From assembly GCF_000568405.1 (NCBI RefSeq), contig NZ_ARZY01000030.1, positions 1 to 58,131 of the forward strand: a stretch of DNA of 58,131 nucleotides, in the 5' to 3' direction. Every line of letters begins with the position of its first letter. Position 1 is the first letter of the stretch. Positions 1 to 58,131 of the stretch are shown piece by piece. The stretch comes from Catenovulum agarivorans DS-2. Lineage in GTDB: Bacteria; Pseudomonadota; Gammaproteobacteria; Enterobacterales; Alteromonadaceae. A program made the translations under genes and the position numbers. The notes below the pieces were generated by a model. It worked only from the letters and a program-made list of their open reading frames with translations. It did no database searches and was not told the origin of the DNA.

Positions 1-804
1 GGCAACAACCGCCATTGCATCTATCGTCTGCGCGACATCATGCACTCTTATTATATTAGCGCCCTTCATTGCAGCTATTGTAGCAGCAGCAACGCTGGCA
101 TCGATTCTATCAGCTGGTTGTTTATCGGTCACAGCACCTAACATAGACTTTCTAGATAACCCTGCTAATACAGGGCATTGTAATTGAGCAAAACTTTCAA
201 ATTGCATAAGCATTTGATAATTTTGTTCAACGGATTTTCCAAAACCAAAACCTGGGTCTATACAAATTCTATTTAGATTAATACCCGCATCTACACAGGC
301 TTGTAGCCTTTGCTGCAAAAAAACTAACACCTCATCCATTACATTTGTATATTCAGTATTCAACTGCATGGTTCTTGGATTACCGCGCATATGCATCAAA
401 CATATGTCGGCATCGCTGTTGGCAAGTATATCTACGGCGCCAGGCTCAGCTAAGGCCCTTACGTCATTAATCATATCTGCGCCGTGGCGGATGGCTTCTG
501 CCATCAACTGAGGTTTGTAGGTATCAACCGAAACATACACATTAAAACTTTGCTTAACCCGTTCGAGTACAGGTAACACACGATGCATTTCTTGCTCTAA
601 CGGCACAGCCTCTGCACCTGGTCGAGTTGATTCTCCGCCAATATCAATAATATCGACACCTAACTCTATCATCTGCTGACAATGGCGTAATGCGGAATCT
701 AAGATATTAAAATTACCGCCATCGCTAAAGCTATCTGGGGTAACATTTAAAATGCCCATAACAAGGGGGCGTGGTGACTGTTGAATGAGCTGTTGTATTT
801 TCAT
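1..804 (-). CDS. folP: Dihydropteroate synthase, 3' end cut off by the window edge
   Basis: Condenses 6-hydroxymethyl-dihydropterin diphosphate with p-aminobenzoate to make dihydropteroate in cytosolic folate synthesis. The minus-strand frame opens at the ATG at 804 and stays open to base 1, giving 268 residues; the family usually has about 275-285, so only the last few are missing. Visible motifs are MGILNVTPDSFSDGG near residue 16, GGESTRPGA near 56, a DPGFGFGK segment in the second half, and SRKSMLG followed by a C-terminal RVHD. It lies downstream of ftsH, as in E. coli (ftsH-folP-glmM), with a hairpin terminator or attenuator in the short gap. The identification is secure; only the C-terminus is unseen. 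Confidence 0.95.
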   Translation of the reverse strand, partial: MKIQQLIQQSPRPLVMGILNVTPDSFSDGGNFNILDSALRHCQQMIELGVDIIDIGGESTRPGAEAVPLEQEMHRVLPVLERVKQSFNVYVSVDTYKPQLMAEAIRHGADMINDVRALAEPGAVDILANSDADICLMHMRGNPRTMQLNTEYTNVMDEVLVFLQQRLQACVDAGINLNRICIDPGFGFGKSVEQNYQMLMQFESFAQLQCPVLAGLSRKSMLGAVTDKQPADRIDASVAAATIAAMKGANIIRVHDVAQTIDAMAVVA

Positions 805-821
805 TTGTTGCTAAAACTGAT

Positions 822-844
822 AAAGGCCCCGAGTTGGGGCCTTT
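822..844 (-). terminator. Hairpin between ftsH and folP
   Basis: A perfect 9-bp stem (822-830 with 836-844) with a 5-nt loop sits between the ftsH stop and the folP start. On the minus strand the stem ends in TTT and then runs into mixed sequence, so termination may be partial, letting some ftsH transcripts continue into folP. Confidence 0.6.
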
Positions 845-854
845 GAATAAGCGA

Positions 855-2810
855 TTATTTGGCGGTTAAATCGTCAGTGTCTGAACTGACACTTTGCTCT
901 GGTTTCGATGACGCTTGCGAATCCGTGTTTTTGTCATCTGAGCCTGATTGATCAGCACCTGAGGTCGGCGGAGTATTATTTTGATCTTCACTCCAATCCT
1001 GCGGAGCCCTAACATCTCGTCGCGCCATTAAATCATCAATTTGTTTTGCATCTATGGTTTCGTATTTCATCAATGCATCTTTCATTGTATGCAAAATATC
1101 AATATTGTCGTTTAATAGCTTTTCAGCCAATTGATAGTTTCTATCCAATACCGAACGCACTTCTGAATCAATCGCCTTAGCCGTTTCATCAGACATGCTC
1201 TTAGATTTTGCAGAGCTACGTCCCATGAAAACTTCACCTTCTTCATCAGCGTACAAAATTGGCCCTAGTGATTCAGATAAACCCCATTGAGTAACCATTT
1301 TACGCGCAATCTCTGTCGCCCGTTCGATATCGTTCGATGCACCTGTGGTGACTTTATCCATACCATAGATAATTTTTTCAGCTAAACGGCCACCGTATAA
1401 GCTAGCAATCATGCTTTCTAAGTGCTGTTTACTATGGCTTACTCTATCTTGCTCTGGCAAGTACATAGTCACACCTAACGCACGACCACGTGGAATAATA
1501 CTCACTTTATAAACAGGATCATGTTCAGGCACTAAGCGACCAACAATTGCATGGCCTGCTTCGTGATAAGCTGTCATTTCTTTTTCTGACTCGCTCATAA
1601 CCATAGATTTACGCTCTGCGCCCATCATAATCTTGTCTTTGGCTTTCTCGAACTCTTCCATAGAAACAAGACGCTTGTTGTTACGCGCTGCAAATAATGC
1701 AGCTTCATTAACAAGGTTAGCTAAATCAGCGCCAGAAAATCCTGGTGTGCCACGGGCAATTAATGAGGCTTCGACATCGTCACCCAACGGCACTTTGCGC
1801 ATATGCACTTTTAAAATATGCTCTCGGCCACGAACATCTGGTAAACCAACGACAACCTGACGGTCAAAGCGGCCAGGACGTAATAATGCTGGATCTAATA
1901 CATCTGGACGGTTAGTCGCTGCAATAACGATAATACCTTCATTACCTTCAAAACCATCCATCTCAACTAACATTTGGTTCAGTGTTTGCTCTCGCTCGTC
2001 ATGACCACCACCTAAACCTGCGCCACGTTGACGACCGACCGCATCGATTTCATCGATAAAGATGATACAAGGTGCTGATTTTTTTGCTTGGTCGAACATA
2101 TCACGCACACGTGATGCACCCACACCGACAAACATTTCAACAAAATCTGAACCAGAAATTGTAAAGAAAGGTACTTTAGCTTCACCAGCAATTGCTTTAG
2201 CCAATAAAGTTTTACCTGTACCAGGAGGACCCACCATCAATACACCTTTAGGAATTTTACCGCCTAATTTTTGGAATTTGCTTGGGTCTTTAAGGTAATC
2301 GACTAATTCTGTTACTTCTTCTTTTGCTTCGTCACAACCAGCAACGTCGGCAAAAGTAGTCTTAATTTGGTCTTCGCTCATTAAGCGCGCTTTGCTTTTA
2401 CCAAATGACATGGCGCCTTTACCGCCGCCGCCTTGCATTTGGCGCATAAAGAAAATCCATACAGCGATAAGAAGGATCATTGGGAACCAAGAAATAAAAA
2501 TTGTCCCCAATAAACTTGGCTCTTCAGGTTCAATACCTTCAACTTTTACATTCTTGTTCAATAACTCATCTAAAATTTTGTCATCACGCATCGGGAAGAC
2601 AGTTTCAAACTTTTCGCCAGTTCTGCGAGTACCAATAATGACACCTGTCTGCGGGTCAATTTTAACTTCTCGCACCATGCCTTGATCAACTTCTTTTACG
2701 AAGGTGCTGTATTCTACTTTTCGTTCAGAGCCACCACCAGGTGAAAAGCTCTGAAACACGGTCATTAACACAACAGCAATAACGACCCATAAAATTAAGT
2801 TTTTTGCCAT
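855..2810 (-). CDS. ftsH: ATP-dependent zinc metalloprotease FtsH
   Basis: Membrane-anchored AAA+ protease that extracts and degrades misfolded membrane proteins and regulatory substrates. The chosen start is the ATG at 2810 (MAKNLILW, matching the E. coli N-terminus), giving 651 residues; an in-frame TTG three codons upstream is less likely. Two N-terminal membrane segments (about residues 5-21 and 101-121) flank a periplasmic domain. The AAA module has Walker A GPPGTGKT (194-201) and Walker B IIFIDEID. The protease domain has the zinc site HEAGH (416-420). A Q/S/D-rich tail of about 40 residues ends the protein. It sits between rlmE and folP, the usual gammaproteobacterial order. Confidence 0.97.
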
Positions 2811-2840
2811 ATCACTCAAGACACTAACCTCTTTGTCGAC

Positions 2841-3470
2841 TTAATATTTGAAACCAGATGCTACAAAATACACTTCACGTGAACGACCACGCGACGAATC
2901 TGGTTTGCGAATTTTGACCTGCTTAAATGCATTTCTAACATCTTTTAGAAATGGATCGAAACCCGCTCCCTGAAAAACTTTTACTACAAATTTACCATCT
3001 TTTTTCAGTACTTGATGACACATATCGAGTGCCAACTCAACCAAGTACATTGATCTTGCCTGATCTACAGTTTCATTGCCACTCATATTTGGTGCCATGT
3101 CGGATAACAGTACATCAACACATTTACCCTGTATACGATCGAGCAAGGCATTTAGCACAGCTTCTTCACGAAAATCGCCCTGAAGGAAATCAACACCCGC
3201 GATTGAGTCCATTTCTAAAATGTCACAAGCAATCACATCACCTTTTTGGCCAACTTGTTCTACCGCATATTGAGACCAACCACCAGGCGCAGCGCCTAAA
3301 TCGACCACAGTCATAGCAGGACGAAACAATTTGTCTTTTTTGTGAATTTCTTCCAATTTGAACACAGCACGCGATCGTAAGCCCATTTTACGTGCTTTTT
3401 GCACATAGTGGTCATCGTGATGCTCTTTTAACCAGCGTTTACTGCTGGCGGATTTCTTTTTCTGTACCAT
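2841..3470 (-). CDS. rlmE: 23S rRNA (uridine-2'-O) methyltransferase RlmE (RrmJ/FtsJ)
   Basis: Methylates the ribose 2'-OH of U2552 in 23S rRNA during late 50S assembly, using S-adenosylmethionine. At 209 residues it matches the E. coli protein in length. SAM motif [12 protein letters not shown], lies near residue 58. The expected K-D-K-E catalytic set is visible in [26 protein letters not shown] and SREVYF. It is 30 bp upstream of ftsH on the same strand and is probably co-transcribed with it. It is divergent from yhbY, another ribosome-assembly gene. Confidence 0.96.
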
Positions 3471-3553
3471 TATAAGTGGGTTTAATTAGTAATACGCATT
3501 AGATGGCGTTAAAATACCGAAAATTCAAGCTTTGTCATCCAAAAAGTGAAATT

Positions 3554-3850
3554 ATGAACTTATCCACTAAACAGAAACAACATTTAAAAGGTTTAGCACA
3601 TTCGCTAAAACCTGTCGTACAACTCGGCAGCAACGGTTTAACTGAAGGCGTTTTAGCTGAAATAGAAAACGCTTTAAGCCACCACGAATTAATTAAAGTT
3701 AAAATTCCGACCGATGAACGCGATCTAAAAAAGGCCATCATAGACGCAATTGTGCGTGAAACTCAAGCTTTTCACGTACAAACTATCGGCCACACCTTAA
3801 TTTTATTTAAACCATCGGACGAGAAAAAAATTCAACTGCCGAAAGCTTAA
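3554..3850 (+). CDS. yhbY: CRM-domain ribosome assembly RNA-binding protein YhbY
   Basis: Small RNA-binding protein associated with pre-50S particles. The frame is open from 3503, but the homologous start is the ATG at 3554 (MNLSTKQKQHLKGLAH), giving 98 residues against 97 in E. coli YhbY. The CRM signature GSNGLTEGVLAEIENAL is present around residues 25-41, and the protein ends with the typical IGHTLILFKPS strand. It is divergent from rlmE with only about 80 bp between the two starts, so both promoters lie in 3471-3553. A strong bidirectional terminator follows. Confidence 0.93.
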   Translation: MNLSTKQKQHLKGLAHSLKPVVQLGSNGLTEGVLAEIENALSHHELIKVKIPTDERDLKKAIIDAIVRETQAFHVQTIGHTLILFKPSDEKKIQLPKA

Positions 3851-3860
3851 GTAAAACCAT

Positions 3861-3889
3861 AAAAAAGCCGACGAGAAGTCGGCTTTTTT
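3861..3889. terminator. Bidirectional Rho-independent terminator between yhbY and greA
   Basis: The stem GCCGAC (3867-3872) pairs with GTCGGC (3878-3883) and is flanked by A6 on the left and T6 on the right, so it reads as a terminator on both strands. It separates the convergent yhbY and greA. Confidence 0.88.
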
Positions 3890-3955
3890 ATTAGAGCGTG
3901 TTTATCAATCAAGGGCAAAGATTGCCAACGAAAGCTCAACAGGCCCTAATTAAAG

Positions 3956-4432
3956 TTAAATATATTCAACTTTGATAATTTCGTATTCAACTTCACTCGA
4001 TGGCGTAGTTACAGTAAATGCATCATCTACTTCTTTACCTATCATAGCTCGAGCAATCGGAGAATTAACTGAAATCAATTGCTTTTTGATATCAGCTTCG
4101 TCATCACCAACAATACGGTAAGTTACTTCTTCTGCTGTCTCAACATTTTCAATGGTCACTGTTGCACCAAAAATAACGCGACCGTTATTTGGCATTTTAG
4201 TCACATCTATGATTTGTGCGTTTGACAACTTAGCTTCGATTTCTTGAATTCGACCTTCACAAAAACCTTGCTGTTCACGTGCTGCATGGTATTCGGCATT
4301 TTCTTTTAAATCACCGTGTTCACGAGCATCTGCAATCGCTGCAATAATTTGTGGTCTTTTAACTTTTTTTAACTCTTCAAGTTCAGTTTTAAGCGCCTCA
4401 GCGCCTAAAACTGTCATTGGAAACTGATTCAT
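3956..4432 (-). CDS. greA: Transcription elongation factor GreA
   Basis: Stimulates transcript cleavage by backtracked RNA polymerase. It is 158 residues, the same as E. coli GreA. The N-terminal coiled coil contains the acidic tip segment [13 protein letters not shown] (about residues 37-49), and the C-terminal FKBP-like domain contains [11 protein letters not shown] and NSPIARA. The start codon overlaps the carB stop by four bases (ATGA), so it should be translationally coupled to carB and transcribed as the last gene of a carAB-greA unit. Confidence 0.97.
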
Positions 4433-7400
4433 GCATCTACCCTTTCGTGTAAAGACTGAACTGAATTAACAACATTTCTATCGTCAGCTTCATGCGCCAT
4501 ACAAGTCGCGAATGCTGCATTTAAGGTAGTTGTGTAGTTCACTTTATAACGCAATGCACCACGACGAATTGGTACAGAATCAGTAATCGCCTGACGACCT
4601 TCAGTTGTATTCACAATGTAGGTGTACTCACCATTTTTAATGCGGTCAACAATATGAGGACGACCTTCAGACACTTTATTTACTGTACGAACCTCAATAC
4701 CTGCATCTTCCAAAATAACCGCAGTGCCCTTAGTTGCATCGATTTGGTAACCAATTTTCACCAACTCTTGTGCAAGTTCAGCAACTCGTTTTTTGTCGCT
4801 ATCACGCACCGACAATAATACTCGGCCAGTTTTAGGTACAGAATCGCCAGCGCCCAAACGCGACTTAGCAAAGGCTTCTGCAAATGTATCACCAATCCCC
4901 ATAACCTCACCTGTAGAGCGCATTTCTGGGCCTAAGATTGGGTCAACACCAGGGAATTTGTTAAATGGAATGACCACTTCTTTAACTGAATAATAAGGTG
5001 GAATAATCTCTTTAGTGATACCTTGTTGTGCTAACGACTGACCAACCATAACTCTTGCCGCAACTTTAGCTAATGGAATAGCTGTTGCTTTTGAAACAAA
5101 TGGTACGGTACGCGCAGCTCGTGGGTTCACTTCTATTAGATAAAGTTCATTATCTTTAACTGCAAACTGAGTATTCATTAAGCCAACTACATTCAATTCG
5201 AACGCTAGCTTAGTGACTTGCTCGCGTAATCCATCTTGAATTTCTTTGCTTAGTGAATATGGTGGTAACGAACACGCTGAGTCACCTGAATGCACACCAG
5301 CTTGCTCAATATGTTCCATAATACCGCCAATCACAACGGTTTCACCATCACAGATAGCGTCGATATCCACTTCAATAGCGTCATCTAAGAAACGGTCTAA
5401 TAATACTGGAGAGTCATTAGATACTTTAACCGCTTCGTTCAAATAACGTTTTAAGTCGTTAATATCGTAAACAATTTCCATTGCGCGGCCACCTAATACA
5501 TAAGATGGGCGTACAACAAGTGGGAAGCCGATATCAGCCGCTTTGGCTAATGCTTCTTCCATCGTTTTAACCGTCGCATTTGGTGGCTGTTTCAAGCCTA
5601 AACGCTCGATTGCTTGCTGGAAACGTTCGCGGTCTTCAGCGCGGTCAATTGCATCAGGTGAAGTACCGATAATTGGTACACCATTCGCTTCTAACGCACG
5701 GGCTAGTTTTAACGGTGTTTGACCGCCGTATTGAACAATTACACCTTTAGGTTTTTCTAAACGAACAATTTCTAATACGTCTTCTAGCGTAACAGGTTCA
5801 AAGTACAAACGATCAGATGTGTCATAGTCAGTTGATACGGTTTCAGGGTTACAGTTAACCATAATGGTTTCGTAACCGTCTTCGCGCAATGCCATCGCAG
5901 CATGTACACAACAGTAATCAAACTCAATACCTTGACCGATACGGTTAGGGCCACCACCTAATACGATAATTTTATCTTTATCTGTTGGTTGCGCTTCACA
6001 TTCCTCATCGTAGCTTGAATACATATAAGCTGTCGAAGTAGAAAATTCTGCAGCACAAGTATCAACACGCTTGTAAACAGGGAAAATTTCAAACTGTTGA
6101 CGCTTTTTACGTACTTCACTTTCTGATACGCCAATTAAATCAGCAATACGGCTATCAGCAAAACCTTTGCGTTTTAAGCTGTATAAGAAATCTTTATCTA
6201 AACCAGCTAAACCTTTTTCACTAACAGCTTGCTCTGATTTAACTAAATCTTCAATTTGAACTAAGAACCACTTATCGATTTTCGTAATGGCAAAAATTTC
6301 ATCTGTCGTCCAACCAGCGCGGTATGCATCAGCGATGTACCAAATACGCTCTGCACCTGGCTCTTTCAATTCATGGCGAATTTTCGCTTTTGCTTCTGAG
6401 TCGGTGATATCAATGATTGGATCAAAGCCATTAACACCCACTTCTAAACCACGTAAGGCTTTTTGCATTGACTCTTGTTGGTTACGGCCAATGGCCATAA
6501 CTTCACCAACAGATTTCATCTGCGTGGTTAATCTGTCATTTGCACCTGCAAATTTTTCAAAGTTAAATCTTGGGATCTTAGTAACAACATAATCGATTGA
6601 AGGTTCAAACGATGCAGGTGTTTTACCGCCGGTAATGTCATTGTCTAACTCATCAAGCGTATAACCAACCGCTAATTTAGCGGCGATTTTCGCAATTGGG
6701 AAACCCGTTGCTTTAGAGGCTAATGCAGATGAGCGAGAAACACGTGGGTTCATCTCAATGATTACCATACGGCCCGTATCAGGGTTGATACCAAACTGTA
6801 CGTTTGAACCACCGGTTTCTACACCGATTTCACGCAATACTGCCATAGAGGCATTACGCATGATTTGATATTCTTTGTCAGTTAAGGTTTGTGCTGGCGC
6901 AACTGTAATAGAGTCACCTGTGTGAACCCCCATAGGATCAAAGTTTTCAATTGAACAAACAATGATACAGTTGTCTTTTTTGTCACGAACCACTTCCATT
7001 TCATACTCTTTCCAACCAATTAATGATTCATCTATCAATAATTCGCTGGTTGGAGATAGGTCTAAACCACGAGTACAAATCTCTTCAAATTCTTCGATGT
7101 TATACGCAATACCACCACCAGAACCACCCATAGTGAACGACGGACGGATAATACATGGGAAGCCAATGCGTGATAATACATCCATAGCTTCGTCCATTGA
7201 GTGGGCTGTTTCAGCACGCGGACACTCAAGACCGATGTTTTTCATCGCTTGGTCGAAACGCTCACGGTTTTCAGCTTTGTCGATTGCATCAGCCGTTGCA
7301 CCGATTAATTCACAACCAAACTTAGCTAAAACACCATGGTGATCTAAATCAAGCGCACAGTTAAGTGCAGTTTGACCGCCCATTGTTGGCAATACAGCGT

Positions 7401-7650
7401 CAGGACGTTCTTTTTCAATAATTTTAGCAACCACTTCCCAATGGATTGGCTCAATATAAGTTGAGTCCGCCATCTCTGGGTCTGTCATTATAGTTGCAGG
7501 GTTAGAGTTAACTAAGATAACTCGGTAACCTTCTTCTCTTAAAGCTTTACAGGCTTGTGTACCTGAATAATCAAATTCACATGCCTGACCAATAACAATT
7601 GGGCCAGCTCCAAGAATCAAAATACTTTTAATATCAGTACGTTTTGGCAT
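4429..7650 (-). CDS. carB: Carbamoyl-phosphate synthase large subunit
   Basis: Catalyses carbamoyl phosphate formation from bicarbonate, ammonia (channelled from CarA) and two ATP, feeding pyrimidine and arginine synthesis. At 1073 residues it equals E. coli CarB. Two homologous ATP-grasp halves are visible: [19 protein letters not shown] at the N-terminus and [19 protein letters not shown] in the second half, each with [11 protein letters not shown]- or [11 protein letters not shown]-type metal/ATP segments. The C-terminal MGS-like allosteric domain starts near residue 930. It follows carA after a 22-bp gap and overlaps greA by 4 bp. Confidence 0.98.
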
Positions 7651-7672
7651 TGCAGTCTCTCTATCTGGCTCG

Positions 7673-8800
7673 TTATTTAGCTTTTGCAGCTTGCATTAAC
7701 TCAATAAAGTGGTCGAATAAAACCGCCGCCTCATGTGGGCCTGGGCTAGCTTCAGGGTGACCTTGGAAGCTAAATGCTGGCTTATCCGTACGATGGATAC
7801 CTTGCAAAGTCCCGTCAAACAATGACTTGTGTGTCGCGGCTAGGTTATCCGGCAAGCTTGTTTCATCTACCGCAAAACCGTGGTTTTGGCTCGTGATCAT
7901 AACAACACCTGACTCTAAATCTTGTACAGGGTGGTTAGCACCGTGATGACCGAACTTCATTTTTTGCGTTTTTGCACCACTGGCCAAAGCCAACAATTGG
8001 TGACCTAAACAAATACCGAACACAGGGATGTCAGTTGCTAAGATGTCTTTAATAGCTGCGATTGCATAATCACACGGCTCAGGGTCGCCTGGGCCATTAG
8101 ATAAGAAAATACCATCTGGATTCATTGCAAGCACTTCACTTGCTGGCGTTTGCGCAGGAACAACAGTTAAATCACAACCACGGTCTGCCAACATACGTAA
8201 AATGTTACGTTTAACGCCAAAATCATATGCAACTACTTTAAACTGTTTATCAGTTTGAACTTGGTGGCCTTCGCCTAATTGCCAAGTTTTTTCATTCCAT
8301 TGGTAGCTTTCAGATACTGTTACTTCTTTGGCTAAATCCATGCCTTTCAAACCAGGGAAAGCTTTTGCTGCTGCTAAAGCTTTGTCGGCATCATCACCAA
8401 CAATAATTGCACCGTTTTGTGCACCTTTTTCGCGAAGGATTCGAGTTAAACGTCGCGTGTCGATATCCGCTATTGCAACAATGCCTCTAGCCGCTAAGTA
8501 CTCTGATAAGCTTTGTTCGTTTCTAAAGTTTGAAGCGAGTAGTGGGAGATCTCGAATAACTAAGCCTTTGGCCCATATGTTTGCAGACTCTTCATCTTCT
8601 GCATTGGTTCCTGTGTTGCCAATATGAGGATAAGTTAACGTTACGATCTGCTCAGCATAGGATGGATCGGTTAATATTTCCTGATAACCTGTCATTGAAG
8701 TATTAAATACTACTTCACCAACAGACATCCCCTCAGCACCAATTGAGGTGCCCTTGAATACAGTGCCATCTTCTAGCACTAGCAAGGCGGTTTCAGCCAA
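7673..8800 (-). CDS. carA: Carbamoyl-phosphate synthase small subunit (glutaminase), TTG start
   Basis: Class I glutamine amidotransferase subunit that supplies ammonia to CarB. The open frame extends to an ATG at 8893, but the 31 extra codons do not look like CarA. A strong Shine-Dalgarno (AGGAGGT on the minus strand, 8805-8811) sits five bases before a TTG at 8800, after which the protein reads [16 protein letters not shown] as in E. coli. This gives 375 residues (E. coli 382). The nucleophile is C264 in GICLGHQ. The His-x-Glu of the triad is in [14 protein letters not shown] hairpin followed by T6 lies in the leader just before the Shine-Dalgarno (separate entry). Confidence 0.96.
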
Positions 8801-8818
8801 AACGACCTCCTGAACATT

Positions 8819-8857
8819 AAAAAACGGGAGCCATTTGAACAACAGCAACCCGTTTTT
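8819..8857 (-). promoter_or_regulatory. Putative attenuator hairpin in the carAB leader
   Basis: On the minus strand AAAAACGGG (8857-8849) pairs perfectly with CCCGTTTTT (8828-8820) across a 20-nt loop, and the 3' arm is a run of six T. This is a terminator shape placed about eight bases before the carA Shine-Dalgarno. A smaller hairpin (8881-8899, arms AGCGAA/TTCGCT) lies upstream. Control by attenuation is inferred; no leader peptide was identified with confidence. Confidence 0.5.
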
Positions 8858-9024
8858 GAAATTCTGTGAATGTGAATGAGAGCGAACTTTCAATTCGCTG
8901 CAGATAAATCTTGTCTATTCTAGATGAATTCATCCTTTTTTGCTAATAAAAATTGCAAAACCATGGAAAATACTCATTTAACCGCTAAAAATTCCTAAAA
9001 TAGACAAAAGTACAAGTTTATTCG

Positions 9025-9822
9025 CTACTTCAAGCCCAAAACGTCTTGCATATCATAAAGCGCTGTTGGTTTATCACTCAACCAATGGGCCGCACGAACC
9101 GCACCTTTTGCAAAAGTTAAACGGCTAGATGCTTTGTGGGTAATTTCGATACGCTCGCCAATATCGGCAAACATCACAGTGTGCTCTCCCACTATGTCGC
9201 CAGCGCGGATTGTTGCAAAGCCTATTTCATCACGCGGTCTTTCGCCAGTATTGCCTTCACGCCCATAAATGGCTTTTTCATCTAGATCTCGACCTAGGGT
9301 ATCGGCAATCACCTGACCTAACGCCAATGCTGTACCTGAAGGTGCATCTTTTTTAAACCTGTGGTGCGCTTCCCAAATCTCAATATCTGTATAATCACCC
9401 ATGACTTTACTTGCCATTTCAAGCAACTTAAACAATAAATTAACACCAACACTCATATTTGCAGCAAAAACAACTGGAATTTTCTCACCTGCAGCTTTAA
9501 CTTCTGCCAATTGCTCTTTGCTAAAACCTGTTGTGCCAATGATGATTGGTTTATTGTTCGCCACACACCAACGAATATTATTAATGCTTGCATCCGGTAG
9601 AGTGAAATCAATGTACACATCAGCAGAGGCAGCATCCGTACAAACTTGTGCAGGTAAACCTAAACTACCAATACCAGCGATTTCGCCCACATCAATACCG
9701 TTAAATGCAGAGCCTTCACGGACAAAAGCTTGATGCAATGTTACCGCTTCGTTTTGCTCACACGCTTCAATTAACGCACGCCCCATTCGGCCATTGGCGC
9801 CGAAAATACCGATCTTTGTCAT
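9025..9822 (-). CDS. dapB: 4-hydroxy-tetrahydrodipicolinate reductase
   Basis: NAD(P)H-dependent reductase in the diaminopimelate/lysine pathway, cytosolic. It is 265 residues (E. coli 273). The N-terminal dinucleotide fold begins with [11 protein letters not shown], and the substrate and catalytic segment [16 protein letters not shown] lies around residues 150-165. It is upstream of carA on the same strand, the dapB-carA-carB order of many gammaproteobacteria, but the 224-bp gap with its leader hairpin suggests carAB has its own promoter. Confidence 0.97.
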
Positions 9823-9889
9823 TTCAACCTTACCTACTTACTATTTTGTGCGCGCATTTTATACCCAAACCACTCATAGATTCCACACA

Positions 9890-10498
9890 TCAACCTTTAG
9901 CCAACACGATTTCTTTCAAGTTCGCATATTCACGACCACCTAACCTGGCGATTGGGTCAATTTTTAGTACATCGGTTTTTAATCTTTGTTTAGCATCAAC
10001 CCCAACTACATCATCGGCAATATAAATTTGTTTGATCTCTACAAATACTAGAGTTTGTGGTTTTGCACCTATCTCGGTTGTTTGGTGTAATTCACAACCA
10101 AACGCAATTGGGCACTCTTTAACTCTAGGTAAAGGGAAGCCTTCAAATTCAGTTGTTTCAATATCATAAGCATCTATCTCTGATTCTTCAGCGGCAAGCG
10201 TTGTAGCACTATTTTGCATTTGCTCAACTTGGCTGGCAGAGGCAATATGCACAACACACTGCTTGTTATATTCAAAATTAGCGATTGAATCTTTCAACTC
10301 CCCCGTTGGCTTTTTTCCACCTGAATACATTAATAACGGCGGCTCACTACTAACCGCAGTAAAATATGAATATGGTGCTAAATTAAAATGCTGATTTTTA
10401 TGCTGGGTTAATACCCAAGCGACTGGCCTAGGTACAACGGTTTGAGTCATCAAGAAATATACTTCCGTTGGTGATAGCTTAGCTAAATCAATTATCAC
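9890..10498 (-). CDS. Flavin reductase-like (FMN-binding split-barrel) protein
   Basis: 202 residues with the start of a flavin reductase-like domain: TQTVVPRPVAWVLT near residue 18, then NLAPYSYFTAVSSEPPLL, the phosphate/FMN-binding loop typical of the family. Such proteins bind FMN and reduce flavins or act as small oxidoreductases, but the substrate cannot be told from the sequence. It is divergent from the guanidine operon, with 188 bp between its start and the riboswitch; that gap also carries the operon's sigma-54-like promoter. There is no further link to guanidine metabolism in the sequence. Confidence 0.8.
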   Translation of the reverse strand: MIIDLAKLSPTEVYFLMTQTVVPRPVAWVLTQHKNQHFNLAPYSYFTAVSSEPPLLMYSGGKKPTGELKDSIANFEYNKQCVVHIASASQVEQMQNSATTLAAEESEIDAYDIETTEFEGFPLPRVKECPIAFGCELHQTTEIGAKPQTLVFVEIKQIYIADDVVGVDAKQRLKTDVLKIDPIARLGGREYANLKEIVLAKG

Positions 10499-10545
10499 GC
10501 TTGCCTCCTAAAATTTTCCAAACTCATGAATCACAACAGTGCAAA

Positions 10546-10562
10546 TGCACCAATACCGAGCA
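10546..10562 (+). promoter_or_regulatory. Candidate NtrC-type enhancer site
   Basis: TGCACCAATACCGAGCA carries a perfect left half (TGCACCA) and a partial right half (GAGCA against GTGCA) of the NtrC dyad TGCACC-N5-GGTGCA. It lies about 100 bp upstream of the sigma-54-like element, a normal enhancer distance. A single half-matching site is modest evidence. Confidence 0.4.
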
Positions 10563-10647
10563 AAATACCCCTGCAGTTTGTCAACTATGTTACGTCAATT
10601 ATGCGCAAACATGCCACAATCGCTATTAAAAGGCTATTAATTCGATT

Positions 10648-10663
10648 TGGCATAGTATATGCT
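10648..10663 (+). promoter_or_regulatory. Candidate sigma-54 promoter of the guanidine operon
   Basis: TGGCATAGTATATGCT has the invariant GG at -24 and GC at -12 with the exact 16-nt frame of the consensus TGGCACG-N4-TTGCT; it differs at three of the defined positions. The predicted start of transcription, about 12 bases downstream, falls just before the riboswitch P1 stem at 10687. Nitrogen-limitation control fits the job of the operon. Confidence 0.6.
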
Positions 10664-10686
10664 TTTTCTTAGTTGCAGGGGTTCAA

Positions 10687-10870
10687 TTAAGTTGAACCAG
10701 CACTAAGCTAAACGGGCGACTAGGGTTCCGGTTTGTTACTAAAACAAATGCCTGGTCCGAGAGTTGCCAACCTAGCTGCACAACTTCCTAAAGCAATGTT
10801 GCTTGTGGTTTTAGTGTTTGCGTCAGCAAGGGTTACACGGCGGGATAAAAGCCCGGGAGGTTCAATTTAA
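10687..10870 (+). promoter_or_regulatory. Guanidine-I riboswitch (ykkC class)
   Basis: The conserved ykkC elements appear in order: CTAGGGTTCCG (10720-10730), GGTCCGAGAG (10754-10763), and ACACGGCGGGATAAAAGCCCGGGAG (split here as 10835-10847 and 10848-10859). A 12-bp P1 stem (10687-10698 with 10859-10870, one G-U pair) closes the aptamer. Downstream bases offer alternative pairings: GGAGGT (10856-10861) with ACCTCC (10875-10880), and TTACACGG (10833-10840) with CCGTGTAA (10893-10900). These would break the aptamer and form the likely expression platform. Guanidine normally turns such operons on; the exact switching route is not clear from sequence. Confidence 0.93.
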
Positions 10871-10917
10871 TGAGACCTCCTGTGCCCAGAATCCGTGTAA
10901 ACTTTGGAGAACGCAAC

Positions 10918-11949
10918 ATGAAAAGCATAAAAACACTCGCGCTACTACTCGCATTAACCCTTTCAAATCAATCTATTGCAAAAGATAAATTTTCAATATG
11001 CTGGTCAATTTACGTTGGTTGGATGCCGTGGGAATATGGCGATAGCTCAGGCATAGTCAAGAAGTGGGCTGACAAATATAACATCGAAATAGACGTAGTG
11101 CAGATTAACGACTACATAGAGTCAATTAATCAATATAGCGCAGGACAATTTGATGCTTGTACTATGACCAATATGGACGCACTGACCATACCAGCCGCTA
11201 GCTTTATTGATAGCACTGCCTTGATTGTCGGCGACTTTTCCAACGGTAATGATGGTGTAGTCCTTAAAAATAAATCCCGCCTAGCTGATATTAAAGGTCA
11301 AACGGTTAATTTAGTTGAACTCAGTGTATCGCATTACCTATTAGCACGCGGTTTAGAATCGGTTGGTATGACTGAACGCGATGTCAATGTTGTTAATACC
11401 TCTGATGCTGATCTAGTTGCCGCGTATTCAACCAAAGATGTTACATCTGTGGTGACGTGGAACCCGCTATTGTCGGAAATTACAGCTCAACCAACCGCTG
11501 AAAAAGTATTTGATTCGTCAGATATTCCAGGTGAAATCATCGACTTGTTAGTCGTAAATACACAAACACTCCAAGCCAATCCAAACTTTGGTAAAGCCTT
11601 GGTCGGTGCTTGGTATGAAATTATGAGTAAGATGAAAAATGACCAAGTTCTCACCCATATGGCGAAAGCATCCGGCACAGATTTAGCTGGTTACAAAGCA
11701 CAATTAGCCAGCACCAAGATGTTTTATTCCGCCGCCGATGCGGTTGCTTTTACCAACAATAAACAACTCACGCAAACAATGAAATACGTTGCGGAATTTT
11801 CTTTTAAACACGGAATATTAGGCGAAGGAGCACCTGACGCTGGCTTTATAGGGATTGAAACACCAGCTGGCGTATTTGGTAATCCAGCCAATATTCAGCT
11901 GCGTTTTGACCCAACTTATATGCAAATGGCTGCCGACAATAAGCTATAA
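10918..11949 (+). CDS. ABC transporter periplasmic substrate-binding protein, probably for guanidine
   Basis: 343 residues from the ATG at 10918, which has a GGAG Shine-Dalgarno eight bases upstream; the longer frame from 10870 starts inside the riboswitch and is rejected. A signal peptide (MKSIKTLALLLALTLSNQSIAK) precedes a NitT/TauT-like binding fold (ICWSIYVGWMPW at the mature N-terminus, FDACTMTNMDAL around residue 78). Proteins of this type next to ykkC riboswitches and guanidine carboxylases are thought to import guanidine. It is the first gene of the operon, 18 bp before the permease gene. The ligand is inferred from context. Confidence 0.85.
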   Translation: MKSIKTLALLLALTLSNQSIAKDKFSICWSIYVGWMPWEYGDSSGIVKKWADKYNIEIDVVQINDYIESINQYSAGQFDACTMTNMDALTIPAASFIDSTALIVGDFSNGNDGVVLKNKSRLADIKGQTVNLVELSVSHYLLARGLESVGMTERDVNVVNTSDADLVAAYSTKDVTSVVTWNPLLSEITAQPTAEKVFDSSDIPGEIIDLLVVNTQTLQANPNFGKALVGAWYEIMSKMKNDQVLTHMAKASGTDLAGYKAQLASTKMFYSAADAVAFTNNKQLTQTMKYVAEFSFKHGILGEGAPDAGFIGIETPAGVFGNPANIQLRFDPTYMQMAADNKL

Positions 11950-11967
11950 ACAAATAGGCGAAAGTTT

Positions 11968-12792
11968 ATGAAAAAACTTGTCAATATTGAGCCAAACCGA
12001 TCGCTAAAAGTTTTTCTGGCAATCATTCCGTTTGTAATCATGTTGCTGATCTATTGGTCAGCTTCAAATGAACGATTGGCAGCAAACCCTTACGATAAAT
12101 TGCTACCGAGCTTTAGCCAAATCTCGGCAGCAATTGACCGATTGGCTTTTACTGAAGATAAACGCAGCGGCGAGTACTTATTTTGGGTTGATAGCGCAGC
12201 AAGCCTTTATCGCATAGGTTTAGGCGTAGCCATCAGTGCCACAATGGGGTTGATTTTAGGTGTCCTTTCAGGGCTACTACCAACATTTCGTGCGGGTTTC
12301 TCGCCGTTGATCACCATAATATCGCTGATTCCGCCTATGGCAGTATTGCCAATATTGTTTATCACATTTGGTTTAGGTGAACTTGCCAAAGTAATGCTGA
12401 TAATTATTGGTACTGCACCTGTGATCATACGAGACATCCAAAATCAAGTTCGCCAGCTGCCGACTGAAATTATGGTCAAAGCACAAACTTTGGGGGCATC
12501 AACTTGGTTACTCGCAACACGTGTTGTGTTGCCGCAAATCATGCCTAGGTTAATAACCGCGGTCAGACTATCGCTTGGCACAGCTTGGCTATTTCTAATT
12601 GCCGCAGAAGCAATTGCTGCCCAAGAAGGACTGGGTTATCGAATTTTCTTAGTACGTCGCTACATGTCAATGGACGTAATTTTACCCTACGTTATGTGGA
12701 TCACAGCTTTAGCATTCGCAATGGACTTTAGTCTACGCAAACTTTCAGAGCTTTGCTTCCCTTGGTATCACCAACAGGAGGCGGCTAAATGA
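11968..12792 (+). CDS. ABC transporter permease, probably for guanidine
   Basis: 274 residues with a short N-terminal cytoplasmic part, a first membrane segment at about 14-30, then the five-helix BPD_transp_1 core from about residue 75. The EAA loop that contacts the ATPase is visible as AQTLGASTWLLATRVVLPQIMP, split around residues 172-193. It belongs to the nitrate/sulfonate/taurine permease type. Its stop overlaps the ATPase start by four bases (ATGA), so the two are translationally coupled. Confidence 0.88.
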   Translation: MKKLVNIEPNRSLKVFLAIIPFVIMLLIYWSASNERLAANPYDKLLPSFSQISAAIDRLAFTEDKRSGEYLFWVDSAASLYRIGLGVAISATMGLILGVLSGLLPTFRAGFSPLITIISLIPPMAVLPILFITFGLGELAKVMLIIIGTAPVIIRDIQNQVRQLPTEIMVKAQTLGASTWLLATRVVLPQIMPRLITAVRLSLGTAWLFLIAAEAIAAQEGLGYRIFLVRRYMSMDVILPYVMWITALAFAMDFSLRKLSELCFPWYHQQEAAK

Positions 12793-13571
12793 GTTTGTTA
12801 TCAATTGAAAATGTTTGGAAATCTTATGGTGAGGTACAAATCCTTGAGCGTCTCAAACTCAAAGTTGACGAAGGTGAATTTGTCTCTATGGTCGGTGCTT
12901 CAGGTTGCGGAAAAACCACGTTACTGAAAATGATCTTAGGGAGTGAAACTCCAACTAGAGGTCAAATTCTACTAAACAATCAACCAATCGCGGCAGAGCC
13001 CGATGAACAACGTGGCATTGTATTCCAAAAATACTCGGTATTTCCACACCTAAGTGTTTTGCAAAACGTCATGATAGCTGATGAGTTTAGTGCAGCTAGA
13101 TTTTTAGGCCGTACGTTTGGCAAAAAGAAACGAGCAATAAAAGACAAGGCAATGACTTTTATTCAAGCTGTTGGTTTAAGTCATGCGGTGGATAAATACC
13201 CGCATCAATTGTCAGGTGGTATGCAGCAACGACTCGCCATAGCTCAAGCGTTGATGAAATCGCCCAAAATCTTATTGCTAGACGAACCGTTTGGCGCACT
13301 CGACCCAGGCATTCGTAAAGATATGCACCAGCTTATTCGAAAAGTCTGGAAAGAAAACAAACTGACTATTTTTATGGTGACTCACGACATTCAAGAAGGT
13401 TTCGAGCTCGGCTCTCGCCTTTGGGTATTTGATAAGGTTCGCCAAGATCTTCAAGCGCCACACGCCTATGGTGCTTGCGTAACTTATGACATCCAGTTGC
13501 AAAATCAATCGACTCAACAAGTCAGCGAAATAATCGCGAAAAAATATACAAAAGAGGTGATCAATATATGA
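12789..13571 (+). CDS. ABC transporter ATP-binding protein, probably for guanidine
   Basis: 260 residues. Walker A GASGCGKTT (36-44), signature LSGGMQQR (141-148), Walker B ILLLDEPFGALD (from 161) and the switch histidine in MVTHD are all intact, so it should be an active ATPase. It pairs with the preceding permease and binding protein as a NitT/TauT-type importer. It overlaps both neighbours by ATGA (12789-12792 and 13568-13571), a tightly packed operon. Confidence 0.9.
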   Translation: MSLLSIENVWKSYGEVQILERLKLKVDEGEFVSMVGASGCGKTTLLKMILGSETPTRGQILLNNQPIAAEPDEQRGIVFQKYSVFPHLSVLQNVMIADEFSAARFLGRTFGKKKRAIKDKAMTFIQAVGLSHAVDKYPHQLSGGMQQRLAIAQALMKSPKILLLDEPFGALDPGIRKDMHQLIRKVWKENKLTIFMVTHDIQEGFELGSRLWVFDKVRQDLQAPHAYGACVTYDIQLQNQSTQQVSEIIAKKYTKEVINI

Positions 13572-14278
13572 TTTTATACAAAGACAGTCTGCCATCAGGC
13601 AAACATTGGTCCATGAAAATGCGCCGGGGTACCAGCTTGCGCTTGATTGACAAAACAGGCGGCGCTAACGTTGGCGTGTTGTTTTACAACCCCGACAACC
13701 TGCTAGAACGCTATAACGCGCCTGATACATTGAAATGTCAACACACCTTTAAACTGACTAAAGGCCACTGTTTATATTCTGATATGGGACGAATTTTTTG
13801 CGCAATTACCGACGACAGCTTTGGTTGGCACGACACTGTTTGTGGTAATAGCAATGCAGCTATGGTGACTCAAAAGTGGGGGAAGCGAGATTACCAAAAT
13901 CATCGAAACCACTGGAAACAAAATGGCTTCGATGCATTTTTAGTCGAAGGCGCCAAATACGGTTTAAATAAACAAGATCTCGCAGCAAACTTAAACGTAT
14001 TCACTAAAGTAGAGCCCGACAACGAGGGGCACTTACGATACGCCGAACAGCAATCTACAGCAGGCGACTTTATTGAACTGCGTTTTGAAATGGACACCTT
14101 GGTGTTATTTCATACTTGCCCGCACCCACTGAGCTCATCAACTGAATACCCCCAGTTTGAAGTGGAGTATCAAATTTTAACATCTGCACCTATCGCAGAA
14201 GATGACCTTTGCAAAAACTCATGCCCCGAGAATCAACGTGGCTATGAAAACAACCGTTTATATCATTTAGGGTTATAG
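13568..14278 (+). CDS. Carboxyguanidine deiminase subunit (DUF1989, urea-amidolyase-associated protein), long form
   Basis: 236 residues, DUF1989 family. Shared family landmarks are [17 protein letters not shown] (about residues 38-54), DMGRIF, and WHDTVCGNS. Pairs of such proteins next to ykkC-linked carboxylases form the heteromeric carboxyguanidine deiminase (CgdA/CgdB), which releases ammonia from carboxyguanidine to give allophanate; which letter fits this subunit was not decided. It starts on the ATGA overlap with the ABC ATPase gene and is followed 10 bp later by its paralogous partner. Confidence 0.85.
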
Positions 14279-14288
14279 GAATAAAATT

Positions 14289-14927
14289 ATGATTACGCAG
14301 AGCAAATTACAAGTTGAACAAGCCAGTTTTCGTGACGTCGTAGACGCTGGTGATTACTACCTAAAAGTAGTTAAAAAAGGCCAAATCATTCGCATATTGG
14401 ATTTAGAAGGTAATCAGGCCGCTGATACCTTATTTTATAACGCCAATGATGTAAGCGAGCGCTATAGCGCAACTGATACTATTCGAGAACAGGGTAACTT
14501 ATATCTAACCACAGGCAGCGTGTTAATGTCTGACGAATGTAACCCTATGCTAAAAATTGTTGCAGACACCTGTGGTCGACACGATACCGTTGGAGGGGCT
14601 TGTGCAACCGAAAGCAATACAGTGCGCTACGCACTTGAAAAAAAATGCATGCATGCCTGTCGTGATAGTTGGCTATTAGCGATTGCAGAAAACGAAGAGC
14701 TGGGACTGAGCAAAAAGGATATTACTCATAATATTAACTTTTTCATGAATGTTCCTGTTACGGCTGACGGTAAACTGACATTTGCCGACGGTATTAGTGG
14801 TGCAGGCAAGTATGTCGAGTTGGAAGCATTAATGGATGTGGTGGTATTAATTTCCAATTGTCCGCAACTCAATAACCCTTGTAATGCCTACAACCCAACG
14901 CCGATTGAAGTGTTAATTTGGGCGTAA
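14289..14927 (+). CDS. Carboxyguanidine deiminase subunit (DUF1989), short form
   Basis: 212 residues, paralogous to the preceding gene: [26 protein letters not shown] aligns with it when split around residues 37-62, and [14 protein letters not shown] replaces [10 protein letters not shown] cysteine-rich stretch [11 protein letters not shown] (about 118-128) is specific to this subunit. It is preceded by TAGGA seven bases before the ATG. Together with its partner it is expected to convert carboxyguanidine to allophanate. It is followed by a 78-bp gap that holds a second guanidine riboswitch. Confidence 0.85.
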
Positions 14928-14944
14928 CGCGCAAAGCGCAGTAT

Positions 14945-14987
14945 CCGGGACGACCCGGTTACTTTTGTTTGAAGCGGGACGACCCGC
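14945..14987 (+). promoter_or_regulatory. Guanidine-II riboswitch (mini-ykkC) inside the operon
   Basis: Two hairpins with identical ACGA loops: CCGGG-ACGA-CCCGG (14945-14958) and GCGGG-ACGA-CCCGC (14974-14987), joined by a 15-nt linker. This is the full guanidine-II signature, in which the two ACGR loops kiss when guanidine is bound. The carboxylase start codon follows 18 bases after the second hairpin, so it probably controls translation of the carboxylase separately from the upstream guanidine-I element. Confidence 0.93.
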
Positions 14988-15005
14988 GAAGACGAGTGAA
15001 ATACT

Positions 15006-18000
15006 ATGTTTAACACAGTCCTAATTGCCAACCGAGGCGCAATCGCCAGCCGTATCATTCGCACTTTAAAACAACTCGGTATAAAAAGTATTGCTGTATA
15101 CGCTGAAGCAGATAAAGAATCTTTACACGTAACTCAGGCCGACGAAGCCTATAGTTTAGGCGACGGTGCTGCTGCAACAACCTATTTAAATCAACAGAAA
15201 ATAATAGACATCGCCAAACAATCAGGCGCTCAGGCAATCCATCCTGGCTATGGATTTTTAAGTGAAAATGCAACTTTTGCTGAAAAACTACAACAACTAA
15301 ATATCAGCTTTATTGGCCCCCGCGCACAGCAAATGATTGATTTTGGATTAAAACATCAAGCTCGCGAAATAGCACAACAAGCGAATGTACCTTTGGTCCC
15401 AGGCAGCGGGCTCATTGCAGATTTAGCCGAACTGGTCGCTTACGCTAAAGAAGTCGGATTTCCCGTCATGTTGAAAAGCACTGCTGGCGGTGGTGGTATC
15501 GGTATGCAAAAGTGCGACTCAATTGCAGAGCTAGAAAAAGCTTTTATAAACGTAAAACATTTAGGCGCGCAGAATTTCGCTAACGATGGCGTATTTGTAG
15601 AAAAATTTGTCGAAAAAGCGCGTCACATAGAAGTTCAAGTTATCGGGAATGGTTTTGGTCAGGTTGTCACTTTAGGTGAGCGTGACTGTTCAAGCCAGCG
15701 TCGCAACCAAAAAGTAATCGAAGAAACGCCAGCACCCAACTTACCTGAAGCCACCCGCAGCGCGATGCTGACAACAGCTAAAAATTTAATGGCATCGGTT
15801 GATTATTTAAACGCAGGCACAGTTGAATTTATTTACGACCACGACCAAGACAAATTTTATTTCCTTGAAGTTAACACCCGCTTACAGGTTGAGCATGGTG
15901 TAACCGAAATGTGTTACCAAGTAGATTTAGTAGAATGGATGCTCAAAGTTGCATTTAGTGAAAGTGTCCTCAACGAAGCTACTGATTTATCTTGTTTGGA
16001 GACGCTAAAGCCGATTGGCCATGCAATACAAGCACGTATCTATGCTGAAAACCCAGCCAAAAATTTTCAACCCTCTGCTGGTTTACTCACCCAAGTAGAA
16101 TGGCCAACGGAAAACGCCAGAGTCGACCACTGGGTAGAGGCTGGTTTAACCGTATCTCCATTTTTTGACCCTATGCTAGCTAAAGTAATAGTTCATGCAA
16201 ACAACCGACACGCGGCAATAGCCAAGTTAGACAACGCATTAACCAACACTAAACTTTATGGTGTCGTTAGCAATATAGATTATGTGCAGCAAGTTTTAGC
16301 CAATGAAAGTTTTCTGCAAGGTAAAATTTTCACTCGCAGCTTAAATGACTTTAAAGCCAATTTTACCGGATTTGAAGTATTGAAAGCTGGCACTATGACA
16401 ACAATTCAAGATTATCCCGCGCGCACTGGCTACTGGGATATTGGCGTACCGCCATCAGGCCCGTTTGATTTTTATTCATTCCAATTAGCCAATCGCTTAC
16501 TCAACAATTCAACCAATGCTGCGGGTTTAGAGATCACCCTACAAGGGCCGACTCTAAAGTTCTATCACGATTGCCAAGTTGCAATTTCGGGAGCCGAAGT
16601 TGAGATCACCTTAGACGATCAAGCACAAAACAACCACCAAGTAATTGCAATTAAAGCGGGTCAAACACTAAAAATTGGTAAAGTTACCGCAGCTGGAGCG
16701 CGGGCCTATTTAGCTGTAAGTGGCGGCATACAATGCCCAGATTATTTAGGTAGTAAGAGTACTTTCACCTTGGGTCAATTCGGTGGTCATTGTGGCCGAG
16801 CGTTGCGCATAGGTGATTTCCTATCGATAAAAAAATCAGCAAATCAGTTAAATAATACAACAGTTAGCCAAATACCCGCAGATGTTGTGGCACCACTCAC
16901 CAACAACTGGACAGTACGTGTCGTATATGGCCCTCATGGTGCACCTGACTTTTTCATCGAACAAGATATCCAAACCATTCAGTCGCACACGTGGAAAATT
17001 CATTACAACTCAAGCCGAACGGGTATCCGATTGATTGGCCCAAAACCTCAATGGGCACGAGAAACTGGGGGAGAAGCAGGTTTACATCCATCTAATATTC
17101 ACGACAACGCCTACGCCTTCGGCACGGTAGACTTTACTGGAGATATGCCAGTAATTTTAGGCCCTGATGGCCCAAGTTTAGGCGGTTTTGTTTGTCCATT
17201 TACCGTAATTGCAGCAGATTTGTGGAAACTGGGACAACTGAAAGCCGGAGATAACTTAAATTTCGAAGTGGTTGATTTACCCACAGCCAAACAAATTGAG
17301 ATCGCACAAAACAACCAAATTGAAAACTTAACGAATCAAACTATTAGCTATGCACCAGCGACGATAAACACACCCATTTTGGACACACTAGAAACCGACG
17401 ACGGTGAACCTAACTTAGTGTTCCGCGCAGCGGGAGACAAGTTTTTATTGGCGGAATACGGTGAATTAGTATTGGATTTAACTTTACGTGCGCGTGTACA
17501 GGCGTTGCTGGAAGCTTTGCAGGCAAAAAATATCATGGGTGTATTGGAGTTAACGCCGGGCATTCGTTCATTGCAAATTCACTATGACAACTTAACTGTT
17601 GATGTTTATCAATTAATCCAAATGATAAAAGATATCGATTTAAGTTTAGGAGACACTAGGCAGCTAAGCTTTGAATCGCGCATCGTCCACCTACCTTTAA
17701 GCTGGAATGACATTGCGTGTCAGCAAGCTATTGATAAATATGTGCAATCAGTGCGTAAAGATGCCCCATGGTGCCCTTCTAACCTTGAGTTTATTAAACG
17801 CATAAACGGCTTAGAGAGCATAGAACAAGTTAAAGATATTGTATTTAATGCACATTATTTAGTTTTAGGTTTGGGTGACGTGTATTTAGGCGCACCAGTC
17901 GCAACACCATTAGACAAATGCCATCGTCTAGTGACCACTAAATATAACCCTGCACGTACCTGGACAGCGGAAAACTCTGTTGGTATAGGCGGTGCCTACA

Positions 18001-18620
18001 TGTGCATTTACGGCATGGAAGGCCCAGGCGGCTATCAGTTTGTAGGCCGGACAGTACAAATGTGGAATCGCTATCGCAGCAATGAAGTTTTCAGCCAGCC
18101 ATGGCTACTACGTTTTTTCGATCAAGTTAAGTATTACCCTGTCAGCCACGAAGAACTCACCCAAATTCGTCAAGATTTTCCACTGGGCAAGTGGCAACCG
18201 AAAATAGAGTCTGCGACCGTGTCTATGCCCGAGCTAATTAAACAATGGAAAACCAATGAAGCCGAAATTGCACAATTTACCCAGCAACGTGAACAAGCAT
18301 TTTCCGCAGAAATGGCGGAATGGAAACGCACGGGCGCGCTCAACTATTCATTCGAAGCTGATGCCCAGACCAAAACTGAACAAATACAATTAACCGATAA
18401 ACAATATTTAATGGAAGCAACAGCAGCTGGCAGTGTATGGAAGGTATCTTGCCAAACAAACCAACAAGTCAGCTCTGGCGAATCTATGATTGTGCTTGAG
18501 TCAATGAAAATGGAGATTGATATCGCTGCTACAGAAAGCGCAAAAGTTATAAAAGTTTTAGTTAAAGAAGGACAACAAGTTCAAGCAGGGCAAGCATTAA
18601 TGATATTGGAGGAAGCTTAA
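15006..18620 (+). CDS. Biotin-dependent guanidine (urea-type) carboxylase
   Basis: 1204 residues. Order of domains: biotin carboxylase (about 1-450, with GGGGIGMQK ATP-grasp loop and FLEVNTRLQVEHGVTE), then the carboxyltransferase region of the KipI/KipA (AHS) type (about 460-1100, including GGAYMCIYGMEGPGGYQ), then a C-terminal biotinyl domain with the lysine K1168 in LESMKME. It carboxylates guanidine or urea at the expense of ATP and bicarbonate. Homologues linked to ykkC riboswitches and the DUF1989 pair prefer guanidine, so guanidine is inferred here from context; older annotations would say urea carboxylase. Two guanidine sensors lie upstream, and allophanate hydrolase starts one base after its stop. 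Confidence 0.9.
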   Translation: MFNTVLIANRGAIASRIIRTLKQLGIKSIAVYAEADKESLHVTQADEAYSLGDGAAATTYLNQQKIIDIAKQSGAQAIHPGYGFLSENATFAEKLQQLNISFIGPRAQQMIDFGLKHQAREIAQQANVPLVPGSGLIADLAELVAYAKEVGFPVMLKSTAGGGGIGMQKCDSIAELEKAFINVKHLGAQNFANDGVFVEKFVEKARHIEVQVIGNGFGQVVTLGERDCSSQRRNQKVIEETPAPNLPEATRSAMLTTAKNLMASVDYLNAGTVEFIYDHDQDKFYFLEVNTRLQVEHGVTEMCYQVDLVEWMLKVAFSESVLNEATDLSCLETLKPIGHAIQARIYAENPAKNFQPSAGLLTQVEWPTENARVDHWVEAGLTVSPFFDPMLAKVIVHANNRHAAIAKLDNALTNTKLYGVVSNIDYVQQVLANESFLQGKIFTRSLNDFKANFTGFEVLKAGTMTTIQDYPARTGYWDIGVPPSGPFDFYSFQLANRLLNNSTNAAGLEITLQGPTLKFYHDCQVAISGAEVEITLDDQAQNNHQVIAIKAGQTLKIGKVTAAGARAYLAVSGGIQCPDYLGSKSTFTLGQFGGHCGRALRIGDFLSIKKSANQLNNTTVSQIPADVVAPLTNNWTVRVVYGPHGAPDFFIEQDIQTIQSHTWKIHYNSSRTGIRLIGPKPQWARETGGEAGLHPSNIHDNAYAFGTVDFTGDMPVILGPDGPSLGGFVCPFTVIAADLWKLGQLKAGDNLNFEVVDLPTAKQIEIAQNNQIENLTNQTISYAPATINTPILDTLETDDGEPNLVFRAAGDKFLLAEYGELVLDLTLRARVQALLEALQAKNIMGVLELTPGIRSLQIHYDNLTVDVYQLIQMIKDIDLSLGDTRQLSFESRIVHLPLSWNDIACQQAIDKYVQSVRKDAPWCPSNLEFIKRINGLESIEQVKDIVFNAHYLVLGLGDVYLGAPVATPLDKCHRLVTTKYNPARTWTAENSVGIGGAYMCIYGMEGPGGYQFVGRTVQMWNRYRSNEVFSQPWLLRFFDQVKYYPVSHEELTQIRQDFPLGKWQPKIESATVSMPELIKQWKTNEAEIAQFTQQREQAFSAEMAEWKRTGALNYSFEADAQTKTEQIQLTDKQYLMEATAAGSVWKVSCQTNQQVSSGESMIVLESMKMEIDIAATESAKVIKVLVKEGQQVQAGQALMILEEA

Positions 18621-18621
18621 T

Positions 18622-20421
18622 ATGAGCGCAATCAACCTAACAATCAGTGAATTACGCCAAGCATATAGCAATAACACCCTAACTGCAGAATCGGTTATAT
18701 TTGCCGCTGTTGATAAAGCAAAAGCACAACAAGCCGACACAGGCCAGGCTATCTGGCTGAACATATTGTCCGAACAACAAATCAATGCGTATTTAGCCAA
18801 CTTAAAAGATAAATCGCCACAAACACATCCACTCTATGGCATCCCTTTTGCGATCAAAGACAACATTGATTTGGCCCATGTACCAACAACAGCAGCTTGC
18901 CCACAGTTTAGTTACATCCCAGAAAAATCAGCATTTGTTGTAGAAAAATTAATAGACGCGGGCGCTATTCCAATTGGAAAAACCAATCTAGACCAGTTTG
19001 CAACTGGGCTAGTTGGTACACGCTCACCCTATGGTGAAACCCCAAATGCATTTAATGCGGATTATATTTCTGGCGGTTCAAGCTCAGGTTCAGCGGTAGC
19101 AACTGCCTCTGCTACAGTAAGTTTCGCTTTGGGTACAGATACTGCAGGTTCAGGTCGAGTGCCAGCCTGCTTTAATAATCTCATAGGCCTAAAACCAACT
19201 AAAGGATTGTTATCAACCGCAGGCGTGGTACCTGCTTGTCGCAGCTTAGACTGTGTCAGTATTTTTGCGTTAACTGCCAATGATGCAAATACTGTGTTTC
19301 AGGTTGCAGCCGAATATGATGTTGATGATTGTTATGCACGAACCAACCCCTTAGCCAACCAACAGCCGGTAGCAGTCAAACAAGATTTTACCTTTGCAAT
19401 TCCACTAGCTGACCAGCTCGAGTTTTTTGGTGACCAAGCCTATCAAACAGAATTCAACAAAGCGGTGTCTAAGCTTGAAAAGTTAGGCGGGCACAAACTC
19501 GAATTAGATTTTTCCCCCATGCTACAAGCAGCCAAATTATTGTATGAGGGTCCTTGGGTAGCAGAGCGGTATTTAGCCACAAAAGAGGTTATCGAAAACA
19601 CACCGCAAGCTATGCTAGAGGTTACTCACAGCATAATTTCGGCTGGAAACAAACCTTTCGCAACCGATTGTTTTGCCGCTTTGTACAAATTACAAGCGTT
19701 GAAAAAACAGGCAGATTTACTGGTTGAGCAAGCTGACTTTTTAGTCACTCCAACCGCAGGACGACATTATACTCGCAATGAGATAAGCCAAAATCCGATA
19801 GGGTTTAATTCAAACCTTGGTTACTACACCAATTTTATGAATTTATTAGATTTTGCAGCCATTGCAGTACCAACGAGCTTTACCAGCAATAAAATGCCAT
19901 TTGGTATCACTCTGTTCAGCTTTGCCTTACAAGACCAAAAACTGCTGGCTTATGCTGATAAAATAATGCAGCACAATAAACTCAGCTTAGGGGCAACAAA
20001 CTTGCCGTTTACTTCCGCCCCTTTACCTTCCAACAACCTGGGTTTTATTGATATAGTGGTCTGTGGAGCCCACCTATCTGGAATGGCGCTTAATTGGCAA
20101 TTGACCGAACGCAACGCTGTATTGCTAGAGCAAACCACCACAGCCAAAGCCTATCAAATGTATGCTGTAGCGGGCACAGTCGAACGACCAGCACTCATTC
20201 GCTCTAATCAAAATACTCAATGTTTTGAAGTTGAAGTATGGAGAATGCCCACAGAACATTTTGCTTCGTTTGTTCAAGGCATTGCTCAACCTTTAGGTAT
20301 AGGTAAAGTTGAACTGATAGATGGCCGCTTTATTAACGGATTTATTGCTGAAAGTAGCGCACAAACTGGTAAAAACATTAGCGAGTTTGGCAGCTGGCGT
20401 AAATACAAACAAACACAATAA
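18622..20421 (+). CDS. atzF: Allophanate hydrolase
   Basis: Hydrolyses allophanate to ammonia and CO2, the last step of guanidine (or urea amidolyase) breakdown. 599 residues: an amidase-signature domain (1 to about 450) and the C-terminal domain typical of full-length allophanate hydrolases (LGFIDIVVCGAHLSGMALN onward, split near residue 474). The Ser-cisSer-Lys triad is visible as K79, S153 and S177, with the 74- and 24-residue spacing of AtzF. The Shine-Dalgarno GGAGG lies inside the end of the carboxylase gene and there is only one base between the two genes. The symbol follows AtzF/DUR-type usage. Confidence 0.92.
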   Translation: MSAINLTISELRQAYSNNTLTAESVIFAAVDKAKAQQADTGQAIWLNILSEQQINAYLANLKDKSPQTHPLYGIPFAIKDNIDLAHVPTTAACPQFSYIPEKSAFVVEKLIDAGAIPIGKTNLDQFATGLVGTRSPYGETPNAFNADYISGGSSSGSAVATASATVSFALGTDTAGSGRVPACFNNLIGLKPTKGLLSTAGVVPACRSLDCVSIFALTANDANTVFQVAAEYDVDDCYARTNPLANQQPVAVKQDFTFAIPLADQLEFFGDQAYQTEFNKAVSKLEKLGGHKLELDFSPMLQAAKLLYEGPWVAERYLATKEVIENTPQAMLEVTHSIISAGNKPFATDCFAALYKLQALKKQADLLVEQADFLVTPTAGRHYTRNEISQNPIGFNSNLGYYTNFMNLLDFAAIAVPTSFTSNKMPFGITLFSFALQDQKLLAYADKIMQHNKLSLGATNLPFTSAPLPSNNLGFIDIVVCGAHLSGMALNWQLTERNAVLLEQTTTAKAYQMYAVAGTVERPALIRSNQNTQCFEVEVWRMPTEHFASFVQGIAQPLGIGKVELIDGRFINGFIAESSAQTGKNISEFGSWRKYKQTQ

Positions 20422-20435
20422 CAGCCACTAACACA

Positions 20436-20465
20436 ATGAGGTTTATTCTGCTGAATAAACCTCAT
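20436..20465 (+). terminator. Perfect 12-bp hairpin after the guanidine operon
   Basis: Arms 20436-20447 and 20454-20465 pair perfectly around a 6-nt loop, 14 bp after the allophanate hydrolase stop. No T-run follows (CTCCCCC instead), so it may be a 3'-end stabiliser or a Rho-assisted stop rather than a classic intrinsic terminator. Confidence 0.5.
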
Positions 20466-20570
20466 CTCCCCCACCATGATTAATTCAATTATTTTCTTCA
20501 TCTTGTTCTGATATGATGCAAGCAAACAAACGCTGTTCGACAACAAATAATCATAAGTTCAAGGAATAAC

Positions 20571-23309
20571 ATGTACAAATATCTCGGGTTGCTCACGTTA
20601 ACTATCTCATTGCAAACGCAAGCGCAAGGACTGGTTGAACAAAACGAAACATCCGTTGCTCACGATAAAACTTATTACACAAAAGATGTTGCCAATACCC
20701 GACTCATCTTTCCTAAAGAACATAAACAGCATGCCGAACATGCGGCTGCTGTCGAAGCATATTTGCAACAGCAATACCAACAAACCTTTGGTTTTGCGTT
20801 AGACGATACTTTATACGTTGGCTTAATGTCATCGCACAATCAAATTGCCAACGGTTTTGCCACCCCCTACCCAGTCAACAGACAAATCAACTATATGGGC
20901 GGTGCACAAATGGTCGACTATTTTGCTGCCACCTCATGGTTAGATACCCTGTTATTGCACGAAACCGCGCATAATTATCAAACGACCGCCAAAAATAATT
21001 TTGTTTCTAAAACCTTGCACAAGGTTTTAGGCAACGGCAGTCTAATGTCGCCGATTATACCAAGCATTCATCCAAATATTTTTGAGTCAAGCTTTATCTT
21101 AGAAGGTAATGCAATCTTAAATGAGTCGTGGCATGGCAATGGTGGTCGCTTGTATAGTGGTTTATATCGAGCTATGACAAATGTCCATGCTAAGGCTGGT
21201 TATTTAACTCCAGAGCGCATGTACAACAGCACACTGAATTTTCCATATGCGGAAGGTTTTTATATTTTTGGCTCACAATATCAACATTATTTAGCCGAGC
21301 AGTATGGTTTAGATAAAGTAAATAAGTATTTTAAGATGCGCTCACGCCACTGGTATTGGCCGTTTATGGTAAACCGTCCGATGCGCAATACCTTAGGCAT
21401 TAATTTCAATGATAGCTTGTTTGCTTGGCAACAAAAATTACGACAAGACACACAAGATATGCAATTTGCCAAGGGTAAAAGAGTCGCAACGTCTAAACAG
21501 TTTTCGCCGATGAATCGCCAGGCAGAGCAGATTATATTTTTAACCAACCCTGATGCGGTGAGTGCGCCTGTTTTAAATCAGTTTCAGATATCAACAGCTA
21601 AGTTACAAACTGCCAAAACCAGCTTAGCTCTGGGTAAAGTGTTTGCCATCGATGACAGTTTTTACACAGTATCCTCCAGAAGAACATCAGTTTGGCGCAG
21701 CCAACAAGGTTTATTTAACGACAATGCAACCATCAAACAAAACTCTGAAGGTAAAATAGTTCAAGGCTACCTACAAGATGGCCGCGCGGTTTATTTTGAA
21801 AGCAGCCAATCATTTGAACAACCTCAGCTATACGTGGGTGATAAATTCTATGCTCAAGTAAACTCCTCCGTGCTAGTCCATCAAGATAATTTATACTATT
21901 TTGTGCAAAGTGGCCGCGAGCGTACACTATTCAAAAACAATCAGGCACTGGTTAGTTTTACTGGCCACTACGGCATAGTGGTTGATGTCGATGAGCAAGG
22001 ACATGTTTATTTTATTGCCAATAGTCGATATGGCAGCAGCTTATATCGCACTAATCGAGGCACAATTGAACGAGTGCTCACAGCAGATAACGTGATAGAT
22101 GCAAAACTAGTTAACAACCAAATATTAGTCTCCGCCATTGCCGCCAACGAATACTATTATGCTTTAGAGACTCCACAAGTCAGCCAGCAAACACCTTTTG
22201 TCGTCAATTTGCTGTGGGATAAACAAAGCTTAACTGAACAACAACCACAAGTTGCCGTTACCGAGTTACCAGATAAAAAAATCACTGATGAAAAAACCTA
22301 TGGTTTATTGAATAACCTCAGATTTAGCGGTGCACACATTGCGTTAGGTAGTGTGACTGAAGAAAATGACAAAGGTGAAGAAGAGATTAAAACCCTCTAC
22401 AACGTGCAAGCCATTATTGCCGACCCTTTAAATAGAACACAAATTGGATTGTGGGCAATGCGTGATAGCGATTACTCAGATTTAATTGGCGTGCGTATTA
22501 GCAACAACCAATCATTTGCTTTGCTGGGCCTACAAGCCTATTACGTTGCCAATAATGGCTTTGACGATGTCAGTGAAACACAAACGCGTGATTCTGGTTT
22601 TGCCGCACAAATCAAAATTCCGTTTTTACACACGGGTTTTTGGCGAGCCGAAATTGATACAAATTACTACCAAGACTACAAACTAAATGAGCGTGAGCCG
22701 TTATCAGTTGCATTGAATATCAGCCGCACCGAGCACTATGCTAATAGCTGGTTATATAACGAGGCTTTTGCTGTAAGTGCCTACGCAACTGAAGATAGAG
22801 AAAGCAAAATAACAGGTGGGCAAATGTTGCTAGCAACCGACCTTGCCAATGAGTTTTACCTACAAGGAAAAATAAAACATTCACAAAGTAATCTGCAAAG
22901 CATAGATCCACTCAATCGTTTGGGTGTTGAACTGCAAGATACCTACGAATTTACCAATCCAGATCCAAGTAAATTTGTTTTGCCTTCACTTAAGGGAGAC
23001 CTATTCGCTAAATCAGTCTCTTTTGCAGAAGTTTCTGCATCTAAAGTATTCAACTTTTCATGGTATTCGTTAAAGTCGCCTTTCTCACTGCGCCGTGAGA
23101 AGCTTGCATTAGCTTTTAGGCACTATGATATTGAGCAAGCGAATAATTTAGTTGATGTAAAAATCAACCAAATGGTTGTGGGATTGGACTTTGATATTTT
23201 GTTGATGAACAAACTTAATCTAACCCTTGGCCTGCAATATATTTATAGTGACGATGATTTAATAACCGAACAAAATAAATTTCAGTTTGGTTTTAATTTA
23301 CCGCTATAG
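20571..23309 (+). CDS. Exported putative zinc metallopeptidase with predicted outer-membrane barrel (unrecognised family)
   Basis: 912 residues, not recognised as a named family. A short signal peptide ends near QTQAQG (residue 20). The N-terminal domain carries a gluzincin-like zinc motif H130-E-T-A-H134 and, 44 residues on, a possible third ligand E178 in LEGNAILNE. The middle (about 340-560) has short repeated beta-rich units (YLQDGRAVYFES, NLYYFVQSG, GHVYFIAN, SLYRT) that resemble a beta-propeller. The C-terminal part (about 600-912) alternates like an outer-membrane barrel and ends in FQFGFNLPL. A good AAGGA precedes the ATG. It is probably surface- or periplasm-facing; substrate unknown. 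It stands alone between the guanidine operon and tcdA. Confidence 0.7.
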   Translation: MYKYLGLLTLTISLQTQAQGLVEQNETSVAHDKTYYTKDVANTRLIFPKEHKQHAEHAAAVEAYLQQQYQQTFGFALDDTLYVGLMSSHNQIANGFATPYPVNRQINYMGGAQMVDYFAATSWLDTLLLHETAHNYQTTAKNNFVSKTLHKVLGNGSLMSPIIPSIHPNIFESSFILEGNAILNESWHGNGGRLYSGLYRAMTNVHAKAGYLTPERMYNSTLNFPYAEGFYIFGSQYQHYLAEQYGLDKVNKYFKMRSRHWYWPFMVNRPMRNTLGINFNDSLFAWQQKLRQDTQDMQFAKGKRVATSKQFSPMNRQAEQIIFLTNPDAVSAPVLNQFQISTAKLQTAKTSLALGKVFAIDDSFYTVSSRRTSVWRSQQGLFNDNATIKQNSEGKIVQGYLQDGRAVYFESSQSFEQPQLYVGDKFYAQVNSSVLVHQDNLYYFVQSGRERTLFKNNQALVSFTGHYGIVVDVDEQGHVYFIANSRYGSSLYRTNRGTIERVLTADNVIDAKLVNNQILVSAIAANEYYYALETPQVSQQTPFVVNLLWDKQSLTEQQPQVAVTELPDKKITDEKTYGLLNNLRFSGAHIALGSVTEENDKGEEEIKTLYNVQAIIADPLNRTQIGLWAMRDSDYSDLIGVRISNNQSFALLGLQAYYVANNGFDDVSETQTRDSGFAAQIKIPFLHTGFWRAEIDTNYYQDYKLNEREPLSVALNISRTEHYANSWLYNEAFAVSAYATEDRESKITGGQMLLATDLANEFYLQGKIKHSQSNLQSIDPLNRLGVELQDTYEFTNPDPSKFVLPSLKGDLFAKSVSFAEVSASKVFNFSWYSLKSPFSLRREKLALAFRHYDIEQANNLVDVKINQMVVGLDFDILLMNKLNLTLGLQYIYSDDDLITEQNKFQFGFNLPL

Positions 23310-23324
23310 CCTGTTAGAAGTGGC

Positions 23325-23353
23325 TTGGGTATACATGCAAGATTAGATATAAT
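23325..23353 (+). promoter_or_regulatory. Sigma-70 promoter for tcdA
   Basis: TTGGGT (23325-23330), a 17-bp spacer and a perfect TATAAT (23348-23353) lie 34 bp before the tcdA start. Confidence 0.55.
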
Positions 23354-23387
23354 CGCGCTTTTGCAGTAACTAGGTAAAGGCATAGCA

Positions 23388-24173
23388 GTGCGTACAGACA
23401 ATTTCGACAACCGTTTTGGTGGCACCCAACGTTTATATGGCGTGGAAGGCCTACAAAAAATTAATGCAGCGCATGTTGCAGTTGTAGGTTTAGGTGGCGT
23501 TGGTAGTTGGATTGTAGAAGCTTTGGCGCGCAGTGGCATTGGTAAACTCAGTGTGTTCGACTTGGACGATATTTGTGTATCTAATACCAACAGGCAAATT
23601 CACGCTGTAACAGGCCAGTATGGCCAATCTAAGAGTCTAGCCATGGAGCAAAGGGTAAAATTAATCAACCCTGATTGTGTTGTAAATGCAGTTGAAGATT
23701 TTGTTGTTAAAGAGAACTTAGCTGAATACTTAACTGATGAACTCGATTATGTTGTCGACGCAACAGACAGTGTCCTATCTAAAGCAGCTATGGTTGCACA
23801 TTGTAAACGCAATAAAATTCGTATTGTTACAATCGGCGGTGCAGGCGGTCAGTTAGACCCAACCCAAATTAAAGTGGCCGACCTTGCCAAAACCATTCAA
23901 GACCCGTTACTCGCTAAAGTGCGCAACACTTTGCGCCGTGAGTATAATTTTTCGAAAAATACCAAACGTAAATTTGGCGTAGAGGCAATTTATTCAACTG
24001 AGCAGTTAAAGTATCCAACCGCCTGTGGAGAGACTAGTTTGGCTAAACCTGAAAATGGTGAAGTGGCTAAGTTAGATTGTGCAACGGGTTTTGGTGCTGC
24101 AACAGTTGTCACTGGCACCTTTGGTTTTTTTGCTGCGTCTTTGGTTTTGAATAGAATTAGTGGTAATAAGTAG
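23388..24173 (+). CDS. tcdA: tRNA threonylcarbamoyladenosine dehydratase TcdA (CsdL)
   Basis: E1-like enzyme that cyclises t6A37 of tRNAs to ct6A with ATP. 261 residues from a GTG start. The Rossmann nucleotide loop GLGGVGSW lies at residues 34-41, followed by the E1-like segments DLDDICVSNTNRQ and DYVVDATDSVLSKA. The C-terminal CATGFGAATVVTG is typical of the ThiF/MoeB/TcdA family. It is monocistronic, with its own promoter. Confidence 0.93.
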   Translation: MRTDNFDNRFGGTQRLYGVEGLQKINAAHVAVVGLGGVGSWIVEALARSGIGKLSVFDLDDICVSNTNRQIHAVTGQYGQSKSLAMEQRVKLINPDCVVNAVEDFVVKENLAEYLTDELDYVVDATDSVLSKAAMVAHCKRNKIRIVTIGGAGGQLDPTQIKVADLAKTIQDPLLAKVRNTLRREYNFSKNTKRKFGVEAIYSTEQLKYPTACGETSLAKPENGEVAKLDCATGFGAATVVTGTFGFFAASLVLNRISGNK

Positions 24174-24213
24174 TTCAGGAATAGTTGCTGCTAGACTCAA
24201 TGAACTATGCCAC

Positions 24214-24323
24214 AAAGTGCTAGGCCATAACTTTCGCAAAAACGCTGCAAGTACGTCCATGTAAGCTTCGCTTTTTCATCCCTGAAAAAGAGATTTTGCT
24301 CTAAGTTATTGCCCCAGCACTTT
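24214..24323 (+). repeat. MITE-like repeat, copy A
   Basis: About 110 bp bounded by imperfect ~20-bp inverted ends: AAAGTGCTAGGCCATAACTT on the left and, read inverted, AAAGTGCTGGGGCAATAACT on the right. The interior (CGCTTCGCTTTTTCATC, TGAAAAAGAGATTTTGCTC) is shared almost base for base with copy B at 50552-50661. No coding capacity; it looks like a small non-autonomous element or repetitive extragenic unit. Confidence 0.75.
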
Positions 24324-24437
24324 ATTACCACTTCAAGCGCTGCTTCAGCCTTCCAACCAATCGTATTTAAGCCTACTTTTACCGAACAATTTAACTTCTT
24401 GCAGAAACTTCTTTTTAGCAGCTGAATTGATGTGTGA

Positions 24438-24547
24438 AAGTTGGTTGGGAGTGTTTTTTGAAAAACTTCCAATCGGTAGGGATACCGTTTGAGAGCGGGC
24501 CATGGATGGCCTTGCAGCGATTTTTCAAAAAATATCCCAACCAACTT
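24438..24547. repeat. 28-bp inverted repeat with 55-bp loop
   Basis: The left arm 24438-24465 (AAGTTGGTTGGGA, three bases, TTTTTTGAAAAA) is the near-perfect inverse of 24521-24547. The loop contains a smaller palindrome GGCCATGGATGGCC. It may end tas transcription or be another mobile remnant. Confidence 0.6.
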
Positions 24548-24587
24548 GAGCTTCTATGCCACATAGTGCACAGCGGATTCGAAACAC

Positions 24588-25640
24588 CTAAAAAGGTGCT
24601 GGATATTGCTGTTGAACTTCAGCCACTTGTTGTAAAATTTCTTCCGATAACTCAATAGCAAAGGCATCGATATCTTCTTTTAGCTGCGCCATAGACGTAG
24701 CACCAATAATAGTAGAAGTAACCCCATCAACCTGATCACACCAAGCCAACGCCAACTGACTTGCTGTCATGCCATGCTGTTCAGCAATTTGTTTATAAGC
24801 AGCAACCGCTTTATGCGTGTTTTCAGTATCACGGAATAAACCATTGCGCTGAGCTTGACTCCAACGAGATCCTTCAGGTTTTGCCCCATTCAAATATTTG
24901 CCACTTAATACACCACCACCCAAAGGTGACCAAGGTAAATAAGCAACATCTTGGTGAACACAGTTTTCAATTAAATAAGGCCAGTCTTTAGCGTGCAACA
25001 AACTAAATTCATTTTGAATTGAAGTAATACGTGGCAAGTTGAATTCTTTACTCAATTGCACAAACTGATTAATCCCCCAAGGTGTGTCATCTGACAAACC
25101 TAAATAGCGAATTTTACCCGCTTTAACGGCCTGCTCTGCCGCTTGTAAAATTTCACGCATTTGCTGAGTATGCTGCTCGCCATCCACATCGGTAAACGAG
25201 ATAAAGTTTGGCATATGTTTACCAAAGTGCGGAGACGTTCGATTTGGCCAATGCAATTGGTATAAATCAATGCAATCAGTTTGCAAACGAGCCAACGAAT
25301 CATCAATCGCTTTAGTAACCGCTTCACCCGTTATATCACCACCATTACGGATCCAAGGCACACCATTACCAGCGATTTTGCTCGCAAGAATAAACTCCTC
25401 ACGGCGAGCTTTATTAGCGTTAATCCAGTTACCAATAATAGTTTCAGTAGCCCCATAAGTTTCAGCACTGGGTGGCACTGCATACATCTCTGCAGTATCA
25501 ATAAAGTTAATACCTTGCGCTAATGCATATTCAATTTGTTCATTTGCGTCTTGTTGAGTGTTTTGATTACCCCAAGTCATAGTACCTAAACACACACGTG
25601 AAACAGACAGGCCACTCGCCCCTAATTGGCTAAATTTCAT
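24588..25640 (-). CDS. tas: Aldo/keto reductase, Tas type
   Basis: 350 residues, close to E. coli Tas (346) throughout, for example SRVCLGTMTWGNQN, TIQNEFSLL and GKYLNGAKPEG. The aldo-keto reductase tetrad is recognisable as D48, Y53 (AEMYAVPP), K88 (LASKIAG) and H130 (YQLHWP). It is an NADPH-dependent carbonyl reductase with an unsettled natural substrate; the Tas name in E. coli comes from suppression of a tyrosine auxotrophy. Monocistronic, with repeats downstream and 220 bp of AT-rich sequence upstream. Confidence 0.88.
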   Translation of the reverse strand: MKFSQLGASGLSVSRVCLGTMTWGNQNTQQDANEQIEYALAQGINFIDTAEMYAVPPSAETYGATETIIGNWINANKARREEFILASKIAGNGVPWIRNGGDITGEAVTKAIDDSLARLQTDCIDLYQLHWPNRTSPHFGKHMPNFISFTDVDGEQHTQQMREILQAAEQAVKAGKIRYLGLSDDTPWGINQFVQLSKEFNLPRITSIQNEFSLLHAKDWPYLIENCVHQDVAYLPWSPLGGGVLSGKYLNGAKPEGSRWSQAQRNGLFRDTENTHKAVAAYKQIAEQHGMTASQLALAWCDQVDGVTSTIIGATSMAQLKEDIDAFAIELSEEILQQVAEVQQQYPAPF

Positions 25641-25860
25641 ACCTTTATAATCCCAATTAATTCATTCAAAATACTGTTTAAGATAACAAACTCATTCAAG
25701 CAAATAAATCAACATATCATCTTTAAACAATTGCCAAATTAGCACCAAACTACTGGCAGCATCTAACCACCAGCACATAATCCGAGACAAGATGCCGATT
25801 ACCTTCTAACCTAATATACATAGCAAATTTACAATAAACATAATTTAATTAGGGAAAAAT

Positions 25861-26121
25861 ATGGCTAATTCACACAATCGCGCTCAACAATATTGGCGAG
25901 CCAACCTCAAATTACTCACAATATGTCTTTGCATTTGGTTTGCAGTCTCTTTTGGTGCAGGCATTCTGCTAGCTGACTTTTTAAATCAGTGGCGAATCGG
26001 CGGTTACCCACTTGGATTTTGGTTTGCCCAGCAAGGTTCGATATATACCTTTGTCGGCTTAATATTCTTCTATGCCAAACAAATGAACAAACTCGACCAA
26101 CAATATCAACAAGGAGAATAA
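25861..26121 (+). CDS. DUF4212 small membrane subunit of a sodium:solute symporter
   Basis: 86 residues with two membrane helices (about 17-38 and 50-72) and the family pattern of YWRANLKL near the start and FWFAQQGSIYTFV. DUF4212 proteins are regularly encoded directly before a large solute:sodium symporter, as here (2-bp gap), and are taken to be its small subunit. Solute unknown; acetate-like monocarboxylates are the usual guess. Confidence 0.88.
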   Translation: MANSHNRAQQYWRANLKLLTICLCIWFAVSFGAGILLADFLNQWRIGGYPLGFWFAQQGSIYTFVGLIFFYAKQMNKLDQQYQQGE

Positions 26122-26123
26122 CA

Positions 26124-27905
26124 ATGGATTTGCAAAACATGATCTATCTTGTTGTAGGCTTCACTTTTTGTATTTACATGGGCATTGCAATTTTAGCCCG
26201 TGCGGGCAGCACTGGGGAATTTTACGTAGCGGGTAAAGGCATTCATCCTGTGGCAAACGGAATGGCAACCGCAGCAGACTGGATGTCTGCGGCATCTTTT
26301 ATTTCAATGGCAGGCTTAATTGCCTTTATCGGTTATGATGCATCTGCTTATCTAATGGGTTGGACTGGCGGTTACGTCTTACTCGCCTTGTTACTTGCCC
26401 CGTATTTACGTAAGTTTGGCAAGTTCACCGTCCCCGAATTTATTGGGGATCGCTTTTATTCAAATGGTGCTCGAATCGTTGCCGTTATCTGCCTTTTAGT
26501 TGCCTCAATTACCTATGTTATTGGCCAAATGAAAGGCGTAGGTGTCGCATTTAGCCGTTTTTTAGAAATTGAGTTTGAAGCTGGTGTTATGGTTGGCATG
26601 GCCATCGTATTTGTTTATGCGGTGTTAGGCGGAATGAAAGGCATCACCTACACCCAAATAGCCCAATATGTCATTTTAATATTTGCTTACACAGTGCCTG
26701 CGGTATTTATATCGCTACAACTTACAGGCAACCCTCTACCCCAGCTTGGTTTAGGCGCTGAAATGGCCAACGCTGATGGGTTATATCTATTAGATAAACT
26801 AGATGCAACACTCAAAGATTTAGGTTTTGCAGCCTTCACAGAACAAAAAGGCTCAGACATAAACCTACTGTTATTAACCCTATCACTTATGATAGGCACA
26901 GCAGGATTGCCACACGTCATTATTCGATTTTTTACTGTACCTGGGGTCAAAGAAGCACGCAGTTCAGCAGGTTGGGCATTGGTTTTTATTGCCATTTTGT
27001 ACACTACAGCTCCGGCGGTCGGTGCAATGGCGATGTTTAATTTATTAAAAACAGTCCAACCCGAAATAACCCAAGTTGCAGGCACCACTCAAACACACGC
27101 AAATAAAGTTCAATCACTGGCAGTTGCCGACAAACCACAATGGTTTAGCACGTGGGAAACGACAGGTTTGCTGCAAGTAGAAGACAAAAACGCCGATGGA
27201 CAAATCCAGTACTATAACGACAACAACCCAGAATTTTCACACACAGCAGCACAACAAGGTTGGCAAGGCAACGAGTTGACCAAAGTTGACCGCGATATTA
27301 TGGTGCTGGCCAATCCTGAAATAGCCCAGCTGCCCAATTGGGTGATTGCACTGGTTGCAGCTGGCGGGATTGCCGCAGCGCTATCCACCGCCGCGGGGTT
27401 ATTGTTAGCCATTTCTTCAGCGATTTCGCACGATTTACTTAAACGCACCTTTACCCCGAATATTTCAGAAAAAGCAGAGCTCAATGCCGGCCGCATTGCT
27501 ATGGCGTGTGCCATTTTAATTGCAGGATACTTAGGTATTAACCCACCTGGGTTTGCAGCACAAGTGGTTGCATTGGCTTTTGGTTTAGCCGCAGCCAGCA
27601 TTTTTCCAGCACTAATGATGGGTATTTTTAGTAAACGCATTAATAACTATGGTGCAACAGCAGGCATGTTGGCTGGATTAACCATCACATTATTGTATAT
27701 ATTCGCATACAAAGGTTTCTTTTTTGTCCCGGGTAGCGAGCTGTTTGCAAATACCCCTGATAATTGGTGGTTAGGCATTTCGCCAGAAGCGTTTGGCGCA
27801 ATAGGCGCATTAATCAACTTTATAGTCGCTAACCTAGTTGCAAGACTCAGCAAACAACCACCCGCCGAAATCGCCAACCTGATTGAAAGTATTCGGACGC
27901 CTTAG
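26124..27905 (+). CDS. Sodium:solute symporter family protein (DUF4212-associated type)
   Basis: 593 residues from the ATG at 26124, chosen because AAGGAG lies eight bases upstream; the open frame from 25989 overlaps the small-subunit gene and is rejected. It has about 13 predicted membrane helices and SSS landmarks (FYVAGKGIHPVANGMATAADWMSAASF split around residues 30-57, and GLPHVIIRFFTV). A hydrophilic loop of about 85 residues (310-400) is inserted before the GGIAAALSTAAGLLLAISSA region, which is typical of this subfamily. It probably couples uptake of a small carboxylate to Na+. A hairpin follows at 27919-27940. Confidence 0.88.
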   Translation: MDLQNMIYLVVGFTFCIYMGIAILARAGSTGEFYVAGKGIHPVANGMATAADWMSAASFISMAGLIAFIGYDASAYLMGWTGGYVLLALLLAPYLRKFGKFTVPEFIGDRFYSNGARIVAVICLLVASITYVIGQMKGVGVAFSRFLEIEFEAGVMVGMAIVFVYAVLGGMKGITYTQIAQYVILIFAYTVPAVFISLQLTGNPLPQLGLGAEMANADGLYLLDKLDATLKDLGFAAFTEQKGSDINLLLLTLSLMIGTAGLPHVIIRFFTVPGVKEARSSAGWALVFIAILYTTAPAVGAMAMFNLLKTVQPEITQVAGTTQTHANKVQSLAVADKPQWFSTWETTGLLQVEDKNADGQIQYYNDNNPEFSHTAAQQGWQGNELTKVDRDIMVLANPEIAQLPNWVIALVAAGGIAAALSTAAGLLLAISSAISHDLLKRTFTPNISEKAELNAGRIAMACAILIAGYLGINPPGFAAQVVALAFGLAAASIFPALMMGIFSKRINNYGATAGMLAGLTITLLYIFAYKGFFFVPGSELFANTPDNWWLGISPEAFGAIGALINFIVANLVARLSKQPPAEIANLIESIRTP

Positions 27906-27918
27906 CACAATATCAAAC

Positions 27919-27940
27919 AGGTTGCCTGCATGGGCAACCT
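27919..27940 (+). terminator. Hairpin after the symporter gene
   Basis: AGGTTGCC pairs with GGCAACCT around a 6-nt loop, 13 bp after the symporter stop, followed by AT-rich sequence rather than a clean T-run. Confidence 0.55.
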
Positions 27941-28032
27941 AATATTAAATATTTGTTCTGGTTAAAGTCTTACTTAACACACCTTGTGCTTTCCATTATC
28001 ATAGCCATTAATGAGACATCAGGGTTAGTTGC

Positions 28033-29628
28033 ATGGATTTTTATTGGATTCTTATCGTTTTTGTATTTGGATTTGCGTTAAAACAAATAGGTTTGCCACC
28101 TATGATTGGCTACTTAATTGCTGGTTTTGCAATGAATGCCTATGGTATCTCCCCACTACAGAACGTCGAAACATTAGCCGACTTAGGCATTACGCTGCTG
28201 CTATTTACAATAGGGCTTAAAGTTAAAGTTAAAGAATTAACCGACAAGGTGGTACTAGGCGGTGCGGTTGCCCCCATGGTAATAACTACCTGCATCGTCA
28301 CCCTTGGCAGCTTACTTTTTGGCATTATCACCACAACTTCACTGTTCGATATTTCTTGGCAATCAGCTGCGCTAATAGGCTTTGCCCTGAGTTTTTCTAG
28401 CACTGTATGCGTTGCGAAAATATTAGAAGAAACCGGTGAATTAAAAACCCGCCACGGCAAAGTATCTATCGGTATATTAGTTATTCAAGATTTTGCAGCG
28501 GTAATCTTCTTAGTTGCGGCATTAGGAGCCCTTCCAAGCATTTGGGCTTTACTACTGGTCTTGCTGATCCCTGCACGAAAACTATTTAATAAATTGCTCG
28601 ACCAAGCTGGCCATGGTGAATTGTTACCTTTAATTGGATTCTGCTTTGCTTTTGGTGGTTATGAATTATTTTACGCCGTTGACCTCAAAGGCGACTTAGG
28701 TGCACTGATCGCAGGCATGCTGCTCAGCTCGCACGTTAAATCAAACGAGTTATATAAATCGCTGATGAACTTTAAAGATTTATTCTTAATCGGCTTTTTT
28801 ATCTCTATCGGTTTTACCGCGTTACCAACATGGGAAACATTCACTTTAGCTGTAACGCTGGTGGCGTTAATCCCGATTAAATTTGCGATCTTCTTCTATA
28901 TTTTAGCCAAATTAAAGCTGCGTGCCCGCACCAGCTTTTTGACCGCAATGGCACTTATGAACTTCAGTGAATTTGGTTTGATAGTTGCCAAAATCTGCGT
29001 TGATAAAAATTGGTTAGCTGCTGATTGGTTAGTAGCAATCGCGATTGCAGTGACGCTATCCTTTATCGTCAGCAGCTTAGTGTTTAAAAATGCCCACTTA
29101 TATTTCAGTCGTTATAAACAAAAAATACTGCAGTTTGAAGCGGAAACCACAGTGAACAATACTTGTCCAAACTTGCCGACAAATGCAGAGATATTAATTG
29201 TAGGTATGGGTCGAGTTGGCAGTGGTAGTTACGACTCATTGTCTGAATTAATCGGCGATAAAGTATGGGGTATCGACGCCGACTCAGACCGAATTGGCAA
29301 ACATCAAACAGCCAACAGACAGGTAGCACTAGCAGATGCTGAAGATATTGAGTTTTGGGAGCAAATTAACCTAGAACAAGTTAAGCTTATAATGCTTGCG
29401 CTGCCTTCAATGGCCGACATGAAAAATGTAATAATGCAGCTTAAATTGTGTAAATACCAAGGGCAAATTGCTGCCATCGCACAATATGCAGATGAAGGTG
29501 AAATGTTATTGAAAATAGGCGCACATACTGTCTTCAATTACCATAAAGAAATTGGTACTGGTTTTGCGAAAGAGAGTTTAAATTTACTCAGACAAACAGA
29601 CTCGGCACTGCCACTCGCAAATCAATAA
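28033..29628 (+). CDS. Kef/CPA2-type cation:proton antiporter with TrkA-N domain
   Basis: 531 residues. The first ~360 residues form the membrane antiporter domain (GLPPMIGYLIAGF near residue 20, SSTVCVAKILEETGE near 120, then ~12 helices). After a linker comes a Rossmann regulatory domain starting ILIVGMGRVGSG (about residue 391) with WGIDAD, as in KefB/KefC and YbaL. The likely role is K+ or Na+ extrusion or pH homeostasis. There is no ancillary KefF/KefG-like gene nearby, so glutathione gating is not implied. Confidence 0.85.
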   Translation: MDFYWILIVFVFGFALKQIGLPPMIGYLIAGFAMNAYGISPLQNVETLADLGITLLLFTIGLKVKVKELTDKVVLGGAVAPMVITTCIVTLGSLLFGIITTTSLFDISWQSAALIGFALSFSSTVCVAKILEETGELKTRHGKVSIGILVIQDFAAVIFLVAALGALPSIWALLLVLLIPARKLFNKLLDQAGHGELLPLIGFCFAFGGYELFYAVDLKGDLGALIAGMLLSSHVKSNELYKSLMNFKDLFLIGFFISIGFTALPTWETFTLAVTLVALIPIKFAIFFYILAKLKLRARTSFLTAMALMNFSEFGLIVAKICVDKNWLAADWLVAIAIAVTLSFIVSSLVFKNAHLYFSRYKQKILQFEAETTVNNTCPNLPTNAEILIVGMGRVGSGSYDSLSELIGDKVWGIDADSDRIGKHQTANRQVALADAEDIEFWEQINLEQVKLIMLALPSMADMKNVIMQLKLCKYQGQIAAIAQYADEGEMLLKIGAHTVFNYHKEIGTGFAKESLNLLRQTDSALPLANQ

Positions 29629-29724
29629 GTAGGAATAAAAAATTGCTCTAACATGCCCAACATAGCGCAGTTACAAATCCGCGACTATACTGAGTAGATT
29701 AAATAATGCTCAATGGGTGGTGTT

Positions 29725-30543
29725 ATGGCGCGCGCAAGCTTTCCACATTTAATGCACAAACTCTGGGTTGACTATGTCGCACTCAACCCAGATGCGGATA
29801 AAATTCATGCCCTGTTATCGCCAAATGCGCAAGTCGAAAATGATCACATCGCACTGCGCACCCTAGATCACCCCAAAATAAATATATACGTATTAGCAAG
29901 CTTTTTTGAAAAGTATGGTTTTGTTGAGCAAGACACTTACACCTTTCCGGAAAAAAAATTAAAAGCCAAATATTACCAACATCCAACTGAACCCAGCTGG
30001 CCAAAAATATTTATTTCGCAGTTAATCCTAGACCAGCTGCCAAAAGCGCTGCAAACATTATTAACCGATAAAGTGACACAGATTCCAGCCAACAAACTCA
30101 AAACCGAACGATTGCTGTACGCGGGTCGATTATGGTCATGCAGCTATGATGAATATTTAGCCCTAGCAAATGTATCAGAATATGCGGCGTGGTGGGCTGC
30201 GCTAGGTTTTCATGCCAATCACTTTACTGTTTTAGTTAATAGCCTTAAAACCAAAGAAGGTGACGAAATTAATATTGAACAAGTGAATCAATCATTAAAA
30301 TTGGTCGGCTATCAGTTGAATAACTATGGAGGCGAAATAAAAGGCTCAAAACAAGATTTGCTGCTGCAATCTGCCACATTGGCATACCAGAAAAAAATGC
30401 CATTTAACGATGGAATGTACAGTATTCCGACCTGTTACTACGAATTTGCTCAGCGCTTTGCAAATGAAGATGGTGAACAATTTGATGGGTTCGTGCCAAG
30501 CTCTGCTGATAAAATTTTCCAAAGCACCGATAGAAACCAGTAA
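29725..30543 (+). CDS. DUF1338 protein, 2-oxoadipate dioxygenase/decarboxylase-like
   Basis: 272 residues from the ATG at 29725, preferred over an in-frame ATG four codons upstream because a GGTGG lies just before it. DUF1338 members include HglS/YdcJ, Fe(II)-dependent enzymes that turn 2-oxoadipate into 2-hydroxyglutarate. Candidate metal ligands are the His in VENDHIALRT, a His in FHANHFTVLV, and the Glu in CYYEFAQRF. It is shorter than the ~460-residue HglS form, so its substrate may differ. It is convergent with the small gene at 30561. Confidence 0.78.
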   Translation: MARASFPHLMHKLWVDYVALNPDADKIHALLSPNAQVENDHIALRTLDHPKINIYVLASFFEKYGFVEQDTYTFPEKKLKAKYYQHPTEPSWPKIFISQLILDQLPKALQTLLTDKVTQIPANKLKTERLLYAGRLWSCSYDEYLALANVSEYAAWWAALGFHANHFTVLVNSLKTKEGDEINIEQVNQSLKLVGYQLNNYGGEIKGSKQDLLLQSATLAYQKKMPFNDGMYSIPTCYYEFAQRFANEDGEQFDGFVPSSADKIFQSTDRNQ

Positions 30544-30560
30544 CCTCAATTGCGGTTGCT

Positions 30561-30881
30561 TTAAACAGTTTCGTTGATAATACGTCCGACAACATTGCCT
30601 ACATCGGTTGGTAATTGGCTGTTGGCTAATGCTGTATTTGCCTGCACAGAAAAAGATACCAGCTTATCAGTCAGCGGATCGCCTCTACCTATTCCCGACA
30701 GTAAATTGCCTGTAACACCAATTTGTTGAGTGGCGACACTCGCAAGCAGTTGTTCTTTTGTTTGGCTTTGGTTTTGTTGCGCCAAGTTTAGTGAATTGGC
30801 GGTTAAAGATGGTTTCTTTTGTGCAAAAGTTTGCTGCAAAATAGATTGATTTAAACCAGATTGAATTGAATTAATCGCCAT
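30561..30881 (-). CDS. Small protein of unknown function
   Basis: 106 residues, not recognised. It has no signal peptide or membrane helix, is rich in Q, N, S and L, and has low aromatic content (LNQSILQQTFAQKK, TKEQLLASVATQQIG). It looks like a partly helical or disordered cytoplasmic or secreted protein. The start has AAGG nine bases upstream. It could be missed by stringent gene finders, but it fills its space without competing frames. Confidence 0.6.
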   Translation of the reverse strand: MAINSIQSGLNQSILQQTFAQKKPSLTANSLNLAQQNQSQTKEQLLASVATQQIGVTGNLLSGIGRGDPLTDKLVSFSVQANTALANSQLPTDVGNVVGRIINETV

Positions 30882-30948
30882 ACTACTTACCTTAACTGCG
30901 CGAAGTGCTTATTAGAATATAGATCAACTCGGTGAATAAATAAACAAC

Positions 30949-30984
30949 AAAAAAGCCCATATACATGGCTACAAGTATATGGGC
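30949..30984 (-). terminator. Rho-independent terminator of the TonB receptor gene
   Basis: On the minus strand GCCCATATAC pairs with GTATATGGGC (arms 30975-30984 and 30955-30964) and is followed by six T. It lies 45 bp after the receptor stop. Confidence 0.88.
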
Positions 30985-31028
30985 TTGGCGTCAAACATCC
31001 TTAACCAAGGATGACAAAGAATGAATAA

Positions 31029-34000
31029 TTACAGGCTATAGTTGAAACCAACAAAGTAGTTACGACCAAAATACTGAATCGTACCCGTTTTACTTTCGTC
31101 ACCAAAATAAGAGCGGTTGGCTTCATCAGTTAAGTTATTTACCGAGAATATTAAACTCATATTGTCACCAATGTTAAATTTAGCTTGGTAATCAACAATC
31201 ATCTCCTCAGCAAAAAACGCCGATTGATCTTGCCCTGTTGCAATTTGGCGACCTAAATAAGAATCACGATATTTAGCATTTAAATGTGTTTCAAACTTAT
31301 TGTCGTAATTGTAAAACAAAGTAAAGCTATAGATACTAGGTGATAAACCTTCAATAGGTGTTTCTAAATCACCTTGACCGTTACCAATATTCACCACAGT
31401 AGTAATTTCACTTTCTGTATGTGAGTAACTACCAGAGAAGCCCAAACCGTCAAATGGAGCTGGTAAAAAGTCAAACGTCTGAGTATAACCCACTTCATAA
31501 CCGCGGATATAACCACCCGTATCGTTATTAACCGTCACAGTTAAATCACCTGGCTCAACTGGACGACCACTATCAGAGAAACGAGGCATTTCGATTCCCT
31601 CATCGGCAAATGGAAAATCGAAAATAGTCACAGTATCTGTAAACGACTGAATGTCTTTATTAAAGTACGCAACAAAGAAAGTGCCATCCGTTTCGGTAAA
31701 GTAGTGCTCGTAAGATACATCCCACTGAGTCGCTTGGAATGGTTCTAAATATGGACTGGTGCTCATATCCAAGTGCACAACATCTTTACCATCACGACCA
31801 CGATTATATTCGTAGTTAAAGTTACCACTTACCGCCATTTGTGCCATATCAGGACGCGCGATAACTTTCGCATAAGCAAATTTAAGATTATCATTATCCG
31901 TCAAAGACAAGTTTAAGTTTAACGATGGCAACCAATTATCAAATTCGTGAGTAATTTCGCGGTGTAAATGTGATGCTTCAGTTCGACCGACATCATCGGT
32001 AATTTCATCACCTGTTTGGACATTATCCATAACAACTTGACCGTCATTGGCAACAACAGGATCACCGTTTTCATCACGTCTAATTTCACGAGATGTTGGA
32101 GCTGACGCGACACCAATAGCCGTTTGTGCTGTGTCAACATAACGTACACCAATATTACCGCTTAATGGTAAATCAAATACTGTAGTGTCAATATTTGCCA
32201 TAATATAAGCAGATTTAACTTCTTCTTTGATTTCACGGTCATTAGTAATGGTCCAATCTGCAGCCCACACATCAACCGCACCTCGGTCTAATGGGTTACC
32301 TTGACTATCAACCAACCACTTGTCAGCCACAGCTTCATTGTCAATTGCGATAAATGCAGGCAGTGATGAAAATTCACCGCCCAAGTTAACCGTTTTAATT
32401 TCGTCTGCACTTAACTGGTAAGGCGCAAAACGTAGCACCTCTTGGCCGCCTTCGTAAACAATATAGTTACCTTGGCGCATATCATCCCAAGAGCGTTTGT
32501 TTAAGTGCTCACCGTTTTCAAAATGGCCTGGTCCACCATAAGACCATACGCTACGCTCTAACAAATGTTTGCGCTCAGAAACACGCACACCTGCCTCAAC
32601 AGAGCGAATATAGTCGTTGTCTAATTCATAGGTTAAATCTAAGCGTAGCGCATCCGCTTGGTTTTCCTCATAACGTGGGAACTGAGAATAACTGGTCACC
32701 ATCATTTTGGTGTGATCTGTAAAATCAACCTTATTACCATCTTTGTCAGAGATGTTAACTGTAGGAACTTTTAAACCATCCATTTGGTATTGAAGCACAA
32801 GGTCAGTTTCAACTTTTGGCGTTTGCGCCGATGAATCTTCAAACATCAACATACTCATTGTGCGGTCAAACGAGTCTTCTGAAGCTTTCGAATGTGACCA
32901 ATCTGCCGAAATAGTTAAATCGTCAAGTATCCAAGTTGCATTTAAACCCAAAGTCAAGGTATCACTTCTAGTGGTTGCGTCATCTGCCATATTACTAATG
33001 TGCAGAGGATTAACCCCAGAGTTAGATAGACTATCGATACAAGGAGCTTGTATTTTACCATCCGATGTTGCTTTACATGGGTTAGCTGGGTCATCGTAGC
33101 TCGAAAATGGCGTATTGAGTGACGAGTAATAAGTGGCACCAATAATTGAGTAGCCGATATCATCATTGCCGACAATTGTTGGATCCTGCATCTCAATGCT
33201 TCGTAAATGGTTGGTCGAATTAATGCTACCTAAGCCTTGGACTTGTAGCCCTCTATCCCAAGCCTTTGAGTCAAAAGTAGAATAGAAACCATCAGCCTTA
33301 ATTGAGAAATCATCAGTCGGTTGCCAAACGAGCGCGGTCATAAAACCATTTCGTTCATCTTCACCACCGCGCGACATCATTTCAAAGCCACTTGAATATG
33401 CCAAACAACCATTTTCTTGCCAGTGCTGGTCTGACTCAGGGTTACCACAATCACTTAACCCTTGAATACCATCATAGCGCACTTGGTCGTAAGCAAAACC
33501 ATAACCAACAAATTGAGTTGACACACGCGGTTGGAACAAACGGGCCATCCCAAATGCTAAACCTAAAGTATCATCTAAAAACTTGGCTTGATAAGACAGA
33601 CTCAACCTGTGGCCTACAGAAGCTGCGTCTGGGTGATCGCCCGCCCGCGAGTTTCCTGTAAGCTGCGCATTAAAGTTCATTTTACTGTCATCAGTTAATG
33701 AAAGTGGGTTAGCCGTTTCCAAATCAACCGTACCGGCAACACCGCCTTCAATTAAGGAAGCTTTTTGTGACTTATGCACTTTGGCCGTGGTTATTAATTC
33801 AGATGGAAACTGCGAGAACTCTACAGAACGTCCACCCGCGGTCGACACCTGCTCGCGGCCATTTAGAGTCGCAAACACATATTGGCCAGATAAGCCACGA
33901 ATGTTCAACTCACTCGCTTGGCCGCCGTTACGAATTGCTGTCACACCAGCTAAGCGAGACAAAGCATCAGAAATAGATAAGTCAGGTAATGAGCCTAAGT

Positions 34001-34226
34001 CATCCGCGGTTACTGCATCAACCATAGTATCAGAGAATCGTTTTATATTGACTGACTCAATTAAACTGCGGCGCATACCGGTTATTTGAATAACCTCTAC
34101 ATCTTCTTCTTGCGCCTGCTCTTGGTTTGCTTCTACATCTTGCGCTTCCTGTGCATGTAAAGAAGTCATGGTCATACCACTGGTTAACAAGGCAGCAGTT
34201 AACAAGCTGGGTTTGAATTGGCTCAT
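31029..34226 (-). CDS. TonB-dependent receptor (probable alpha-glucan/maltodextrin type)
   Basis: 1065 residues from the ATG at 34226, two codons after another in-frame ATG; the GAGGA is better placed for the second. A signal peptide ends at SLHAQ. An acidic linker leads to a TonB-box-like EVIQITGMR, then the plug (SDALSRLAGVTAIRNGG, LNIRGLSGQYVFATLNGREQ, split around residues 85-125) and a 22-strand-type barrel ending FVGFNYSL. It is of the large proteobacterial type used for oligosaccharides. It is divergent from the pullulanase, so transport of pullulan- or starch-derived glucans is inferred, not shown. Confidence 0.9.
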   Translation of the reverse strand: MSQFKPSLLTAALLTSGMTMTSLHAQEAQDVEANQEQAQEEDVEVIQITGMRRSLIESVNIKRFSDTMVDAVTADDLGSLPDLSISDALSRLAGVTAIRNGGQASELNIRGLSGQYVFATLNGREQVSTAGGRSVEFSQFPSELITTAKVHKSQKASLIEGGVAGTVDLETANPLSLTDDSKMNFNAQLTGNSRAGDHPDAASVGHRLSLSYQAKFLDDTLGLAFGMARLFQPRVSTQFVGYGFAYDQVRYDGIQGLSDCGNPESDQHWQENGCLAYSSGFEMMSRGGEDERNGFMTALVWQPTDDFSIKADGFYSTFDSKAWDRGLQVQGLGSINSTNHLRSIEMQDPTIVGNDDIGYSIIGATYYSSLNTPFSSYDDPANPCKATSDGKIQAPCIDSLSNSGVNPLHISNMADDATTRSDTLTLGLNATWILDDLTISADWSHSKASEDSFDRTMSMLMFEDSSAQTPKVETDLVLQYQMDGLKVPTVNISDKDGNKVDFTDHTKMMVTSYSQFPRYEENQADALRLDLTYELDNDYIRSVEAGVRVSERKHLLERSVWSYGGPGHFENGEHLNKRSWDDMRQGNYIVYEGGQEVLRFAPYQLSADEIKTVNLGGEFSSLPAFIAIDNEAVADKWLVDSQGNPLDRGAVDVWAADWTITNDREIKEEVKSAYIMANIDTTVFDLPLSGNIGVRYVDTAQTAIGVASAPTSREIRRDENGDPVVANDGQVVMDNVQTGDEITDDVGRTEASHLHREITHEFDNWLPSLNLNLSLTDNDNLKFAYAKVIARPDMAQMAVSGNFNYEYNRGRDGKDVVHLDMSTSPYLEPFQATQWDVSYEHYFTETDGTFFVAYFNKDIQSFTDTVTIFDFPFADEGIEMPRFSDSGRPVEPGDLTVTVNNDTGGYIRGYEVGYTQTFDFLPAPFDGLGFSGSYSHTESEITTVVNIGNGQGDLETPIEGLSPSIYSFTLFYNYDNKFETHLNAKYRDSYLGRQIATGQDQSAFFAEEMIVDYQAKFNIGDNMSLIFSVNNLTDEANRSYFGDESKTGTIQYFGRNYFVGFNYSL

Positions 34227-34347
34227 ATGCATCTATCCTCAAACTCTTTTTATATTGTCGAATTAAAAATGTGTGCTCCAGTTGGCGAAATCTTCAACAA
34301 ACTCCAACCAAGTGGATTCTTGATTAATTGCATACTAACTAAGTCAC

Positions 34348-34398
34348 GGTTAAGAAATGGTTAAGAAAAAACATTTTTTCCTTAACCATTTCTTAACC
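34348..34398. promoter_or_regulatory. Long palindrome between the receptor and pullulanase genes
   Basis: GGTTAAGAAATGGTTAAG (34348-34365) is the exact inverse of 34381-34398, and the 15-nt loop can extend the stem by A6/T6. Each arm contains two direct GGTTAAG units. Placed in the only gap between two divergent genes of one pathway, it may be a shared operator; a structural repeat is the alternative. Confidence 0.5.
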
Positions 34399-34427
34399 AG
34401 AGGTTTTGTAAGCTAAGCACAATGTCC

Positions 34428-34443
34428 AAATTGGGCGCAATTT
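34428..34443. promoter_or_regulatory. Short dyad upstream of the pullulanase gene
   Basis: AAATTG-GGCG-CAATTT is a perfect 6-bp dyad about 33 bp before the pullulanase ATG. It may be a repressor operator; no regulator gene is adjacent to support this. Confidence 0.3.
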
Positions 34444-34476
34444 TCCGAACTGAGTTTCAGCACTGGAGTACAACAC

Positions 34477-37400
34477 ATGATAGAAAGAAAGATACACATC
34501 TCTCTTGTTGCAGCCACGGTTAGCGCTGCATTAGCAGGGTGTAACGTGTCAAACGAAAAAGGGCTGGATGAGTTTGACAGCATTAACCAAGTAGATAGCG
34601 GGTTAATTTGCCAAGCACCATCCACAATAAAAGTAGATAGTTTCGGCACACCTATATTGGATGAAAATGGCGCAAAAACCTGTGAAATAGTAGAAAAAGC
34701 ATGTACAGGTAGTGTGTTTAACCCAATATTAAATGCCTGCCAAGGTAAAGGGCGTCACGAACAAGCCCCTGAAACCGACTTAGCGCTGGCAGAAGATGGT
34801 CATGCAGTCATATTCTTTAAAATGGACGACGTCACAGAAGCAGATGTTCTAAATAGCAACCCAGACGAACAAATTATAATTCATGCATGGAACAATGCTA
34901 CTTGTAACGCATTTGACCCAAATAGTATTATTCAAGGCGACAGCAACGATTATACCCAAGACACTTACTGGTCAACCGACTGGGCAACGGGTATCTTACC
35001 ATCAGGGTATGACGAAACTTATGGCCTTTACTGGAAATTCAAACTAATCGACGATCATACCGATTGCGCAAACTTTATTATTCACGAAGGTTCAAGTAAA
35101 TACCCTGACGGCGATATGAAGGCCTTTTTGGGTGAAGCAAATCCAAACAACCTTTCGTATATCTCAATTGGTAAAACCACTTTAGAAACCGGCGCAGCTG
35201 TAGATCCGTATTTTAGCTTACCTACAGACCCTGTAGATGGCATCCGCGAGTTAAACACCGAACAAGCAACGCACTGGTTTGACAAAGACACTGTATTGTT
35301 CGGCGATGCAAGTGCAAAAACCATCCGCTTATATTACTCACAAACCATGCCAAAATTATTCCCTGGCGTAGGGTATCGTGGTGTACCTTATATCGAGTTT
35401 GTGCGCGATGATAAAGATGGTTTAACCGACGCACAGGAAGCAAGGGCGATGTATCGCGATGGCATGACTGTATTTAAAGCTAAAGATGGCGAAGCTGTGG
35501 ATGAAGAGATTGCCAAACAAATGTTGCAGTCTCGAATTGTGGCGGTTGCACTTGACTCTGCCGACAACCCATACACTGGCACCCTAGTGCAAACAGCAGG
35601 TGTGTTAGACGCGCTTTACACTATGGGCGACAACGATGCTGATGAAGCAGCATTGGGCATTGTATATGATGGTGACAATGTAACAGCTTCAGTCTGGGCA
35701 CCTACTGCTTCTGAGGTAAAATTAAAGCTGTACAACGACATGGATAGCAGCGGAAATTATAGCGCTGCTGGCGAAATGGAAATGACCTTTGACGATACAA
35801 CTGGTATTTGGTCCTACACAGGTACTCGTGCTGATTTAGACCGAAAATTATTCCGTTACAACATCAGCGTTTACCACCCATTAAACGATAACTTCGAAAA
35901 CTACGAAGTAATCGATCCATATGCTGTTAGCTTAACGACAAATGGACGTTATGCACGTTTTGTTGACTTAAACGATGATGATTTAAAACCAGAAAACTGG
36001 GACAATCACACAATTCCAACCGTTGAAAATCCAGAAGATATCGTCATATACGAAGGCCATATCCGAGACTTTTCAATTATGGATGAATCAACCCCTGCAG
36101 AGCACAGAGGTAAATACCTTGCATTTACCCACAATGACACAGCGCCAGTTCAACACCTAAAAGCATTAGCAGACGCTGGATTAACACACTTCCAAGTATT
36201 ACCTGCAAATGATATTGCATCAGTTGATGAAAATATCGCCAACCGTATCGAGTTAGACAGTACAGTTGGAGAGTTATGCGCAGTAAACAGCGAAGCTGAC
36301 GTTTGTAAGTTTGCTCAAGACAATGTGGTATTAAAAGATTTATTAGAAACTTACGACCCACTCAGTGAACGTGGCCGTAATATTTTAAATGCCATTAGAG
36401 ATTTAGATGGATTTAATTGGGGTTACGACCCATATGCATTTAATGCACCTGAAGGCAGCTATGCAACTAACCCTGAAGATACTTCACGAATTATTGAAAT
36501 GCGTGCAATGATTCAATCGTTACATGAAATGGGTTTGCGTGCATCTCTTGACGTTGTATATAACCACACCAGCTCTTCTGGTTTATGGGACAACTCAGTG
36601 TTAGATAAAATTGTCCCTGGGTATTATCACAGATTAAATATTCAAACAGGTGAAGTATTTGCCGACTCTTGCTGCGAAGATACAGCAACTGAAAACGCTA
36701 TGATGGCCAAACTAATGAAAGATACATTGGTTTCTTGGTCTGCCAACTTTAAGTTCGATGCATTCCGCTTCGACTTAATGAACTTAGTGATGAAAGATGC
36801 AGTACTCGAAGCACGCGATGCAGTAGAGGCTGTTGACACAGATACGTATTTCTACGGTGAAGGCTGGGCTGTTGGGCCTGTGCAAACCCAAGGCGGTACA
36901 CAAACCACTATGCCTGGGACATCTGTCGGTATGTTTTCGGATGTGCAACGTGACGGCGTACGTAATGGTGCACTATTCCAATCAGCTGGTAACGGCAACG
37001 ATGTTGACAACATCCGCATTGGTTTAGCCGGTAATATCTCTGACTTTACGTTTAAAGCGTCAAACGGTGTATTTGCAGAAGCCAACAGCTTTAACAAACC
37101 TGGCCGCTCGCTAGATCCGGCAGATACAATCAACTATGTAGATAAGCACGATAACGAAACTCTTTGGGACGTTTTACAATGTACTTTAGATAGCAATTTA
37201 GTTGCTAGCGAACGTGCAAGAATTCATGCTGTAGCTGGCTCTTTCCCATTACTGAGCCAAGGTATTCCATTTATTCAAATGGGCTCTGATTTATTGCGCT
37301 CTAAGTCAATGGACAGAAACACCTATAACAGCAGTGATTGGTTGAACAAAGTTGACTTTACTAAGCAAGACAATAACTGGTTAGCATCACTACCAATTGA

Positions 37401-39057
37401 AACAGAAAATGAATCTTGGAAAGTGTGTTATCAAAAATCAGCAGAACTTTTGGCAAATCAATATATCAAACCAAGCTCGGCTGACATTGAACTTGCAGCA
37501 AACCAATATCAAGATCTATTAAAAATTCGTTCGAGCAGTAAACTATTCCGCTTAACAACTGCCGAGCAAATTAAAGACCGCGTAGGCTTCCACAATGTAG
37601 GCGCTAATCAAACGCATGGTGTAGTTGTAATGAGTATTGACGATGGTGCAGGTTGTTTATTAGCAGCACAAGACTTTGAAGGCAACTGTGACCAAACCAA
37701 TACAGATAACTTACGTGCAGATTTAGACCCTAATTACGATGCAATTGTCGTGGTATTTAATGGCACACAAAGTGAACAAACCATGACCATACCTACAGCG
37801 AGTCATTTTGAATTGCACTCAGTTCAACAGAACTCGGCTGACAATACCGTTGCAACTTCAAGCTTTAGTGCGGATAACGACAACGGTTTGTTTACCGTAC
37901 CAGCTTTAACAACAGCTGTTTTTGTGAAAAATCAAAGTGGCGCACAAGGCGCTGGTTTAAGTGCGCTGGCTACAGTTGGTCGCCCTGATGTGCCGCCATA
38001 TGGTGCAACAGAGCTGTACTTACTAGGCAGCGTTACGAGCTGGGATCATCCAACAGGTGCCCCTGACGAAACGAATGTTGCTCCGCTCATGCCATTTGTA
38101 GGTAGTTCAAGCTACGCAGTTAATGTAACACTTGAAGCTGGCAACTATGAGTTTAAAGTCGCACCAAAAGGTTGGGGTTATCCTAATATTGGTGATGGTG
38201 GTGATGTAGGTCAAGTTGACGCAGTAATAGGTCAATCGCACACTTTAAGAACCAATGGTGACAACATTGCTATAACCATTAGCGAAGCAGGAACATATAG
38301 CTTTATCTTAAACGGCTCTGACCGTAATGCGCCTAGCATTATGGTAAAACCTGCAGCTGATAAACCAGCATTTGCACCAACTATGTATATTCGCGGCAGT
38401 TTGAATGCAAATGGCGGCTGGAACACTGAAGACCCAATGTTATATGTTGGCAATGGCAAATATGTCACTTCAATCTATATTGATTCAGCGCTAGATGGCG
38501 GTAATCCACAGTTTAAATTTGCTGCGGAGAATTGGGACTTAGCTAATTTTGGTGCCAGCGACTCGAGCGTCACCTTAGGTCAAGCATTAACCTTGAGCAG
38601 CGCAGACAATGGCAATATTACGCTACCAATAACAGAGTCAGGCGATTATGTATTTGAAGTAGATGCATCTGACCCTACAGCGCCAGTATTAACGGTTTCG
38701 AAAGAAACCATCCCATACTCAGGCACAGCGGTACATCTGCGCGGCTTTAATGGCAATTGGAATACACCATACACCTTTACCTACTATGGTGCTGGGTATT
38801 ACGGCCTAGACCTTAGTGCAAGTTCTAGCACTGACTTTAAAGTGGCTGATGCTAATTGGGGCGCTATCAACTTTGGTGCAGATGCAAGCTGGAACATAGG
38901 CACTTTTGGTAAAACAGAAAGTTTGGTCAATAACGCTGGCAACATTGGTTTAAACCTAGTTGGCGATACCGACCTGCGCATGATAATGCATGTAACAGAC
39001 GACAGTACAAACGCTGCTACGTTACAAATAATCAATTTAGCTGAGTACGAGTACTAA
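34477..39057 (+). CDS. Secreted pullulanase lipoprotein (GH13, alpha-1,6-glucosidase type)
   Basis: 1526 residues. The lipoprotein signal has C22 in LAGC. Then come a pullulanase-associated CBM41-like region (about 105-220), an N2-type region, a CBM48 (SVWAPTASEVKLKLYND near 405-425) and the GH13 barrel. Catalytic landmarks are DVVYNH from D692, nucleophile D766 in RFDLMN, acid/base E795 in YGEGW, and D892 in KHDNET. It debranches pullulan, glycogen or starch at alpha-1,6 bonds. The last ~350 residues are three similar beta domains starting near 1179, 1302 and 1417, not part of minimal pullulanases. It is divergent from a TonB receptor and followed by a strong terminator. Confidence 0.92.
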   Translation: MIERKIHISLVAATVSAALAGCNVSNEKGLDEFDSINQVDSGLICQAPSTIKVDSFGTPILDENGAKTCEIVEKACTGSVFNPILNACQGKGRHEQAPETDLALAEDGHAVIFFKMDDVTEADVLNSNPDEQIIIHAWNNATCNAFDPNSIIQGDSNDYTQDTYWSTDWATGILPSGYDETYGLYWKFKLIDDHTDCANFIIHEGSSKYPDGDMKAFLGEANPNNLSYISIGKTTLETGAAVDPYFSLPTDPVDGIRELNTEQATHWFDKDTVLFGDASAKTIRLYYSQTMPKLFPGVGYRGVPYIEFVRDDKDGLTDAQEARAMYRDGMTVFKAKDGEAVDEEIAKQMLQSRIVAVALDSADNPYTGTLVQTAGVLDALYTMGDNDADEAALGIVYDGDNVTASVWAPTASEVKLKLYNDMDSSGNYSAAGEMEMTFDDTTGIWSYTGTRADLDRKLFRYNISVYHPLNDNFENYEVIDPYAVSLTTNGRYARFVDLNDDDLKPENWDNHTIPTVENPEDIVIYEGHIRDFSIMDESTPAEHRGKYLAFTHNDTAPVQHLKALADAGLTHFQVLPANDIASVDENIANRIELDSTVGELCAVNSEADVCKFAQDNVVLKDLLETYDPLSERGRNILNAIRDLDGFNWGYDPYAFNAPEGSYATNPEDTSRIIEMRAMIQSLHEMGLRASLDVVYNHTSSSGLWDNSVLDKIVPGYYHRLNIQTGEVFADSCCEDTATENAMMAKLMKDTLVSWSANFKFDAFRFDLMNLVMKDAVLEARDAVEAVDTDTYFYGEGWAVGPVQTQGGTQTTMPGTSVGMFSDVQRDGVRNGALFQSAGNGNDVDNIRIGLAGNISDFTFKASNGVFAEANSFNKPGRSLDPADTINYVDKHDNETLWDVLQCTLDSNLVASERARIHAVAGSFPLLSQGIPFIQMGSDLLRSKSMDRNTYNSSDWLNKVDFTKQDNNWLASLPIETENESWKVCYQKSAELLANQYIKPSSADIELAANQYQDLLKIRSSSKLFRLTTAEQIKDRVGFHNVGANQTHGVVVMSIDDGAGCLLAAQDFEGNCDQTNTDNLRADLDPNYDAIVVVFNGTQSEQTMTIPTASHFELHSVQQNSADNTVATSSFSADNDNGLFTVPALTTAVFVKNQSGAQGAGLSALATVGRPDVPPYGATELYLLGSVTSWDHPTGAPDETNVAPLMPFVGSSSYAVNVTLEAGNYEFKVAPKGWGYPNIGDGGDVGQVDAVIGQSHTLRTNGDNIAITISEAGTYSFILNGSDRNAPSIMVKPAADKPAFAPTMYIRGSLNANGGWNTEDPMLYVGNGKYVTSIYIDSALDGGNPQFKFAAENWDLANFGASDSSVTLGQALTLSSADNGNITLPITESGDYVFEVDASDPTAPVLTVSKETIPYSGTAVHLRGFNGNWNTPYTFTYYGAGYYGLDLSASSSTDFKVADANWGAINFGADASWNIGTFGKTESLVNNAGNIGLNLVGDTDLRMIMHVTDDSTNAATLQIINLAEYEY

Positions 39058-39107
39058 GTACTAACTCACAAAAATTTGGACATCCCCCTAGCAAGGAAGC
39101 TAACTTC

Positions 39108-39139
39108 AAAAAGCGCCACTGCAGAGTAGGCGCTTTTTT
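39108..39139 (+). terminator. Rho-independent terminator of the pullulanase gene
   Basis: AAAAAGCGCC pairs with GGCGCTTTTT (39108-39117 and 39129-39138) with an 11-nt loop and a T6 tail, 50 bp after the stop. Confidence 0.9.
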
Positions 39140-39223
39140 ATTGGAAATTTTGGATATTCTCTAGATAGTTATAAAATAACCGCTAATATTAAATTAAACG
39201 GATAAAACTATAATCGAGTAGGC

Positions 39224-40315
39224 GTGTTAAGCATTATAAAACAACAGTTTCTCAATTATTGTCGAAGCGGCATACCTCGGCACGCGGATACCGAAGCGCG
39301 ACGGCGCTTTATGATAATTAACTTATTCGCATTGGTTGGCACCTGCTTAACTTTAGCAATGGGTTTTCGCGCATTGCTAGAAAGTAATTTTGTGTTGGCC
39401 ATGGTATTAACGTCTGCCGCACTCATTTTCTTTGCCGCCCATTTAGCTATTCGCTTTTCTTCAAGCTACCACCTGCCCTCTCGGCTGGTTTTGTATAGCT
39501 TGTCCCTACTGATGCTCTACCTCATTTATTCTGGCGGAGTAGACAACACAGGGCCGCTGTGGACTTACATACTGCCACCAGTGGCGTTGTTTTTGGGCGG
39601 TTTATCTTTAGGGTTGTTCAATATTGTATTGTTTAGTGTGTTATGCTTATTTCTGCTCTACTTTAACGGTGGACATTTTATTTTGGCCGATTACACCGAC
39701 AGTTATAAACTGAGGTTTATATTGTCCTTTTTTACTGTCACCTTCTTATCTTGCTGCTACGAATACTCTAGAAAAGCTTCCTACGAGCACATTCAAAGTC
39801 TAAGCGATAAGTTTGAACAACTGGCTAAAACAGACCCGTTAACTGGCTTAGCCAATCGCCGTGAAATGATGGAACAAATTAACAAAGAATATGCTCGACT
39901 AAGTCGAAATAACTCAACCCTGAGCTTACTATTATTAGATGTGGATAGATTCAAAACCATTAACGACGGCTTTGGTCATGACGTTGGTGATATCGTACTG
40001 CAAGAGCTCGCGAATATTTTTACCCAAAACATTCGTGTACATGACATTGTCGCCCGCTGGGGTGGTGAAGAGTTTTTAATTATGCTGCCAGATACCAACA
40101 CCCAGCAGGCAATAGAAGTAGCCGAAAAGCTGTTAAATAAAGTGGCAACACATCACTTTGAAATTAAACACTTTAGAAAACAAGTGACCGTCAGTATTGG
40201 GGTTGCAGAACTACATCCGTTAACTACAGTGACTAACGCAGTCGCCAAAGCGGACAAGTATTTGTACCAAGCGAAACAAAACGGCCGAAACCAAGTGTGC
40301 TACGACGCTCAGTAA
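39224..40315 (+). CDS. Membrane-bound diguanylate cyclase (GGDEF)
   Basis: 363 residues from a GTG start. About six hydrophobic segments (roughly residues 28-185) form an N-terminal membrane sensor without a recognised name. A short coiled linker leads to a GGDEF domain from about residue 200 (KTDPLTGLANRREM). The active site is GGEEF, and the product-binding I-site RxxD is kept (RVHDIVARWGGEEF), so it should make cyclic di-GMP with feedback inhibition. A TATAAT lies only ten bases before the start codon (39209-39214) and may serve a leaderless or upstream-started transcript. Its stop abuts that of the convergent tyrR-like gene with no gap. Confidence 0.9.
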   Translation: MLSIIKQQFLNYCRSGIPRHADTEARRRFMIINLFALVGTCLTLAMGFRALLESNFVLAMVLTSAALIFFAAHLAIRFSSSYHLPSRLVLYSLSLLMLYLIYSGGVDNTGPLWTYILPPVALFLGGLSLGLFNIVLFSVLCLFLLYFNGGHFILADYTDSYKLRFILSFFTVTFLSCCYEYSRKASYEHIQSLSDKFEQLAKTDPLTGLANRREMMEQINKEYARLSRNNSTLSLLLLDVDRFKTINDGFGHDVGDIVLQELANIFTQNIRVHDIVARWGGEEFLIMLPDTNTQQAIEVAEKLLNKVATHHFEIKHFRKQVTVSIGVAELHPLTTVTNAVAKADKYLYQAKQNGRNQVCYDAQ

Positions 40316-41797
40316 TCACGAACGTCGCGCCACTTTAACCGTGGTTTTATTAATACCGTACTCACGCAGTTTATTTGCAATTGCAGTATGGCTTAAACCC
40401 AACTTGTTAGCCAATTGCCGCGTACTTGGATAATAAGGATAAAGTTTACGCAGTAAAGTACTTTCAAACTGCTTAACGGCTTCATCTAAACCATTATCTA
40501 AATAATCTTGCACAGACAGCAAATCATCATCTTGTTGTTTATCATCATCAACACGAATATGACTAACTAACAAAGGCTGACGGCCAGAAAGCACAACAGC
40601 TTGATACAATGCATTATATAGCTGATTTGCATTGGCCGGCCAACTATAGGCCTGCAAAAACTTGATGGCATCTTGTGAAATATCAATCGGCGCTGTCCCT
40701 AATTCAGCACAGATATTTTGCACAAACAATTGCGTGAGTTCGGCAATATCTTCTGGTCGTTGGCGCAAACTCGGTACCATCAGCTTACAACCAGCTAACC
40801 GATACAACAGGGGTTCACTAAAGGTTCCAAGCTGCACCGCTGAATTTAAACTATATTTTGTCGATGCATATAACTTCACTTGGGGTAAATCGTCCAGATG
40901 ATCAGTCAGCCATTGCAGCAACTCTGCTTGTTTATCTGGCTGTAACGAATCTAAATGTTTCAGGTACAAACCACCACAGAGCTGCAAATTCACCTTATCC
41001 AATTGTTGAAAAACATTAGAGTTATTTAAATCGATAACAGTCAAAGGCCGAGTGTTAAATGGGCCAAGTGCATGCATAAGCTCTACAATCAATTGTTTGC
41101 CTGTGCCCATCTCACCAATCAGTAAAACAGACTGAGTGGTTACCGCCAATTTTTTACACTCACGAACCACTTTGCGCATAACAGCCGAATTTTGCACAAT
41201 TGAGTTGTTAATTGCGTGCGCTTTATGTTCATTCGGATACTGTGAATGGCTTTCAATAAAACGTACAACTGCGCCAGAAAATTCACGACTGCCTTTATAA
41301 TTGTTCAACCACAAAGGCTGCAATTCAAGTTGAAAAGTTTGCTCGGCCACCTCGGCAACGGCCAATAAACCTTCGCTTGGTTGTTTATCTAACCAACGGT
41401 TTAAATTAAACCCTTTAATCCAAGTTGACACATCAGCAAGCTCTTGTTTAACAATGCGCGTAAAATACCCCTTGGCTGAAACACTCATCCGAATAAGCGC
41501 ACCGTTGGTATCAACACTCAGCCATTTCTCACAACTAGTATCTAGCTGCCTGTCGTATTCCGCCGACTGAATTTCAAGTGGCATATAGTCAACTTTTACC
41601 ACGTCAAACACCCCATCAACACGGCGAATTTCTGGCATTAAGTGTTGAAACTCCGCAAATTCAATATTGGGAAAGTGGACAAATATTTTCTGTGGGTGTA
41701 CTTCGATGCCCTGCAAATCGATTTGATGACGCACTAAAATTTCCAACACGTCCTGGGTAATACCTAATCTATTTTCACATCGAATTTCAAGCCGCAT
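40316..41797 (-). CDS. tyrR: TyrR-like regulator with degenerate AAA+ core
   Basis: 493 residues (E. coli TyrR 513). Domain order matches TyrR: ACT-like N-terminus (RLEIRCENRLGITQDVLEIL at 2-21), a PAS-like part, an AAA+ domain (about 200-425), and a Fis-type helix-turn-helix at the end (LANKLGLSHTAIANKLREYG). TyrR controls aromatic amino acid uptake and synthesis genes. Odd points: Walker A is GEMGTGKQ, and Walker B, normally LLDEIG, reads YLKHLDS, so both acidic residues are lost. The sigma-54 GAFTGA loop is absent, as in TyrR generally. It probably binds DNA and aromatic ligand but may not hydrolyse ATP. The name is by architecture. Confidence 0.78.
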   Translation of the reverse strand: MRLEIRCENRLGITQDVLEILVRHQIDLQGIEVHPQKIFVHFPNIEFAEFQHLMPEIRRVDGVFDVVKVDYMPLEIQSAEYDRQLDTSCEKWLSVDTNGALIRMSVSAKGYFTRIVKQELADVSTWIKGFNLNRWLDKQPSEGLLAVAEVAEQTFQLELQPLWLNNYKGSREFSGAVVRFIESHSQYPNEHKAHAINNSIVQNSAVMRKVVRECKKLAVTTQSVLLIGEMGTGKQLIVELMHALGPFNTRPLTVIDLNNSNVFQQLDKVNLQLCGGLYLKHLDSLQPDKQAELLQWLTDHLDDLPQVKLYASTKYSLNSAVQLGTFSEPLLYRLAGCKLMVPSLRQRPEDIAELTQLFVQNICAELGTAPIDISQDAIKFLQAYSWPANANQLYNALYQAVVLSGRQPLLVSHIRVDDDKQQDDDLLSVQDYLDNGLDEAVKQFESTLLRKLYPYYPSTRQLANKLGLSHTAIANKLREYGINKTTVKVARRS

Positions 41798-41881
41798 ACA
41801 AGACTCAACTAATGCTAATTAATCAAAATTAGTTTAAGCTTAGCCTATCGATTTGAAATTCGCTATTTGCAACTGTCCAAC

Positions 41882-42370
41882 ATGGCTGAGCCTCTAAAAA
41901 CAAAAACAGAACAAACGTTAAATCAGCTGATCAGCAAAATTAGTCAACTGCCATATCAAGAAAAAATTATCAGTCTACTACAGTTCCATTCTAGCTATGC
42001 ATGTCAGTCAGAACTGCTACAAGACTACGCAAGCGAAACTCAACAGCTGATTGACCAGTGTTTCGCACACAATAATGAAAGGCTGTTCGACCGCCTCAAT
42101 GACCAACTAGAGCTGTTGACCAAATGTGCAGTGAATCAAAAAATTGAAGACATCTCCAATGAAAGTAACTACACCAGCCGCTTAGGAAGAATGCATAAAA
42201 AATTAGCTGAATATCGCCAATACCTAACCAGGTTTGATGATCAAATTCGCTTAAACCCTAACTTACCCGACAACCACCAGCTCAGAGTTCGTCGTCAACG
42301 CTGTTTAGACGCTATCGAAAAGTTAGAAAGTCAAATCAGTCGATTTGAACAAAAACGTAATTTTTACTAA
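41882..42370 (+). CDS. priC: Primosomal replication protein PriC (N'')
   Basis: 162 residues from the ATG at 41882 (a TTG five codons upstream is also open). The C-terminal half matches PriC: YTSRLGRMHKKLAEYRQYL and LRVRRQRCLDAIEKLESQISR, each a basic amphipathic helix. PriC helps reload the DnaB helicase at stalled forks. It is divergent from the tyrR-like gene, an arrangement of no obvious functional meaning. Similarity to E. coli PriC is weak at the N-terminus, as usual for this family. Confidence 0.8.
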   Translation: MAEPLKTKTEQTLNQLISKISQLPYQEKIISLLQFHSSYACQSELLQDYASETQQLIDQCFAHNNERLFDRLNDQLELLTKCAVNQKIEDISNESNYTSRLGRMHKKLAEYRQYLTRFDDQIRLNPNLPDNHQLRVRRQRCLDAIEKLESQISRFEQKRNFY

Positions 42371-42398
42371 GCTCAGATTATTGCCCAAAGGAGTGTAT

Positions 42399-42896
42399 AT
42401 GTTTTTCTCTAGATCCATCATGTATTTATGTTTGCTGGCCCTGTTTGTAAGTACCAAAGCCAGTGCAGAATTCGACCTCCCAGGGCAAGCAATTATTGTT
42501 TATCCATCAGGGCTAAAAAAACCAGTCGACTTTGGTTTTAGCTACAAAATGACTGATGAAGGGACTCGCTTTAGTGCTGGAAACTCAAGCGTCGCAGTAA
42601 GCCAAGTACCGGAGCAATACACACTGGCGCTCTATTTACATCAAGATCAATACATTTGGGTTTCTGAATTTTCCAAAGGATATTTCTCAACCTTTGTTTA
42701 TAAAATTGGCGATCACGTCATTGAATTACGCAAAGCACCAAATCGCAATATCAAAGGCAAATACGAACTGATTATCGATGGAAAAATCTCTTTATTTGAC
42801 ACTAATACCATTCAGCTTGACTTTGCATTTGATGAAAATGGCATTAAACGTATTATCCCTCGAGGCGCAATTAAAAATATTGGTCAAATGAAATAA
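42399..42896 (+). CDS. Exported protein of unknown function
   Basis: 165 residues from the ATG at 42399, which has AAAGGAG seven bases upstream; the frame from 42345 overlaps priC and is rejected. A signal peptide ends near STKASA (residue 23). The mature part is beta-rich (QAIIVYPSGLKKPVDFGFSY, split; YTLALYLHQDQYIWVSEF) and probably periplasmic. No named family recognised. It begins 28 bp after priC and may be co-transcribed with it; bamE follows with its own promoter-like element. Confidence 0.65.
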   Translation: MFFSRSIMYLCLLALFVSTKASAEFDLPGQAIIVYPSGLKKPVDFGFSYKMTDEGTRFSAGNSSVAVSQVPEQYTLALYLHQDQYIWVSEFSKGYFSTFVYKIGDHVIELRKAPNRNIKGKYELIIDGKISLFDTNTIQLDFAFDENGIKRIIPRGAIKNIGQMK

Positions 42897-42907
42897 GAAA
42901 CTATTGC

Positions 42908-42936
42908 TTTATAGCACTGTCTATAGTCGCTATACT
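42908..42936 (+). promoter_or_regulatory. Possible sigma-70 promoter for bamE
   Basis: TTTATA (42908-42913), a 17-bp spacer and TATACT (42931-42936) lie about 50 bp before the bamE start. Confidence 0.4.
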
Positions 42937-42987
42937 CACTCACCAAACACCCAATAGCTTGGAACTAAAAAGATTTTGAATAAGGTT

Positions 42988-43323
42988 ATGCTGAAAAAAC
43001 TCATATGTATTGGCGCTATCTGCTTGTTATCAGCTTGCGCGTATAAAATTGATATTCGTCAAGGCAACTATATTGAAAAAAGAGATGTTGCTAAATTACG
43101 TAAAAATATGAACAAAGAACAAGTTATCTTTGTATTGGGCAAACCCGTTTTAAAAGACTCTTTTAGTAAAAATAAATGGTATTACGTTTACCAGGTCGAC
43201 TATGGTGATGGTAGAGATACCAAACGTATGGACTTAATCTTAAACTTTGAAGATGGCAAATTAGTTGATATGACTGGAACTGTCGACAAGCCTGAAGAGT
43301 TCGACCAACCGATAGATGAATAA
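42988..43323 (+). CDS. bamE: Outer membrane assembly lipoprotein BamE (SmpA/OmlA)
   Basis: 111 residues from the ATG at 42988; an in-frame TTG at 42976 is possible. The lipobox is LLSAC. Family landmarks follow: DIRQGNYIEKRDVAKLRKNMNKEQV (split around 24-48), FVLGKPVLKDSF and WYYVYQ. BamE is a lipoprotein of the Bam complex that inserts beta-barrel proteins in the outer membrane. In E. coli it lies beside smpB-ratA-rnfH; here that group is about 14 kb away. A hairpin follows. Confidence 0.92.
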   Translation: MLKKLICIGAICLLSACAYKIDIRQGNYIEKRDVAKLRKNMNKEQVIFVLGKPVLKDSFSKNKWYYVYQVDYGDGRDTKRMDLILNFEDGKLVDMTGTVDKPEEFDQPIDE

Positions 43324-43338
43324 CAAGTAGAAGTAAAC

Positions 43339-43366
43339 GGCAAACCAGCACACAAACTGGTTTGCC
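43339..43366. terminator. 10-bp hairpin between bamE and the RND permease gene
   Basis: GGCAAACCAG pairs perfectly with CTGGTTTGCC around an 8-nt loop, 15 bp after bamE and between two convergent genes. There is no T-run on either side, so terminator strength is uncertain. Confidence 0.5.
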
Positions 43367-43551
43367 CGAGAACGACTCACACAAAAATCGCCCTCACACT
43401 TACACACAACAGACTTAAACAACTAAATAGAATTAATCGTTTAAGTCGCAGCTATGATAATGAAAGTCAGTCAAAAATGGAATACCTATCTTTAAAATGA
43501 ATAGGCTAATCGTACCTCTGCACTTAAAATGCGCAAAAAACCAACAAAACA

Positions 43552-46500
43552 TTAACCCTTGGTCAACTTAAATACACCACGCAGATCACTTAAGATCGCA
43601 TATAAAACAGGCAATAACAAAAGTGTAATGACGGTCGAAAATAGAATACCAAAAGCTAACGACACTGCCATGGGGATCACAATTTGTGCTTGTAAACTTG
43701 TTTCAGAGACAATAGGAATCAAACCAAAAAAGGTCGTCAAAGATGTCAATAATATTGCTCTAAAACGTTTAGCCCCCGCTTGTTGAATTGAGTTCAGTAC
43801 ACTTTCTCCTTGCCGGCGAGCTCGATTAATAAAATCAACCAAAATCAGCGAATCATTCACCACAACACCCGCCAGAGCAATCACCCCAAAAAACGACAAT
43901 ATACTAATCGACAACCCAAGTAGGATATGACCAATAACAGCACCAAGTATGCCAAATGGTATAACCGACATAATGATAAATGGCTGCATATAAGACTTAA
44001 GTGGGATCGCCATCAAAGCATAAATTGCCACTAGGGCACAAATAAAACCAATACCCAAACTCACCATGGCTTCCTGCTCTTCTTTAGAAGCACCAAATAA
44101 TTCAAACTGCACATCCGGATATTGCTGCAAAATATCAGGAATAATATTGTCAGTTACGTCTGCTGCAATTTTGCCTGGTTCAGCAAAACTTTTATCCACT
44201 TTTGCTGTTACGCTTACCGACCTTTGGTAATCAATTCGCTGAATCGACGAATAACCACTTGCCATTTTGTATTCAGCAACGGTGGAAAATATCACGCGTT
44301 TACCACTGGGTAATTCCAACCACATTTGCTCTAAACTTTGCACAGACTGACGATGCGCTTTTGGGTAGCGCACCATCACTTTAATTTCTTCATCATCACG
44401 CTGTATTCGCTGAACTTCAGCGCCATAAAATGCCGCTCTTACCTGACTAGATAAATTGGCCAAATCTAAACCCAGTGCAGTGCCAGCAGGTTTAACAAAT
44501 AGCTGCAACTCGTCTTTACCGCCACTATAAGAATCATCAATGTCGTAAACACCTTGATAAGCCTGCAACTTAGTTTTTAAGGATTGAGCCGCCGCAGCAA
44601 TTTGCTCGCTATTGTCACTTCTAAATAAAAATTCTAAATCTGAACCCGCCCCACCTTGAATTGAACCATTAAAACTAACAGAGCGGACGCCCGGCATTTC
44701 ACCAAAAGCCTCTCGCCATTTGTTGGCCACTTCCACCCCATCAATTTTCCCCGCGTAATCACGATTTAATTCAGCCCAAATAAGTCCTGTGGTTTGACCG
44801 GTATTAAACGCTGAACTATGCGCAATAATTTGCTGCTCTAGCTCAGGATAATGTTGTTGATGTACCTGATATAACGCAGATTCCAATCGAGCTAACGCTT
44901 TATTGGTTGTCACATCCGGCGTACCATCTTCCATGGTGATGCTTGCTTGCACATAATCACTAGGTAAATTTGGGAAGAACACAAAACGAACCGCCCCCGA
45001 AGCCACTAACCCAGCAGTGACAATAAGCAAACTTAAAAACACCGCCAATACTGTGTATCTATAATCGACACATTTGGCTAAAAATGGTGCGTATCTATGC
45101 TGGACAAAATGATTCAATTGCTGATTAACCCAGTTTCTAAGCCTAGTTAACAGGTTTAATTGGCTTGCAGAGCGAGATTGGTGGTGATGCGAAACCAAAT
45201 GCGATGGCAATATCCACTTTGATTCAATCAATGAAAAAATCAAACACAGCACGACAACCATACCGATAGAGCCCCAAATGGGCGAAGAAGCGCCTGGAAC
45301 CATTAACATTGGAATAAAAGCCACTATGGTGGTTAACACACCAAAAGTGGCTGGCACAGCAACTTGGTGCGCGCCACGCACGACGTTTTGCACGCTATTG
45401 CCATGGGCCTGTACGGTATCATGCACACTCTCACCAATAATAATCGCGTCATCTACCACTATGCCCAAAACCAATATAAAGGCGAAAAGGCTAATCATAT
45501 TTATGCTAACACCAACGTGCGGCATCATAGCCAAAGCACCGAGAAAACATACAAACAAACCAACAATGACCCAAACCGCCAGCTTTAACTGCAAAAAAAC
45601 GGATAAAATAACAAATACCAGCAATGCGCCCATCAGCATATTGTTCAGCATCAACTCTAAGCGGCCATTCAAGTAATAAGAACTGTCTCCCCACACCGCG
45701 AGTTTAACTTCACTGGGTAAACTAGGCTCAATGTCGGCAATATAATCTTTAACCGTTTTCGAAATCTGTAAATCATTTTGGTTGCCAACCGAATTCACTT
45801 GTATACCAATGCTTGGTTGTCCATCAAAGTTAGAAAAAGCTGCGCGTTCAACAAAACCATCTTTAATGTCCGCCACATCTGCCAACGATACAAATGTGCC
45901 ATCCGGCCGTTGCAATACCACAATTTGCGCAAAATCAGCTGCAGTGTAAGCTTGACTGTCAGTGCGAATTAAAATGTCACCATTGTCACTTTTAATGGTA
46001 CCACCTGGCATCTTTACCGACGAAGCCCGGACTTTTTGCACAACTTGATTAAGCGTCAAACCATAAGCACTTAGCCTTTCTGAGCTAATTTCAATGCCAA
46101 TTTCGTATTCTCTTGCGCCAACAACGTTGGCCGAAGAGATACCTGGCAGTTGGACAATTTCATCACGCAGTTGATTAGCATACTCCTTCATCATTTGCTC
46201 TGAAATTTGTCCATACACCTGTAGCCACAATACTGCTTGCTCAGGCTTTACTCGATAAATAACCGGCTTTTCAGTGTTGTCTGGCAAACTCGCAATGGCG
46301 TCAACTTGAACCTTAACTTCATTTAAAATTTCGATTACATCATAACCGTCGGCCACATCAATAATGACTCTTGCTAAGCCCTCTTGAGCAATTGATTCAA
46401 TCTTTTTTATCCCTTCAATGCGCTTAACCGACTCTTCAACTTTAAGAATAACGCCCTCTTCAACTTCTTGAGGCGCCGCACCTAAATAAGGGATTTGCAC

Positions 46501-46659
46501 ATGGATTTCATCCAGTTGAATGGTCGGAAAAGATTGTTTTCGAATGGTAAATACCGAGTAAATCCCAGCCAAGACAATGGCGACCATTAACAAATTGGCG
46601 GCAACAGGGTTATTTACAAACCAAGCTATGATCCCTCGTTTATATGCTTGAGTTGTCAT
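43552..46659 (-). CDS. RND family efflux transporter permease
   Basis: 1035 residues, inner membrane, proton-driven. The usual RND plan is visible: first helix at about 14-32, a large periplasmic loop, helices 2-6 (about 335-480) with the proton-relay motif GIVVDDAIIIGE, a second periplasmic loop, and helices 8-12 at the end (GVIALAGVVVNDSLILVDF split near 925-943). It belongs to the AcrB-like multidrug/solvent branch rather than heavy-metal CusA. The adaptor gene lies directly upstream, its stop and this start being adjacent (TAAATG). No outer-membrane TolC partner is in the window, and the substrate is unknown. Confidence 0.92.
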   Translation of the reverse strand: MTTQAYKRGIIAWFVNNPVAANLLMVAIVLAGIYSVFTIRKQSFPTIQLDEIHVQIPYLGAAPQEVEEGVILKVEESVKRIEGIKKIESIAQEGLARVIIDVADGYDVIEILNEVKVQVDAIASLPDNTEKPVIYRVKPEQAVLWLQVYGQISEQMMKEYANQLRDEIVQLPGISSANVVGAREYEIGIEISSERLSAYGLTLNQVVQKVRASSVKMPGGTIKSDNGDILIRTDSQAYTAADFAQIVVLQRPDGTFVSLADVADIKDGFVERAAFSNFDGQPSIGIQVNSVGNQNDLQISKTVKDYIADIEPSLPSEVKLAVWGDSSYYLNGRLELMLNNMLMGALLVFVILSVFLQLKLAVWVIVGLFVCFLGALAMMPHVGVSINMISLFAFILVLGIVVDDAIIIGESVHDTVQAHGNSVQNVVRGAHQVAVPATFGVLTTIVAFIPMLMVPGASSPIWGSIGMVVVLCLIFSLIESKWILPSHLVSHHHQSRSASQLNLLTRLRNWVNQQLNHFVQHRYAPFLAKCVDYRYTVLAVFLSLLIVTAGLVASGAVRFVFFPNLPSDYVQASITMEDGTPDVTTNKALARLESALYQVHQQHYPELEQQIIAHSSAFNTGQTTGLIWAELNRDYAGKIDGVEVANKWREAFGEMPGVRSVSFNGSIQGGAGSDLEFLFRSDNSEQIAAAAQSLKTKLQAYQGVYDIDDSYSGGKDELQLFVKPAGTALGLDLANLSSQVRAAFYGAEVQRIQRDDEEIKVMVRYPKAHRQSVQSLEQMWLELPSGKRVIFSTVAEYKMASGYSSIQRIDYQRSVSVTAKVDKSFAEPGKIAADVTDNIIPDILQQYPDVQFELFGASKEEQEAMVSLGIGFICALVAIYALMAIPLKSYMQPFIIMSVIPFGILGAVIGHILLGLSISILSFFGVIALAGVVVNDSLILVDFINRARRQGESVLNSIQQAGAKRFRAILLTSLTTFFGLIPIVSETSLQAQIVIPMAVSLAFGILFSTVITLLLLPVLYAILSDLRGVFKLTKG

Positions 46660-47823
46660 TTATTGCTCTCCTTGTTTAACCCGAACAGACATACCATCAA
46701 CAGGTTTACTCAAAGCCGATACAATTAATAAATCTTCAGGTTTGAGTCCATTATCAACATAAATAAAATCTTGGTCTTGGTGCAATATATTCGGTGTACG
46801 GATTCTTAACTTGCCATCGTTTGCAACCAAGAGCTTCATTCTAGGCGTCAATAAACTACGAGATATTTTGTAACTTTCTTTTTCAGTGTTCAGGCTAATC
46901 TCAGCTTTTACAAACTGACCCACCGCAAGTGGTGATGCATGAGTTTGATTTAGGTTGTACGGGTCATCGATTACCGCTATCGCATAAAAAATTTGAGTAT
47001 CACTTTCAACCAACTGCTCAATGCGATCTAAACGAGCCTGCCAGCGCATGGGCTGCGCCAAGTTGTTGAATAATTCGACTGCAATTGGTGCAAATTGCAC
47101 CTTTTTTGTCGCTGCAAAGCTCGCTTGTAATTTTTGATACTGAGCTAAAGTCAAAGGAAGACGAACTTCTGCTTGTGCGGTAGCAATAACCTTCGCGACC
47201 CGAGTTCCTGGGGTCAGTAAATCACCAATACTCACTAAACGCTCAACAATTACCCCATCGTAGGGCATTTTAATTTTGGTCCTTTGTAACTCTCGTTTCG
47301 CTCTATCTAACTGCGCTTGAGCAAACGCAACTTTAGCTTGTTGCGCCGCAATTTGTGGCTTACGCAATGCAAGCGCATTGGCTTGTTCGCCATAAGATTG
47401 CCATTCGGCTTCGGCCACTTCACCAAGCGCAAGCTCTTGCTGCAAATTGGCTTGTTCAACACTTAAAGTCGCCTGCGCCGATTTATAATCTGCAATATAA
47501 TTGGCATCCGACACCTGCAACAAAACACTTGCCGAATCAACAAAACGGCCAGTTTCAAACTGGCTAGACAAAAGCTCGACCTTACCAGTAACCTCACTAC
47601 TTAGCTGAGTTTGCTGTTTCGCACTCACAACAGCTTGGCTTTCAATTATAAAAGGCCAACGCTGTTTGCTCAGCGCCTGCGCGGCCACCAAAGGCGGAGA
47701 ATGCTCTATCGGATTTTGCGGAACAGGTTGCGCTTGCATTTTTAATATATAAAAAACGATAACTGCGACGAACAAAATAACTATTGGCAATATCAATCGC
47801 CAAGGTAGCTTGCGAGTGTTCAC
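46660..47823 (-). CDS. RND efflux adaptor (membrane fusion protein), GTG start
   Basis: 387 residues from the GTG at 47823, chosen for the AAGGA nine bases upstream and because the next residues (MNTRKLPWRLILPIVILFVAVIVF, split: basic then one membrane helix) form a normal adaptor N-terminus. The frame continues 24 codons further, but those codons lie mostly in a palindromic repeat. After the anchor come a biotinyl-lipoyl-like part (ALSKQRWPF, VSAKQQTQLSSEVTGKVE), a helical hairpin (about 90-170) and the barrel with KIKMPYDGVIVERLVSIGD. It links the RND permease to an outer-membrane channel. Confidence 0.88.
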   Translation of the reverse strand: MNTRKLPWRLILPIVILFVAVIVFYILKMQAQPVPQNPIEHSPPLVAAQALSKQRWPFIIESQAVVSAKQQTQLSSEVTGKVELLSSQFETGRFVDSASVLLQVSDANYIADYKSAQATLSVEQANLQQELALGEVAEAEWQSYGEQANALALRKPQIAAQQAKVAFAQAQLDRAKRELQRTKIKMPYDGVIVERLVSIGDLLTPGTRVAKVIATAQAEVRLPLTLAQYQKLQASFAATKKVQFAPIAVELFNNLAQPMRWQARLDRIEQLVESDTQIFYAIAVIDDPYNLNQTHASPLAVGQFVKAEISLNTEKESYKISRSLLTPRMKLLVANDGKLRIRTPNILHQDQDFIYVDNGLKPEDLLIVSALSKPVDGMSVRVKQGEQ

Positions 47824-47852
47824 GATACGGATTCCTTTTTGTTTAAAGCCAC

Positions 47853-48120
47853 ATAGAGCTAAATCAATATAAATTGCGAGTATCAGAGCCATCACAGACA
47901 GTTCAATTCAAGGCGTATCATTGCAGGAATGTAGGCACCTTTCAAAATGATACAACACAGAAGTGGGCTGTCTGTGAGGCTCCTGAAAGGCAGGGCTAAA
48001 AGCCATTTATACTGCGTTAAGTTGGCTTGATATAGAACCACTATGCCTGTGCCAACTTGCCTTGCCTAAATGGCTTTTATCTCCTGCTGATTATCGCTAT
48101 TTATATTGATTTAGCTCTAT
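47853..48120. mobile_element. Palindromic MITE-like element interrupted by a second element
   Basis: The outer 34 bp at 47853-47886 is the inverse of 48087-48120 with three mismatches. The next 15 bases inward on the left (47887-47901, ending TCACAGACAG) are the inverse of 47968-47985. The right arm is therefore split by 95 bp that is flanked by a direct CTCCTG (47980-47985 and 48081-48086). Removing the insert and one CTCCTG restores a right arm that pairs with the whole left arm. Inside the loop GTATCATT (47915-47922) pairs with AATGATAC (47946-47953). No transposase. The left edge carries the rejected upstream starts of the adaptor gene. Confidence 0.65.
47986..48080. mobile_element. 95-bp hairpin element inserted in the right arm
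   Basis: Bounded by a 6-bp direct repeat CTCCTG that looks like a target duplication. TAAAAGCCATTTA (47997-48009) pairs perfectly with 48067-48079, and AAGTTGGC (48019-48026) pairs with GCCAACTT (48051-48058), so the whole insert can fold into one long hairpin. Confidence 0.6.
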
Positions 48121-48401
48121 TGCTATTTATAACGTTATTTTCATCTATAAGTAACACACAGCTGAAATAATCGCGAAAAATCAGATTTTGAATAAAAATC
48201 AGTCTAGTGTGCATATTAAAATTATTGCTATACTAACATCGGTTTCGCGTGATAATTCATCAGCTAGACCTTGCTCATAATAAAGAGGGCCAATAATTAC
48301 TGAGCCGATGCAATATATACGAGCTGGTATAGTAATTGTATCAATTTAATTGCACGCTAAATGTATCAATGTCTTCCATTAATTAACTAAAGGGATCGAG
48401 T

Positions 48402-48716
48402 ATGAGCCTGAAGAAACAATTTCTAAAAACAAAACCTGTATGTAAAGTAACTTTTCGCTTAACTGCTGAACAAGCACAGCAAGCTGACAAAGTATATCTC
48501 GTTGGTGACTTCAATGAGTGGGATGAAGCTTCGACTCCAATGAAGCGCCTTAAAAACGGTGATTTCAGCTTAAACATCGACTTAGAATCAGGTAAAGAAT
48601 ATCAGTTCAAATACCTATTAAACGGCGATGTTTGGGAAAATGATTGGGATGCAGATAATTATGCACCTTCACCTGTAGGTGGCACTGACAACTCAGTTGT
48701 TAACTGCAACGCATAA
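48402..48716 (+). CDS. Stand-alone CBM48/isoamylase early-set (AMPK-beta-like) glycogen-binding protein
   Basis: 104 residues, almost entirely one CBM48 early-set domain: VTFRLTAEQAQQADKVYLVGDFNEW (split around 16-40), then GDFSLNIDLESGKEYQFKYLLNG and WENDWDADNY, the typical glycogen-branch binding fold. There is no signal peptide, so it is cytoplasmic. Single-domain versions occur in many gammaproteobacteria without an assigned role; glycogen binding or regulation is inferred from the domain. It has AAAGGGA before the start. Confidence 0.85.
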   Translation: MSLKKQFLKTKPVCKVTFRLTAEQAQQADKVYLVGDFNEWDEASTPMKRLKNGDFSLNIDLESGKEYQFKYLLNGDVWENDWDADNYAPSPVGGTDNSVVNCNA

Positions 48717-48750
48717 TTAGTTAGCCCAAACTCAAAAAAATTAAGCTAGA

Positions 48751-48778
48751 GCCTGTTTATCTTTGCTTATAAACAGGC
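48751..48778 (+). terminator. Hairpin after the CBM48 gene
   Basis: GCCTGTTTAT pairs perfectly with ATAAACAGGC around an 8-nt loop, 34 bp after the stop. No T-run follows. Confidence 0.55.
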
Positions 48779-48945
48779 CCTATTCCCCCCTGAACCAATC
48801 TTCTTTTGTGTAAAAGCCTCCATACCAATTCGTTTCAAGCAAATAGCTATTTGTTATAACAAAAAAGCACTTCTTTTTCTGAACTTTAGGTATAAGCTTA
48901 GATACCAATAAATCTTCCAATAACGACAACGAAGGATATATTCAA

Positions 48946-49911
48946 ATGAAATTTTTCGAAGATAACTCACTATCTATTGGTAACACCCCGCTAGTTAAAT
49001 TAAACCGCGTAACTTCAGGCAATGTTTACGCAAAAGTAGAAGCTCGCAATCCAAGTTTTAGTGTTAAGTGTCGTATTGGCGCGAATATGATTTGGGATGC
49101 TGAGAAAAAAGGTTTATTGGGCCCTGGTAAAGAAATTGTTGAGCCAACTTCTGGTAATACTGGTATCGCATTAGCGTTTGTTGCTGCATCACGTGGTTAC
49201 AAATTAACTTTAACTATGCCAGCGACAATGAGCTTAGAACGCCGTAAATTATTAAAAGCTTTAGGTGCAAACATTGTTTTAACCGAAGGTCCTAAAGGCA
49301 TGAAAGGCGCGGTCGCTAAAGCTGAAGAAATTCGTGATTCAGATCCAAACAAATACGTTTTATTGCAACAATTTGAAAACCCAGCTAACCCTGAAATTCA
49401 TGAAAAAACAACAGGTCCTGAAATTTGGGAAGCAACTGACGGTGAAATTGATATCTTTGTAGCGGGTGTTGGTACTGGTGGTACAATTACTGGTGTTAGC
49501 CGTTACATCAAAAATACCAAAGGTAAAGCCATTCAATCAGTTGCGGTAGAACCAACTGATTCACCAGTTATCGCTCAAGCGAAAGCTGGCCAAGACTTAA
49601 CACCTGGTCCACACAAAATCCAAGGTATCGGCGCAGGCTTCATCCCTGGTAACTTAGACCTAGATTTAGTTGACGCAGTTGAACAAGTTTCGAATGAAGA
49701 ATCTATGGCAATGGCACACAGATTAATGAAAGAAGAAGGTATCTTAGCAGGTATTTCTTCTGGTGCAGCTGTTGTTGCAGCAGCGCGTTTAGCAGAAAAG
49801 CCTGAAAATAAAGACAAAAACATTGTAGTTATTTTACCAAGCTCTGCAGAGCGTTACTTAAGCAGCCCTTTATTTGCTGAAGTATTCACTGACGCTGAAT
49901 TAGTGCAGTAA
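48946..49911 (+). CDS. cysK: Cysteine synthase A (O-acetylserine sulfhydrylase)
   Basis: PLP enzyme making cysteine from O-acetylserine and sulfide. 321 residues, very close to E. coli CysK. PLP lysine K41 lies in SFSVKCRIG, the phosphate/substrate loop is [11 protein letters not shown], and the glycine loop is [10 protein letters not shown]. It is CysK rather than CysM by length and by the [13 protein letters not shown] segment. A palindrome TTGTTATAACAA (48851-48862) lies upstream, possibly part of the control region. A strong terminator follows. Confidence 0.97.
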
Positions 49912-49940
49912 TCACCCACTTGCGAATAAAACATTCGGTT

Positions 49941-49970
49941 AAAAAGCGACTCATTTGAGTCGCTTTTTTT
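49941..49970 (+). terminator. Rho-independent terminator of cysK
   Basis: AAAAAGCGACTC pairs with GAGTCGCTTTTT around an ATTT loop and is followed by a T-run, 30 bp after the cysK stop. Confidence 0.92.
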
Positions 49971-50047
49971 ATGATCTAACCTTTACAATTGATAGTGTTA
50001 CAACGACAATAAAAAACAAGGTGAACATATATAAAGCTTTGGAAGCT

Positions 50048-50485
50048 ATGCTTAAACGACTTTTAACTGCCACGGTTATTGGCCTATCTTTATTGTTAGT
50101 TGCTTGTGGTGACAAAGCACCAGAAAATGAACAACCGGGACCTGCAGCAATCGCTTTTTTTGAAGCTATCTATAACCAGCAAGATCTGACCACAGCGGTT
50201 GAATTAGCGACCCCACAATATGGCCGCATTTTAGAGTCTTATCACAGTGCCAAACGAGTACAAAGCGTATTATTTAATCGCCGCTACGATACAGTCAAAA
50301 TCGAAGAAGACAAAGCCCAAATGGGTCGGTCGTTAATTCCAGCCAGCGCGAAAAAAGCCACAGTATCATTGATGTTAGATGGCACTTACGACGGTAACCG
50401 CTACCGCGACATTAAATATGTTGTAATGGTTAAACAACAAGGCAAGTGGCTAGTGGATAAACTTAAAGCGGATGTTTATAGATAG
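50048..50485 (+). CDS. Small lipoprotein of unknown function
   Basis: 145 residues from the ATG at 50048; the longer frame from 49955 starts inside the cysK terminator and is rejected. The signal ends with a lipobox LLVAC (cysteine near residue 19). The mature part resembles the short NTF2/DUF4878-like scaffold: AAIAFFEAIYNQQDLTTAVELATP followed by strands ending VVMVKQQGKWLVDKL. Such proteins are periplasmic-facing lipoproteins with no assigned role. The family link is tentative. Confidence 0.75.
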   Translation: MLKRLLTATVIGLSLLLVACGDKAPENEQPGPAAIAFFEAIYNQQDLTTAVELATPQYGRILESYHSAKRVQSVLFNRRYDTVKIEEDKAQMGRSLIPASAKKATVSLMLDGTYDGNRYRDIKYVVMVKQQGKWLVDKLKADVYR

Positions 50486-50551
50486 CAAGTTCTTTGGACT
50501 TTGGTGCTAGTGACATTCCACTGATAGCTTCAAATTAAGTGCTATGCTCGG

Positions 50552-50661
50552 AAACTGCTGGCGCATAACTTTCGCAAAACCGCTGTGAATACAATCCATG
50601 TACGCTTCGCTTTTTCATCCATGAAAAAGAAATTTTGCTCTAAGTTATTGCCCCAGCATTT
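50552..50661 (+). repeat. MITE-like repeat, copy B
   Basis: Second copy of the 24214-24323 element in the same orientation, with the same inverted ends (AAACTGCTGGCGCATAACTT at the left; right end inverted AAAATGCTGGGGCAATAACT). It differs from copy A by scattered substitutions and a one-base indel. It lies in the gap between the lipoprotein and ggt genes. Confidence 0.75.
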
Positions 50662-50712
50662 TCCAACCAATTGAGTTATAGCTAAAAACAAACTTGACCA
50701 TCCTTGCACATC

Positions 50713-52458
50713 CTAATAGCCCATAGCGACACCTTCGCGCCGCGGATCAGCACCACCAGTTAATTTACTACCTTCAAGCCAAATACCATGCAAGCCACTA
50801 TTTAAGTCACGCACAACCACCTTATGACCCAAATCTGAAAAATAATCCGCTTGCGCTGCCAAATCAGTACCCTTTTCAATCGCTGTCGAGCCATTTAAGT
50901 TAGTAATTTTCGCTAAATCAATTGCCGATTGAATATCCAATCGCCAATCAATCAACCCCACTAAAGTTTGACTGACATAATTAATAATGCGTGCACCACC
51001 TGGTGAACCAATCGCCCCTTTGAAGTTATTGTGCTGATCAAATACAAGAGTAGGCGCCATCGAACTTCGTGGACGTTTGTTCGCCTCCACTCGATTCGCA
51101 ACTAATTCACCTGACTTTTCCGCTGCGAACGAAAAATCGGTTAATTGATTATTTAACAAGAAACCTCCAACCATAACCGCAGAGCCAAAAGCCATTTCAA
51201 TACTACTGGTCATAGAAACGGCATTGCCCCATTGATCAACAATACTAATATGTGTGGTGCTCGGTTGCTGATGAGATAAACCAGCAGAGGCGTCAAACAA
51301 ACCAGCTTGCGCCAAGCCCATATCAGAATCTTGGTTAATTAACTGTCGACGCGCGTGCAAATATTCATCCGACAATAACTGCTCAACAGGTACGTCAACG
51401 AAATCAGGATCAGCCAAATAATGGTTTCGGTCTGCAAAAGACAAACGCCAAGCTTGAGATAGTAGATGCAAAGCTGCAGGCGAATTAGCTGAAAAGTCCG
51501 CTAAATTAAAGGGTTCAAGTAACTTCAAGGTAGATAAAACTGTTGTCCCACCGGAGGTAGGCGGAGCAAAACCACACACGTTATAGCTATGATATGTTTG
51601 GCAAATAGGCTCGCGCCATTTGGCTTGGTAACTGGTTAAATCATTCATCGACAGTAGCCCAGGAGCAACAAGGCTATTTTGCACAGCATCAACAATTTGA
51701 GCGGCCAACTGACCCTGATAAAAACCCTCACTGCCCTGCTCGGCAATTAAACGCAAACTAGCGGCCAATGCTAGATTGGTTTTAACTTGACCTGCCGTTA
51801 ATGCACGGCCGTTCGGATAAAAATACGCTTGGCTCGCTGCTAACGTTTCAACTCCAGGGTTGAGTTTTTTTTCAAGTAAACTCGCAAGTCTCGGAGAAAC
51901 AACAAACCCCTGAATAGATAAATCAATCGCTGATTTGAATAAAGATTTCCATGGCAAGCGGCCATATTTTTTATGCCCCAACTCTAAAGCAGCAATCAAG
52001 CCTGGGACACCAACACTGCGCCCACCAACCACAGCCTGATGCCATGATACTGGCGAACCATTTTCAAAAAATAACTCACTCGTTGCGGTTGCAGGTGCGG
52101 TTTCTCTGCCATCTATGCCGGTTAGCTTTTTGTGTTTTTCATCCCAATGTAAAATAAAAGCACCACCACCAATACCTGATGATTGTGGCTCAACTAGCGT
52201 TAAAACCATTTGTACCGCAATTGCCGCATCAAACGCACTGCCACCTAACTTTAGTACTTTTAGCCCAGCTTCCACCGCATATGGGTTAGCTGCAACAACC
52301 ATAGCATGCTCAGCCGTGACCAATTTCTTATGTTTAATGCCTGTTGCGGCCTCGGGATCTCGCGCTTCAACTTGACTAATCTCAACAGTTGAACTGTGCG
52401 TACATGCAATAATCAACATACTGGAAAAACAGACAGATAACAGTTTGCAAACATTCAT
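50713..52458 (-). CDS. ggt: Gamma-glutamyltransferase (lipoprotein form)
   Basis: 581 residues. Cleaves the gamma-glutamyl bond of glutathione and related peptides outside the cytoplasm; made as a precursor that cuts itself before a threonine. The predicted nucleophile is T401 in PSTTHISIVD. Other landmarks are GGSAFDAAIAVQMVLTLVEPQSSGIGGG (split around 70-97) and GSPGGARI. The N-terminus looks like a lipoprotein signal (MLIIAC, cysteine near 19) rather than a plain signal peptide, so it is probably membrane-anchored in the periplasm. Confidence 0.93.
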   Translation of the reverse strand: MNVCKLLSVCFSSMLIIACTHSSTVEISQVEARDPEAATGIKHKKLVTAEHAMVVAANPYAVEAGLKVLKLGGSAFDAAIAVQMVLTLVEPQSSGIGGGAFILHWDEKHKKLTGIDGRETAPATATSELFFENGSPVSWHQAVVGGRSVGVPGLIAALELGHKKYGRLPWKSLFKSAIDLSIQGFVVSPRLASLLEKKLNPGVETLAASQAYFYPNGRALTAGQVKTNLALAASLRLIAEQGSEGFYQGQLAAQIVDAVQNSLVAPGLLSMNDLTSYQAKWREPICQTYHSYNVCGFAPPTSGGTTVLSTLKLLEPFNLADFSANSPAALHLLSQAWRLSFADRNHYLADPDFVDVPVEQLLSDEYLHARRQLINQDSDMGLAQAGLFDASAGLSHQQPSTTHISIVDQWGNAVSMTSSIEMAFGSAVMVGGFLLNNQLTDFSFAAEKSGELVANRVEANKRPRSSMAPTLVFDQHNNFKGAIGSPGGARIINYVSQTLVGLIDWRLDIQSAIDLAKITNLNGSTAIEKGTDLAAQADYFSDLGHKVVVRDLNSGLHGIWLEGSKLTGGADPRREGVAMGY

Positions 52459-52590
52459 TGTTTAATCCCTAAAATTTAATAAGCTTACCACTAAGTATAC
52501 AAGTTATTCAGCAAGGTAAATGCTCAACCTTCCTACATTGTCATTTTTTCCTTTATAATGAGCCGCATGTAAATTAGCTATCTGTATATT

Positions 52591-53199
52591 ATGCGGCACA
52601 TTATTCAAAATCTTCCATGGCAAAAGTGGCCTATACTGGCGTTTTATATCAGCCTTTTTACCTTTTTTATGTTAATCCCAGCAGAAGGTCAAAGTTGGCT
52701 AAGATACAACTACACCGAGTTACAAAACCAACAAAGTTGGCGCATTATTACCGGGCATTTTATTCATACTAACTGGTATCACTACGTACTCAATACAGGT
52801 GCTTTTATCGCATTGTGGGCGCTACACGGCAAGTTTTATCAAGGCAGAAAACTATTTAGCTTTATCATTATGAACGCCTGTTTAATCACAGCTTATATTT
52901 ACTTTTTTACCGACATTGGCGTTTATTCTGGCTTTTCAGGCATTTTGCACGGTTTGATAGTTTGGGGGGCAATTCAAGATATCCAACACAAAGACAAAAC
53001 AGGTTATTTATTGCTATTGGGCGTATTTGCTAAAGTGATTTACGAAATGTTATATGGCGCCAGTGCCGCAACCGCATCGATGATCCAAGCAGATGTTGCG
53101 GTAGAAGCACATTTAGCTGGAGTGTTAGCCGCATTGCTATATATGTTTGGAGAACTGGTCAAAGCTAAGCAGCTAGAGATGAATAATAATCAAGATTGA
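52591..53199 (+). CDS. rrtA: Rhombosortase (rhomboid-family GlyGly-CTERM protease)
   Basis: 202 residues with about six membrane helices. The catalytic serine is S116 in YSGFSGILHG and the histidine H174 in VEAHLAG; the second landmark HTNWYHYVLN (59-68) replaces the usual rhomboid HxxxN region. Rhombosortases cleave C-terminal GlyGly-CTERM tails from surface and secreted proteins and can attach a lipid to the new end. No protein in this window shows such a tail, so its substrates lie elsewhere. Its 3' end overlaps the convergent K+ channel gene by 10 bp. Confidence 0.88.
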   Translation: MRHIIQNLPWQKWPILAFYISLFTFFMLIPAEGQSWLRYNYTELQNQQSWRIITGHFIHTNWYHYVLNTGAFIALWALHGKFYQGRKLFSFIIMNACLITAYIYFFTDIGVYSGFSGILHGLIVWGAIQDIQHKDKTGYLLLLGVFAKVIYEMLYGASAATASMIQADVAVEAHLAGVLAALLYMFGELVKAKQLEMNNNQD

Positions 53200-54260
53200 T
53201 AAAATTGAGACCAGTCAATATCTGCCGCATTAATCCTATGATTACCAATATAGTGAAGGAAATCACCAGGATTAATGCAGGTGGTTAATTCTGGATTCAC
53301 TTCAAGCTGATTACCATTGCGTTCTTTAGCAATAGCTAACAAGGTCGCATCATGTTTCAACTTAAACGCATTAAACAGCTGCCCATAAGTAAAAGCCTTA
53401 GGTAAGTCAGCCGGCACCTGTAAAGCATATTGCGTATCACCAAACAAGCCCGACAAAAGTTGCTCTTGCACTCGGCTGGCACCTGGATCTTGCATTGAAC
53501 GCACCAAAGATTCAGCCACCTTTGAACTAAAACATTCAATGTTAGGGCAATGCGCTCGCAACAACTCGACTTTAGACTCATCATTAAACCATGCGGTAAT
53601 GTGGCAATCTGCTTTAACATATTTGCTCAGCTTTAAAGCCGTGGTTAAAGTTTGATCATCGCCATTGGCATAAATAATCACTTTATCTGCCTTGCTCAAG
53701 CCAATTCGCTGCAATTCACTGTCTAAAGTAAAACTAGTTACTCGGGCATAATCGAGCCATTCCATATATTCTTGTAAAGGGTGCTCAGGCTGGTGCGTAT
53801 CGCACAGCAAAATTTTGCGCCCTTCTCTATATTTATCCGCGAGTATTTGCTCAACCACTTTAGGAGTCACTAACTGATGATAGCCAATTAAAATAATATG
53901 ATTGTCTAAATGTTCAAACTTACCTGTACCCATTACTTTTCGCCTCATAAAAACTGCAATTGTTTGCCCGGCTTTACCTAAAAACGCACCAAACAAAGCC
54001 AAACCAATCGGAATTTGAAAAAACCATACCCAAATTCTGCCAGCATCTGTTACTGGGCTGTAGTCACCGTAACCCACTGTAGATGTAGTCACCACATAAT
54101 AATAGGGATAAACCAGCCAATTGGCTAAATCTACCTCATCCGTCAAACGCAAACCTAGCCAGGTTCCAACAAAGTGGCCAAGCAATAAAAATAGTAAAAA
54201 CGGCCAAGAAAAATGATGAACATGCCGCCTAATAATCGAAATGAGTCTATTAAAAATCAT
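53190..54260 (-). CDS. Potassium channel family protein with TrkA-N domain
   Basis: 356 residues from the ATG at 54260; the open frame to a TTG at 54293 adds eleven unlikely residues. There are two membrane helices with a pore loop between them (YYYVVTTSTVGYGDYSP, filter TVGYGD at 61-66). Then comes a Rossmann regulatory domain starting HIILIGYHQLV, and a C-terminal part with LEVNPELTTCINPGDFLHYIG that resembles TrkA-C. It is a two-helix K+ channel with cytoplasmic RCK-like control, like Kch/MthK. Confidence 0.87.
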   Translation of the reverse strand: MIFNRLISIIRRHVHHFSWPFLLFLLLGHFVGTWLGLRLTDEVDLANWLVYPYYYVVTTSTVGYGDYSPVTDAGRIWVWFFQIPIGLALFGAFLGKAGQTIAVFMRRKVMGTGKFEHLDNHIILIGYHQLVTPKVVEQILADKYREGRKILLCDTHQPEHPLQEYMEWLDYARVTSFTLDSELQRIGLSKADKVIIYANGDDQTLTTALKLSKYVKADCHITAWFNDESKVELLRAHCPNIECFSSKVAESLVRSMQDPGASRVQEQLLSGLFGDTQYALQVPADLPKAFTYGQLFNAFKLKHDATLLAIAKERNGNQLEVNPELTTCINPGDFLHYIGNHRINAADIDWSQFYQS

Positions 54261-54481
54261 AGCTTTGTTTATATCCGTGCAGTTTGGCTCCAATTAGTGC
54301 CGCAAATATTACAATATAGTTTCAAAAAACCAAGTAAAGACGCTCTAGTTAGATTTTTTGTAAACATATGTTTACGGTCATCAAATTTCTAGTTTAAAAA
54401 CAGTTGTTAAAAATTAGTAAATTTCGCAAATTTGTCGCATGCTATATACATGCAATAACCTTTATAAGCTGGATGGTTCGT

Positions 54482-54787
54482 ATGTATAAAAAACAATTTG
54501 CGTTAACTGTAGCGATCGCTTTTGCCGCATCATTTTCAACTCAAGCTGAGCAAAAGGTAAATATCTATAACTGTGTAGATAAAACCACTTTGCAGCAAAA
54601 TGCTGAATGTATTGCTAATACTATAAGCAATAATGTTCAGTTGAAACAAGAAATTGCAATGATTGAGCAAGATGCAGCCAATTTTAATCAGCCGATGGCC
54701 TTAGCCATGATGAAAATGAATCCACAAGATTTGTCGATTGAAGTGATAGCGTTAACCAACAAAACTGTTGAAAAACCGCAAAACTAG
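54482..54787 (+). CDS. Exported small protein of unknown function
   Basis: 101 residues from the ATG at 54482 (ATG at 54473 also possible). A signal peptide (MYKKQFALTVAIAFAASFSTQA) precedes a short mature part with two cysteines (YNCVDKTT, AECIANT) that may form a disulfide. It is not recognised as a named family. The upstream frame to 54404 has no Shine-Dalgarno and is rejected. Confidence 0.65.
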   Translation: MYKKQFALTVAIAFAASFSTQAEQKVNIYNCVDKTTLQQNAECIANTISNNVQLKQEIAMIEQDAANFNQPMALAMMKMNPQDLSIEVIALTNKTVEKPQN

Positions 54788-54797
54788 TTTTGCCAAC

Positions 54798-54832
54798 ACC
54801 ATTGAGGCCAGCTTAATCGGCCTCAATGGTTT
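54798..54832. terminator. Terminator hairpin between two convergent genes
   Basis: ACCATTGAGGCC pairs perfectly with GGCCTCAATGGT (arms 54798-54809 and 54819-54830), followed by TTATAATTAT on the plus strand, between the small exported gene and the SulP gene. Confidence 0.75.
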
Positions 54833-54839
54833 ATAATTA

Positions 54840-56405
54840 TTAGCCCAACTTATCACTTGCAACGTGATAATCTGGATCTTCCATAATATTCACTTCGCAT
54901 AAATCATCAGCACGTTTAAGTAATTTACGACATTCTGGACTTAAATGACGTAAGTGTAATTTCTTACCTAAAGCTTCATATTTATCCGCCAAGCCATCTA
55001 GCGCTTCGATACCAGAGTGATCACTCACACGTGAACGCTGGAATTCGATAACCACATGCTCAGGGTCATCTTCCGGGGTAAACAACTCTTTAAAGCTAGT
55101 CACTGAAGCAAAGAAAATTGGCCCACGTAACTCATAAACTTTATGGCCTTTGTCATCGATATAGGTATTTGCTTGAATATGTTTGGCATGTTTCCAGGCA
55201 AATACTAACGCAGAAACAATAACCCCAACCACAACAGCAATTGCTAAATCGTATGCAACGGTTACCCCAGAAACTAATACGATAATAAATGCATCTGATG
55301 CTGGTACTTTACGAATAATTCTAAATGACGACCATTCAAATGTACCCAACACCACCATAAACATAATGCCCACAAGTGCAGCTAGCGGAATCATCTCAAT
55401 TAACTCAGCAGCAAAGAGAATGAAGCCTAACAATACAAGCGCTGCGGTAATACCAGATAAACGCCCACGACCACCTGAATTGATATTAATCATACTCTGG
55501 CCAATCATGGCACAACCACCCATACCACCAAAGAAACCATTGGTGGTATTCGCAATACCTTGGCCAATACATTCACGGTTACCCTGACCACGCGTATTGG
55601 TAATTTCATCAATCAAGGTTAAGGTTAGTAAAGACTCAATCAAACCAATGGCTGCAATCACCAATGCAGTCGGGAAAATAATCACTAAAGTTTCCCAAGT
55701 AAACGGCACCATTGGAATCGCAAATGTCGGCAACTCACCTTTTAATGATGCGTCAGCAGCTTGATCAGCAGGCAACATTTCACGTACAAAGTCGATAACA
55801 TTGCGCGTGTCTAAATCCATACCTATCACAATACCAGAGACCACAACAATCGCGACTAAACCTGATGGTACCGCGGTCGTTAACTTAGGCAAAAAGTGGA
55901 CAATCGCCATAGTTAGCGCAACTAATCCAAGCATTAAAGTTAAGTTTTCACCTTGGATCCACTGCCAATGCCCCAGCTCATCTGGCGATTTAAATTGGCT
56001 CAATTGTGCTAAGAAAATAACAATGGCTAGACCATTAACGAAACCTAACATCACAGGATGAGGTACAATACGGATAAATTTACCGAGCTTAAAAACACCA
56101 GCCAAAATTTGTAAAAGACCCGCCAACAGCACAGCAGCAAATAAATATTGCACACCATAAACAGCTACTAACCCCACCATAACAACAGCAGTAGCGCCAG
56201 TTGCACCGGAAATCATACCAGGGCGGCCACCAAAAATTGAAGTTAACAAGCCCATCATAAATGCAGCGTATAAACCCACCATAGGTTCAACACCAGCAAC
56301 GAATGCAAAAGCAACAGCTTCAGGTACCAATGCCAACGCAACAGTCACACCTGATAACACATCATTTTTTACATTACTCTGGTTTGAATTGATTAAATTA
56401 AACAT
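54840..56405 (-). CDS. SulP family inorganic anion transporter with STAS domain
   Basis: 521 residues. A membrane domain of about 12-14 helices carries SulP landmarks ([21 protein letters not shown] at 15-35, split; [37 protein letters not shown]). It is followed by a cytoplasmic STAS domain (about 420-505, [30 protein letters not shown]). These carry sulfate, bicarbonate or other anions, often with Na+ or H+. No carbonic anhydrase or sulfate gene sits beside it, so the ion is open. Confidence 0.9.
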
Positions 56406-56455
56406 GAGTATCTCTGTAATTAATAATTAAATTTAAATAACGAAATTGATTTGAT

Positions 56456-56788
56456 TTACTGACGAGGGCGTCCGCCCGTAATTTTATTTGCTCGCCCTTC
56501 CTCTTTGGCTTTCTCAGCACGGCGACGACGAACATCTTTAGGATCTGCAATTAAAGGACGGTAAATTTCAATTCTGTCACCATCCTCAACTTGTTCAGTG
56601 AGCTTGCGAGTACGGCTCCAAATACCAACCTTATTTGATTTAAGATCGATTTCAGGATGTTTAGCTAAAATACCTGATTGTTCAATGCAATCTTCAATCG
56701 TCGCACCTTCGGCAACATGCACAGTTAACAAGCTTTGCACTTTAGGTAAAGCATATGCAATCTCAATTTTTAACAATTCTTCTTTCAT
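56456..56788 (-). CDS. rnfH: RnfH family protein
   Basis: 110 residues with the ubiquitin-like RnfH fold: [31 protein letters not shown] (split around 8-38), then [27 protein letters not shown], and a basic tail [13 protein letters not shown]. Role unsettled. Its ATG overlaps the ratA stop by one base (TAATG), so it is translationally coupled to ratA, as in E. coli. Confidence 0.93.
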
Positions 56789-57219
56789 TAGGCATAAACC
56801 TTCGAAGCCCGAGAAGTAAAAGCTTTAACCATTTGATTGGCCATGTGGTTAAAAATACTCCCAAAAGCCGCTTCAATCAGTTTGGTCGAAAATTCAAATT
56901 CTAAGTCTAAAATCACTTTACATGCATCTTCATCTAAACTTTGGAATTGCCACAAACCGGTCAGTTTTTTAAATGGACCATCGATTAGTTCAATCTTAAC
57001 CGAATGATTTTTCACCATAGTATTATGAGTGGTAAACCACTTGCCGATACCAGCTTTACCAATCTGCAACGACGCTTTCAATTCATTTTCCGACTGCTCG
57101 ATGATTTTTGCGCCTAAACAATCTGGCACAAATTGCGGGTATGCATTTACATCATTAACCAAGTTGTACATCTGCTCGGCACTATGCATAACCAAAGCAT
57201 GTCGGTGAATTTTCGGCAT
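56788..57219 (-). CDS. ratA: RatA family protein (START/SRPBCC, ribosome association)
   Basis: 143 residues from the ATG at 57219, preceded by a strong GGGGAGTGAGG; the longer frame to 57279 is rejected. [24 protein letters not shown] and [10 protein letters not shown] match E. coli RatA closely. RatA was described as binding 50S subunits and blocking 70S formation; the fold is also that of coenzyme Q-binding COQ10 proteins, so a role in ubiquinone handling is an alternative. Divergent from smpB. Confidence 0.92.
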
Positions 57220-57351
57220 CCTCACTCCCCTATAAAATTTGAGCGCGCATGCTACCACAAAATTGACCATTTTACTCAATGCAATTTGAGTTGAACATCA
57301 CTGTTAAAACAACAAAAATAGCGTGAGTCTCGCATTTTAAATGTGCTTGAG

Positions 57352-57357
57352 TATAAT
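57352..57357 (+). promoter_or_regulatory. Probable -10 element for smpB
   Basis: A perfect TATAAT, 45 bp before the smpB ATG at 57403. The -35 region is weak. The position argues against the upstream in-frame ATG at 57343. Confidence 0.45.
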
Positions 57358-57402
57358 GGCATGTCAATTTGGCGTTCTCATGACATAGGCAAGTTAGGAT
57401 TT

Positions 57403-57885
57403 ATGGCAAAAGGTAAGAAAAAAGGCGCTCCGTCAAACACCATAGCGCAAAACAAAAAGGCTCGACACGAGTTTTTTCTCGAAGATAAATTTGAAGCTGG
57501 TCTTGAGTTACAAGGTTGGGAGGTCAAAAGTATTCGCGACGGTAAAGTGAATATATCTGACTGCTACATTCACCTTAAAAATGGCGAAGCATTTTTAATC
57601 AATGCAACCATTCAGCCGCTAAACACTGCATCAACTCATGTTATCGCCGATCCAACTCGCCAACGTCGCCTATTATTAAAACGCCGAGAAATAGACAAAC
57701 TTATCGGTGCTCGCGAGCGTGATGGTTATTCTATTATCGCCACAGCCATGTACTGGAGTAAATGCTGGGTAAAACTTGCGATTCATTTAGCCAAAGGTAA
57801 AAAATCGCATGACAAACGTGGCGACATTAAAGACAGAGACTGGGAACGACAAAAAGAGCGAGTGATGAAACACAACGCTAGATAG
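57403..57885 (+). CDS. smpB: SsrA-binding protein SmpB
   Basis: 160 residues from the ATG at 57403 (TTAGGA before it); the frame from 57343 lies upstream of the likely transcription start. Landmarks are [27 protein letters not shown] (split around 16-42), [11 protein letters not shown] and the C-terminal [16 protein letters not shown] helix. It binds tmRNA and brings it to stalled ribosomes for trans-translation. In E. coli ssrA follows; no tmRNA start is visible in the remaining 246 bp. Confidence 0.97.
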
Positions 57886-57981
57886 CCAACAGACATAGGG
57901 TTGCGTGCCTGCAAGCTTTATCTAACTTCTTTATTGCTGCTAGAAAATGGTGTATGCCAAAGCAACAACACAAAAGTCAGG

Positions 57982-58023
57982 AAAGTGCTAGAGCAATAAC
58001 TTAGAGCAAAATCTCTTTTTCAT
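57982..58023 (-). repeat. MITE-like repeat, half copy C (inverted)
   Basis: Matches the right half of copies A and B in the opposite orientation: AAAGTGCTAGAGCAATAACT followed by TAGAGCAAAATCTCTTTTTCAT. The similarity stops where the long palindrome at 58024 begins, so the other half is lost or replaced. Confidence 0.65.
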
Positions 58024-58067
58024 GGGCGAACGATGACCGAAGCACCGCTTCGGTCATCGTTCGCCCT
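58023..58067. repeat. 20-bp perfect palindrome fused to repeat copy C
   Basis: GGGCGAACGATGACCGAAGC (58024-58043) is exactly inverted at 58047-58066 with only a 3-nt loop. It sits about 140 bp after smpB, has no T-run, and is joined directly to the half copy of the MITE-like repeat. Confidence 0.7.
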
Positions 58068-58131
58068 ATCTTATGAAGTTTTAGAAAACCAGTATTCGAA
58101 CAAGCTTTTATCAGGCTTATTCATTGCTGCT

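Follow-up and report, generated by a model that had tools for sequence, protein, structure and literature searches.

The window analysed here is a stretch of 58,131 nucleotides from Catenovulum agarivorans DS-2 (contig NZ_ARZY01000030.1). It carries an apparent operon with a guanidine-I riboswitch at its head and an element of an unrelated guanidine-sensing class, guanidine-II (mini-ykkC), in its interior. The question raised by this locus is why one operon should possess two sensors of the same ligand, the second of them located just before the carboxylase gene.

Two guanidine riboswitches in one apparent operon

An earlier note, based on the sequence of the window, had placed a guanidine-I element at the head of the operon and had recognized the two-hairpin ACGA/ACGA signature of guanidine-II at 14945-14987, proposing covariance models as a check. 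Both assignments were borne out by an Rfam search, in which guanidine-I and guanidine-II were the only two matches at gathering score in the whole window, both on the + strand (Table 1). The guanidine-II match has an E-value of 3.9e-5, calculated for both strands of the window and multiplied by 4227 families. The span given in the note is that of hairpins P1 (CCGGG-ACGA-CCCGG, 14945-14958) and P2 (GCGGG-ACGA-CCCGC, 14974-14987). Each of these GC-rich hairpins presents an ACGA loop (14950-14953 and 14979-14982), and the 3' end of P2 lies 18 nt upstream of the gca start.

Table 1. Features of the guanidine operon in the window (all positions refer to the window)
Feature	Position	Strand	Basis
Guanidine-I riboswitch aptamer (ykkC), long P2 loop	10709..10861	+	RF00442, 81.0 bits, cut-off 63
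UUACACGG of guanidine-I aptamer core	10833..10840	+	complementary to 10893-10900; predicted unbound-state pairing
Anti-aptamer CCGUGUAA (10893-10900) and GGAG Shine-Dalgarno (10906-10909) of first gene	10893..10909	+	sequence, fold, duplex
ABC substrate-binding protein	10918..11949	+	TIGR03427, 558 bits
ABC permease	11968..12792	+	ABC permease families, all below their curated cut-offs
ABC ATPase	12789..13571	+	ABC ATPase families, those shown all below curated cut-offs; 4-nt overlap with permease gene
Carboxyguanidine deiminase subunit, UAAP1 type (name by analogy)	13568..14278	+	TIGR03425, 322 bits; 4-nt overlap with ATPase gene
Carboxyguanidine deiminase subunit, UAAP2 type (name by analogy)	14289..14927	+	TIGR03424, 340.5 bits
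Guanidine-II (mini-ykkC) riboswitch aptamer	14942..14986	+	RF01068, 42.5 bits, cut-off 32; single genome copy found
GACGAG, weak Shine-Dalgarno-like stretch of carboxylase gene	14991..14996	+	predicted pairing with P1-P2 linker (fold)
Urea-carboxylase-family protein, probably guanidine carboxylase (gca), 1204 aa	15006..18620	+	TIGR02712, 1763 bits
Allophanate hydrolase (atzF)	18622..20421	+	TIGR02713, 742 bits; 1 nt after gca

A search of the genome (143 contigs, 4.57 Mb, E <= 0.1) found one copy of each class, in both cases at the window site. The predicted fold of 14929-15030 has an energy of -33.3 kcal/mol versus a mean of -23.2 kcal/mol for shuffled sequences (z -3.3; 2 of 200 shuffles as good), and five Catenovulum-type loci (L003-L006 and L029) keep both hairpins, with ACGA or ACGG loops, before the carboxylase gene. 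The Rfam score, the single genome copy, the fold z and the hairpins of the relatives together rule out a chance match, and the guanidine-II observation is confirmed. Nor is the element a stray exporter switch, since the downstream gene is gca and a single copy was found in the genome.

The elements and genes follow each other on the same strand in the order guanidine-I, importer, two deiminase-type genes, guanidine-II, carboxylase and allophanate hydrolase, with 4.2 kb and five genes between the two riboswitches. The successive gene gaps are 18, -4, -4, 10, 78 and 1 nt; thus, every following gene except that of the carboxylase lies at most 18 nt from its predecessor, and the 78-nt gap before the carboxylase gene is filled by guanidine-II. 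Judging from gaps of at most 78 nt and the common strand, the genes are probably co-transcribed. The start of the substrate-binding gene was placed at 10918, which gives a signal-peptide-like start with GGAG 8 nt upstream, and not at the in-frame ATG 10870. The latter is a second possible start of the first gene, with a GGAGG at the 3' end of the guanidine-I aptamer (10857-10872); this upstream ATG is absent from the five Catenovulum-type loci.

The UAAP1- and UAAP2-type proteins are named carboxyguanidine deiminase subunits by analogy, after the published operon. In an alignment with the Kluyveromyces (yeast) urea amidolyase 5i8i, Asp709 of the carboxylase corresponds to Asn1330, which we take to be the residue meant by the Asp/Asn rule. 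According to this rule, the discriminating residue is Asp in guanidine carboxylases and Asn in those for urea (PMC12186494), and the window enzyme is therefore probably of the guanidine rather than the urea type. The Rfam matches and gene families thus uphold the description of an apparent operon with two guanidine sensors of unrelated classes, the second of which immediately precedes the carboxylase gene.

A published arrangement and its occurrence

The earlier note did not know of this pairing as a standard arrangement. Here it has to be corrected, as the pairing is already in print for three enterobacteria and for Vreelandella boliviensis, which rules out the idea that it is undescribed. 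A 2025 review (PMC12186494) describes the same order in Raoultella, Erwinia and Klebsiella: guanidine-I precedes the importer and deiminase genes, and guanidine-II the carboxylase gene, with that of the allophanate hydrolase directly downstream. Compared by description rather than by sequence, these operons reveal no evident difference in layout from that of the window.

In V. boliviensis, Sinn and colleagues (2025; PMC12508155) subjected both RNAs to in-line probing. As in the window, Gd-I is located in the 5' leader, followed by three ABC genes and cgdA/B, an internal Gd-II lies between cgdB and gca, and atzF is found downstream; however, mgdH and mgdL are located between gca and atzF in V. 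boliviensis and not in the window. Its Gd-I binds guanidine with a KD of 44 uM and did not bind methylguanidine in the tested range, while the KD values of Gd-II are 93 uM for guanidine and 83 uM for methylguanidine (PMC12508155). Ligand binding has thus been demonstrated for both members of a pair homologous to that of the window.

In another known system, SAM-II/SAM-V, two aptamer classes for one ligand likewise share one transcript (PMC9481103). That pair stands in tandem before one gene, whereas the elements of the window are widely separated by intervening genes. This 2022 review of tandem riboswitches gives no tandem arrangements for any guanidine class; it presumably considered neighbouring elements only. 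We conclude that the window operon is a real member of the published, and thus already known, Gd-I/Gd-II arrangement.

How common the pair is was determined in three sets of genomes, in which pairs were defined by distance and strand irrespective of the intervening genes. Among 394 genomes of the order, with elements called at E <= 0.001, guanidine-I was found in 39 and guanidine-II in 96, and in 29 of the 39 a guanidine-II element follows guanidine-I on its strand at a distance of no more than 12 kb. The spacing is 4.2-4.5 kb in 28 of these pairs and 6.8 kb in one, and two of the 29 have a guanidine-II match that does not reach gathering score. Of the ten guanidine-I genomes without the pair, three share guanidine-I coordinates with Gayadomonas (one) and Colwellia (two). 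Gayadomonas has a weak guanidine-II match (27.5 bits) 4.2 kb downstream of guanidine-I, and the two Colwellia have a long-linker guanidine-II-like form for which RF01068 reported nothing.

In a sample of 369 genomes of the class, guanidine-I occurs in 29 and the pair in 12 of them (the window's own genome included; two below cut-off). The third set, which overlaps the order sample, comprises 35 genomes with a long carboxylase match (52-88% identity), from genera such as Catenovulum, Gayadomonas, Paraglaciecola, Shewanella, Ketobacter and Celerinatantimonas. These are loci L003-L037, the only ones kept of 79 carboxylase loci, as the remaining 44 align with the query over short segments (at most 241 residues among the matches listed). 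Guanidine-I is present in 33 of these genomes and the pair in 21 at E <= 0.01 (6 of the 21 below cut-off), and two ACGR hairpins precede gca in 23 of the 35 loci. The published two-riboswitch layout is thus common among the guanidine-I genomes of the order and is also found in distant Gammaproteobacteria.

Several variants were noted in the course of this survey. Guanidine-II-like hairpins with a long linker lie upstream of gca in two Colwellia loci (L007, 6836-6945; L008, 6829-6945) and in Agaribacter (L032, 6876-6975); their P1 and P2 are 60-81 nt apart, with a third helix predicted in the linker, and RF01068 has no match at E <= 0.01 in these three genomes. In two loci a guanidine-II-like element has a position nearer the head of the operon. 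One, before a 254-aa deiminase-size gene (L012, ~5370-5420), has, by eye, ACGC and not ACGR as its first loop, and another, before two genes (L015, ~3700-3750), scores 27.7 bits, which is below cut-off. In G464, G483 and G736, two guanidine-I elements occur within about 0.7 kb, on the minus and then the plus strand, possibly heading divergent guanidine operons.

How the two elements may act

A review gives an intrinsic terminator as the usual, but not the defining, expression platform of guanidine-I. Such a platform was not recognized in the window: the longest T run after guanidine-I is three, as it is in the five Catenovulum-type loci, and a scan for terminators of the intrinsic type (Rho-dependent termination being outside its scope) detected no terminator-like + strand site between 10861 and 10918. 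The bases before the first Shine-Dalgarno sequence complement the aptamer core, and the predicted duplex between CCGUGUAA and UUACACGG forms seven of eight pairs. The fold of 10705-10925 has a z of -4.3, and relatives carry stretches similar to window 10893..10909.

The pairing between aptamer and Shine-Dalgarno region was then compared between own and foreign loci. From 95 loci, 7 without a recognizable core were removed (88 left) and a further 9 without a usable start, and the remaining 79 were grouped into 42 clusters, which reduces but does not remove kinship; the downstream genes were not all identified. The mean pairing energy is -20.4 kcal/mol with the own and -16.9 kcal/mol with foreign regions (0 of 5000 permutations as good), and the corresponding values for the window are -23.9 and -17.5 kcal/mol. 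In eight of the 42 clusters, however, the own Shine-Dalgarno region is a poorer partner than the average foreign region, and one Catenovulum locus (L006) has no clear excess of own-locus pairing. We also considered thermodynamic exposure of the first gene's Shine-Dalgarno sequence. In the free fold of the window GGAG is unpaired at two of its four positions, and none is freed when the 3' half of the aptamer is blocked; a clean switch is not supported by this calculation of accessibility.

The lack of a long T run and the complementarity to the aptamer core suggest that guanidine-I may also act on translation in this lineage. The idea that the guanidine-I/guanidine-II pair is tied only to guanidine-I elements without a T run was not upheld, as T runs of five or more follow guanidine-I in some pair loci (e.g. 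L115, L130 and L139), and in the wider group transcriptional and translational modes may both exist. By eye, the aptamer P2 is complementary to the Shine-Dalgarno sequence of the first gene in L115, L118 and L139. In L115 and L139 this coincides with the T run, which may mean a dual transcription/translation platform.

The action of guanidine-II in Catenovulum can be proposed mainly from the literature, in which the linker between the hairpins pairs with the Shine-Dalgarno sequence (PMC9094411). In the predicted fold the window linker pairs with GACGAG around P2, as in this model. On binding, guanidinium would dock P1 to P2 via the ACGA loops, and the linker should then not pair with the Shine-Dalgarno region of the carboxylase gene. 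GACGAG has a mean unpaired probability of 0.09 in the window, compared with 0.18-0.46 in five relatives, and this value rises when the linker is blocked in only three of these six loci. Co-variation of linker and Shine-Dalgarno region was tried twice and found no support for gca-linked copies. For the linker alone, 66 copies yielded 54 with both hairpins and a start, of which 41 were tested, and 2857 of 5000 permutations were as good. In the second test 1863 of 5000 were as good for gca-linked copies, and the co-variation was significant only for the wider region over all 33 clusters taken together (12 of 5000). The terminator-like scan flags P1 together with the U-rich linker, in a search that found 18 sites versus 11.4 expected by chance.

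Why a second switch before the carboxylase gene

Based on our observations, we suggest, with a probability of roughly 80%, that this is a guanidine-assimilation operon of the described Gd-I/Gd-II layout in which guanidine-II is the carboxylase block's own translational gate. The head guanidine-I would turn on the importer-deiminase block, whose genes are at most 18 nt apart or overlap by 4 nt, and possibly gate its translation as well. Translation of the carboxylase and allophanate hydrolase genes would be turned on by guanidine-II; this block, which lies beyond the 78-nt gap, probably cannot rely on close coupling. As no other gene of the operon is so far from its predecessor, the need for a translational gate of its own is the plainer reason for the second element.

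The relatives back this reason only in part. Among 33 with a readable gap before gca (L034 was excluded and L021 has no preceding gene), the gap is 77-226 nt in the 23 with guanidine-II there, a width that is partly built in, as the element itself occupies ~45 nt. In the ten without guanidine-II before gca the gaps are 2, 2, 2, 2, 2, 5, 13, 26, 26 and 104 nt, that is 2-26 nt in nine of them, and these short gaps are the informative half of the comparison. The exception is L036, in which no element was seen in the wide gap. All these lengths rest on start codons chosen by script; under another start-codon rule the 21 loci with guanidine-II before gca have gaps of 53-226 nt and L036 has one of 89 nt. 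In L028 and L033, gca lies 5 and 2 nt behind its neighbour and two ACGR hairpins are found before deiminase-size genes.

A general rule by which any gene that follows a wide gap would possess a guanidine gate of its own was not upheld. In 13 of 31 loci (L021, L025, L026 and L034, which have no guanidine-I in the locus, were excluded) another internal gap of at least 50 nt, often between the first gene and a permease-size gene, has no two-hairpin element flagged. The weaker rule for gca only, i.e. a gate where this gene is not closely coupled, is plausible and stands with the one exception of L036. The gap argument is weak, in view of the length of guanidine-II, of L036, of these 13 loci and of the script-chosen starts. 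The 13 loci slightly reduce our confidence both in the separate gate and in a translational guanidine-I (see below).

The presence of two switches can be explained in other ways. The authors of the V. boliviensis study read their pair, with a 'presumably', as bi-mechanistic: guanidine-I would control transcription via a terminator and guanidine-II translation, giving a steeper or energy-saving response as in the SAM-II/SAM-V precedent (PMC12508155; PMC9481103). The T runs of some pair loci fit this explanation, which we nevertheless regard as rather unlikely, since the short T runs of the window and the Catenovulum-type loci, the result of the terminator scan and the preference of the aptamer for its own Shine-Dalgarno region all argue against it. 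The earlier note suggested a steeper or two-threshold response, or a carboxylase kept off when guanidine falls mid-transcription. Two thresholds are not obvious, as the KD values of the V. boliviensis pair are about two-fold apart; the pair may possibly keep the carboxylase off in the way suggested.

Still less probable is that the second switch serves ligand breadth, so that methylguanidine or another alkylguanidine raises the carboxylase block through guanidine-II, guanidine-I responding to guanidine only. The specificities measured in V. boliviensis are in agreement with such a role (PMC12508155). There, however, the genes between gca and atzF are those for methylguanidine demethylation, and in the window, where only the operon was compared, atzF follows gca directly. 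Guanidine-II might also be what remains of a once separate guanidine-II-gca-atzF operon after its fusion with an importer operon headed by guanidine-I, in which case two switches would be no better than one. Switch placement does vary, as is seen in L028 and L033 and also in L031 and L035, in which guanidine-I directly precedes deiminase-size genes. The retention of the two hairpins before gca in most carboxylase-match loci and the recurrence of the pair in the order sample make this the least probable of the explanations.

The separate gate for the carboxylase block thus remains our preferred explanation, and such a gate for a loosely coupled gene would account for the second switch in a way that can be tested. 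A further proposal, which we make tentatively and consider less likely to be right than wrong, is that guanidine-I, in Catenovulum-like operons and related ones of the Gammaproteobacteria, is a translational switch, which cannot silence far genes via transcription, and that guanidine-II is the second gate wherever gca is loosely coupled. If both switches are indeed translational, the transcript could be made constantly, and guanidine would gate the two blocks at the level of the ribosome. For marine bacteria of the Catenovulum type, at least, this would call into question the common view that guanidine-I works through a terminator.
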